A stretch of DNA of 37,105 bases from Elusimicrobia bacterium HGW-Elusimicrobia-2. GTDB taxonomy: Bacteria > CG03. The stretch covers positions 1 through 37,105 of the forward strand of contig PHAM01000013.1 of assembly GCA_002841685.1 (NCBI GenBank). Reading direction: 5' to 3'. The notes below the pieces were generated by a model. It was not told the DNA's origin and ran no database searches. It saw only the letters and a program-made list of their open reading frames with translations. Both the position numbers and the translations under genes were made by a program. Below, piece by piece: positions 1 to 37,105 of the stretch. Numbering within the stretch: position 1 is the stretch's first letter; the number at the start of each line of letters is the position of its first letter.

Positions 1-17
1 ATTTCAATCCTTTTCAT
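1..17 (-). CDS. 5' end of an unidentified gene running off the left edge
   Basis: Only the first five codons lie in the window (ATG at 17-15, reading M-K-R-I-E). The gene call rests on its upstream signals: a strong Shine-Dalgarno AAAGGAGGG at 34-26 with 8 bases before the ATG, and a good promoter further upstream at 77-49. The gene is divergent from gph. No product can be assigned from five residues. Confidence 0.6.
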
Positions 18-48
18 CGGAACAGCCCTCCTTTACATATCTGTTCCG
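18..48. repeat. inverted repeat enclosing the ribosome binding site of the left-edge gene
   Basis: Perfect 8-base arms, CGGAACAG (18-25) and CTGTTCCG (41-48), are separated by 15 bases holding the Shine-Dalgarno. One arm directly follows the -10 box and the other ends right before the ATG. The arm centres are 23 bases apart, about two helical turns, which suits a dimeric repressor operator. An mRNA hairpin with the ribosome binding site in its loop is the alternative, but the predicted transcript starts at the edge of the upstream arm, so the operator reading is favoured. Confidence 0.5.
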
Positions 49-77
49 ATTATAGCACTTCTCCTTTTTATGCGCAA
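49..77 (-). promoter_or_regulatory. sigma-70-type promoter for the left-edge gene
   Basis: On the minus strand TTGCGC (77-72) is followed after exactly 17 bases by a consensus TATAAT (54-49). The predicted start is near 42, giving a leader of about 25 bases that carries the Shine-Dalgarno. Confidence 0.65.
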
Positions 78-109
78 GTATTTATTGCGTTCCATATAAC
101 TTCCACTCT

Positions 110-781
110 ATGAGCACCATAAATATCATTTTCTTCGACCTTGACGGAACCCTCGCGGATTCGCGTCAGGATATCACCGACGCCGTCAACCGCACACGCG
201 AAGCTCTCGGTATTGAGGGAAATAAAACGCTCTCGGAGGTGCACTCCTATGTCGGCGGCGGGCTTGAGGAAACAATACGGCGGGCCCTGGATAAAAACGG
301 TACAAAACCGGGTCGGGAAAATGAAAATCTCATAAAAAAAGCCCTCGTTTTATTCCGCGATTTCTACCGTGAAAACCCCGTAACCGAGACAAAGCTTTAT
401 CCGCTCGTCGAAGAAACTCTTGAAAACCTGCCTGGTATAACAAAGGCCGTTCTCACCAACAAGGACCGCGACATAGCGATCAGTGTTTTACAGGGGCTGG
501 GGATAAGCGGCTATTTTACGGACATAATCGGGGGCAACGACGAAAAATACAGAAAGCCGAGCCCCGAAGGTATCAAAAAAATCATGCGGAAATATGGCTT
601 CTCCGCGGATTCCGCCCTCATTGTCGGCGATATGGACATAGATATAATAACGGGCAGGGCCGCGGGCATAAAAACCTGCGGCGTCACCTACGGCATCGGC
701 CCGAAAGAGGATATAATAAAAGCTGCCCCCGATTATCTCATAGATTCCATGGCGGAACTCAAAAATATAATCGCTCCGTAA
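110..781 (+). CDS. gph: HAD-family phosphatase, phosphoglycolate phosphatase type
   Basis: Predicted to hydrolyse phosphate monoesters, most likely 2-phosphoglycolate, in the cytoplasm. The 223-residue length is normal for the family. HAD motif I is FDLDGT with the nucleophile and acid/base Asp at 10 and 12, motif II is VLTNK, motif III is the Lys in YRKPSPEG, and motif IV is VGDMDID. A helical cap domain lies between motifs I and II. There is no Shine-Dalgarno before the ATG, and a TATAAC box at 95-100 would start transcription within a few bases of it, so the mRNA may be leaderless. It is divergent from the left-edge gene and followed by the SNF transporter. Family assignment is secure; exact substrate is not, since HAD phosphatases are promiscuous. 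Confidence 0.85.
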   Translation: MSTINIIFFDLDGTLADSRQDITDAVNRTREALGIEGNKTLSEVHSYVGGGLEETIRRALDKNGTKPGRENENLIKKALVLFRDFYRENPVTETKLYPLVEETLENLPGITKAVLTNKDRDIAISVLQGLGISGYFTDIIGGNDEKYRKPSPEGIKKIMRKYGFSADSALIVGDMDIDIITGRAAGIKTCGVTYGIGPKEDIIKAAPDYLIDSMAELKNIIAP

Positions 782-861
782 CGCGGCGATAGCCACTCAC
801 TCATTCAACGCTTGCCGCTTCAATGCGGCCGGCGCCGTTGACGCGGGGCATTCCGCCGATT

Positions 862-889
862 TTGAGATTTATTTTGAATTTGTTAAACT
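862..889 (+). promoter_or_regulatory. possible promoter of the SNF transporter, overlapped by an inverted repeat
   Basis: TTGAGA (862-867), 16 bases, then TAAACT (884-889) preceded by an extended -10 TG at 881-882. An inverted repeat TTTTGAA/TTCAAAA (872-878 and 889-895, 10-base loop) straddles the -10 and could be an operator. The predicted start near 897 would leave a 26-base leader with GGAGGAG. Matches are moderate. Confidence 0.35.
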
Positions 890-922
890 TCAAAAGTTTT
901 TGAGAAAAATCGGAGGAGCACT

Positions 923-2419
923 ATGATGATAAAAAGAGAGCGCTGGTCTTCAAAGCTAATTTTTATATTCGCGGCTGTCGGGTCCGCCGTCGGGCTCGGC
1001 AATGTGTGGCGCTTCCCCTATCTGGCGGGCAAATACGGCGGCGGGGCGTTTCTGATCCCCTACATAATAATGCTTTTCGTGCTGGGACTGCCTCTTCTCA
1101 TTATGGAATTCGCGATAGGCCAGAAAATGCAGCTGGGCGCGGTCGGCGCTTTTCAAAAGATCAAGCAGAAGCTCGCCGGCATAGGCATGGCCGCGGTGCT
1201 CTGCGGTTTTGTCGTCGTGACATACTACGCGGTGATCATGGCCTGGTCCCTCCTTTATATATTCTTCTCGTTCAAACTCTCATGGGGCGCGGATACCGAA
1301 AGTTTTTTCTTCAATCAGGTCCTTCATTTGAGCGGCGGAGCCGGAGACCCCGGGCAAATTGTTCTCCCCATACTTTTCGCTCTGGTGGCCGTGTGGATAA
1401 TGATCTATTTTTCCATCTGGAAAGGCGTAAAAAGCGTCGGAAAGGTCGTCATGATCACCATGCCCCTGCCGGTCATACTTTTAGTCGTCCTTCTCATCAG
1501 GGGAGTCACACTTCCCGGAGCCGCGGATGGGATAATTTTTTACTTAAAACCGGATTTCAACGCACTGCTGGATCTTGCGGTCTGGCGCGCCGCGGCGTCG
1601 CAGATATTTTTCACGCTGAGCCTGGCTTTCGGAATAATGATCGCCTATGCCAGTTTCCAGCACGAATCAAGCGATATCAGCAAGGCCGCCATCCTCACTT
1701 CCCTTATAAACTCTACGATTTCCATCATCGCGGGGTTTGCCGTTTTCTCAACGCTCGGCTACATGGCGGTCCAAAGCGGCGTATCAATAGCGGACCTGGC
1801 CGGCGCCAGCGGGCCTTCGCTGGCTTTTATCGTTTTTCCGAAAGCGCTCTCACTCATGCCCATGGCACCGCTGTTTGCCGTTTTGTTTTTTGTAATGCTG
1901 ATAAGCCTTGCCATTGACAGCGCTTTTTCTCTGGTTGAGGCCGCCTCAACGGTTCTCTGCGATAATTATCCGCACCTGAGAAAAGAAGATATTTCTTTCT
2001 ATGTCTGCGTCGCTAATTTCATCTGCGGAATAATATTCACGAGTTTCGCGGGCCTTTATTACCTTGATATAACCGATCATTTTATCACCAACTACGGTCT
2101 GGTCGCCGCGGGACTGCTCGAGATATGGGCGGTGGCCCATTTTTACGGGGCGGAAAAACTGCGCGCCTACATCAATGGGGTGTCGGATATAAAGATCGGC
2201 AGATTATGGAGCATAGCCATTACCTATATAATCCCCGCCCTGCTGCTCGTCCTCCTGATAACAGGACTTGTGCAGGACATCAGTGAACCCTATGGGGGCT
2301 ATCCCCAGTGGGCTCTTTTCTGTTTCGGATGGCTCGTTCTGATAATGGTCTTCACAGCGAGCTTTCTGTTCTCTCACTTCGCGGCTAAATCAAGGGACAA
2401 AGAAGAAAAGACCCTCTGA
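923..2419 (+). CDS. SNF-family sodium-dependent transporter (neurotransmitter:sodium symporter)
   Basis: Inner-membrane secondary transporter predicted to import an amino acid or similar amine with Na+ (LeuT fold). The 498 residues contain 11 or 12 hydrophobic segments. The N-terminus has the family signature, WSSKLIF followed by AAVGSAVGLGNVWRFPY in TM1, then a Gly-rich GKYGGGAFLIPY before TM2. GGAGGAG ends 4 bases before the ATG at 923; a second ATG at 926 has better spacing, so the start is uncertain by one codon. It follows gph by 141 bases and ends inside a 12-bp hairpin. Bacterial members range over amino acids such as Leu, Trp and Tyr; the substrate cannot be read from the sequence. 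Confidence 0.9.
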   Translation: MMIKRERWSSKLIFIFAAVGSAVGLGNVWRFPYLAGKYGGGAFLIPYIIMLFVLGLPLLIMEFAIGQKMQLGAVGAFQKIKQKLAGIGMAAVLCGFVVVTYYAVIMAWSLLYIFFSFKLSWGADTESFFFNQVLHLSGGAGDPGQIVLPILFALVAVWIMIYFSIWKGVKSVGKVVMITMPLPVILLVVLLIRGVTLPGAADGIIFYLKPDFNALLDLAVWRAAASQIFFTLSLAFGIMIAYASFQHESSDISKAAILTSLINSTISIIAGFAVFSTLGYMAVQSGVSIADLAGASGPSLAFIVFPKALSLMPMAPLFAVLFFVMLISLAIDSAFSLVEAASTVLCDNYPHLRKEDISFYVCVANFICGIIFTSFAGLYYLDITDHFITNYGLVAAGLLEIWAVAHFYGAEKLRAYINGVSDIKIGRLWSIAITYIIPALLLVLLITGLVQDISEPYGGYPQWALFCFGWLVLIMVFTASFLFSHFAAKSRDKEEKTL

Positions 2420-2437
2420 CAGGAATCAGAGGGTCTT
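2408..2437. terminator. shared hairpin terminator between convergent units
   Basis: A perfect 12-bp stem (2408-2419 with 2426-2437) and 6-base loop contains the SNF stop codon. On the minus strand the stem is followed by a T-rich tail (TTTTCTTCTTTG), so it works best as the end of the leftward SDR/small-protein unit. On the plus strand the tail is weak. A smaller GCCGC/GCGGC stem lies alongside at 2442-2461. Confidence 0.75.
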
Positions 2438-2474
2438 CAATGCCGCTTATGATTATGCGGCTTCACTTGTTTTA

Positions 2475-2570
2475 TTACTGTTTCTTTTCTCTTTTCAGTT
2501 TCCTCTTTTCTTTAAGAGACAATTTTTTTTCTTTTTTCACTTCATGCTTCGCTCTGTCTTTACTTCCCAT
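2475..2570 (-). CDS. 31-residue highly basic small protein
   Basis: The ATG (2570-2568) sits in another frame over the last codons of the SDR and is preceded by GGAGG at 2580-2576 with 5 intervening bases. The peptide begins MGSKDRAKHEVKKEKK and ends at TAA 2477-2475; 15 of 31 residues are Lys or Arg. From memory, short proteins starting MG(S/K)KD and rich in Lys/Glu are widespread as hypothetical proteins, but I know no assigned role. The terminator begins 37 bases further on, so it would be the last gene of the leftward unit. A nucleic-acid or ribosome partner is a guess from charge alone. Confidence 0.65.
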   Translation of the reverse strand: MGSKDRAKHEVKKEKKLSLKEKRKLKREKKQ

Positions 2571-3321
2571 TTTTTCCTCCTTCTTTTCCACAAAAAATCC
2601 TGTTGTAGCCCCGATTATACAAAAATTCAGGCACAATTTTCAAAAACTGCGCGACAAAATACCAGCGCTTCGGCACATAAGCGACTTTTTTCTTTTTTCT
2701 GATCGCTCTGCATATCTGTCCAACGGCGATTTCCGGCGACACCGTCCAGAAAGCCCATTCATGGCCTTCTATCAGCGGAGTGGCGACAAAACCCGGCCTT
2801 ATATCGGTGACGGTTATTTCCGTTCCACTGAGTTTTTGTCTCATCCCTTCCATATAATTTAACACAAACGCTTTGGACGCGTTGTATGCGGGAGCATGGG
2901 CCGCGCCCCGAATACCCGCTATTGATGATATCCCGACGATATGCCCGACGCCCTTTTTCAGAAAATAATTCACCGCGACATTCATCATCGCCGTAAAACC
3001 GCTCACATTGACGGCTATGGTTTCAAGCTCCGGCTCCGCGCGGAAATCTTTGTTCGTCACGCTGATACCTGAATTTATCACAATGAGATCGGCGCCGCCC
3101 ATATCATCTATTAACTCCCTAAGCAGTTTTTTCGCGGAAATGACATCGCTTATGTCTATTTTTTTTATGTACGTTTTGGAAGTTATTTCTTTTTGAAGCT
3201 CTTCCAGCAGCGCTGTCCGGCGCGATACCAGGCCGACTTCGTAATCTTCCAAAGCCAGGGTTTTCGCCAGCGCCCGGCCTATGCCGGAACTGGCCCCTAT
3301 GACAATGGCTTTTTTCATCAT
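2560..3321 (-). CDS. short-chain dehydrogenase/reductase (SDR)
   Basis: Cytoplasmic NAD(P)-dependent oxidoreductase of classical SDR type, 253 residues. Near the N-terminus GASSGIG is the dinucleotide-binding TGxxxGxG equivalent. NSG replaces the usual NAG. The catalytic Ser lies in GISSIAG, and YNASK supplies Tyr and Lys of YxxxK. The hydrophobic C-terminal part (FVAQFLKIVPEF) may touch the membrane. ATG 3321 is preferred; ATG 3318 is equally close, and TTG 3327 overlaps the tatD stop. No Shine-Dalgarno precedes it, so translation is probably coupled to tatD. The substrate is unknown. Confidence 0.85.
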   Translation of the reverse strand: MMKKAIVIGASSGIGRALAKTLALEDYEVGLVSRRTALLEELQKEITSKTYIKKIDISDVISAKKLLRELIDDMGGADLIVINSGISVTNKDFRAEPELETIAVNVSGFTAMMNVAVNYFLKKGVGHIVGISSIAGIRGAAHAPAYNASKAFVLNYMEGMRQKLSGTEITVTDIRPGFVATPLIEGHEWAFWTVSPEIAVGQICRAIRKKKKVAYVPKRWYFVAQFLKIVPEFLYNRGYNRIFCGKEGGKNGK

Positions 3322-3323
3322 AG

Positions 3324-4079
3324 TCAAATACCGAAAAACTCTTTTACATTCAACGACAGTGACGCTATCAGATCTTCTTTTTTAACGACTTTGAGCCGCG
3401 CGAACTGATCATAATTATGGCTCACATAGGCCGGCTCGTTCCTCTTTCCCCGCACCGGCTGGGGCGCCAGATACGGCGCGTCCGTCTCTAAAAGCAGTCG
3501 CCCAAGAGGCATCTTCAAAGCGGTTTCCCTCAAAGCTCCGGCATTTTTGAATGTGATCGGTCCCGCGAAAGAGACGAAATACCCCTGCCCAAGCCAGTGC
3601 TCCAGTTGAGCGCTGTCGCCCGAAAAACAATGAAGGAGCGTTTTGACATCCCTGAAATTTTTAAGGACCGCCGCGCAATCATCCCCGGCCTCGCGGCAGT
3701 GCACGATAACGGGAAGCTTTTTTTCTTTTGCCATCTGCAGCTGCTTCTCAAAAACATCTATCTGAATTTCCCTCGGTGAATTGTCATAATGATAATCCAA
3801 ACCTATCTCGCCGAGAGCGACGATTTTTTTATTTTCCAGAAGACCGGGCAGAATACCCTTTATTTTTTCGTATCCATCCGCTTCGTGCGGATGACAGCCG
3901 GCGGCGCCCCAGATGCCGTCTCTTGATATCAAGTCATTGAACAGCGATATATCTTCAGGCGCGAACTCAGTGAGAACGCATATCATCCTTTTCACTCCGG
4001 CCTCACGGGCGCGGGATATCACAGCGTCTCTGTCGGACGCGAATTTTTTGTCAGTGAGATGACAATGCGTGTCGATCAT
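3324..4079 (-). CDS. tatD: TatD-family metal-dependent deoxyribonuclease
   Basis: Amidohydrolase-fold metallo-hydrolase, 251 residues, the normal TatD length. The metal ligands are visible: HCH at residues 5-7, Glu in GEIGLDYH, His in VIVHCRE, His in LHCFSG and Asp in LETDAPYLAP. TatD proteins act as 3'-5' exonucleases or quality-control deoxyribonucleases in the cytoplasm. It lies 30 bases after the nucleoside-transporter gene, across a small hairpin, and is tightly linked to the SDR gene. No clear Shine-Dalgarno precedes the ATG. Confidence 0.9.
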   Translation of the reverse strand: MIDTHCHLTDKKFASDRDAVISRAREAGVKRMICVLTEFAPEDISLFNDLISRDGIWGAAGCHPHEADGYEKIKGILPGLLENKKIVALGEIGLDYHYDNSPREIQIDVFEKQLQMAKEKKLPVIVHCREAGDDCAAVLKNFRDVKTLLHCFSGDSAQLEHWLGQGYFVSFAGPITFKNAGALRETALKMPLGRLLLETDAPYLAPQPVRGKRNEPAYVSHNYDQFARLKVVKKEDLIASLSLNVKEFFGI

Positions 4080-4086
4080 TGGAAAT

Positions 4087-4109
4087 CAATCAGGAGCGCT
4101 TACTGATTG
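4087..4109. repeat. intercistronic hairpin between nucleoside transporter and tatD
   Basis: Perfect 7-bp arms CAATCAG/CTGATTG with a 9-base loop fill nearly all of the 30-base gap. There is no T-run on the minus strand, so it is not a standard terminator; it may stabilise mRNA or modulate tatD translation. Confidence 0.45.
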
Positions 4110-5858
4110 CTACATCAATATTCCGGCGACCGTGCCGGTCATGCAGGCGGCTATGGCTCCGGCAAACATCGCCCTGATACCTATTTTGGCAAGCGCCGCT
4201 CTTTTGTTCGGGGCGATGCCGCCTATCCCGCCTATCTGTATCCCTATGGAAGCGAAATTCGCGAAACCGCAAAGAGCGTAGGACGCTATCACCGCCGAAC
4301 GCTGTGAGAGCATTATCACCTCGCCCGAAAGGGTGTGATATCCGGTTTTCAGTATGCCCGCAAGATTCATATAAGCGATGAATTCCGTGAGAATGAGCTT
4401 CTCGCCGAGGAGCCTTCCCACCACCGCGGCCTCTCTCCACGGCACACCCATCGTCCATGCTATGGGGGAAAATATCACTCCGAAAATAATTGACAGATTC
4501 AGAAAAAACAGCGGCTTGAAACCTTTGGCGTCCGTGCCTCTGAACAGAAGTTTGCCGCCGCGGCGCACGGTGTAGGGGCTGCCTTTGTAGGTTGAGGAAA
4601 GCCTTTCGTTTATGATAATGCTCTTACTCCGCGTTTCCTTCACATTATACTCAAAAGTCATTATCCCGTTGTTGATGCTTATTGTGTCGCCATGCTGTAT
4701 ATTTTTGGCGGCGTCTTCGCCGAGAACCAGTTTATAGGGATTCCTGCCGACCATACTGCTGGTCAAATCACAGAATTTTTCCAGCCCGAAATTGATCATC
4801 GCTATCATGCCTACAAAAGCCATGAGCATTGCCGCGACATTGAGCATAAGGCTCATGCCCTCGGAAGCGCCGCGCGCGGCGGCCTCTATAACATTGGCAT
4901 CGGGTTTTTCAACCTCTATTTTCGTTTCTCCCGTCGTTTCCGGATGCTCGAGTTCGGGATAGACTATTTTTGAAATAGCCAGCGCCGCTGGAGCGCTCAT
5001 TATGCTCGCCGTGACAAGATGGCCGGCGATATTGGGGATGAAGTCTTTCAGAAAAAGCACATAAGCCGCCATCACTCCGCCGGCGACCGTGGCAAAACCG
5101 CCGGTCATGACAGCGTGGAGCTCACTGTATGTCATGTGTTTTATGAAAGGCTTGATAACAAGGGGCGCTTCCGTCTGCCCGACGAATATGTTCGCCGCCG
5201 CGGAGAGGGTCTCGGAACCGGAAGTCTTCATCGTCTTCTGCATCACATGGGCTATCTTCTCCACTATAAACTGCATGACACCGAGATGATAAAATATCGT
5301 CATGAGAGAGGAGAAAAAAACAATTGTCGGCAAAACAGAGAAAAAGAAAAACATACCCTCATTAAGTCCCCTGGGGTCGCCGGGACCGAAAGCGAGTTTA
5401 CCGAAAACAAAAGCCGCCCCCTCTGTGCTGAAAGAAAGAAGAATGTTGACGCTGTAATCGACGACATTGAAGAAAAAATAGCCGACGGTATCGGACAGAA
5501 CTATAAGGCCGAAGATCAGCTGAAGGGCTATCCCCCAGATCACCGGCCGCCAGTTTATGTTTTTCCTGTCAACCGACATCGCGTAGCTTATCAGTATAAG
5601 AACAAAAATTCCGAGAAAACTTAAAAGCCGCAATCCCAGCGGCGTATCCAGGTTTCTGCTCGTGCCTATTTCCGATGAAGCAGGGCTCGATGCCGTTTTA
5701 GCCGAGGCGTCCTGCGCATGAGCTTCCGCGACGAAAGAGGCTTTAAAATCGTTTCCCCTGACATGATTTGCGGCAAACCTCAGGGCAAAAAATGCCACCA
5801 CGGCGACGCTGGCATAAAACCAGAAACGCGAATTCTTTTTCTTTTGATTGTTGTTCAT
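4110..5858 (-). CDS. concentrative nucleoside transporter (NupC/CNT family) with two unusual extra segments
   Basis: Inner-membrane cation-coupled nucleoside importer. The CNT core is clear: GQTEAPL (227-233), MTGGFATVAGGVMAAYV, SAPAALAISK, GASEGMSLMLNVAAM, LTEFIAYMNLA and the C-terminal GFANFASIGIQIGGIGG. At 582 residues it is much longer than the usual 400 or so. The extra length is an N-terminal segment (hydrophobic 12-28, Ala/Ser-rich 40-65 with a signal-peptidase-like AHA-Q) and a hydrophilic insert at about 370-448, between the NFGLEKF and FSPIAWTMGVPW segments. ATG 5858 has GGGGAGAT upstream and an ATGA overlap with rfbB; a longer start at 5906 would lie inside rfbB. The context fits nucleoside salvage beside TatD. 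Confidence 0.88.
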   Translation of the reverse strand: MNNNQKKKNSRFWFYASVAVVAFFALRFAANHVRGNDFKASFVAEAHAQDASAKTASSPASSEIGTSRNLDTPLGLRLLSFLGIFVLILISYAMSVDRKNINWRPVIWGIALQLIFGLIVLSDTVGYFFFNVVDYSVNILLSFSTEGAAFVFGKLAFGPGDPRGLNEGMFFFFSVLPTIVFFSSLMTIFYHLGVMQFIVEKIAHVMQKTMKTSGSETLSAAANIFVGQTEAPLVIKPFIKHMTYSELHAVMTGGFATVAGGVMAAYVLFLKDFIPNIAGHLVTASIMSAPAALAISKIVYPELEHPETTGETKIEVEKPDANVIEAAARGASEGMSLMLNVAAMLMAFVGMIAMINFGLEKFCDLTSSMVGRNPYKLVLGEDAAKNIQHGDTISINNGIMTFEYNVKETRSKSIIINERLSSTYKGSPYTVRRGGKLLFRGTDAKGFKPLFFLNLSIIFGVIFSPIAWTMGVPWREAAVVGRLLGEKLILTEFIAYMNLAGILKTGYHTLSGEVIMLSQRSAVIASYALCGFANFASIGIQIGGIGGIAPNKRAALAKIGIRAMFAGAIAACMTGTVAGILM

Positions 5859-6841
5859 TTTGATCTCCCCGTCTTTTTTTCTTCCGCCAGAACGCGCGAT
5901 GTCCACTTTGTGTTTTTTACATACCAGTCAACGGTTTTTTTCAGCCCCTCGGCGAAGGCCGTCCCCGCCTTCCAGCGGAGCTTTTGCCTTATTTTTGCGA
6001 CTGACAGCGCGTATCTTATATCGTGGCCAGGCCTGTCTTTTACAAACTCTATGAGCCTGTCCGGCTTTCCGAGCGCGTAGAGAATGCCCCTTACCACATC
6101 AATATTTTTTTTCTCCATGCCGCTCCCGACATTATAGGCCTGGCCGTCTTCGCCTTTTTCAAGGATAGCGGAAACCGCTTTCGCGCAATCCGCGACATAC
6201 AGCCACTCCCTCACATTCAGGCCCTTTGCGTAAACCGGCACCCTTTTATTTTTGAGAGCGTTCATTATTATAACGGGAATAAGTTTTTCCGGGAACTGCC
6301 AGGGCCCGTAATTATTGCTCGCCCTCATTATCACAACCGGCAGTCCGTAAGTCCTGTGATAGGCGGACACGAGCATATCCGCGGCGGCCTTGCTCACCGC
6401 GTAAGGGGAGTTCGGTGAAAAAGGCGAATTCTCGCTGAATGTTCCTTTGATAATATCCCCATAAACCTCGTCGGTGGACACATGTAGGAATCTTTTCACC
6501 TTATGCTTTTTAGCCGCGTCCAGCAGCACCTGCGTGCCTATGACATTGGTCGTCATAAAAACCGAGGCGTCGTCAATGCTCCGGTCAACGTGACTTTCCG
6601 CGGCAAAATGGGCGACAGCGTCGGGTTTTTCTTTTTTGAAAACGGCCTCTATTTTACGCGCGTCGCAAATATCCGTTTTGTAAAAAGAGTATTTGCCCGC
6701 GACTTCCGCCAGGCGCTTAATGTCGCCCGCGTATGTGATTTTATCAACAACCGCTATTTTGTATTTAGAGGCGTTCTGTCTGACAAACTCGCTCCCTATG
6801 AATCCGGCTCCTCCGGTGACAATAAGTTTTCTGTATCTCAC
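5855..6841 (-). CDS. rfbB: dTDP-glucose 4,6-dehydratase
   Basis: Converts dTDP-glucose to dTDP-4-keto-6-deoxyglucose using bound NAD+, the second step of dTDP-deoxysugar synthesis. An extended SDR of 328 residues: [11 protein letters not shown] cofactor loop (9-19), [12 protein letters not shown] (79-90), catalytic Thr-Asp-Glu at 123-125 in VSTDEVYGD, and Tyr147/Lys151 in PYAVSK. The start is GTG at 6841, overlapping the rfbA stop as GTGA. It follows rfbA directly and overlaps the nucleoside transporter by 4 bases. rfbC and rfbD are absent from the window, so the product need not become rhamnose here. Confidence 0.95.
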
Positions 6842-7704
6842 TTTTCTTCCGCCACGAAAGCGAGATAGTTTCCATAATCCGTTTTGTTTTCGCCGGCAAG
6901 TTTCAGAAGCTGTTCTTTGCTTATAAAACCCTTTCTGAAAGCTATCTCCTCAACGCATCCGATCTTGAGAAACTGCCTCTCCTCCACCGTGCGCACATAG
7001 AGGGCCGCGTCGAGAAGAGAGTCATGCGTGCCAGTATCCAGCCACGCGAAACCTCGCCCCAAAAGCTCAACGCTCAAAAGGCCCCTCTTCAAATATTCCT
7101 TATTCAAATCCGTTATCTCTATCTCGCCGCGCTTGGAAGGTTTGAGCGATTTCGCTATATTTATGACATCGTTATCATAGAAATAAAGTCCTGTCACCGC
7201 GTAATTTGATTTGGCTTTTGAGGGTTTTTCCTCTATCGATATGACCTTTTTGTTTTTGTCAAATTCCGCGACACCGTAACGCGAGGGATCTTTGACATAA
7301 TAAGCGAAAACCTTCGCCCCTTTTTTTAAAGCTGCCGCCGATTCAAGCAATTCGCTGAAACCCCTGCCGAAGAAGATGTTATCGCCCAGGATCAGGCACA
7401 CGCTGTCGCGCCCTATAAAAGATTCCCCTATGATAAAGGCGTCGGCCAGGCCCCGCGGCTCTTCCTGAGCGGCAAAGCTGAGTTTGATACCGAACTGCGA
7501 ACCGTCGCCCAAAACTTCCTTAAAGCGCGGCAGTTCCCCCGGGCTTGAGATGATCAGTATCTCATCTATGCCCGCAAGCATCAGGACGGACAGCGGGTAA
7601 TAGATCATCGGCTTATCGTACACCGGAAGAAGCTGCTTGCACACGGCTTTTGTCACAGGATAAAGCCTTGTTGCCCGCCCGCCTGCAAGAATGATTCCTT
7701 TCAT
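6838..7704 (-). CDS. rfbA: glucose-1-phosphate thymidylyltransferase
   Basis: Makes dTDP-glucose from dTTP and glucose-1-phosphate. The 288 residues have the normal length and order: the N-terminal nucleotide loop [28 protein letters not shown], the metal-binding Asp in [15 protein letters not shown], and the sugar-site stretch [15 protein letters not shown]. The usual GGSGTR loop reads GGRATR here, with the key Thr-Arg kept. The C-terminal [12 protein letters not shown] is typical. A promoter sits immediately upstream; no Shine-Dalgarno is seen. It forms an operon with rfbB. Confidence 0.95.
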
Positions 7705-7711
7705 AGCTTTA

Positions 7712-7738
7712 ATAGTAGCAAAAAAATATATTTAGCAA
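7712..7738 (-). promoter_or_regulatory. possible rfbA promoter
   Basis: On the minus strand TTGCTA (7738-7733), 15 bases, then TACTAT (7717-7712) preceded by the extended -10 TG at 7720-7719. The transcript would start within a base or two of the rfbA ATG (7704), a near-leaderless mRNA, consistent with the missing Shine-Dalgarno. The 15-base spacer is short. Confidence 0.4.
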
Positions 7739-7743
7739 AAACT

Positions 7744-8538
7744 TCACTCTGCCCTTTTCTCAATGACATCCAGCAGATACTCCGCTCTGTGGCGCGGGAG
7801 ATGATATTTTAAAAGATGCTTTTTGCCTTCGGCGGCGATGCATTCTCTTTCCTTATCGCGCTTCAGGTAATAATTCGTCAGACCTTCAAGGTCGCTGAGA
7901 TCATCTTTGCAGAACACGGCGTGCTTCCCGTGCTCAAAATCATCGGGGATGACAATGCCCGGCTTTCCGCTTACCATCAAACTTCCCACCGCTGGGATCT
8001 CCCAGTACCTGAGAGTGTCCCATCCCCCTCCGCGAAAGTTATAGCACACCTTTGACGCGGCAAGCTCTTTTAGATATTTGATTCCCTTCCTGTTATATTT
8101 TTTAAATGTCTGGCCCCGTGAGGTGCCGTTCTCACCGCAATCCCATTTACCCTCGCAAAAATCAAGCACTTTCGCTCTCACCGGAATATTATCCACCGCC
8201 CAGAAAACAACATCGTATTTTTTCACGCCGCCCGCACCGTCTATGAGCGGGCCGCCGTAGGCAAGCGGCAGAGGATAAACATTCGCGGGATAATTTTTAT
8301 TTTTCAGATATTCCCTCTTGAATATCACATCCGGCGCCCTTTTTGAAAAAGCCCTACCGTAGAGTTCCGCGAATCCGAGCCTTGAGGCATCTCCGCCGAC
8401 TTCAGCCTCATCGCCGCCGTCAATATAAACAACCTTCGCGTTTTTTGATAACTTCTCCGCTATACTGTCATAGGCCTCAAATGTGTCTCTCTTCGTTGAG
8501 CCGATTATCACACAGTCGTAAACCGCCCGGGACAGCAT
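7744..8538 (-). CDS. CgeB-like glycosyltransferase, C-terminal part after a frameshift
   Basis: This 264-residue frame holds most of a GT-B glycosyltransferase of the CgeB/Glyco_trans_1_2 type. The C-terminal donor-site region is recognisable: RGGGWDTLRYWEIPAVGSLMV, then GIVIPDDFEHGKHAVFC. Its first Met (8538) lies inside the seven-A run where the upstream frame (to 8756) would have to shift by -1. The join gives about 337 residues, a sensible length for the family. It may be expressed by frameshifting, by slippage, or as a separate product; or one A may have been lost by mutation or sequencing error. It sits between gmd and rfbA. Confidence 0.7.
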   Translation of the reverse strand: MLSRAVYDCVIIGSTKRDTFEAYDSIAEKLSKNAKVVYIDGGDEAEVGGDASRLGFAELYGRAFSKRAPDVIFKREYLKNKNYPANVYPLPLAYGGPLIDGAGGVKKYDVVFWAVDNIPVRAKVLDFCEGKWDCGENGTSRGQTFKKYNRKGIKYLKELAASKVCYNFRGGGWDTLRYWEIPAVGSLMVSGKPGIVIPDDFEHGKHAVFCKDDLSDLEGLTNYYLKRDKERECIAAEGKKHLLKYHLPRHRAEYLLDVIEKRAE

Positions 8539-8756
8539 TTTTTTCCGGCAAGCAGGTCGCTGAAATAATCGCTAAAATTCCGGCGGCAGGCTATGGCCTT
8601 CGGATAATGATGGGTCGGGATATAATGCTTTCGCCGCGCCCGCAGGGGAATAATATTTTCCTTGCCCAGCACATCGCTCAAACCAGTAAAGGCAAGGTCT
8701 TCAAGATAGTCAGACTGCCTTGAGGCGATGAACAATATCCTTTCAATCCGCGCCAT
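8508..8756 (-). CDS. CgeB-like glycosyltransferase, N-terminal part before a frameshift
   Basis: An 82-residue frame beginning MARIERILFIASRQ, a Rossmann-like first strand as in GT-B N-terminal domains. It aligns by context with the downstream frame 7744-8538: after residue 73 (GKK) the reading would continue as MLSRAVYDCVIIGS if the ribosome slipped back one base at 8544-8538. Without slippage the protein ends after nine unrelated residues. It starts 9 bases after the gmd stop with no good Shine-Dalgarno, so coupling to gmd is likely. Confidence 0.6.
   Translation of the reverse strand: MARIERILFIASRQSDYLEDLAFTGLSDVLGKENIIPLRARRKHYIPTHHYPKAIACRRNFSDYFSDLLAGKKCCPGRFTTV
8538..8544 (-). other. 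A7 slippery heptamer at the frame junction
   Basis: In the zero frame the mRNA reads GGA AAA AAA TGC, so A-AAA-AAA matches the X-XXY-YYZ pattern of -1 slippery sites in the correct phase. A -1 slip, or one extra A, joins the two glycosyltransferase frames exactly. Homopolymers are also where sequencing and replication errors occur. Confidence 0.6.
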
Positions 8757-8765
8757 TGTCAGTAT

Positions 8766-9758
8766 CTATTTTTCCTTTGCTCCGGCCAGCCAGTCAAGAT
8801 ATTGTATCTCGTCATCCACAAGTTTCTCAATGAGTTTTTCAAATGACAGTGAGTACTCCCACCCCAAACATTTCTTAGCTTTTGAATTATCCCCGTATAC
8901 AACCTGCAAATCCAGCGGCCTGTAGAATTTTGTATCGCTTTTCAAATATTTTTTATAATCCAGATCCAGTGTCTGAAATACGGTTTCCACGAATTCCGTC
9001 AAACTGTGCGCCTGCCCTGAGCAGACGACAATATCGGACGGCTCTTTATACTGCAGCATCAGCCACATCGCCCTGACATAATCGGGGGCATATCCCCAAT
9101 CCCTGCGCACATCCATATTGCCCAGCGTCAGACTGTCTGCTAATCCCCTGCTGATTCTGACCGCGGTATTGATTATCTTTTTGGTAACAAAATTGTCTTC
9201 CCTGAACACCGATTCGTGATTAAAAAGAATCCCGCAGGATGCGAATATACCGTACGCCTTTCTATAGCTGTTTGTTATCCAGTGCGCGGAAGCTTTTGAT
9301 ATACCGTATAAGCTCACCGGCATAAAAATTGAATTTTCATTGACGGGCAGGTTCTCCCGGCTGACATTCCCGTACATCTCACTGCTGGATGCCTGGTAGA
9401 ATTTTATTTTAGTATCGGCAATGCGGATCGCTTCCAGCAGATTGGCGACGCTGATAGTATTGAATTCCAGCGTTCCTATCGGCTGCCGGAATGATAAACC
9501 CACCGAGCTCTGCGCGGCCAGATTATAAACTTCAGAATAATCCCCATTCCCCAAAACCCTGAGTATATTTGACAGATCCATCAGATTGACTTCCAGAAGT
9601 TTTATCCTGCCTGTTATCCCCAGGTATTTAAATTTTTGGTCGTCAACGCTGTTCAGGTTTCTGACAATACCCGTCACCTCGTATCCCTTATCCAGAAGCA
9701 GTTTTGCCAGATAAGACCCGTCCTGTCCGCCGATACCCGTGATCAATGCTTTTTTCAT
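8766..9758 (-). CDS. gmd: GDP-mannose 4,6-dehydratase
   Basis: Converts GDP-mannose to GDP-4-keto-6-deoxymannose, precursor of GDP-fucose, GDP-rhamnose, perosamine and related sugars. The protein has 330 residues from ATG 9758, which has AAAGGA 6 bases upstream; a 341-residue start at 9791 lacks this. GMD signatures: GIGGQDGSYLAKLL (8-21), NLAAQSSVGLSF, catalytic Ser and Glu127 in ASSSEMYGN, Tyr151/Lys155 in LYGISK, and RDWGYAPDYVRAMW. No reductase (fcl/rmd) follows it directly. A GMD-like paralogue lies at 16609-17562. Confidence 0.93.
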   Translation of the reverse strand: MKKALITGIGGQDGSYLAKLLLDKGYEVTGIVRNLNSVDDQKFKYLGITGRIKLLEVNLMDLSNILRVLGNGDYSEVYNLAAQSSVGLSFRQPIGTLEFNTISVANLLEAIRIADTKIKFYQASSSEMYGNVSRENLPVNENSIFMPVSLYGISKASAHWITNSYRKAYGIFASCGILFNHESVFREDNFVTKKIINTAVRISRGLADSLTLGNMDVRRDWGYAPDYVRAMWLMLQYKEPSDIVVCSGQAHSLTEFVETVFQTLDLDYKKYLKSDTKFYRPLDLQVVYGDNSKAKKCLGWEYSLSFEKLIEKLVDDEIQYLDWLAGAKEK

Positions 9759-9818
9759 ATTTTGTCCTTTATAACACTCATCTGCCAACAAAGCAGAGAT
9801 ATCCTTGCCTTTTCCATA

Positions 9819-11006
9819 TCATATCAATTGCGATAAAAAAGTTCTGGCCGGCACAACTATCGGATAATGCGTGCCAAAACAATCTTTATCTACAAACTCT
9901 TTATTAAAAACAACCTGAAACGCATACGCCGCTTTTGTCTTTTCCTGAAAATAGGACAGGTTTTTATTTAATTTTTCTTCTTTTGTTTTGACTTCCACTA
10001 AAAACCACGGTTTTTTGTCTTTTGTCACTAAAAAATCTATCTCCCTTTTTTCAAATGTTCTTAAATAGAAAAGGTCGTAATCGCCAAACCCGTTATCGCT
10101 CCACCAATGAACAGATTTTAACAAATGAGAAGCGACAAAATTTTCATTCCTTGCGCCCTCGTCATCAACTGACGACCAATCCCAAAGATATATTTTCGGC
10201 TCTTTAGTCAGCGCTTTTGATATATTCTTCGACCATGGTTTTATTCTGAAACAATAATACAACGACTCCAGCGCGGCAATCCAGCTCCTTACGGAATTTT
10301 CAGATGCCCTGAGTTTTTTTGAATATGATGAATAATTGCATTGCTGTGCGGCATTCAATTGAATCAACTCGGCTAAAACCTCTACCTGCCCCACCTCATT
10401 TATTCTTGTCAAATCCCGTAAATCCTCTCTGAACAGCAGTTGTTTTCTCAGACCTTTCCACTTATTAAAAAATTTAACATCATTCTTTAAAAATGGTTCG
10501 GGGAATCCGCCATACCTTAAAAGAGATTTGAAGACGGCATCTGAAATATTTTTAGGTTTTCTGATTTCATTTTCAGAATATGTTTTATGGACAATTTCGC
10601 CAATGGTTAAAGGATGCATCCTATAAAGAAAATACCGGCCCATTAAACTGTCCGCCCCCTTTCTATGTATATTGAAATTAGCGCTGCCGGTAACTATTAC
10701 CTGAAAATTATCTTTTGCATATACATCATAAAATCCTTTAATAAAATTTTTCCATTCAGGATATTTATGCAGCTCATCAAAAATGACAACTGTGCTTTTA
10801 TTAGCGCCTATCTCCTCTGCTAAAGCATCCTGCCCTTTAAGTATCAGCCGCCGTGTTTTTTCATCATCCCAATTGAAATAACTATGATTTTTTTCAAACG
10901 CTCGGCATGTGGTAGTTTTTCCCACCTGACGGGGGCCGAGAACAAACGCAATTTGCTTATCCTTTTTGAAGTGGTTTGATAATAACTCTTCATACAATCG
11001 CTTCAT
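9819..11006 (-). CDS. AAA-family ATPase with DUF4143-type C-terminal domain
   Basis: A 395-residue protein of the ATP-binding AAA_14/DUF4143 class. The N-terminal Walker A is GPRQVGKTTT and Walker B is VVIFDELH. The C-terminus has EIDFLV and FLVEVK about 16 residues apart, resembling a PD-(D/E)xK nuclease core. Members are common as scattered, mobile-looking single genes of unknown role, some suspected in defence. Start ATG 11006 is chosen because the promoter at 11041-11013 overlaps the longer TTG start at 11030. The gene is AT-rich, has its own promoter, and interrupts the sugar cluster, so lateral acquisition is likely. Confidence 0.85.
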   Translation of the reverse strand: MKRLYEELLSNHFKKDKQIAFVLGPRQVGKTTTCRAFEKNHSYFNWDDEKTRRLILKGQDALAEEIGANKSTVVIFDELHKYPEWKNFIKGFYDVYAKDNFQVIVTGSANFNIHRKGADSLMGRYFLYRMHPLTIGEIVHKTYSENEIRKPKNISDAVFKSLLRYGGFPEPFLKNDVKFFNKWKGLRKQLLFREDLRDLTRINEVGQVEVLAELIQLNAAQQCNYSSYSKKLRASENSVRSWIAALESLYYCFRIKPWSKNISKALTKEPKIYLWDWSSVDDEGARNENFVASHLLKSVHWWSDNGFGDYDLFYLRTFEKREIDFLVTKDKKPWFLVEVKTKEEKLNKNLSYFQEKTKAAYAFQVVFNKEFVDKDCFGTHYPIVVPARTFLSQLI

Positions 11007-11012
11007 GGCATT

Positions 11013-11041
11013 ACTGTATATAAAACACAATCAACTGTCAA
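11013..11041 (-). promoter_or_regulatory. promoter of the DUF4143 ATPase, probably leaderless
   Basis: On the minus strand a consensus TTGACA (11041-11036) precedes TACAGT (11018-11013, spacer 17) or TATACA (11020-11015, spacer 15). Either places the transcript start at or within two bases of the ATG at 11006, where no Shine-Dalgarno is seen. Confidence 0.55.
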
Positions 11042-11042
11042 G

Positions 11043-11086
11043 AGAAATCCGCAACCCTTTGCGGATTTCTGCGGAGAATTCCGCAA
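11043..11086. repeat. nested palindromes built from TTGCGGA/TCCGCAA
   Basis: A perfect 12-bp stem (AGAAATCCGCAA 11043-11054 with 11059-11070) and 4-base loop lies directly upstream of the ATPase -35. A second stem GCGGA/TCCGC follows (11071-11084), and TCCGCAA recurs at 11080-11086, so alternative pairings exist. It could terminate the leftward methyltransferase unit (T-run weak), act as an operator, or be a REP/MITE-like element. Bases 11087-11227 hold nothing I can identify. Confidence 0.6.
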
Positions 11087-11227
11087 TCCTCTGCAAATAA
11101 ATATAGCGCGCCGTATTTATGAATAACACACCAACAGCCGTTCTAACTCCAAATCTCTTTTGAGAACATAATTTTAGCAGGGTTATTCCTCATTCTGTTT
11201 AAATCATAGCAGTGTCATTCCAAGATA

Positions 11228-12085
11228 TCAACACGCCACATTTTGTTCATCCCTTTTCCGCGCTACGCAATAAAAACTCCAGGTCGCCAGACAGACTCCG
11301 TATTCCTCGACCATCAAACAGCCGCTACTCTCTAACAATCCCCTGAAATTATCTTCTGTAAAATTATAATAATGCGTTTCCTCGGCCGTTGCGGGGTTTC
11401 TCGAATCGGGCACAATGATTCCCATAAGCCCCCCCGGTTTCAAAACCCTTATCCACTCCCGCAAAGTTTTTTCAGGATCCCTGTAATGCTCCAGGTTGTG
11501 CCGTGACACGACATAATCCAGCGAATCATCCTCAAACATATTCAAATCGTCGCCCGAAGTCCGCACATCAGCGGCGGATGCCTTACCCGTGACATTCCCG
11601 GCCAAACCGGATTCCCCTTTAGCTATCCAATCAACTCCTATGGCATCGGGGTGAGTCTTTCTATAACCGCATCCGACGTCGATTCCCCTGCCTTTGCAAA
11701 CAGGAAAAAGCGTCACCGCCTCAGGATGGATCTGCTCAATATATTCCATGATCGCCTTTATTTTAACTTCATCATATCCGGCCCCTATCCTGAATTTGAA
11801 TTTAATTTTCTTGGCTTTCAGTAAATTATCAACAATCTTTATCTTCAATGCATCTTCCGCTTTCGCCGGATTCACATTTATAACCAGCCGGCCATCATCC
11901 GGCCGGCTTTCCATTGTATCACTGAAACATATTTCGTATCTGCCCTCGCCTTGCGATTTACACAAGCGGACCCCCGCGTATCGTTCCAATTTATTCCGCA
12001 GGCCCTGCAAACCGCTTTTTAGCTTAACAATCCTGCTGATCTTTTTATAAATTTTCAGCAATCGCTGCCTGTCTTTACAATTCAT
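11228..12085 (-). CDS. class I SAM-dependent methyltransferase
   Basis: A 285-residue protein with a basic N-terminal region of about 130 residues, then a methyltransferase fold. Motif I is GIDVGCGYR, the acidic strand is GVDW, and the Methyltransf_11-type motifs follow: DSLDYVVSRHNLEHYRDP and RVLKPGGLMGIIVPD. AAAGGA lies 5 bases before ATG 12085, which overlaps the upstream glycosyltransferase by 11 bases, so the two are cotranscribed. The target is probably a sugar or nucleotide sugar of the surface glycan, by context only. Confidence 0.8.
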   Translation of the reverse strand: MNCKDRQRLLKIYKKISRIVKLKSGLQGLRNKLERYAGVRLCKSQGEGRYEICFSDTMESRPDDGRLVINVNPAKAEDALKIKIVDNLLKAKKIKFKFRIGAGYDEVKIKAIMEYIEQIHPEAVTLFPVCKGRGIDVGCGYRKTHPDAIGVDWIAKGESGLAGNVTGKASAADVRTSGDDLNMFEDDSLDYVVSRHNLEHYRDPEKTLREWIRVLKPGGLMGIIVPDSRNPATAEETHYYNFTEDNFRGLLESSGCLMVEEYGVCLATWSFYCVARKRDEQNVAC

Positions 12086-13280
12086 TTGATTCCTTTCCGG
12101 ATTCCATCAGCTGCTTGATCCTGTGAAACGATTTTTCTATTGATATTTTTTCTTTCAGAGTCTCAATATTTTTGACAAAGTTATCATATTTCTCTTTTTC
12201 ATTACCCTGAGTTATCAATTTCACAAGAATATCCGCCAATTCATCAATGGTATCGCGCGTATAACCTATATCGCCGCAAAGATCATTATAATACTGAATG
12301 CCCGGATTCCTCAACGTTATTATCGGCGTTTTGTAGTGCAACGCGTCAAAAAAAGCCCCTGAAGAAGTCAGTTCATAACTGTCCCGGTCGTACAAAAAAA
12401 GAAAATAATCTACGTCCTTTGAATGAAAATCCATCTCATCTCTTGTGAGCCTCTTCCTGGGAGACACACAATTGACGGCTGTCTCATCTTTCAGTTTTTT
12501 TTCTATCCTTTTCGTGCTGTCGCTTATAACCCTTATCTCAAAGTTTTTTTCGGCCAAACCACCCAGCTTGTCCCTTAAAAGATTTACAAAATCGATCAAT
12601 CTGTTTGGATTGCCGTGTCCGATGGTGGCGACAACCAGCCGTTTCGGATCAAGTTCTTTCACATATTCCTGATCAAAAATGTAGGGAATATCCATATAGA
12701 AGAACTTCCGGTAAAGATTCCCGCCTATATATGCCGCCAGATTCGCGTGCGCCCTCTTTGACAGCATAAGATAATTCACGGCAAGGTCGCTCCGGTACTC
12801 CAGCGCGTTTTTAAACCACATGATGTAAGGCCATATTTTCAATCTATCGGTAAATTTGGGTTTAATCTTTATTGTTTCTACAATACCATGCATCACAACC
12901 CCGCACTTTATATCCTGATGGCAACGGGTCAATATTTTTTTTATGCAATACAGGTTGTTTGAATTAGCGGAAAGAAAAAACATTTTACGACAGCCGGAAT
13001 CTCCGGCATAATCAAAAATCTTTTTTAATAGCGAATAATATTGAAAATATGCGGCAATCCGCTCATATGGGGGTTCCGGCAATAAGAACTGTTTGTATTC
13101 TATGTTTTTTAAGCTGACTTTATCACGCGTAAAATTATCTTTCATGGCCGCGATATGATTTTCTTCCGCAAAAAAGACAATTTTCTCTTCCGGATAAGCC
13201 AGGCTCACTCCGTAAAGAAAAGCGCTGTTGATCTTCTCATGCGCCGTTCCCCTGCACTCGGGTTCACAAACAATTATCAT
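12075..13280 (-). CDS. probable GT-B glycosyltransferase (GT4-like, divergent)
   Basis: A 401-residue protein resembling group 1 glycosyltransferases without a clean EX7E motif. The donor-binding half can be traced from LVVATIGHGNPNRLIDF through FLFLYDRDSYELTSSGAFFDAL, TPIITLRN and a C-terminal helix. The N-terminal half has a VVMHGIVETI segment typical of acceptor-side loops. GAGG lies 5 bases before ATG 13280. It is the first gene of a two-gene unit with the methyltransferase and is divergent from the gene at 13448. Substrates are not inferable. Confidence 0.65.
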   Translation of the reverse strand: MIIVCEPECRGTAHEKINSAFLYGVSLAYPEEKIVFFAEENHIAAMKDNFTRDKVSLKNIEYKQFLLPEPPYERIAAYFQYYSLLKKIFDYAGDSGCRKMFFLSANSNNLYCIKKILTRCHQDIKCGVVMHGIVETIKIKPKFTDRLKIWPYIMWFKNALEYRSDLAVNYLMLSKRAHANLAAYIGGNLYRKFFYMDIPYIFDQEYVKELDPKRLVVATIGHGNPNRLIDFVNLLRDKLGGLAEKNFEIRVISDSTKRIEKKLKDETAVNCVSPRKRLTRDEMDFHSKDVDYFLFLYDRDSYELTSSGAFFDALHYKTPIITLRNPGIQYYNDLCGDIGYTRDTIDELADILVKLITQGNEKEKYDNFVKNIETLKEKISIEKSFHRIKQLMESGKESNEL

Positions 13281-13356
13281 AGCGCCTCTTTGTTATTTTT
13301 CAGTCCCTTCGTTATTCATAATCTATTGACACCTGTTTCGATCCGCCGCGGCAATC

Positions 13357-13384
13357 TTTCCATTCCCCGAATATCTGCTATAAT
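13357..13384 (+). promoter_or_regulatory. promoter upstream of the 13448 methyltransferase
   Basis: TTTCCA (13357-13362), 16 bases, then consensus TATAAT (13379-13384) with extended -10 TG at 13376-13377. The predicted leader of about 57 bases contains two Shine-Dalgarno sequences, GGAGGAA at 13409 and GGGGGAGG ending at 13443; the second serves the ATG at 13448. Confidence 0.6.
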
Positions 13385-13447
13385 ACCCGGTGATATTATA
13401 AATTAAGCGGAGGAACATTACAACGTGTTTATTTCGGGGGAGGAAAA

Positions 13448-14110
13448 ATGGATGACACTATAACAACAAAAATCAGTGCATATAAGCCCTACCTCGGTGA
13501 CAGGTATGAGACTTTTCTATACGCTTTCCGGCAATTCGCCGCGAACTCCGGCAAAGTGATTGTAGAGCTGGGCACTTCCAGAAGTTTTGTCAGCGGGGGG
13601 ATTGAGGGATGTTTCAGCTCAAAGTCAAAATATTGGCAACCTGATAAAATAGCGACATGGGACTGGGGCTCCGGTGTGTTCACGAAAGTCTGCCTAGAAT
13701 GCCTGAAACATTTAAAATTTGAATTTCACAGCGTCGATATATCTAGGACAGCCATTAAAATATCAAAAACGATCACATCTGGTTACAAAAACAAGACCAG
13801 ATACCACTTGACCAGCTCGGAAGATTTCCTCAAAAAGTTCAACAAGAAAATAGACCTGCTGTATATGGACGCGGCCGACAATAATGAAGAAGGCGCGCAA
13901 ATACATTTGCGGGAAGCCAACATACTTCTTGAAAGGGATCTCTTGGCAGATAAAGGCGTTATATTGATCGACGATATCAATCTAAACCCCGACCAGCTTG
14001 CCATGGGACTGATCCCCAAAGGTAAATATTCGATACCCTTTTTAATGGATCACGGCTATAAAAGGACGACGAACAGTTATCAGGTTATTCTGGAAAAAAA
14101 CAAAGACTAA
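13448..14110 (+). CDS. class I SAM-dependent methyltransferase (CmcI/Methyltransf_24-like)
   Basis: A 220-residue protein. VIVELGTSRSFVSGG is motif I, HSVDIS the acidic strand, and KIDLLYMDAADNNEEG with GVILIDDIN the later strands, the DxxD/DD pattern of methyltransferases such as those modifying sugars in CmcI-like families. Shine-Dalgarno GGGGGAGG is 4 bases from the ATG. It stands alone on the plus strand between two leftward glycosyltransferases, and its stop overlaps the stop of the convergent GT4 gene by 4 bases. A role in methylating a glycan residue is inferred from context. Confidence 0.75.
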   Translation: MDDTITTKISAYKPYLGDRYETFLYAFRQFAANSGKVIVELGTSRSFVSGGIEGCFSSKSKYWQPDKIATWDWGSGVFTKVCLECLKHLKFEFHSVDISRTAIKISKTITSGYKNKTRYHLTSSEDFLKKFNKKIDLLYMDAADNNEEGAQIHLREANILLERDLLADKGVILIDDINLNPDQLAMGLIPKGKYSIPFLMDHGYKRTTNSYQVILEKNKD

Positions 14111-15219
14111 CCGACCTGGTTACGGCTTCTGCTGTTGAATCCTCTCATTTCAGAATCTATCAGATCCAAAAAATCCGACGCCGATTTTTCCCATGAATAG
14201 CGGGCGTCGCGGGCAATCCCCTTGTCTATCAGTTCTTTCCTTGTGTTTTCATCCTGAAGTTTGAGCACGGCATCAGCTATCTGCCTCATATTCCCATGTT
14301 CGACATATATCGCCGCATCCGCGCATATCTCAGACAAGGATGTGTATCTGGTGGTCACAACGGGACAGCCCCTGTGCATGGCTTCCAGTACAGGGAGTCC
14401 GAAACCCTCATATCTTGACGGGTAAATCAAGCCCTTGGCATTTCCTATCAGATCGCCGAGCGTTTCTTCGCTGACATAACCTTTCTCATCAAGTATACCT
14501 TTCCCTACAGCTTCTTCCGCTAAACGATTGAATTTATTGCCTTTAGTACTGAAGCGTTGTTTGACTCCGACAAAAACCAGCTTATCTTTCAATTTCTGTT
14601 CGCCCTGCAAATACAAGAAAGCTTCCACTATATCATCTATCCCCTTCCTCGACGAATACCCTCCCACATAAATAAAATAGTCCTCTTTTTTGTAATTGAT
14701 CTCTTTTACAGGGGACATCACCGTGTTTGCACAACTTATAACAACAGGCTCTTTTTTGCATTTAAAATTTTTTAATATCTGTTTCTTTGAATACTCGGAT
14801 ATTGTCACGAGAACATCAGCTCTATCAATATCCTGTTGGACTTTCATTCTATATGCCGATCTCTCTTCGGGGCTAAAACCTTCCATTTCAAGAGGCAGGA
14901 CATCGTTCAGCGTCATCACCACCAGCGCATTATCGTATCTGGCTGGGATATCGCCGTTACAGGGGAAATGGATCACTTCCGGGCGCAGGCGCTCTGCCAT
15001 ACCGGAAAAGGCTTTCATCTTCCAATTTTTTCTGAAAAAGGTTTTAAATTTTTTTAATCCTATAAAATCCGGCAACCGTCCAAATAACTCTTTTTGAAAT
15101 ACGCCGGTAAATTTTATATCACTATTTATTCCGTGACATGCTTTATATAAGCACAGCGTAGATTTAGCAATTCCCGTATGAGGGTGCTCAAAAACAGTGG
15201 CGTCAAACAATATATTCAC
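14107..15219 (-). CDS. GT4 family glycosyltransferase
   Basis: A 370-residue retaining GT-B enzyme. The N-terminal half starts MNILFDATVFEHPHTGIAKS, with the glycine-containing first loop, and VTISEYSKKQIL marks the interdomain region as in mannosyl/rhamnosyl transferases. The C-terminal half has FIYVGGYSSRKGI and the EX7E motif in YPSRYEGFGLPVLEAM, followed by PVVTT. The start is GTG 15219 with no Shine-Dalgarno; a promoter places the transcript start on that codon. It is single-gene and convergent with the methyltransferase. Confidence 0.88.
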   Translation of the reverse strand: MNILFDATVFEHPHTGIAKSTLCLYKACHGINSDIKFTGVFQKELFGRLPDFIGLKKFKTFFRKNWKMKAFSGMAERLRPEVIHFPCNGDIPARYDNALVVMTLNDVLPLEMEGFSPEERSAYRMKVQQDIDRADVLVTISEYSKKQILKNFKCKKEPVVISCANTVMSPVKEINYKKEDYFIYVGGYSSRKGIDDIVEAFLYLQGEQKLKDKLVFVGVKQRFSTKGNKFNRLAEEAVGKGILDEKGYVSEETLGDLIGNAKGLIYPSRYEGFGLPVLEAMHRGCPVVTTRYTSLSEICADAAIYVEHGNMRQIADAVLKLQDENTRKELIDKGIARDARYSWEKSASDFLDLIDSEMRGFNSRSRNQVG

Positions 15220-15225
15220 AGGGGT

Positions 15226-15254
15226 ATTTTAATATATTAGCTTTCCCAAATCAA
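15226..15254 (-). promoter_or_regulatory. promoter of the 14107-15219 GT4, predicted leaderless
   Basis: On the minus strand TTGATT (15254-15249), exactly 17 bases, then TAAAAT (15231-15226). The usual 6-7 base distance puts +1 at 15219-15218, that is, on the GTG start codon. Confidence 0.55.
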
Positions 15255-15314
15255 CATTATCAGATACAGACGGAGAACCTCCCAAAAACAAAACCCGGCA
15301 ATCTGCGCGAACGC

Positions 15315-15343
15315 TTGTCTGCTAAAAATAATAATGGTAAAAT
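15315..15343 (+). promoter_or_regulatory. promoter of the C-methyltransferase operon
   Basis: TTGTCT (15315-15320), exactly 17 bases, then TAAAAT (15338-15343) preceded by the extended -10 TG at 15335-15336. The start near 15350 leaves an 8-base leader containing AAGG before ATG 15358. The promoter covers the upstream in-frame ATG at 15334, which rules that start out. It is divergent from the GT4 promoter. Confidence 0.6.
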
Positions 15344-15357
15344 GCGGGCAAGGCAAT

Positions 15358-16608
15358 ATGTATAAAGAAATAAAAAAATGCAGAATATGCGGCAACGCCA
15401 ATCTGGCCACGATTCTCGATCTTGGCAGTCAGTATCTGACAGGCATTTTCCCGCCGAATAACAACTATGATATCACCTCAGGGCCGCTGGAGCTTGTAAA
15501 ATGCATGGACGACGGGGGAGGAGAGGCCTGCGGACTGGTACAGCTGCGCCACAGCTACGACTCCGAAGAAATGTACGGCGAGAACTACGGTTACAGATCG
15601 GGCCTGAATCAGTCAATGGTGCGGCACCTGCAGCAGAAGGTTCAGAACATACTGAAAAAAGTGACGCTGTCAGACGGTGATGTTGTGCTGGATATAGGCA
15701 GCAACGACAGCACGCTCCTTCAGGCCTACCCTCACTACAACATAGACCTGATAGGCATGGACCCGACAGGTAAGAAATTCAAAGACTATTATCCTTCATA
15801 TATTAAGCTGGTCCCTGATTTTTTTTCAGCGGAGACCTTTAAGAAAATATTCGGGGATAAAAAAGCTAAGATCATAACTTCAATAGCGATGTTTTACGAC
15901 CTTGAATCCCCCCTGGACTTTATGCGGGATATATATAGCGCGCTCGACGACAAGGGTGTTTGGGTTTTTGAACAGAGCTATTTATTGTCTATGCTCGACG
16001 CCACCGCATATGACACTGTCTGCCACGAACATCTTGAATATTACGGTGTCAAACAGATAAAGTGGATGTGCGATAAAATAGGATTCCGTATTCTTGATAT
16101 TGAGATCAATAATATTAACGGTGGCAGCTTTTCAGTTATGGTTTGCAAAAAAAACGCCCCTTACAAAGACAACGCCGGACAAATCGCCGAGCTGCTGGAG
16201 ACAGAACGCGAAAGGGGGCTGCACACATTGGCGCCTTATAAAGACTTTGAAAAACGCGTCAAAAAACATAAAACCGAGCTATTGGAATTTATCGGCAGTC
16301 TGAAAAAAAAGAATAAGAAAATACTCGGCTACGGGGCCTCAACAAAAGGAAATGTTGTTTTACAATATTGCGGATTAACACCTGATGACATACCATTTAT
16401 AGCCGAAGTGAACAAAGACAAGTTCGGATGCTATACCCCCGGAACCAATATTCCTATTATCTCGGAATCCGAGGCCAAAAAAATGAAACCTGACTATCTG
16501 CTCGTTCTGCCGTGGCATTTTAAAGAAAATATTCTTTTCCGCGAAAAAGAATATCTCGCCGAAGGCGGGAAATTCATTTTTCCTCTTCCGAAAATAGAGG
16601 TCGTTTAG
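15358..16608 (+). CDS. NDP-hexose C-methyltransferase (TylCIII/NovU/EvaC type)
   Basis: Predicted to add a methyl branch to a ring carbon of a 4-keto-6-deoxy nucleotide sugar. The three-part architecture of the family is present in 416 residues: an N-terminal zinc-binding domain (Cys 8, 11, 49 and 58 as candidate ligands), a central SAM fold (VLDIGSNDSTLL at 110-121, FEQSY, CHEHLEYYG with the likely catalytic His/Glu region), and a C-terminal Methyltransf_14 domain (GYGASTKGN, VLPWHFKENI, GGKFIFPLP). It heads a three-gene operon; the next ATG abuts its stop codon. Whether the substrate is dTDP- or GDP-linked is open. Confidence 0.9.
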   Translation: MYKEIKKCRICGNANLATILDLGSQYLTGIFPPNNNYDITSGPLELVKCMDDGGGEACGLVQLRHSYDSEEMYGENYGYRSGLNQSMVRHLQQKVQNILKKVTLSDGDVVLDIGSNDSTLLQAYPHYNIDLIGMDPTGKKFKDYYPSYIKLVPDFFSAETFKKIFGDKKAKIITSIAMFYDLESPLDFMRDIYSALDDKGVWVFEQSYLLSMLDATAYDTVCHEHLEYYGVKQIKWMCDKIGFRILDIEINNINGGSFSVMVCKKNAPYKDNAGQIAELLETERERGLHTLAPYKDFEKRVKKHKTELLEFIGSLKKKNKKILGYGASTKGNVVLQYCGLTPDDIPFIAEVNKDKFGCYTPGTNIPIISESEAKKMKPDYLLVLPWHFKENILFREKEYLAEGGKFIFPLPKIEVV

Positions 16609-17562
16609 ATGAGGAAAACAGCCCTGATAGTCGGGGTCGAGGGACAGGACGGCTCATATCTTTTCGAGAAACTTCAAGCCGAAAAATACAGCGTTATCGG
16701 TTTAGACAAAGACAAAATCCGTCACACTTTCTCTGAGCCGGTTGAAGCCGTGGACATCACACAAACCGAACAGGTCTATAGACTCGTGAAAAAATATAAA
16801 CCCGATGAAATTTACTATCTTGCCGCTTTTCATCACTCCGCCGAGGAAATTGAATATAACGATATAGAACTGTTCAGCAAAAGTTATCTGATAAACGTTT
16901 TTTCGCTGATTAATTTTCTTGACGCTATGGTGAAACACTCAAAGCTTTCACGTTTATTTTATGCGGGTTCATCTCACATGTTCGGTAATCCCGATAAAAG
17001 CCCGCAGGACGAACAGACTCCCTTCAACCCCTCCTGTATTTACGGCATTTCCAAAACAGCGGGGGTCAACGCCTGCAGGTACTATCGCAACAAACACTCC
17101 CTGTTCGCAAGCGCGGGGATCCTATACAATCACGAATCCCCGCGCAGAGCTAAAAACTTTGTGTCTCAAAAAATTATCAGAACAGCCGTGGCGATAAAAA
17201 AGAATATGTCCGGGAAATTGATCCTCGGTGATATAAATGCGAAAGTTGATTGGGGCTATGCTCCCGATTACGTGGAGGCCATGTATCAAATCCTTCAGCA
17301 GCCCGTGCCGGAAGATTTTATAATCGCGAGCGGCGGGAGTAGAACGATTAAACAATTCGTTGAAATCACTTTCGGAAAACTTGATCTAAACTGGAAAGAA
17401 TATGTGGTTGAAGATCCATCCCTGATACAGAAAACAAAGAAAACAAGCATTAAGGGAGACATTAAGAAAATAAAAAAGACGATAGGTTGGGAACCAAAAG
17501 TCAGTTTTGATCAGATGATAGATATCATGATCGAAGCGGAGATAAAAAATGCCGGACAATAA
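16609..17562 (+). CDS. GDP-mannose 4,6-dehydratase-like SDR lacking the catalytic Glu
   Basis: A 317-residue extended SDR clearly related to gmd: GVEGQDGSYLFEKL (9-22), YYLAAFHHSAEE, GSSHMFGN (120-127), Tyr145/Lys149 in IYGISK, GILYNHESPRR, and VDWGYAPDYVEAMY. Compared with the gmd at 8766, the SSSEMYG segment reads GSSHMFG, so the Glu that drives water elimination is His123. It may be an epimerase or reductase acting on the same GDP-sugar, or an altered dehydratase. It begins directly after the C-methyltransferase stop, which supports a joint branched-sugar pathway. Confidence 0.8.
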   Translation: MRKTALIVGVEGQDGSYLFEKLQAEKYSVIGLDKDKIRHTFSEPVEAVDITQTEQVYRLVKKYKPDEIYYLAAFHHSAEEIEYNDIELFSKSYLINVFSLINFLDAMVKHSKLSRLFYAGSSHMFGNPDKSPQDEQTPFNPSCIYGISKTAGVNACRYYRNKHSLFASAGILYNHESPRRAKNFVSQKIIRTAVAIKKNMSGKLILGDINAKVDWGYAPDYVEAMYQILQQPVPEDFIIASGGSRTIKQFVEITFGKLDLNWKEYVVEDPSLIQKTKKTSIKGDIKKIKKTIGWEPKVSFDQMIDIMIEAEIKNAGQ

Positions 17563-17589
17563 AACAGATATTTCCTGCCGCTCTCTTTT

Positions 17590-18717
17590 ATGAAACCCGT
17601 ACGCGTGGGTATTGTAACCGCCTGGGCGGAATGCGGGATGGGACACATCGCCCGGAACTGGGCGCACAGCTTTGACAAACACCCCGGCCAGATAAATTAC
17701 AGCATATTTTCCAGAGGCAACCCCTGGCTGACGCCCCTGCGCTGGCATGGCGAAAAAATAGTTGAGGGCCCCGAAAGTATGGATATAGACCACCCGCTGT
17801 TCTGGGACTGGGTTGAGGATTTTAAGCCGGAAATCCTTCTTTTCCAGGATCAGAACATTTACGGAAAAAGCGGGATGAAAGAGGAAAGCGGACGGCTCCA
17901 TAAAAAAGGCATCAAGCTGATAAACTATCCCGACTGGTTCCTCACCGGTATGATAGAAAAGATGGACGGTATTTACGATTTAACTCTTGCCCACACGGAA
18001 AGGAACTTTCGCTGGCTCAAAGAGGCGGGAATAGACAATACCGTTCTTATCCGCTGGGGCGTCATACTCGATAATTTTAAATTCATACCGCGTAAAGCCG
18101 GAGACAAAGTCAGATTTTACACTAATGTCGGGTACGGCAGCCGCAGGAAGGGCTATCAATTCATACCCGGAGCTCTTGAAAAAATGAAAGGCGGGTTTTT
18201 GCGCAGGGTTTTAGCTCCGCGAAAACTTGATTTTGTTTTTACCGCCACCGCCCAGGAAGAAGCGCGGGAAATGATAAACCCGAAATTCATCAAATATTTT
18301 GAAAAAAATACTTCCTGCGAATTCAGCTTTAAAACCGCCGACAACACAAAGGGCGGCCTTTTTAATACCGGCGACGTCTATGTTTATCCCACCTGGCAGG
18401 AAGGCGTGGGACTGACGATAACCGAAGCGATGGCTTCGGGAATGCCTGTTGTCACCACTGATTTTCCGACAATGAATGAATGGCTGGACGACGGAGTGGA
18501 GGGCCGGCTGATAAAAGTGAAAAAACTAAAAAAGGGACGGATGACGGCATTCACAAAAGCTATCATCGACACCTCTCACCTGGCAGGAATCCTTGAAGAC
18601 TATATAAACAAACCTTCCCAGATAGAAGAACAATCTTATAACGCCAGAAAAAAAATTGAAAAAGACTACAACTGGGACGACAGGGACGACGAAATACTCG
18701 CCCTGATGTCAAAATAA
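17590..18717 (+). CDS. GT4 family glycosyltransferase
   Basis: A 375-residue GT-B enzyme. The N-terminus MKPVRVGIVTAWAECGMGHIAR has the acceptor-side Gly-rich loop. The C-terminal domain has VGYGSRRKGYQFIPGAL, GDVYVYPTWQEG and an EX7E motif (E in WQEG to E in TEAM), then GMPVVTTDFPTMNEW. It is the third gene of the operon, 27 bases after the GMD-like gene, without a clear Shine-Dalgarno. It is the natural candidate to transfer the sugar made by the two preceding enzymes. Convergent with the GT-D gene; the 52-base gap shows no hairpin. Confidence 0.85.
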   Translation: MKPVRVGIVTAWAECGMGHIARNWAHSFDKHPGQINYSIFSRGNPWLTPLRWHGEKIVEGPESMDIDHPLFWDWVEDFKPEILLFQDQNIYGKSGMKEESGRLHKKGIKLINYPDWFLTGMIEKMDGIYDLTLAHTERNFRWLKEAGIDNTVLIRWGVILDNFKFIPRKAGDKVRFYTNVGYGSRRKGYQFIPGALEKMKGGFLRRVLAPRKLDFVFTATAQEEAREMINPKFIKYFEKNTSCEFSFKTADNTKGGLFNTGDVYVYPTWQEGVGLTITEAMASGMPVVTTDFPTMNEWLDDGVEGRLIKVKKLKKGRMTAFTKAIIDTSHLAGILEDYINKPSQIEEQSYNARKKIEKDYNWDDRDDEILALMSK

Positions 18718-18769
18718 TCTACCTGAGCTACTATATTAATTCTTTATTTTCCGCACCGGGAACCAGTTT

Positions 18770-20239
18770 CTATTTTTGCGGCGGGATACGGTAAAAGCCA
18801 AACTCATCGGATTTACCCGATAAAGAACGGCGCTCCATGGAAAAAATTTTATCCTCAGCAATGTTCTTTTTCACGAGTTCTGTAAAATGATCTTCGCTAT
18901 GTTCACCTGTTGCGGCTTTTACTGTTGCCAAATTTGACAATATCTTTGAGGCGGCGCTACAACTGATAATTAAAACATCAAAATTCAAACGATCTTCTGC
19001 CTTAACATCACCGCTTTCCTGGAAAACCATATCATAACCTTCTTCAATTTTCATAAGAGCTTTGCTCAAGAGACCTATGTCCTGTATCCGATAATCTTCA
19101 TGAGTGAAAATTATAAAGTCGCCATCGCCTTCAGCGACAGCCATTCGCAGCGACAGCATCAAAGCGTTCAAAGAACTTAACCGGGTGTCGCGTTCCCTGG
19201 CGAACTTTCTGATTTCAACATCCACTCCCCTTATCTTCATCCTTCCGACAGCGCTGTCATCGGCGGCAATTTTTATTTTTGCCTGAGGAAAATACATGGC
19301 GTTATATTTGACCGTCTCTTTGAGCATATTTTTCCTGCCGTACGCTGGCCCGTAGCAGAAAAAGATTTTCTTTTTCTGCAATTCCGCGTCCCATATGCAG
19401 ATCTTGCGCGCGGTAAAACCCCCGCGCAGATAATCCCGTGTCGCGCCCAGTCCCATGAAAGGGTCCAGAACGCTCCCCGCGTCGATATACGTGTTTTCGG
19501 GATACTTTGAATAAAGCTGATGAACGAGCATATTGCTCAACGGCCCCGCGCAAAAAAGGAATACCCTGCCCTTTATTTTGTTCTCTTCTATCCACCGGCC
19601 TATCTTGTCTATCAGAGCATAGTCTTCTTTCCACGAGTTGCGGGACACCCTGAAGATTTTTTCACTTATAAAAGGCAGTTTTTCGGGAACCGCCTTGTCA
19701 TTGCACACTAAAACAACTTTCCTTTCTGCGAATACGCCGTTAATAAAGTTTTTTTTGAAATAATCATAATTGGCATTTACAAACAGATTCGCCCAGGTGA
19801 GATGCGCTTCGTTCTGTCGCGAACTTTGTTTCATCCATTCAAAAGCGTCCGCGCCGACACAGCAGGGGCATCCTATGCCCACAAAATAATTCTCCGATTT
19901 AAATGTGAACGCTTCGGTCATTTTAGTTCTATAAAACTCATCGCTCTCATCACAGGGATCATATTTAAATTCACCGTGCTCTTTTTTAAGTATGTCTATC
20001 GCATCACCCTTTAAGATCGCCATCTCACCGTCCCCCCATCTTGAAAAAGCGAAGTGTTCTCCTTTTCTGAACTTGTCCAGGAAAAGCAGCAGGGCCTTCT
20101 TAAAATCATCGCTGCGTAAATCGAAACTCAACACGGGAGGAAATGAACAGTATCTTTTGCCCCTCAGCGACGCTATCGGATGCCGAAGGAAATTTTTAAT
20201 GTTCTTCCTGAATTTCCTCAGCCGCTGACTTGAGCTCAT
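18770..20239 (-). CDS. GT-D fold glycosyltransferase fused to a second domain
   Basis: A 489-residue protein with two parts. Residues about 40-285 resemble the GT-D (DUF1792/SP_1767) domain: FSRWGDGEM (65-73) carries the D70-G-E72 metal/nucleotide motif, WANLFVNANY and LFCAGPLSNMLVHQLY (228-243) are other conserved blocks. Residues about 290-489 form a second alpha/beta domain: KKIFFCYGPAYGRKN, ALMLSLRMAVAEGDGDFIIFTHEDYRI (358-384) where THED (379-382) might stand in for a GT-A DxD, and a final HSEDHF segment. Last gene of the long leftward unit; overlaps the GT2 gene by 4 bases (ATGA). Confidence 0.7.
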   Translation of the reverse strand: MSSSQRLRKFRKNIKNFLRHPIASLRGKRYCSFPPVLSFDLRSDDFKKALLLFLDKFRKGEHFAFSRWGDGEMAILKGDAIDILKKEHGEFKYDPCDESDEFYRTKMTEAFTFKSENYFVGIGCPCCVGADAFEWMKQSSRQNEAHLTWANLFVNANYDYFKKNFINGVFAERKVVLVCNDKAVPEKLPFISEKIFRVSRNSWKEDYALIDKIGRWIEENKIKGRVFLFCAGPLSNMLVHQLYSKYPENTYIDAGSVLDPFMGLGATRDYLRGGFTARKICIWDAELQKKKIFFCYGPAYGRKNMLKETVKYNAMYFPQAKIKIAADDSAVGRMKIRGVDVEIRKFARERDTRLSSLNALMLSLRMAVAEGDGDFIIFTHEDYRIQDIGLLSKALMKIEEGYDMVFQESGDVKAEDRLNFDVLIISCSAASKILSNLATVKAATGEHSEDHFTELVKKNIAEDKIFSMERRSLSGKSDEFGFYRIPPQK

Positions 20240-21084
20240 TTGAGTATTATGTCATCCGTTTCGGCGAGGCCTTTTTCGCAGCGGGTCTTTTTATCTCGTT
20301 CGGCGAGCTTTTTCTTCTCCTTGTTTTCAAGGTTTTCCTGCCTTTTACCGTGATACAGATGCAGCATCACAAGGCGGTTGGTGACGAGCTTCGCCGTCAC
20401 ACCGGCCCAGTGCAGGCGCCAGCCTATATCAAAATCCTCGTGGCCGTAACCGATATAGGAATTATCATAACCGTTAACGGCTTCAAAATCAGCTTTATAT
20501 ATGGCCCAGCAGCCGCCGAAAACCTGCCGGCTTTTCTTCAAGCTCTGAAAAAAAGAAGCGGGCACGGGAGAGAGCATGAGCCCGTATTCAAGGAAACGGG
20601 TTTTGCCGAAGAGCCAGTCTATCGTCAGAGCCGCAAAAAAAGGAAAGGAAAATATTTTTCGTGATGTGTAGTTGCCGCCTATTATCCTGTCCCTCAGTTT
20701 CTTGGATATTCTCACAACCCGCGATGTTATGTACCGGCCCTGCCGGAGTTCTTTGTTGACGACAGCCACACCCTTCGGGTGGACAAGTATGTCCCCGTCA
20801 ATGAAAAATAACTTTTCGCCCAGTGCCGTTTTCGCCGCCTTGTTAAGGGCGAGGGCCTTCCTGAAACCCCTGTCGTCCTGCCAGAGATGCATTATCCTCA
20901 ACGAATCCCTGAACTCCGCTACAACATCTTCCACCTCTTTGCCGCTGCCGTCATCGGCGACTATCACCTCAAAATCTTTATCTGTCTGGTCAACCAGGCT
21001 CTGAAGGCACAACCTGAAAAATTTGGCCTGTTTGTAGACATTCACGACGACCGAAACGCCGGGTCGCGCGTTAACAGCGCTCAC
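20236..21084 (-). CDS. GT2 family glycosyltransferase with galactosyltransferase-type C-terminal domain
   Basis: A 282-residue GT-A enzyme: SVVVNVYKQ first strand, VADDGSG (42-48), WQDDRGFRKALALNKA, the metal-binding DGD (96-98) in FFIDGDIL, and a C-terminal VFGGCWAIYKADFEAVNGYDNSYIGYGHEDFD-like block (Glyco_transf_7C type). The start is GTG 21084, overlapping the deacetylase stop as GTGA. It is a paralogue of the enzyme at 23646-24488, sharing the layout and the WQDD-GFRK segment. It probably adds a sugar to the surface glycan; donor unknown. Confidence 0.88.
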   Translation of the reverse strand: MSAVNARPGVSVVVNVYKQAKFFRLCLQSLVDQTDKDFEVIVADDGSGKEVEDVVAEFRDSLRIMHLWQDDRGFRKALALNKAAKTALGEKLFFIDGDILVHPKGVAVVNKELRQGRYITSRVVRISKKLRDRIIGGNYTSRKIFSFPFFAALTIDWLFGKTRFLEYGLMLSPVPASFFQSLKKSRQVFGGCWAIYKADFEAVNGYDNSYIGYGHEDFDIGWRLHWAGVTAKLVTNRLVMLHLYHGKRQENLENKEKKKLAERDKKTRCEKGLAETDDIILK

Positions 21085-21866
21085 AATCTGTTCCTCCCGC
21101 GGGAAAGATTCAGATAAAAATCAAAAATAGTCTCTTCGCCCCTGACAAGCAGCCGTTTCAGCGCGAAATTATCGGCAAAGGGAAAAGCGTTCTTCCCCTG
21201 CTTTATTATCACGGCATAGCGGTATCCCGCTTTCTCCGCGATTTTTTTCACATTGGCATTGTATCCGCCGTAGGGATAGGAAAAACTGAGCATTTTCTCA
21301 CCCGTCAATTTTTCCAGATCATCTTTATTTTCTGAGATCTCCCTTTCCGTTTCGGCATCATCAATACGGTAAAGATTTTTGTGCGAAACGGTATGGCCCC
21401 CTATTTCCATGCCCGCGGATGCCATTTCCCTTATTTCCTCCGGGGCCATCATCTCAAGTGGTGCTTCGACATCGGCGTCATGCCATAGATTCTTTTTGCC
21501 TATCGTAGAGCTCACCACATAAAAAACCGCCCTGAAACCGTATTTTTTAAGTATGCGGAAAGCCTCCGTGTAATTGTTCCTGTAACCGTCGTCAAAAGTT
21601 ATTATCACTTTTTTCCTTCCGTCACTGACCGTTCCTACGGTAATGTCTTTGAATGTGACAACTTCATAACCGCCTCTTTTGAGATATGACATCTGTTTGT
21701 CGAATTTCGCCGCGCTCACCCATAATTTTTTGAGTTTTGATCCGTCGGGAGGAGTCCCTATCTTGTGGTACATAAGTATGGACACACCCTCTGTTTTTTT
21801 TCTCCACCAGTTCCATCTCGCCGAAAAAGCCAGAGCAAAAATAAAAACGGCGATAAAATATATCAT
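21081..21866 (-). CDS. NodB-type polysaccharide deacetylase, membrane-anchored
   Basis: Carbohydrate esterase family 4 enzyme removing N- or O-acetyl groups from a glycan. The 261 residues start with a hydrophobic anchor (2-15), then LMYHKIG. The NodB motifs are TFDDGY (90-95, Asp92 catalytic base and Asp93 metal ligand), HTVSH (158-162, metal-binding His158 and His162) and FSYPYGGYN (motif 3). It is predicted to face the periplasm. It lies among glycosyltransferases with 4-base overlaps on both sides, so the nascent glycan or lipid-linked sugar is the likely substrate. Confidence 0.9.
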   Translation of the reverse strand: MIYFIAVFIFALAFSARWNWWRKKTEGVSILMYHKIGTPPDGSKLKKLWVSAAKFDKQMSYLKRGGYEVVTFKDITVGTVSDGRKKVIITFDDGYRNNYTEAFRILKKYGFRAVFYVVSSTIGKKNLWHDADVEAPLEMMAPEEIREMASAGMEIGGHTVSHKNLYRIDDAETEREISENKDDLEKLTGEKMLSFSYPYGGYNANVKKIAEKAGYRYAVIIKQGKNAFPFADNFALKRLLVRGEETIFDFYLNLSRGRNRL

Positions 21867-22609
21867 TCTTTTAAGCCCGCCGTCAGCTCGTAAAGCTTGA
21901 AATATTTGACTCCGGCGTAAAAAGCCGAAATAGAGGCATAGATAAAACCCGCCACGCCGTCCAGAAAGCCCAGTTTGAAAAAATATCTTACGCCGAACTC
22001 GTACGGTATTCTGAAAAAAGCGCTGACAGGAAATTTCTTCCCTTTTTGAAATTTCTCGCGCGCGATCATTGAAGTATAAAGATTGAATTTTTGAAAATAT
22101 GCGGACAGGTCCCTGTAACTCCGGTGCGCTATGTGTCCTTTGAGGTTCCCTGTTTTGCCTCTTACCGCCACAGACTCGTGCACGGCTTCAGCGCCGAACC
22201 CCGCGGTATTTTTGTTGAATAACCGTATATGCTTTTCACCGCCAAGGCCCCCGAAACGCAAACGGCGGTTCATAAAAAAATTGTGAAAAGGTATATTATA
22301 CGCGGCAATGGCGGGATTGGAAGACAACGCGAGGATCTCAGCCCTCAGCTCATCCGAAACCCTTTCGTCCGCGTCAATATTCAGTACCCATTCATTGGAA
22401 GTTTTTGAAACGGCAAAATTCTTGAGCGGCCCGAAACCCAGCCATTCCGACTGAGATACTTTATCCGTGTATTTCCTGCAAATATCAACGGTACCGTCGG
22501 AACTTCCGGTGTCGACGACAATTATCTCATCCGCCCACCTGATGCTTTCAAGACAGTCAACTATCCTGGCTTCCTCATTTAGCGCGATCACAATAACGCT
22601 GACTTTCAT
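21863..22609 (-). CDS. GT2 glycosyltransferase, WaaE/KdtX-like
   Basis: A 248-residue GT-A enzyme of the lipopolysaccharide-core WaaE type: VIVIALNEEARIVDCLESI, ADEIIVVDTGSSDGT, LGFGPLKNFAVSKTSNEWVLNIDADERVSDEL with the IDADE metal motif, and GGLGGEKHIRLFNK. The C-terminal hydrophobic stretch (FFKLGFLDGVAGFIYASISAF split over two helices) is typical and suggests membrane association. WaaE adds glucose to heptose in enterobacterial cores; here only the fold and type are inferred. ATGA overlaps at both ends. Confidence 0.88.
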   Translation of the reverse strand: MKVSVIVIALNEEARIVDCLESIRWADEIIVVDTGSSDGTVDICRKYTDKVSQSEWLGFGPLKNFAVSKTSNEWVLNIDADERVSDELRAEILALSSNPAIAAYNIPFHNFFMNRRLRFGGLGGEKHIRLFNKNTAGFGAEAVHESVAVRGKTGNLKGHIAHRSYRDLSAYFQKFNLYTSMIAREKFQKGKKFPVSAFFRIPYEFGVRYFFKLGFLDGVAGFIYASISAFYAGVKYFKLYELTAGLKE

Positions 22610-23649
22610 AAATCTCCTTTCAATACCGTTTCCGTGTTTTCCGCGAATTTTACGGGATCAAACATGGCTTCCGCCCTCTCCGCCGCCGCCCTTCCCATTG
22701 ATATGCGCGCGGAGTCGTCTTTGAGCAGGCGTTCAATTGCCGAGGCCATTGCCGCGGGATCATCCGGGGCGACGATCACGCCGCTGACGCCGTCTTCCAC
22801 AAGTTCACTCAAACATCCGGCCGTTGTGGCCACAAGGGCTTTGCCGCTGGCCATCCATTCCGCGGCTACGCGCGAAACAGCTTCGGAGCCGGAAGACGCT
22901 ACAACGCCGACATCGCTCGAGCGCATATAAGCGCCGGCATTTTCCACAAAACCGCTAAACACTATATTCTTTAGGCCATTTTTTTTAGCGAATATCCTGA
23001 GGTCGTTTATTTTAACATTTTTTTCTCCGCCTATCACATAGAAAAAAACATCCGGAAAACTCTTCGCGACGATCGTAGCCGCCTTTATAAAAGTTTCATG
23101 GCCTTTGACCGGATCCAGCCGGCCGACAATGCTCACATTGTGTTTACCGGCGAGCTTGGCGGGAACGGCGCTGTCGGCAAAATCCATATCCATACCCTGA
23201 CGCACCACATTTATTTTTCCGGGAGGCAACCCTTTGTTCACAAAATCGTCTTTTATGAATTCCGCGGCCGCTATAAAAGCGTCTGTTGTATTCCACAAAT
23301 AACCGTGTTTCCCGACAGGCCTCGCGTCCGCGTAGGTCCTGACGAGACGCGGGCGGGCTTTTGTTAATATTTTGGCCATGGCGCAGAGCATATGCGATCT
23401 CCCGTCGTGCGGGTTAAGGCACTCTATCCCCTCTTCGCTTATAAGTTTCATCAGGTCAAAGATCGAGGCGGCGGATGAGAACCGGGCAGTTTTGACGCCG
23501 CGCTCTTCCGCCGAGTCGGCGGGCGGCTTTCCCTCGAGCCCCACAAAAATGATTTTGTGCCCTTTATTTTTCAGCCCTTCAGCCGCTGCCAGAGCGTAGG
23601 AAGTGATACCGCTGTCCCATCTTTCAAAATCAAGAACGGCTATATTCAT
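22606..23649 (-). CDS. GT4 family glycosyltransferase
   Basis: A 347-residue GT-B enzyme from ATG 23649, which makes an ATGA overlap with the upstream GT2; a longer start at 23700 would lie inside that gene. The N-terminus MNIAVLDFERWDSGITSYALAAAEGL has the acceptor-side loop. The C-terminal domain has VSIVGRLDPVKGHETFI, VFSGF, and an EX7E motif in SEAVSRVAAEWM, then GKALVAT and the GCLSELVEDG donor loop. It is more GC-rich than several neighbours. The substrate is not determinable. Confidence 0.88.
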   Translation of the reverse strand: MNIAVLDFERWDSGITSYALAAAEGLKNKGHKIIFVGLEGKPPADSAEERGVKTARFSSAASIFDLMKLISEEGIECLNPHDGRSHMLCAMAKILTKARPRLVRTYADARPVGKHGYLWNTTDAFIAAAEFIKDDFVNKGLPPGKINVVRQGMDMDFADSAVPAKLAGKHNVSIVGRLDPVKGHETFIKAATIVAKSFPDVFFYVIGGEKNVKINDLRIFAKKNGLKNIVFSGFVENAGAYMRSSDVGVVASSGSEAVSRVAAEWMASGKALVATTAGCLSELVEDGVSGVIVAPDDPAAMASAIERLLKDDSARISMGRAAAERAEAMFDPVKFAENTETVLKGDL

Positions 23650-24488
23650 TTCAGCACCGTGATGTCCTCTGTTCTGATCTGATCCAGGCCGTTGGCGCAC
23701 ATCAGCGCTCCCGAGCGGAGAACCTCTTCCAGCCGCGCGGCGTTATCACCGGAATACGCGCTTTTCCCGTGAGGGAAATGAAGGCTTACGGCCTCATTCG
23801 TGGCAAGCCTTCTTTTGATACCGGCGTTTGCGAGCCTGGTATCCAGCTCGGAATCCTCACAGTAGGCGCCTCTAAAATCATTGTTGTAGCCGTTGACCCT
23901 TTCGTAATCTTTTCTGTGAACACCCCAGCATCTTCCGGACATGTTTGAATTTTTCTTGAATGACTGTGTAATGGCCGCTAAGAACCGGGGGAGCAGAAAA
24001 CCGTAAGTGCAGTAACGGGTCCTGGCGAAAAAACCGTCTTTCCTTATCCTCCATTTGACAGAACCGCAGAAGATATCCTCCGCTGAAAATCCGTTTTTCA
24101 GGATATGAGCGGCTATCTTCTCGGACAAAAGCACCGCTCGCGTGACCATGTACTGCCCTTCGCATATATACTCTTTCGACCTGCTGATGTAATCGGGGTG
24201 GGCAATAGTGTCCGCGTCAAAAAAATATAATTTGTCTCCCGATGATATTTTGACGGCCTTGTTTATCGCCAGGGTTTTCCTGAAACCCTCATCATCCTGC
24301 CACACATGCTTTATATTCATCCTGCCGCGGAACGAATCCGCTATATTTTTTATTTCCGGGCCGCTGCCGTCATCGGCGATAATGAGCTCAAAATCACTGA
24401 AGGCCCCTCCGGCGAGGGCTTCCAGACAGAGCCTGAAAAGTTCGGCCCTGTTATAGGCGGCGACAATAACGGATATGCCTTGACTCAT
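23646..24488 (-). CDS. GT2 family glycosyltransferase, paralogue of the 20236 enzyme
   Basis: A 280-residue GT-A enzyme: ISVIVAAYNRAELFRLCLEAL, IIADDGSG, WQDDEGFRKTLAINKAVK, the DAD metal motif in YFFDADTIAHP, and a C-terminal acceptor block with GRCWGVHRKDYERVNGYNN and YCEDSELDTRL. The order and many residues match the gene at 20236-21084, indicating duplication within the cluster. ATG 24488 overlaps the small DUF4254-like gene as ATGA. Confidence 0.87.
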   Translation of the reverse strand: MSQGISVIVAAYNRAELFRLCLEALAGGAFSDFELIIADDGSGPEIKNIADSFRGRMNIKHVWQDDEGFRKTLAINKAVKISSGDKLYFFDADTIAHPDYISRSKEYICEGQYMVTRAVLLSEKIAAHILKNGFSAEDIFCGSVKWRIRKDGFFARTRYCTYGFLLPRFLAAITQSFKKNSNMSGRCWGVHRKDYERVNGYNNDFRGAYCEDSELDTRLANAGIKRRLATNEAVSLHFPHGKSAYSGDNAARLEEVLRSGALMCANGLDQIRTEDITVLK

Positions 24489-24754
24489 TTTTTTATCTTA
24501 TATTTCGGGTCGTTGTACATCTTGAACTGGCGGTAAAGTTTTATCTTCTTTCTGCCGGAAGCGATATCGTCATAGAGCCCGCTGAGTTCTTCCGCGAGGT
24601 CATCCCGCTGTTCGGTCAGTATACTCAATTTTTCGCGGCAGCTTTTTTTGTGTTCGGCTGAGGCGTCAGCGCGCTCAAGCTGCTCGGCCATATGAAACCT
24701 CTTGAGCTCGAAGATAGCTATCTTATCCGCGAGAGTGCCCAGTGTCTCAGCCAT
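24485..24754 (-). CDS. small protein resembling the C-terminal half of DUF4254
   Basis: An 89-residue, mostly helical protein. ETLGTLADKIAIFELKRFHMAEQL resembles, from memory, the DUF4254 segment that reads like ETPGSLIDRLSILNLKIYHM. A predicted coiled coil follows, ending in a Lys/Tyr-rich tail. DUF4254 proteins are about 200 residues, have no known activity, and often neighbour heptosyltransferase-type GT genes, as here. The start has a strong AGGAAAGGGGG upstream and overlaps the preceding 69-residue gene by 8 bases in another frame, so the two halves are separate genes rather than a single broken one. Confidence 0.65.
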   Translation of the reverse strand: MAETLGTLADKIAIFELKRFHMAEQLERADASAEHKKSCREKLSILTEQRDDLAEELSGLYDDIASGRKKIKLYRQFKMYNDPKYKIKK

Positions 24755-24956
24755 TTTTGCCCCCTTTCCTGAGGGCCATCGCCATCTCGTCTATCTTTTC
24801 TATGAGATCGTTCCTCTTCTGGTTGAGCTTATCAACGGCGCGCTTCGCCGCGGCCACGGGCGCGTCAGCTTTAACCCTGGCTTTGTCTTCCTCGTGCCAC
24901 AACTCTATGTTCGTCATCGCGAGCTCACTCACAAATTCACCGAATTTCTTTTCCAT
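24747..24956 (-). CDS. small protein resembling the N-terminal half of DUF4254
   Basis: A 69-residue helical protein containing ELAMTNIELWHEEDKAR and VDKLNQKRNDLIEKIDE, very like the first half of DUF4254 as I recall it (NFRLWHEEDxAR, then AIDxLNQxRNDxIExID). AAAGGAGAT precedes the ATG at ideal spacing. It lies between a methyltransferase and the C-terminal-half gene. The pair probably forms one helical hetero-complex serving the adjacent glycosyltransferases; that function is inference. Confidence 0.65.
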   Translation of the reverse strand: MEKKFGEFVSELAMTNIELWHEEDKARVKADAPVAAAKRAVDKLNQKRNDLIEKIDEMAMALRKGGKNG

Positions 24957-24979
24957 TATTATATCTCCTTTTTAAATAT

Positions 24980-24998
24980 CCATTATGCTAAATAATGG
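24980..24998. repeat. small hairpin at the methyltransferase/DUF4254 junction
   Basis: Perfect 7-bp arms CCATTAT/ATAATGG with a 5-base loop overlap the methyltransferase stop codon. Only the plus strand has a following T-run (TCTTTTT), so it could stop antisense transcripts; on the minus strand it may be a processing or mRNA-stability site. Confidence 0.4.
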
Positions 24999-25854
24999 TC
25001 TTTTTAACCTTCGCTATTATTAAAAAAGTGGATGCCCAAGGGAAAATATCTGTAATATTTTTTTTAACATCGCTTTCCAATTTTGACTGATTACGCCGCA
25101 CTTTATATCCATTTCTTATGAGCACAACTTCAAAATTAAAATAGTTTTCTAAAATATTCTTCAACGTTTGAGGTGTATAATAAATTATGTGATGTCCCGT
25201 GCTATAATGCCTTCCTCTTTTTCTTTTTTTCAGCCCTAACTTACCTAATACAGTTTTAAAATAATTGGACACTGAATTTACATTGGGCGAAGCGATAAAT
25301 ATTAAGCCATTTGGTTTTAATATTCGCTCAACGATTTTCAAATAATCCTGCGGATTTTTGAGATGTTCTAATACCTGGTTAAAATAAACACAATCAAAGT
25401 AATTGGACGGTAAATCTAATTTCAAAAAATCACCGCTGAATATTTTAATTTTCAATTTTTCAGATAATTTCTTCACAGTTTTCGGATCAACATCATAACC
25501 TTCAACCTGCCATCCTCTTTCTTCAGCTACCTTTAATTCAATGCTATCACCACAGCCAATTGAAAAAAACCTTCCTATAGGACAATATTTCTCAATTATT
25601 GAAAGATAAAAATTATTCCCTTCGTATAATTGTTTCTTCCTACTTTCATCAATTTCAACTCCAATGTAATGTTCATAGTAATTTTGTAAATATTCATCAG
25701 AATATTGCGGATTTAGAAACCGAATACCACAATTAGAACATTTGTAAATTGTTTTTTTTGTAAAATCAATATCCCACAGTTTAATATTTTTTGATTTGCA
25801 AAATAAACAATTATTTAAAGGAGCTTCATAAATTAATTTATGTTCTTTATCCAT
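24988..25854 (-). CDS. AT-rich class I SAM methyltransferase with N-terminal zinc ribbon
   Basis: A 288-residue protein. The N-terminus has two CxxC pairs (CLFCKSKNI and CSNCGIRFLNPQY), a zinc ribbon seen in sugar methyltransferases of this group. The SAM fold shows FFSIGCGDSIELK, GYDVDP, FDCVYFNQVLEHLKNP and ILKPNGLIFIASPN. GGAGGG is 6 bases before ATG 25854, which shares one base with the GT9 stop (TAATG); an in-frame start at 26022 would run inside GT9. Base and codon use are strikingly A/T-rich beside its neighbours, a sign of recent import. Confidence 0.82.
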   Translation of the reverse strand: MDKEHKLIYEAPLNNCLFCKSKNIKLWDIDFTKKTIYKCSNCGIRFLNPQYSDEYLQNYYEHYIGVEIDESRKKQLYEGNNFYLSIIEKYCPIGRFFSIGCGDSIELKVAEERGWQVEGYDVDPKTVKKLSEKLKIKIFSGDFLKLDLPSNYFDCVYFNQVLEHLKNPQDYLKIVERILKPNGLIFIASPNVNSVSNYFKTVLGKLGLKKRKRGRHYSTGHHIIYYTPQTLKNILENYFNFEVVLIRNGYKVRRNQSKLESDVKKNITDIFPWASTFLIIAKVKKTII

Positions 25855-26849
25855 TATTTCCCTCCTGAATATTTTGCCAGCATATCCGCGGCTTCTTTCT
25901 CCACTTCTTCCGCCTTTAAATCTTTCATACATATCATGCTTTCGCACTCCCTCTTGCTGCAGGCGATACACGGCACATCCGCCTGTATCGCGCGATGCTC
26001 TTTTCCTTTGGGTGTCCAGCACTCCTTAAAAGTCGGCCCGGTTATGACAAGTGTGGGGGTGCCCACAGCGGCGGCAAGATGCCTGACCCCGTTATCGTTG
26101 CCCACAAGAAGCCGGCAGTTATAGAGCAGCGCGGCAAGTTCCCGTAATTTTGTCGGCGGCGCGAGGAGCGCCTTCTCTTTCATCATATCCATCACGGATT
26201 TTACATAATCTTCTTCGCCCGGTCCCCACACAAAAACAGGCGTCAACCCGCAACGGCGTACTAAAATATCCGCCAGGTCCGCAAAATGTTCTTTTGTCCA
26301 TCTTCTCGCCGGACGGCGGCTCGTCGCAGATATGGCCACAAGCCCGGCGCCGCCTTTTTCACGGGAATAATCCGCGAACATTTTCTTTTCCTCATCTGTG
26401 AGATAGATCTTTATCGGCCTCGGCGACGCGGATATTCCCAGCGCCGCTAGCATCCTGAATTTTGTATCGCTGACATATTCGGGGCCGGATGAGGCCGGCA
26501 CGGTTTTTGTGTAGAAAAAAGCGCTTCCTTTTTTCGTAAAACCCAGCTTGAGAGGCGACCTCGCGAAAAGAGTAAGTCCGCGGCTTCTGGGATTGCCCAG
26601 AAAATCCATCACGACATCATATTTTTTCTTTCTTATTTTCAAGAGCTCCGCAAAAGGCTTTTTGAAATTATATGATATGACCTCGTCAATATAGGGATTG
26701 TTTTCAAAGATCCCCGCGAAGGCCGACGAGACGACAAATGATGTCCGGCAACCCGGATATTTTTCTTTTAGCGCCCGGAAAACCGGCTCTGTCAGAATGC
26801 AGTCGCCGACCTGCTTTATCTGTATTACCAGTATCTCTTTAATTTCCAT
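25854..26849 (-). CDS. GT9 family ADP-heptose:LPS heptosyltransferase-like
   Basis: A 331-residue GT-B enzyme of the WaaC/WaaF/WaaQ class. ILVIQIKQVGDCILTEPVFRALK is the acceptor-side N-terminus with the catalytic-region Asp, and GNDNGVRHLAAAVGTPTLVITGPT the donor-site block (family GNDSGxxH). The Cys-rich CIACSKRECESMICM tail is common in the family. It suggests a heptose-containing or similar LPS-like core. ATG 26849 overlaps the upstream GT4 gene by 11 bases and has AGGAAGG 6 bases upstream. Confidence 0.9.
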   Translation of the reverse strand: MEIKEILVIQIKQVGDCILTEPVFRALKEKYPGCRTSFVVSSAFAGIFENNPYIDEVISYNFKKPFAELLKIRKKKYDVVMDFLGNPRSRGLTLFARSPLKLGFTKKGSAFFYTKTVPASSGPEYVSDTKFRMLAALGISASPRPIKIYLTDEEKKMFADYSREKGGAGLVAISATSRRPARRWTKEHFADLADILVRRCGLTPVFVWGPGEEDYVKSVMDMMKEKALLAPPTKLRELAALLYNCRLLVGNDNGVRHLAAAVGTPTLVITGPTFKECWTPKGKEHRAIQADVPCIACSKRECESMICMKDLKAEEVEKEAADMLAKYSGGK

Positions 26850-27911
26850 TTACAACCTTCCTGTAAACGGCGAGCGTGCCTTCCGCGGTTTTTTCGGAGC
26901 TGAATTTTTCCGCCGTTTTCCTTCCCTTATCCGCAAAAGTTTTCCTCAAAGCCGAGTCCGAAGCGAGTTTAATTATTTTTCCGGCGAGAGCCGCATCGTC
27001 GCCGGGGTCGGCTAATAAGCCGTTTTCGCCGTCTTCAATAATTTCTTTAATACCTCCGGCAGAGGTTGATACCACAGGTACTCCCGACGACATCGCGTCT
27101 AAAATGGAAGTGCCCAGACCTTCCCATTTCGATGACATCACAAATACATCAAAAATATTTAAAAAATTAAACGCGTCTTTCCTGAAACCCGTGAAAATAA
27201 CATTATCACCCGTGCCGTTATTACAGCTGAAATCCATAAGTTTCCGTCTAAGCCCCCCGTCACCGACAATAATAAATTTCATATTTTTATTTTTGTCCAG
27301 CGCTATCTTCGCCGCCTTCAAAAGAGTGAAGTGGTCTTTCTGTTCGGTCAATGCGGCAATATTTCCGACTATTATATCGTTTTTGTTTAACCCTAATTCT
27401 TTGTAAAGGTAATCGCCTTTTAAATTTTCAAATTGCCTTCCATTTTTTATTCCCGAATACACAACATCTATTTTGTCCGCGGGAACACCGTCCGATATTA
27501 AAATTTTTTGTATCGCTTTTGACACCGTTATAATTCTGTCGGCGCTCAGATATTTTCTCAGACACCTTATATGAAAATCCACTCTGCGGGCGGCAATGAG
27601 CGCGGGCTTGAAAGAAGCCAGCTTTTTAGCGATTAACCCAATCGAAAGAGCGTGGGCGCTGTGGCAATGGATTATATCCGGCTCTTCCCTGTTGATGTGT
27701 CTTGATATTTTGAAAGCGGAAAAAATATCGAATTCTCCAAGCATGGCCGCCGGGATCTTACTGATATAACCGGCTCTTTCGAAGAGAGGATATTTCCCGG
27801 GGCAGAACAAAAAATTCTCCACGCCTCTTTCTTTGAGGCCCTCCAGCAGATAGAGCACCTGCCTCTGCCCGCCGCGGAAAGTTTTCTCGGAATCAATATG
27901 AAAAACTTTCA

Positions 27912-27912
<1 letters not shown>
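26839..27912 (-). CDS. GT4 family glycosyltransferase
   Basis: A 357-residue GT-B enzyme. MKVFHIDSEKTFRGGQRQVLYLLEGL has the acceptor Gly-Gly loop, IIHCHSAHAL and ITVSKAIQK mark the hinge, and the C-terminal domain has GNIAALTEQKDHFTLLKA, FTGF, and SSKWEGLGTSILDAM, an EX7D form of the usual EX7E. PVVSTSAGGIKEII follows. The ATG shares one base with the histidine kinase stop (TAATG), so translation is coupled to the sensor gene. Confidence 0.88.
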
Positions 27913-29693
<1,781 letters not shown>

Positions 29694-29718
29694 AGCTCAA
29701 AACCCCGCTCCGCTCTGA

Positions 29719-30081
29719 TCACGGAATGAATTTCTTGATCTTGGGCAGCAGGCGCTCCCATGCCACAGGTTTAATGACATAATCATCGCCGCCGCAGATA
29801 AAGGCCTTCTCTATCTCGCCGATGAGCTCTTTCGCCGTCAAAAAAATTATCGGCACTTTCGATGTCTTGGCATCTTCTCTTATGATCTTGCAGGCTGTAT
29901 AACCGTCAAGTTTCGGCATCATTATGTCCATGATGATGAGATCGGCTTTATATTTTTTGAGTTTTTCAATGGCCTCCCATCCGTTTACCGCCTCCTCCAC
30001 GTCAAAACCGTATGCCCTCAGGCGTTCGCCCAGTATCTCCCTTGAATCCGGATCATCTTCAACTATCAGTATTTTTGACAT
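29719..30081 (-). CDS. single-domain response regulator (CheY-like)
   Basis: A 120-residue receiver domain with no output domain. Acidic pocket Glu8-Asp9-Asp10, phospho-acceptor Asp52 in IIMDIMMPKLDG, Thr82 and Lys104 are all in place, so it should be phosphorylatable. ATG 30081 has GGAGGATAAT at ideal spacing. It lies 25 bases before the histidine kinase gene, which is its likely partner. It could act by protein contact or relay phosphate. Confidence 0.9.
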   Translation of the reverse strand: MSKILIVEDDPDSREILGERLRAYGFDVEEAVNGWEAIEKLKKYKADLIIMDIMMPKLDGYTACKIIREDAKTSKVPIIFLTAKELIGEIEKAFICGGDDYVIKPVAWERLLPKIKKFIP

Positions 30082-30094
30082 ATTATCCTCCCGC

Positions 30095-30111
30095 GCCGGC
30101 AACAGGCCGGC
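30095..30111. repeat. GC-rich hairpin between the two receiver genes
   Basis: GCCGGC arms separated by five bases form a 6-bp stem just upstream of the Shine-Dalgarno of the 29719-30081 gene. With no T-run it is not a standard terminator; it may set relative expression of the two regulators. Confidence 0.4.
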
Positions 30112-30119
30112 CTCTTTCT

Positions 30120-30530
30120 CTATCGTTCCGTATATTTATCAACTTTCTTTACAAGGTCCGAGGGTTTCAGCGGCTTTGATATATAATCATCGCATCCGGC
30201 CTTCAGAGCCCTGTCCCTGTCGCCGCTCATCGCGTGGGCAGTGGCCGCTATCAGGGGCGTTAAGGGGTATTTGCCCTTTATTATCTCTATCAGATCCCAG
30301 CCCGATATTTTCGGCAGTGACAGGTCAACGAGGATCACGGAATATTCCGATTCGTCTATCTTTTTAAGGGCGTCTTCGCCGTCAACGGCTTCCGTCACCT
30401 CATAATCCGCCATTTCCAGGACTGTGCGGAATATCTCCCTTGAATCCGCGTTGTCCTCTATTATAAGTATTTTTTTTCCGCCGCAGGCGGATTTCGCACG
30501 CCACGGCGCACTTTCAGCTTTGTTCAACAT
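30120..30530 (-). CDS. single-domain response regulator (CheY-like), second
   Basis: A 136-residue protein: about 18 basic, low-complexity residues and then a receiver domain with Glu25-Asp26, Asp69 in LVDLSLPKISGW, Thr97 and Lys119 in YISKPLKP. It has no DNA-binding output. ATG 30530 overlaps the gatB stop by 7 bases and has GGGGAA upstream, so it is coupled to gatB. It resembles the second-stage receivers of relay systems such as DivK (comparison from memory). Confidence 0.9.
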   Translation of the reverse strand: MLNKAESAPWRAKSACGGKKILIIEDNADSREIFRTVLEMADYEVTEAVDGEDALKKIDESEYSVILVDLSLPKISGWDLIEIIKGKYPLTPLIAATAHAMSGDRDRALKAGCDDYISKPLKPSDLVKKVDKYTER

Positions 30531-31960
30531 TTCCCCGCCATGCGCTTCAGTATTTTCATGACCGTTGCCGGATCCGCGGCGCCGCGGCTTTCTTTCATGA
30601 CATGGGCCACGATCCTTCCCGAAGCTTTTTCCTTGCCCGATTTATAGTCTTCCCACGACGAGGTGTTGGCCTTGACCGCTTCTTCCGCCAGTTTGATGAT
30701 CGCGCTCTCATCGCTGACAATATCAACATCGCCCGCAAGGTCGCGGGGTGAGGCGCCGTCTTTCACCATCTTCGGGAAAATCGTTTTCAAAACCTGCTTA
30801 TTTATCTTCCCTTCTTTTCTTAATTTAACCAGCTCGCATATATGGACGGGCGGCACTATTTTTTTCAACTCTTCAAGAGACAGCGCGCTCTGATCAAATT
30901 CCGCGAGAAGATAGCTTATCACGATATTGGCCGCTTCTTCCTGCCCGTCCGGAGTAACGCCTGCGATAACTTCATCAAAATAGTCAGCCAGCACTTTTTC
31001 ATCCGTGAGTATGTCCGCCTGATATTCGCTCAGTCCCCGGCTCAAAAATTTCTTCTTCATTTCCAGCGGCAGAGAAGGTAGAGCTTCCTTCTCTTTTGTA
31101 AGCATTCCGGCGCTGACATAGACGGGCTTCAAATCGGGATCCGGAAAATATCTGTAATCCGCGGCCTCTTCTTTTGACCGCATTGAAAAGGTCTTTCCTT
31201 TGGAGGAATTCCAGAGCCTTGTCTCCTGAATGACCTGCCCTCCGCCCTCCACGAGTTTTTTCTGCCTCTCTATCTCGTAAGCAGACGCGTCTTTAAGCTC
31301 CTTGAAAGAATTCATGTTCTTTATTTCCGCTTTCACGCCCAGCGGCTCGTCCTCGGATCGGCGGATAGATATATTACAGTCGCATCGCAAAGAGCCCTCT
31401 TCCATGTCGCAGTCGGAAACACCGGCATACCTCATTATTCTTCGCAAAGTCTTAAGATAATCAAAAGCAAGCTGTGGCGAATCTATATCGGGCTCCGACA
31501 CGATCTCAAGGAGCGGCGTGCCGCATCTGTTCAAATCTACAAGAGAGCCGTCAACCGGTTCACTGCCTATAAAATGGAGCAGTTTACCCGCGTCCTCTTC
31601 CAGATGAGCCCTGGTGAGACGCACTTTTCTGTCGTTCACTTCCACAAAACCGCCCGTAGCCAGCGGAAGCTCACATTGGGATATCTGATAAGCTTTAGGT
31701 AGATCGGGATAAAAATAATTTTTCCTTTCAAAAACTGAAAATTTTTCAATTTTACAATTAAGCGCAAGCCCGGCCCGGATACCCAATAAAACAGCTTCTT
31801 CATTTTTAACAGGAAGGACTCCCGGCTGACCTGTGCACACGGGGCAGATATTGGTATTGGGCGGGGACTGTGAATCGGCGGCGCAGGAGCAGAACATTTT
31901 GGTTTTGGTCTTCAACTGCACATGCACCTCAAGCCCTATGCTGACTATAAAATCACTCAT
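30524..31960 (-). CDS. gatB: aspartyl/glutamyl-tRNA amidotransferase subunit B
   Basis: The tRNA-binding kinase subunit of GatCAB, which converts Glu-tRNA(Gln) and Asp-tRNA(Asn) to the correct aminoacyl-tRNAs. It has 478 residues, the normal length. Signatures: IGLEVHVQLKTKTKMFC, the CSC and CPVC zinc ligands, GMLTKE region preceded by DYRYFPDPDL, and the C-terminal YqeY-like helical tail. ATG 31960 is chosen over an upstream start at 31978 because of GAGG upstream and family length. It overlaps gatA by 8 bases. Confidence 0.97.
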   Translation of the reverse strand: MSDFIVSIGLEVHVQLKTKTKMFCSCAADSQSPPNTNICPVCTGQPGVLPVKNEEAVLLGIRAGLALNCKIEKFSVFERKNYFYPDLPKAYQISQCELPLATGGFVEVNDRKVRLTRAHLEEDAGKLLHFIGSEPVDGSLVDLNRCGTPLLEIVSEPDIDSPQLAFDYLKTLRRIMRYAGVSDCDMEEGSLRCDCNISIRRSEDEPLGVKAEIKNMNSFKELKDASAYEIERQKKLVEGGGQVIQETRLWNSSKGKTFSMRSKEEAADYRYFPDPDLKPVYVSAGMLTKEKEALPSLPLEMKKKFLSRGLSEYQADILTDEKVLADYFDEVIAGVTPDGQEEAANIVISYLLAEFDQSALSLEELKKIVPPVHICELVKLRKEGKINKQVLKTIFPKMVKDGASPRDLAGDVDIVSDESAIIKLAEEAVKANTSSWEDYKSGKEKASGRIVAHVMKESRGAADPATVMKILKRMAGKC

Positions 31961-33299
31961 TTGAAAACACCGCCTCAAATTTTTTCGCCGTTTCTATGAG
32001 GAAAATATCCCTTGCCCTCGGCGCCATTATCTGAAAACCCACCGGCAGGCCCGCGGGATCTTTTCCGCAGGGGATGGATACGGCAGGAAGTCCCGCCATG
32101 TTCGCCGGAATTGTGTAGACATCCTGAAGATAGAGGGAAAGGGGATCCGTTATTTCGCCCAGTTTGAAAGCCGTCCTCGGCGAGGTGGGGCTGATTATGA
32201 CATCGGCTTTTTGAAAAGCGCTGTCGAATTCATTCTTTATGAGTCGCCTGACTTTGAGCGCTTTCATATAATAAGCGTCGTAATAACCCGACGAGAGCGC
32301 AAAAGCGCCCAGCATTATCCTTCTCTTGACCTCATCGCCGAAACCCTGCCCCCTTGTTTTGAAATATCCGTCTATGAGATCTTCTGATTCCGCCCTGAAA
32401 CCGTATCTTATGCCGTCAAAACGGGAAAGGTTGGACGACGCTTCCGAAGGCGCGATTATGTAATATATCGAAACCGCGTATTCCGTTGAGGGCAATGAAA
32501 CATCTATTATCTCAAAATCCCGGCTGAGTTTCTTAACCGCTTTATCAAACACCTCTTTCACTTCAGGGCTGCTTCCTGAAAATTCTTTGGGTATGCCGCA
32601 GACAAGTTTCCCTTTTTTCCCGGAAAGTTTTTCTATCTCGCGGGAAGTCTCATCTTTTTCATCCTTGCCGGCGATGATATTGAATATTTTTTCAATGCCG
32701 TCCATATCCTTCGCGAAAGGCCCTATCTGGTCCAGCGACGAGGCAAAAGCTATCAGCCCGTAACGCGACACCACCCCGTAGGTAGGCTTCATGCCGCAGA
32801 TGCCGCAAAATGACGCGGGCTGTCTTATAGACCCTCCCGTATCGGAGCCCAGAGAATAAGGAACCAGCCCCGAGGCGACCGCCGCGGCGGAACCGCCGGA
32901 TGAACCCCCCGGCACTCTTTCCATATCAACAGGATTTCTCGTAGGGCCAAAGGCGGATGTTTCTGTTGAAGAGCCCATGGCGAACTCGTCCATATTCGTT
33001 CTTCCCACGATAACAGCACCGGCGTTCTCCAGCCTTGTCACCACTTCAGCGTCGTATGGCGAAACAAAGCCCTCAAGTATCCGGGACGCGCAGCCGGCTG
33101 CCTCGCCCTTTATGACCATATTGTCTTTTATAGCAACGGGCTCACCCGCCAGAGGGAGATTCCTGTCGCCCGACGCGAGACGGCTGTCAATTCCTTCAGC
33201 TTTCCTGAGCGCCCTCTTCTCAAAAATTTCTATGAAACTGTTTGTCTTATCACGCTTTATTCTTTCTATGCAGGATGAGATATTTTCTTTTACGCTCAT
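31953..33299 (-). CDS. gatA: aspartyl/glutamyl-tRNA amidotransferase subunit A
   Basis: The amidase subunit of GatCAB, releasing ammonia from Gln. Of 448 residues, the amidase-signature core has the catalytic Lys in VAIKDNM, GGSSGGSAAAVASG, and the Ser in GSDTGGSIRQPA. The length is slightly under the common 480 or so. It starts at ATG 33299, which overlaps the gatC stop as ATGA, and continues into gatB. Confidence 0.97.
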   Translation of the reverse strand: MSVKENISSCIERIKRDKTNSFIEIFEKRALRKAEGIDSRLASGDRNLPLAGEPVAIKDNMVIKGEAAGCASRILEGFVSPYDAEVVTRLENAGAVIVGRTNMDEFAMGSSTETSAFGPTRNPVDMERVPGGSSGGSAAAVASGLVPYSLGSDTGGSIRQPASFCGICGMKPTYGVVSRYGLIAFASSLDQIGPFAKDMDGIEKIFNIIAGKDEKDETSREIEKLSGKKGKLVCGIPKEFSGSSPEVKEVFDKAVKKLSRDFEIIDVSLPSTEYAVSIYYIIAPSEASSNLSRFDGIRYGFRAESEDLIDGYFKTRGQGFGDEVKRRIMLGAFALSSGYYDAYYMKALKVRRLIKNEFDSAFQKADVIISPTSPRTAFKLGEITDPLSLYLQDVYTIPANMAGLPAVSIPCGKDPAGLPVGFQIMAPRARDIFLIETAKKFEAVFSNE

Positions 33300-33574
33300 T
33301 CTATAACCTTCCTGACCTTGAAAAAGTCATCCTGCCTCTCCGGGGCGTTCTTGAGTATTCTTTCTCTGGCGTCGCTGTCAGAAGACGGGAGATCGCTCCG
33401 CCAGACATTTTCCTCTTCAAAACAAAAAGGCTCAACGCCTTCGGTCGGAGCGCTGTCAAGTTTTTTAAAATATTCCAGTATCTTGTTGAATTCACCGGCA
33501 AAATCTTCCAGGCGCTCCTCCGGGATTTCTATTCTGGCGAGCGCCGCTATTTTTTTGATCTCGTCTATATTCAT
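33296..33574 (-). CDS. gatC: aspartyl/glutamyl-tRNA amidotransferase subunit C
   Basis: A 92-residue clamp subunit that stabilises GatA on GatB. IKKIAALARIEI near the N-terminus and LRxD-like VWRSDLPSS with FFKVRKVIE at the C-terminus are typical. ATGA overlaps with panC upstream and gatA downstream give the order gatC-gatA-gatB. Confidence 0.93.
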   Translation of the reverse strand: MNIDEIKKIAALARIEIPEERLEDFAGEFNKILEYFKKLDSAPTEGVEPFCFEEENVWRSDLPSSDSDARERILKNAPERQDDFFKVRKVIE

Positions 33575-34428
33575 TTTTTCGCCTTGCCTGGCCCCTCTAT
33601 CTCAATGTTATCTATAAGCCGCGCGGGCCCGATCTTCACGGCAAGAGCTATCAGGGCATTTCCCCGCACTTCCCTCACATCCTCAAGAGATTCCCTGTCG
33701 CAGACAGAGACATAATCTATTCTGCCGCCGGCGGCTTTGAGCATTGCCCTTATTTTTCTTTTGATGTCAGCGGCCGACGAACCGCGCGAGGCCATGAGGC
33801 GCCCCTCTTGCAGGGACTTTCTTAAAAGAGCCGCGCGTTCAAGTTCCCCGACGGAAAGATAGCGGTTTCTGGAGCTGACGGCGAGGCCGCTCTTCGTCCT
33901 GACGGTCTCAACGCCCCTGATCTTCAGAGTGAGATCCAGATCCCGCGCCATTTTTTTTATCACCGCAAGCTGCTGATAGTCCTTTTTCCCGAACACGGCT
34001 ATGTCCGGCCTTATGATATTAAAAAGTTTCAGTACCACCGTCGCCACGCCCCGGAAATGGCCGGGCCTTTTGAGTCCGCACAGATGCGCGGCAAGTCTTC
34101 CCGGTTCCACGAAAGTCTCAAAATCCGCAGGATACATATCCGCAGCCCCCGGGGTAAAAATCATATCAACGCCGTTCTCGCGGCACATCCTCATATCTTT
34201 TTTCAAATCCGCCGGATAACTCGCGAGATCCTCTCCCGGGCCGAACTGAGCGGGATTGACGAATATGCTCACAACCAGAAAAGAGCACTGCTTCCGGCAT
34301 TCCCTGATGAGTTTGACATGCCCCTCGTGCAGTGCGCCCATCGTCGGGACAAGACCCTGCGTTTTTCCTTTCCGGCGCGCAATATCGCAGATACGCGCGG
34401 CGTCGTTCGGCGAAACGGCCCTTATCAC
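33571..34428 (-). CDS. panC: pantothenate synthetase (pantoate-beta-alanine ligase)
   Basis: Joins pantoate and beta-alanine with ATP to make pantothenate, the CoA precursor. The 285 residues contain the HIGH-like signature HEGH in VPTMGALHEGHVKLI, VSIFVNPAQFGPGED, FRGVATVVLKLFN, FGKKDYQQL and the KMSKS-like SSRNRYLS. The start is GTG 34428, overlapping the folK stop as GTGA. panB and panD are not in the window. Confidence 0.96.
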   Translation of the reverse strand: MIRAVSPNDAARICDIARRKGKTQGLVPTMGALHEGHVKLIRECRKQCSFLVVSIFVNPAQFGPGEDLASYPADLKKDMRMCRENGVDMIFTPGAADMYPADFETFVEPGRLAAHLCGLKRPGHFRGVATVVLKLFNIIRPDIAVFGKKDYQQLAVIKKMARDLDLTLKIRGVETVRTKSGLAVSSRNRYLSVGELERAALLRKSLQEGRLMASRGSSAADIKRKIRAMLKAAGGRIDYVSVCDRESLEDVREVRGNALIALAVKIGPARLIDNIEIEGPGKAKK

Positions 34429-34934
34429 AATTTCTCGATCCTGTTGCTGAAGCGCGCTCGGGCTTCCTTCAGTATCTCGTGCACCTCTTTTCCGTCAACA
34501 GGGTCTTTCATCTCCGGCGCTATCTCGGCGAGAGGCTCTATCACAAAAAGCCGTCTGCGGAATGCAGGATGGGGAATGACGAGATCATCCCTCTTCACTA
34601 TCTCGGAGCCGAAAAGGATTATGTCTATATCCAGCGTCCGGGGGCCGTATTTTATCGACCGGGCCCGGCCGTATTTTTTCTCCACGCTGTTCACTTTTTT
34701 GAGCAGTGTGTCCGGCGATATGCTCGTTTTGCCGGCAACCACCAGATTGATAAAATCCGGCTGGTACTTCATGTCCATCGGATCCGTCCTGTAAAAACTT
34801 GACACCTTCATGTCGTCAACGAAACGGCTCAGGTCCTTGAGGCTGCTCAGGAGCGTCTGATACGAATCGCCCACATTACTTCCAAGAGACAGCGCTACCT
34901 CTTTTACATTTTTTTCTTCCATGGCCTCGCTCAC
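34425..34934 (-). CDS. folK: 2-amino-4-hydroxy-6-hydroxymethyldihydropteridine pyrophosphokinase
   Basis: Folate-pathway enzyme that pyrophosphorylates hydroxymethyldihydropterin. Signatures are ALSLGSNVGD, FYRTDP, the Lys-Tyr-Gly-Arg segment and GPRTLDIDIILFG with metal-binding Asp residues, and IPHPAFRRRLFV. It is 169 residues from GTG 34934 (GTGA overlap with thrC) or 165 from ATG 34922; neither has a strong Shine-Dalgarno. folP and folB are not nearby. Confidence 0.95.
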   Translation of the reverse strand: MSEAMEEKNVKEVALSLGSNVGDSYQTLLSSLKDLSRFVDDMKVSSFYRTDPMDMKYQPDFINLVVAGKTSISPDTLLKKVNSVEKKYGRARSIKYGPRTLDIDIILFGSEIVKRDDLVIPHPAFRRRLFVIEPLAEIAPEMKDPVDGKEVHEILKEARARFSNRIEKL

Positions 34935-36184
34935 TTTCCGCAGAGGATTTCCAGTGTTTCAGCTTTATCCGTTGAAACGCTTATCGGTTTGCCCGCCGCC
35001 TTGAGGGCGGATGCGACGTCTTTCAGCCCGCTGCCTGTCACAAGACAGACTATCCTGCTGCCCGCTTTCACCTTCCTGTCTTCAAGTGCCTTTTTAAGTC
35101 CGGCGTAGGCCGTGGCACCCGCCGGCTCCGGGAAAAGTCCCGTGTTCGAGGATATCTCTTTTATGGCCTCGAGGATCGCCTCGTCACTTATCTCCACCGA
35201 AAAGCCGTCCGTCTCACGCACGGCCCGCACGGCGGCGAGGCCGTCGCGCGGCACATCCACGCTGATGGAATCGGCGATCGTTGTGGCGTTCACCTGTATC
35301 ATCTCTATCTCTTCGGGCGACACATCTTTGCCTTTATATTTTTCAAGCGTTTTGTGGACGGCATCCGAATTTTTTGACTGCACGGCCACGATCTTCGGGA
35401 TGCTCTGCGTGAAACCCGCATAGAAAAGTTCGCGGAAGCCTTTCCACACACCGCTTATTATGTTGCCGTCGCCGACCGGGACAAAAACATAGTCCGGCAC
35501 TTCCCATCCCAGATCCTCGGCGATCTCAAAAGACACCGTTTTCTTGCCTTCCCTCGTCCAGGGATTGAGTCCCGTGCTGCGGTTGAAACAGCCTATCTCC
35601 GTCGAGACACAGGCGCAAAGGTCAAAGGCCTCGTCATAAGTGCCCTGCACGGCGAAAACCTTCGCTCCGAAAAGGAGCAGCTGGGCTATCTTTGCCTGCG
35701 GGGCTTTTTCCGGAACAAAAATAATGCAACCCATTCCCACGCTCGCGGCAAGACACGCCAGGGAAGAGCCCGCGTTCCCTGTGGAAGCGCAGGATATCCT
35801 GTCCAGCCCGTCCTCGCGGGCCACGGTGAGCGCCACGGCGCCGGCCCTGTCCTTGAACGAGGCCGAGGGATTCCTTGTGTCGTCCTTGAAGAAAAGCTCA
35901 ACGCCCCATTTTGAGGAAAGCCTGTCGCTCTTTACCAGGGGCGTGCCGCCAACCAGAAGAGGCGGAGTCAGTTTTGTATCAGCGAAGGGAAAAAACGGCA
36001 GATACCTGTATATGCCTTTCTCGGCGGAGTTTTTCACAGCGTCGGCCTTCCGGCCTATGCGGGCGTAGTCGTAAACCGCCTCAAGATTCCCTGAGCAGTC
36101 CGGGCACTGGTAACGCGCCTGCTTCAAGGAAAATTCTTTTCCGCATCTTAAACATTTAAAGCCTTTCAAATTTTCTGAGATCAT
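34931..36184 (-). CDS. thrC: threonine synthase
   Basis: PLP enzyme converting O-phosphohomoserine to threonine, 417 residues. It begins with a zinc-ribbon-like segment (CLRCGKEF and CPDCSGNLE). The PLP Lys lies in NPSASFKDRAG, the phosphate loop in STGNAGSSLA, and GDGNIISGVWKGF and LVTGSGLKD complete the fold type II pattern. Start ATG 36184 overlaps the hisS stop as ATGA. Cysteate synthase and related enzymes share the fold, but the motif set fits ThrC. Confidence 0.93.
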   Translation of the reverse strand: MISENLKGFKCLRCGKEFSLKQARYQCPDCSGNLEAVYDYARIGRKADAVKNSAEKGIYRYLPFFPFADTKLTPPLLVGGTPLVKSDRLSSKWGVELFFKDDTRNPSASFKDRAGAVALTVAREDGLDRISCASTGNAGSSLACLAASVGMGCIIFVPEKAPQAKIAQLLLFGAKVFAVQGTYDEAFDLCACVSTEIGCFNRSTGLNPWTREGKKTVSFEIAEDLGWEVPDYVFVPVGDGNIISGVWKGFRELFYAGFTQSIPKIVAVQSKNSDAVHKTLEKYKGKDVSPEEIEMIQVNATTIADSISVDVPRDGLAAVRAVRETDGFSVEISDEAILEAIKEISSNTGLFPEPAGATAYAGLKKALEDRKVKAGSRIVCLVTGSGLKDVASALKAAGKPISVSTDKAETLEILCGK

Positions 36185-37105
36185 AATCTTTTTAAAAACT
36201 CCTTTCTGGATAATGTTTCCTGTTCACCGCTTACCATGTCGCGGACAGTCACCGTCATATTTTTTATTTCATCCTCTCCCATGATCAGGGCGAAACGGAA
36301 AGATGCCGCCGACGCCTCTTTCAAAGCGTTTTTAAGTTTCGGCTTCGAGGAGATCACGCAAACCTTCCCCGCGCCTCTTATCTCATCCGCGAAAGCGGTA
36401 AGGCCGTCCATGGGCGCTCCGGCGGAAACGATCATGTAATCGGGTTTCTCCGGGGTAAAATCTATGAGAGGCATGATCCTGTCCACGCCTATCGCGAAAC
36501 CCACCGCCGGCACATCTTCACCGCCCAGCAGTTTCACAAGGCCGTCATAACGCCCGCCTGCGGCGATGGCATCCCTGGCGCCTTTAGCGTAAAACTCAAA
36601 GACGCAGCCGTTATAGTAATCAAGGCCCCTGACAAGCCTCACATCCGGCGTAAAGCTGATTTGCCTGTCATTCAACCCCCGCCTGATCTCTGTGAAATTA
36701 TCGGCGCAGTCCGGGCACAGCGCTTCACTCACATCCGGCGCGCCGGAAAGTATCTTTCCGCAGGATTCAACTTTGCAGTCAAGTATCCTGAGGGGATTAA
36801 CGCCGAGACGATCCCTGCAATCATCGCAGAGGCCGTCAATCTTTTTTTCGGCGAAGGCCTTTAATTTCTTTTCGTACTCAGACCTGCACACGGGACAGCC
36901 GATGGAATTTATCTTCAATTCGTAGTCAGGGCCGAGTTTATTGAGCGCCGACGCGCACAAAGAAATTATCTCGATATCGGCGAAAGAAGTTTGGTCTCCG
37001 AAGTATTCGGCGCCCATCTGGAAAAACTGCCGTTTGCGGTCTTTTTGCGGTCTTTCATAACGGAACATCGGCCCCGAATAATAAAGCCTCCGGGGCAGCG
37101 GCCGC
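36181..37105 (-). CDS. hisS: histidyl-tRNA synthetase, partial (N-terminus beyond the window)
   Basis: Class II aminoacyl-tRNA synthetase charging tRNA(His). The frame is open to the right edge, and the codons before the internal Met at 37068 read RLYYSGP, completing motif 2 (GPMFRYERPQ), so the gene starts outside the window. Also seen are a Cys-bearing segment (CPVCRSEY, LCDDCRDRLGVNPLRILDCK) typical of one bacterial HisRS subgroup, RGLDYYNG, AAGGRYDGL, motif 3 VGFAIGVDRI, and the C-terminal anticodon-binding domain. It is the most upstream visible gene of the long leftward unit. Confidence 0.96.
   Translation of the reverse strand, partial: RPLPRRLYYSGPMFRYERPQKDRKRQFFQMGAEYFGDQTSFADIEIISLCASALNKLGPDYELKINSIGCPVCRSEYEKKLKAFAEKKIDGLCDDCRDRLGVNPLRILDCKVESCGKILSGAPDVSEALCPDCADNFTEIRRGLNDRQISFTPDVRLVRGLDYYNGCVFEFYAKGARDAIAAGGRYDGLVKLLGGEDVPAVGFAIGVDRIMPLIDFTPEKPDYMIVSAGAPMDGLTAFADEIRGAGKVCVISSKPKLKNALKEASAASFRFALIMGEDEIKNMTVTVRDMVSGEQETLSRKEFLKRL

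Follow-up and report, generated by a model that had tools for sequence, protein, structure and literature searches.

The stretch of DNA analyzed here (the window; 37,105 nucleotides) makes up most of contig 53 in a metagenome-type assembly (94 contigs, 1.78 Mb) of an uncultured bacterium, Elusimicrobia bacterium HGW-Elusimicrobia-2. On its minus strand, a glycosyltransferase gene is divided between two open reading frames (ORFs) that overlap at a run of seven adenines (A7) (Table 1). The upstream frame reads GCC GGA AAA AAA TGC over the run and continues to its stop at 8508, and the −1 frame begins after the run with ATG CTG TCC and stays open as far as the stop ending at 7744. The run itself, A_AAA_AAA, is a slippery heptamer of the form X_XXY_YYZ in the right phase for −1 slippage. 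Re-reading of the sequence agreed with a preliminary description of this locus in the coordinates, the ORF lengths, and the −1 phase of the run.

Table 1. Features of the interrupted glycosyltransferase gene
Feature	Position	Strand	Description
Upstream ORF	8756-8508	−	82 codons; first 73 form the N-terminal part of the glycosyltransferase; 89% identity to residues 1-75 of the intact relative
A7 run	8544-8538	−	Place of the frame change; A8 in relatives
Downstream ORF	8538-7744	−	264 codons; encode the C-terminal part of the glycosyltransferase, which includes PF13524; 94% identity to the intact relative

When the two frames are joined after codon 73, the resulting 337-residue protein aligns over its full length with the 336-residue protein of an intact relative (about 94% identity), which indicates that the halves are one gene and that the frame transition is real in the assembly. 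The single joined enzyme of about 337 residues proposed in the preliminary description is therefore borne out by the uninterrupted 336-codon frame of the nearest relative.

The C-terminal part resembles the PF13524 (Glyco_trans_1_2) glycosyltransferases, matching the profile with an E value of about 1e-12 and 48.5 to 49 bits, above the curated cut-off of 25. The match is confined to this part, and the N-terminal part alone matched no Pfam model. No NCBIfam model matched the glycosyltransferase, so that from the earlier family name "CgeB-like" PF13524 alone is supported, and a sequence search of the PDB with the glycosyltransferase returned no significant match. An AlphaFold2 model of the intact relative, made without an alignment, had a mean pLDDT of 37.9 and was set aside. 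The gene neighbors are nucleotide-sugar enzymes, methyltransferases, and other glycosyltransferases, and the split gene is an ordinary glycosyltransferase in a surface-polysaccharide-type cluster. At 7720-7760, the final few glycosyltransferase codons and the intergenic spacer leading to the nucleotidyltransferase gene (7704) diverge sharply from the relatives, with both flanks of this segment about 92 to 95% identical to them.

Intact relatives of the interrupted gene

A search of 98 genomes yielded two close matches, G001 (VMTI01000208.1) and G003. The remaining matches were weak and covered the C-terminal region, so that the gene differs from other PF13524 glycosyltransferases in having one orthologous population, 94% identical, in this set. 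Among 16 genomes of the phylum, the gene was found in none besides these two. Both carry a 339-codon open frame, counted from stop to stop, that encodes an uninterrupted 336-residue protein, and both have A8 at the site of the A7 run, in DNA that is 92% identical over 1.4 kb. Since the relatives read the A8 frame without slippage, the frame transition is not conserved in the orthologues, which have one open frame. Over about 31 kb aligned between the window and G001, the A7/A8 difference is the sole gene-breaking one-base indel among the window genes. The frame change is unique to one genome and is validated by an intact homologue, in support of the earlier suggestion of an error of one A. The preliminary description had looked to relatives with an uninterrupted frame and no slippery run as evidence against recoding; the uninterrupted frame is present, but the run is kept as A8.

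Over 22.2 kb that contain the glycosyltransferase gene, G001 and G003 show 100% identity, and they are nearly identical over a further 21.0 kb. Elsewhere, G001 is about 70 to 80% identical to the window genome and G003 about 95% (20 kb sampled). The G001 contig concerned, contig 232 (L012-L014), matches G003 contigs at 99.99 to 100% identity across 43 kb and is probably a stray, mis-binned contig from a G003-like population. Because this contig is almost identical to G003 and the rest of G001 is distant, the evidence for A8 in effect traces back to a single relative population, which was seen in two assemblies with differing contig ends.

The C-terminal part compared with the relative gave an omega of 0.14, with 24 of the 36 changes at third positions, and the N-terminal part gave an omega of 0.53, based on just 10 changes. 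The gene was thus constrained up to the recent past, and constraint on its C-terminal part is intact, in keeping with either a miscall or a lesion of recent date.

Homopolymer runs and one-base lesions in the background

The other intact genes of the window contain 53 coding-strand A/T runs of at least 7, and 22 of these place a heptamer in the −1 phase (8 are exactly A7), which indicates that an in-phase A7 is common in the window. A base lost from a run of such length leaves the right phase roughly 1 time in 3, and the in-phase A7 at the glycosyltransferase is no more than chance. Runs of A7 and A8 are common in intact window genes, housekeeping genes included. Dozens of these tracts are at least as long as the one in the glycosyltransferase gene, which is not a hypermutable tract clearly above background length such as characterizes phase-variable genes.

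To measure how often runs of this kind change, 767 kb of the window genome was compared with 806 kb of G003, of which 216 kb could be aligned at 94.7% identity. One-base differences affected 3 of 56 (5%) coding A/T runs whose longer copy was 8, 2 of 158 whose longer copy was 7, and 2 of 336 whose longer copy was 6, and the changes in run length go in both directions. In roughly 190 orthologues, 173 to 176 were intact and about 7, as assigned by eye from the list of broken frames, were cut by indels in either genome. The glycosyltransferase gene, L028, and L182 are cut on the window-genome side, and the window gene at 34931-36184, L027, L053, and L180 are cut on the G003 side. The A7/A8 break is one member of this background of one-base lesions.

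The window gene at 34931-36184 (minus strand, 417 codons) is intact in the window genome and in G001 and is cut in G003 by a T6-to-T5 change (G003:C13, L042, near 18648). G003 and the G001 contig are otherwise almost identical, with 2 mismatches and 1 gap across 43 kb, and the lesion is likely a miscall or a very recent mutation. Its presence in G003 and absence from G001 indicate that one-base differences arise even between near-identical assemblies. At L028 (G000:C11, about 829-1990), a 387-codon G003 gene is broken in the window genome by a T8-to-T7 change and a 2-base insertion and looks like a genuine pseudogene. The number of homopolymer indels that separate related metagenome assemblies serves as a useful yardstick for judging "slippery-site" frameshifts reported from a single assembly.

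The interrupted gene resembles the GeneTack singletons of Antonov et al. 2013 (PMC3711429) in having a frame change in one genome, a whole frame in a homologue, and a homopolymer at the site, and it showed no difference from them in the features tested. Homologue-validated singleton frameshifts were attributed in that study mostly to sequencing error or a recent indel.

Explanations of the frame change

Very probably, a single A was lost from A8, and the break is either a recent pseudogene or strain polymorphism caused by replication slippage or a consensus miscall, with no special mode of reading the gene involved. This explanation draws directly on three observations: the A7/A8 difference, the intact frame of the relatives, and how often comparable lesions occur in the background. 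In this lineage, replication slippage would have removed one A from the A8 run; alternatively, one base may have been miscalled in the assembly consensus. Between these two, a real recent mutation is slightly favored over a miscall. Were the loss real, translation would yield an 82-residue stub with loss of function, and full-length enzyme would be made solely via low-level leaky slippage on A7. As A7 lies in the −1 slippage phase, some joined product could be made, which counts against a simple loss, as does the origin of the A8 evidence in what is effectively one relative population. It is very unlikely that this lineage tolerates the loss because slippage on A7 supplies enough full-length enzyme, or that the A7/A8 tract switches a surface sugar within the population.

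Functional −1 recoding, in which slippage of the ribosome on A_AAA_AAA or of RNA polymerase on A7 would give useful amounts of full-length enzyme, has in its favor the phase of the heptamer, which links two segments belonging to a single protein in the relatives, and a predicted stem closed by a 7-bp helix. The 81 bases after A7 fold at −23.1 kcal/mol compared with −19.3 ± 3.1 for shuffled sequences (z = −1.23, pseudoknot-free folding), which is not significant; the helix starts directly after the run without a spacer, and the A8 relative, which needs no slippage, has much the same fold (z = −1.02). The stem was accordingly rejected as a frameshift stimulator, and inspection of the sequence upstream of A7 revealed no Shine-Dalgarno-like or purine-rich stimulator. 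Programmed −1 frameshifting on A-rich heptamers, as in IS3-family elements and dnaX, shares the in-phase A_AAA_AAA with the present site, but the present site is not conserved and lacks both a significant stem at the proper spacing and an upstream Shine-Dalgarno-like element. In Escherichia coli, frameshift-prone heptamers without stimulators exceed the 0.055% background about 2- to 10-fold (PMC4066793), which indicates that any rescue on A7 would be small. With a split that is not conserved, no convincing stimulator, and gene-breaking homopolymer differences as a regular background, the recoding put forward in the preliminary description is very unlikely. Its phase-variation reading, in which A7 (off) and A8 (on) would alternate within the population and vary a surface sugar, fares no better and is extremely unlikely. 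The setting amid glycosyltransferases and nucleotide-sugar enzymes and two known states one A apart would suit it, but the tract is short and one-base changes affect A/T runs generally, with 5% of the 8-base class altered when species about 95% identical are compared.

GT-B enzymes normally need their N-terminal domain. It is scarcely credible that the C-terminal part starts by itself at the ATG at 8538 and that the enzyme is active as two separate polypeptides or through its C-terminal part alone. This ATG sits where the run ends and is preceded by GGA, PF13524 falls wholly inside the C-terminal part, and constraint is weaker in the N-terminal part. However, the ATG corresponds to an internal methionine in the intact relative, GGA is a poor ribosome-binding site, the N-terminal part holds the start of the N-terminal domain, and the difference in constraint is based on few changes. 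For annotation, both ORFs are to be entered as a single interrupted glycosyltransferase gene; the finding is otherwise of little weight.

Other loci

At 24485-24956 on the minus strand, a DUF4254 (PF14063) protein is spread over two ORFs that share 8 bases (ATGGCTGA); its two parts cover positions 3-58 and 73-143 of the profile. In G001 and G003 the split is collinear and free of indels, so it was rejected as a second assembly indel and represents a conserved fission or coupled pair. At 30477-30527, the window has 51 bases, including a small inverted repeat (CCGCCGCAGGCGG), that flank a T8 run on its 3' side and are missing from the relatives. In addition, a dispersed 25-base motif (TGGGGTCAGGTCTTGACATTAGACA), which we take to resemble REP or transposase-associated repeats, recurs in the window genome and its relatives (L019 at 5993-6067 in G000:C2, L170 at 2037, and L183 at 4908), and in L019 two inverted copies are separated by about 25 bases.
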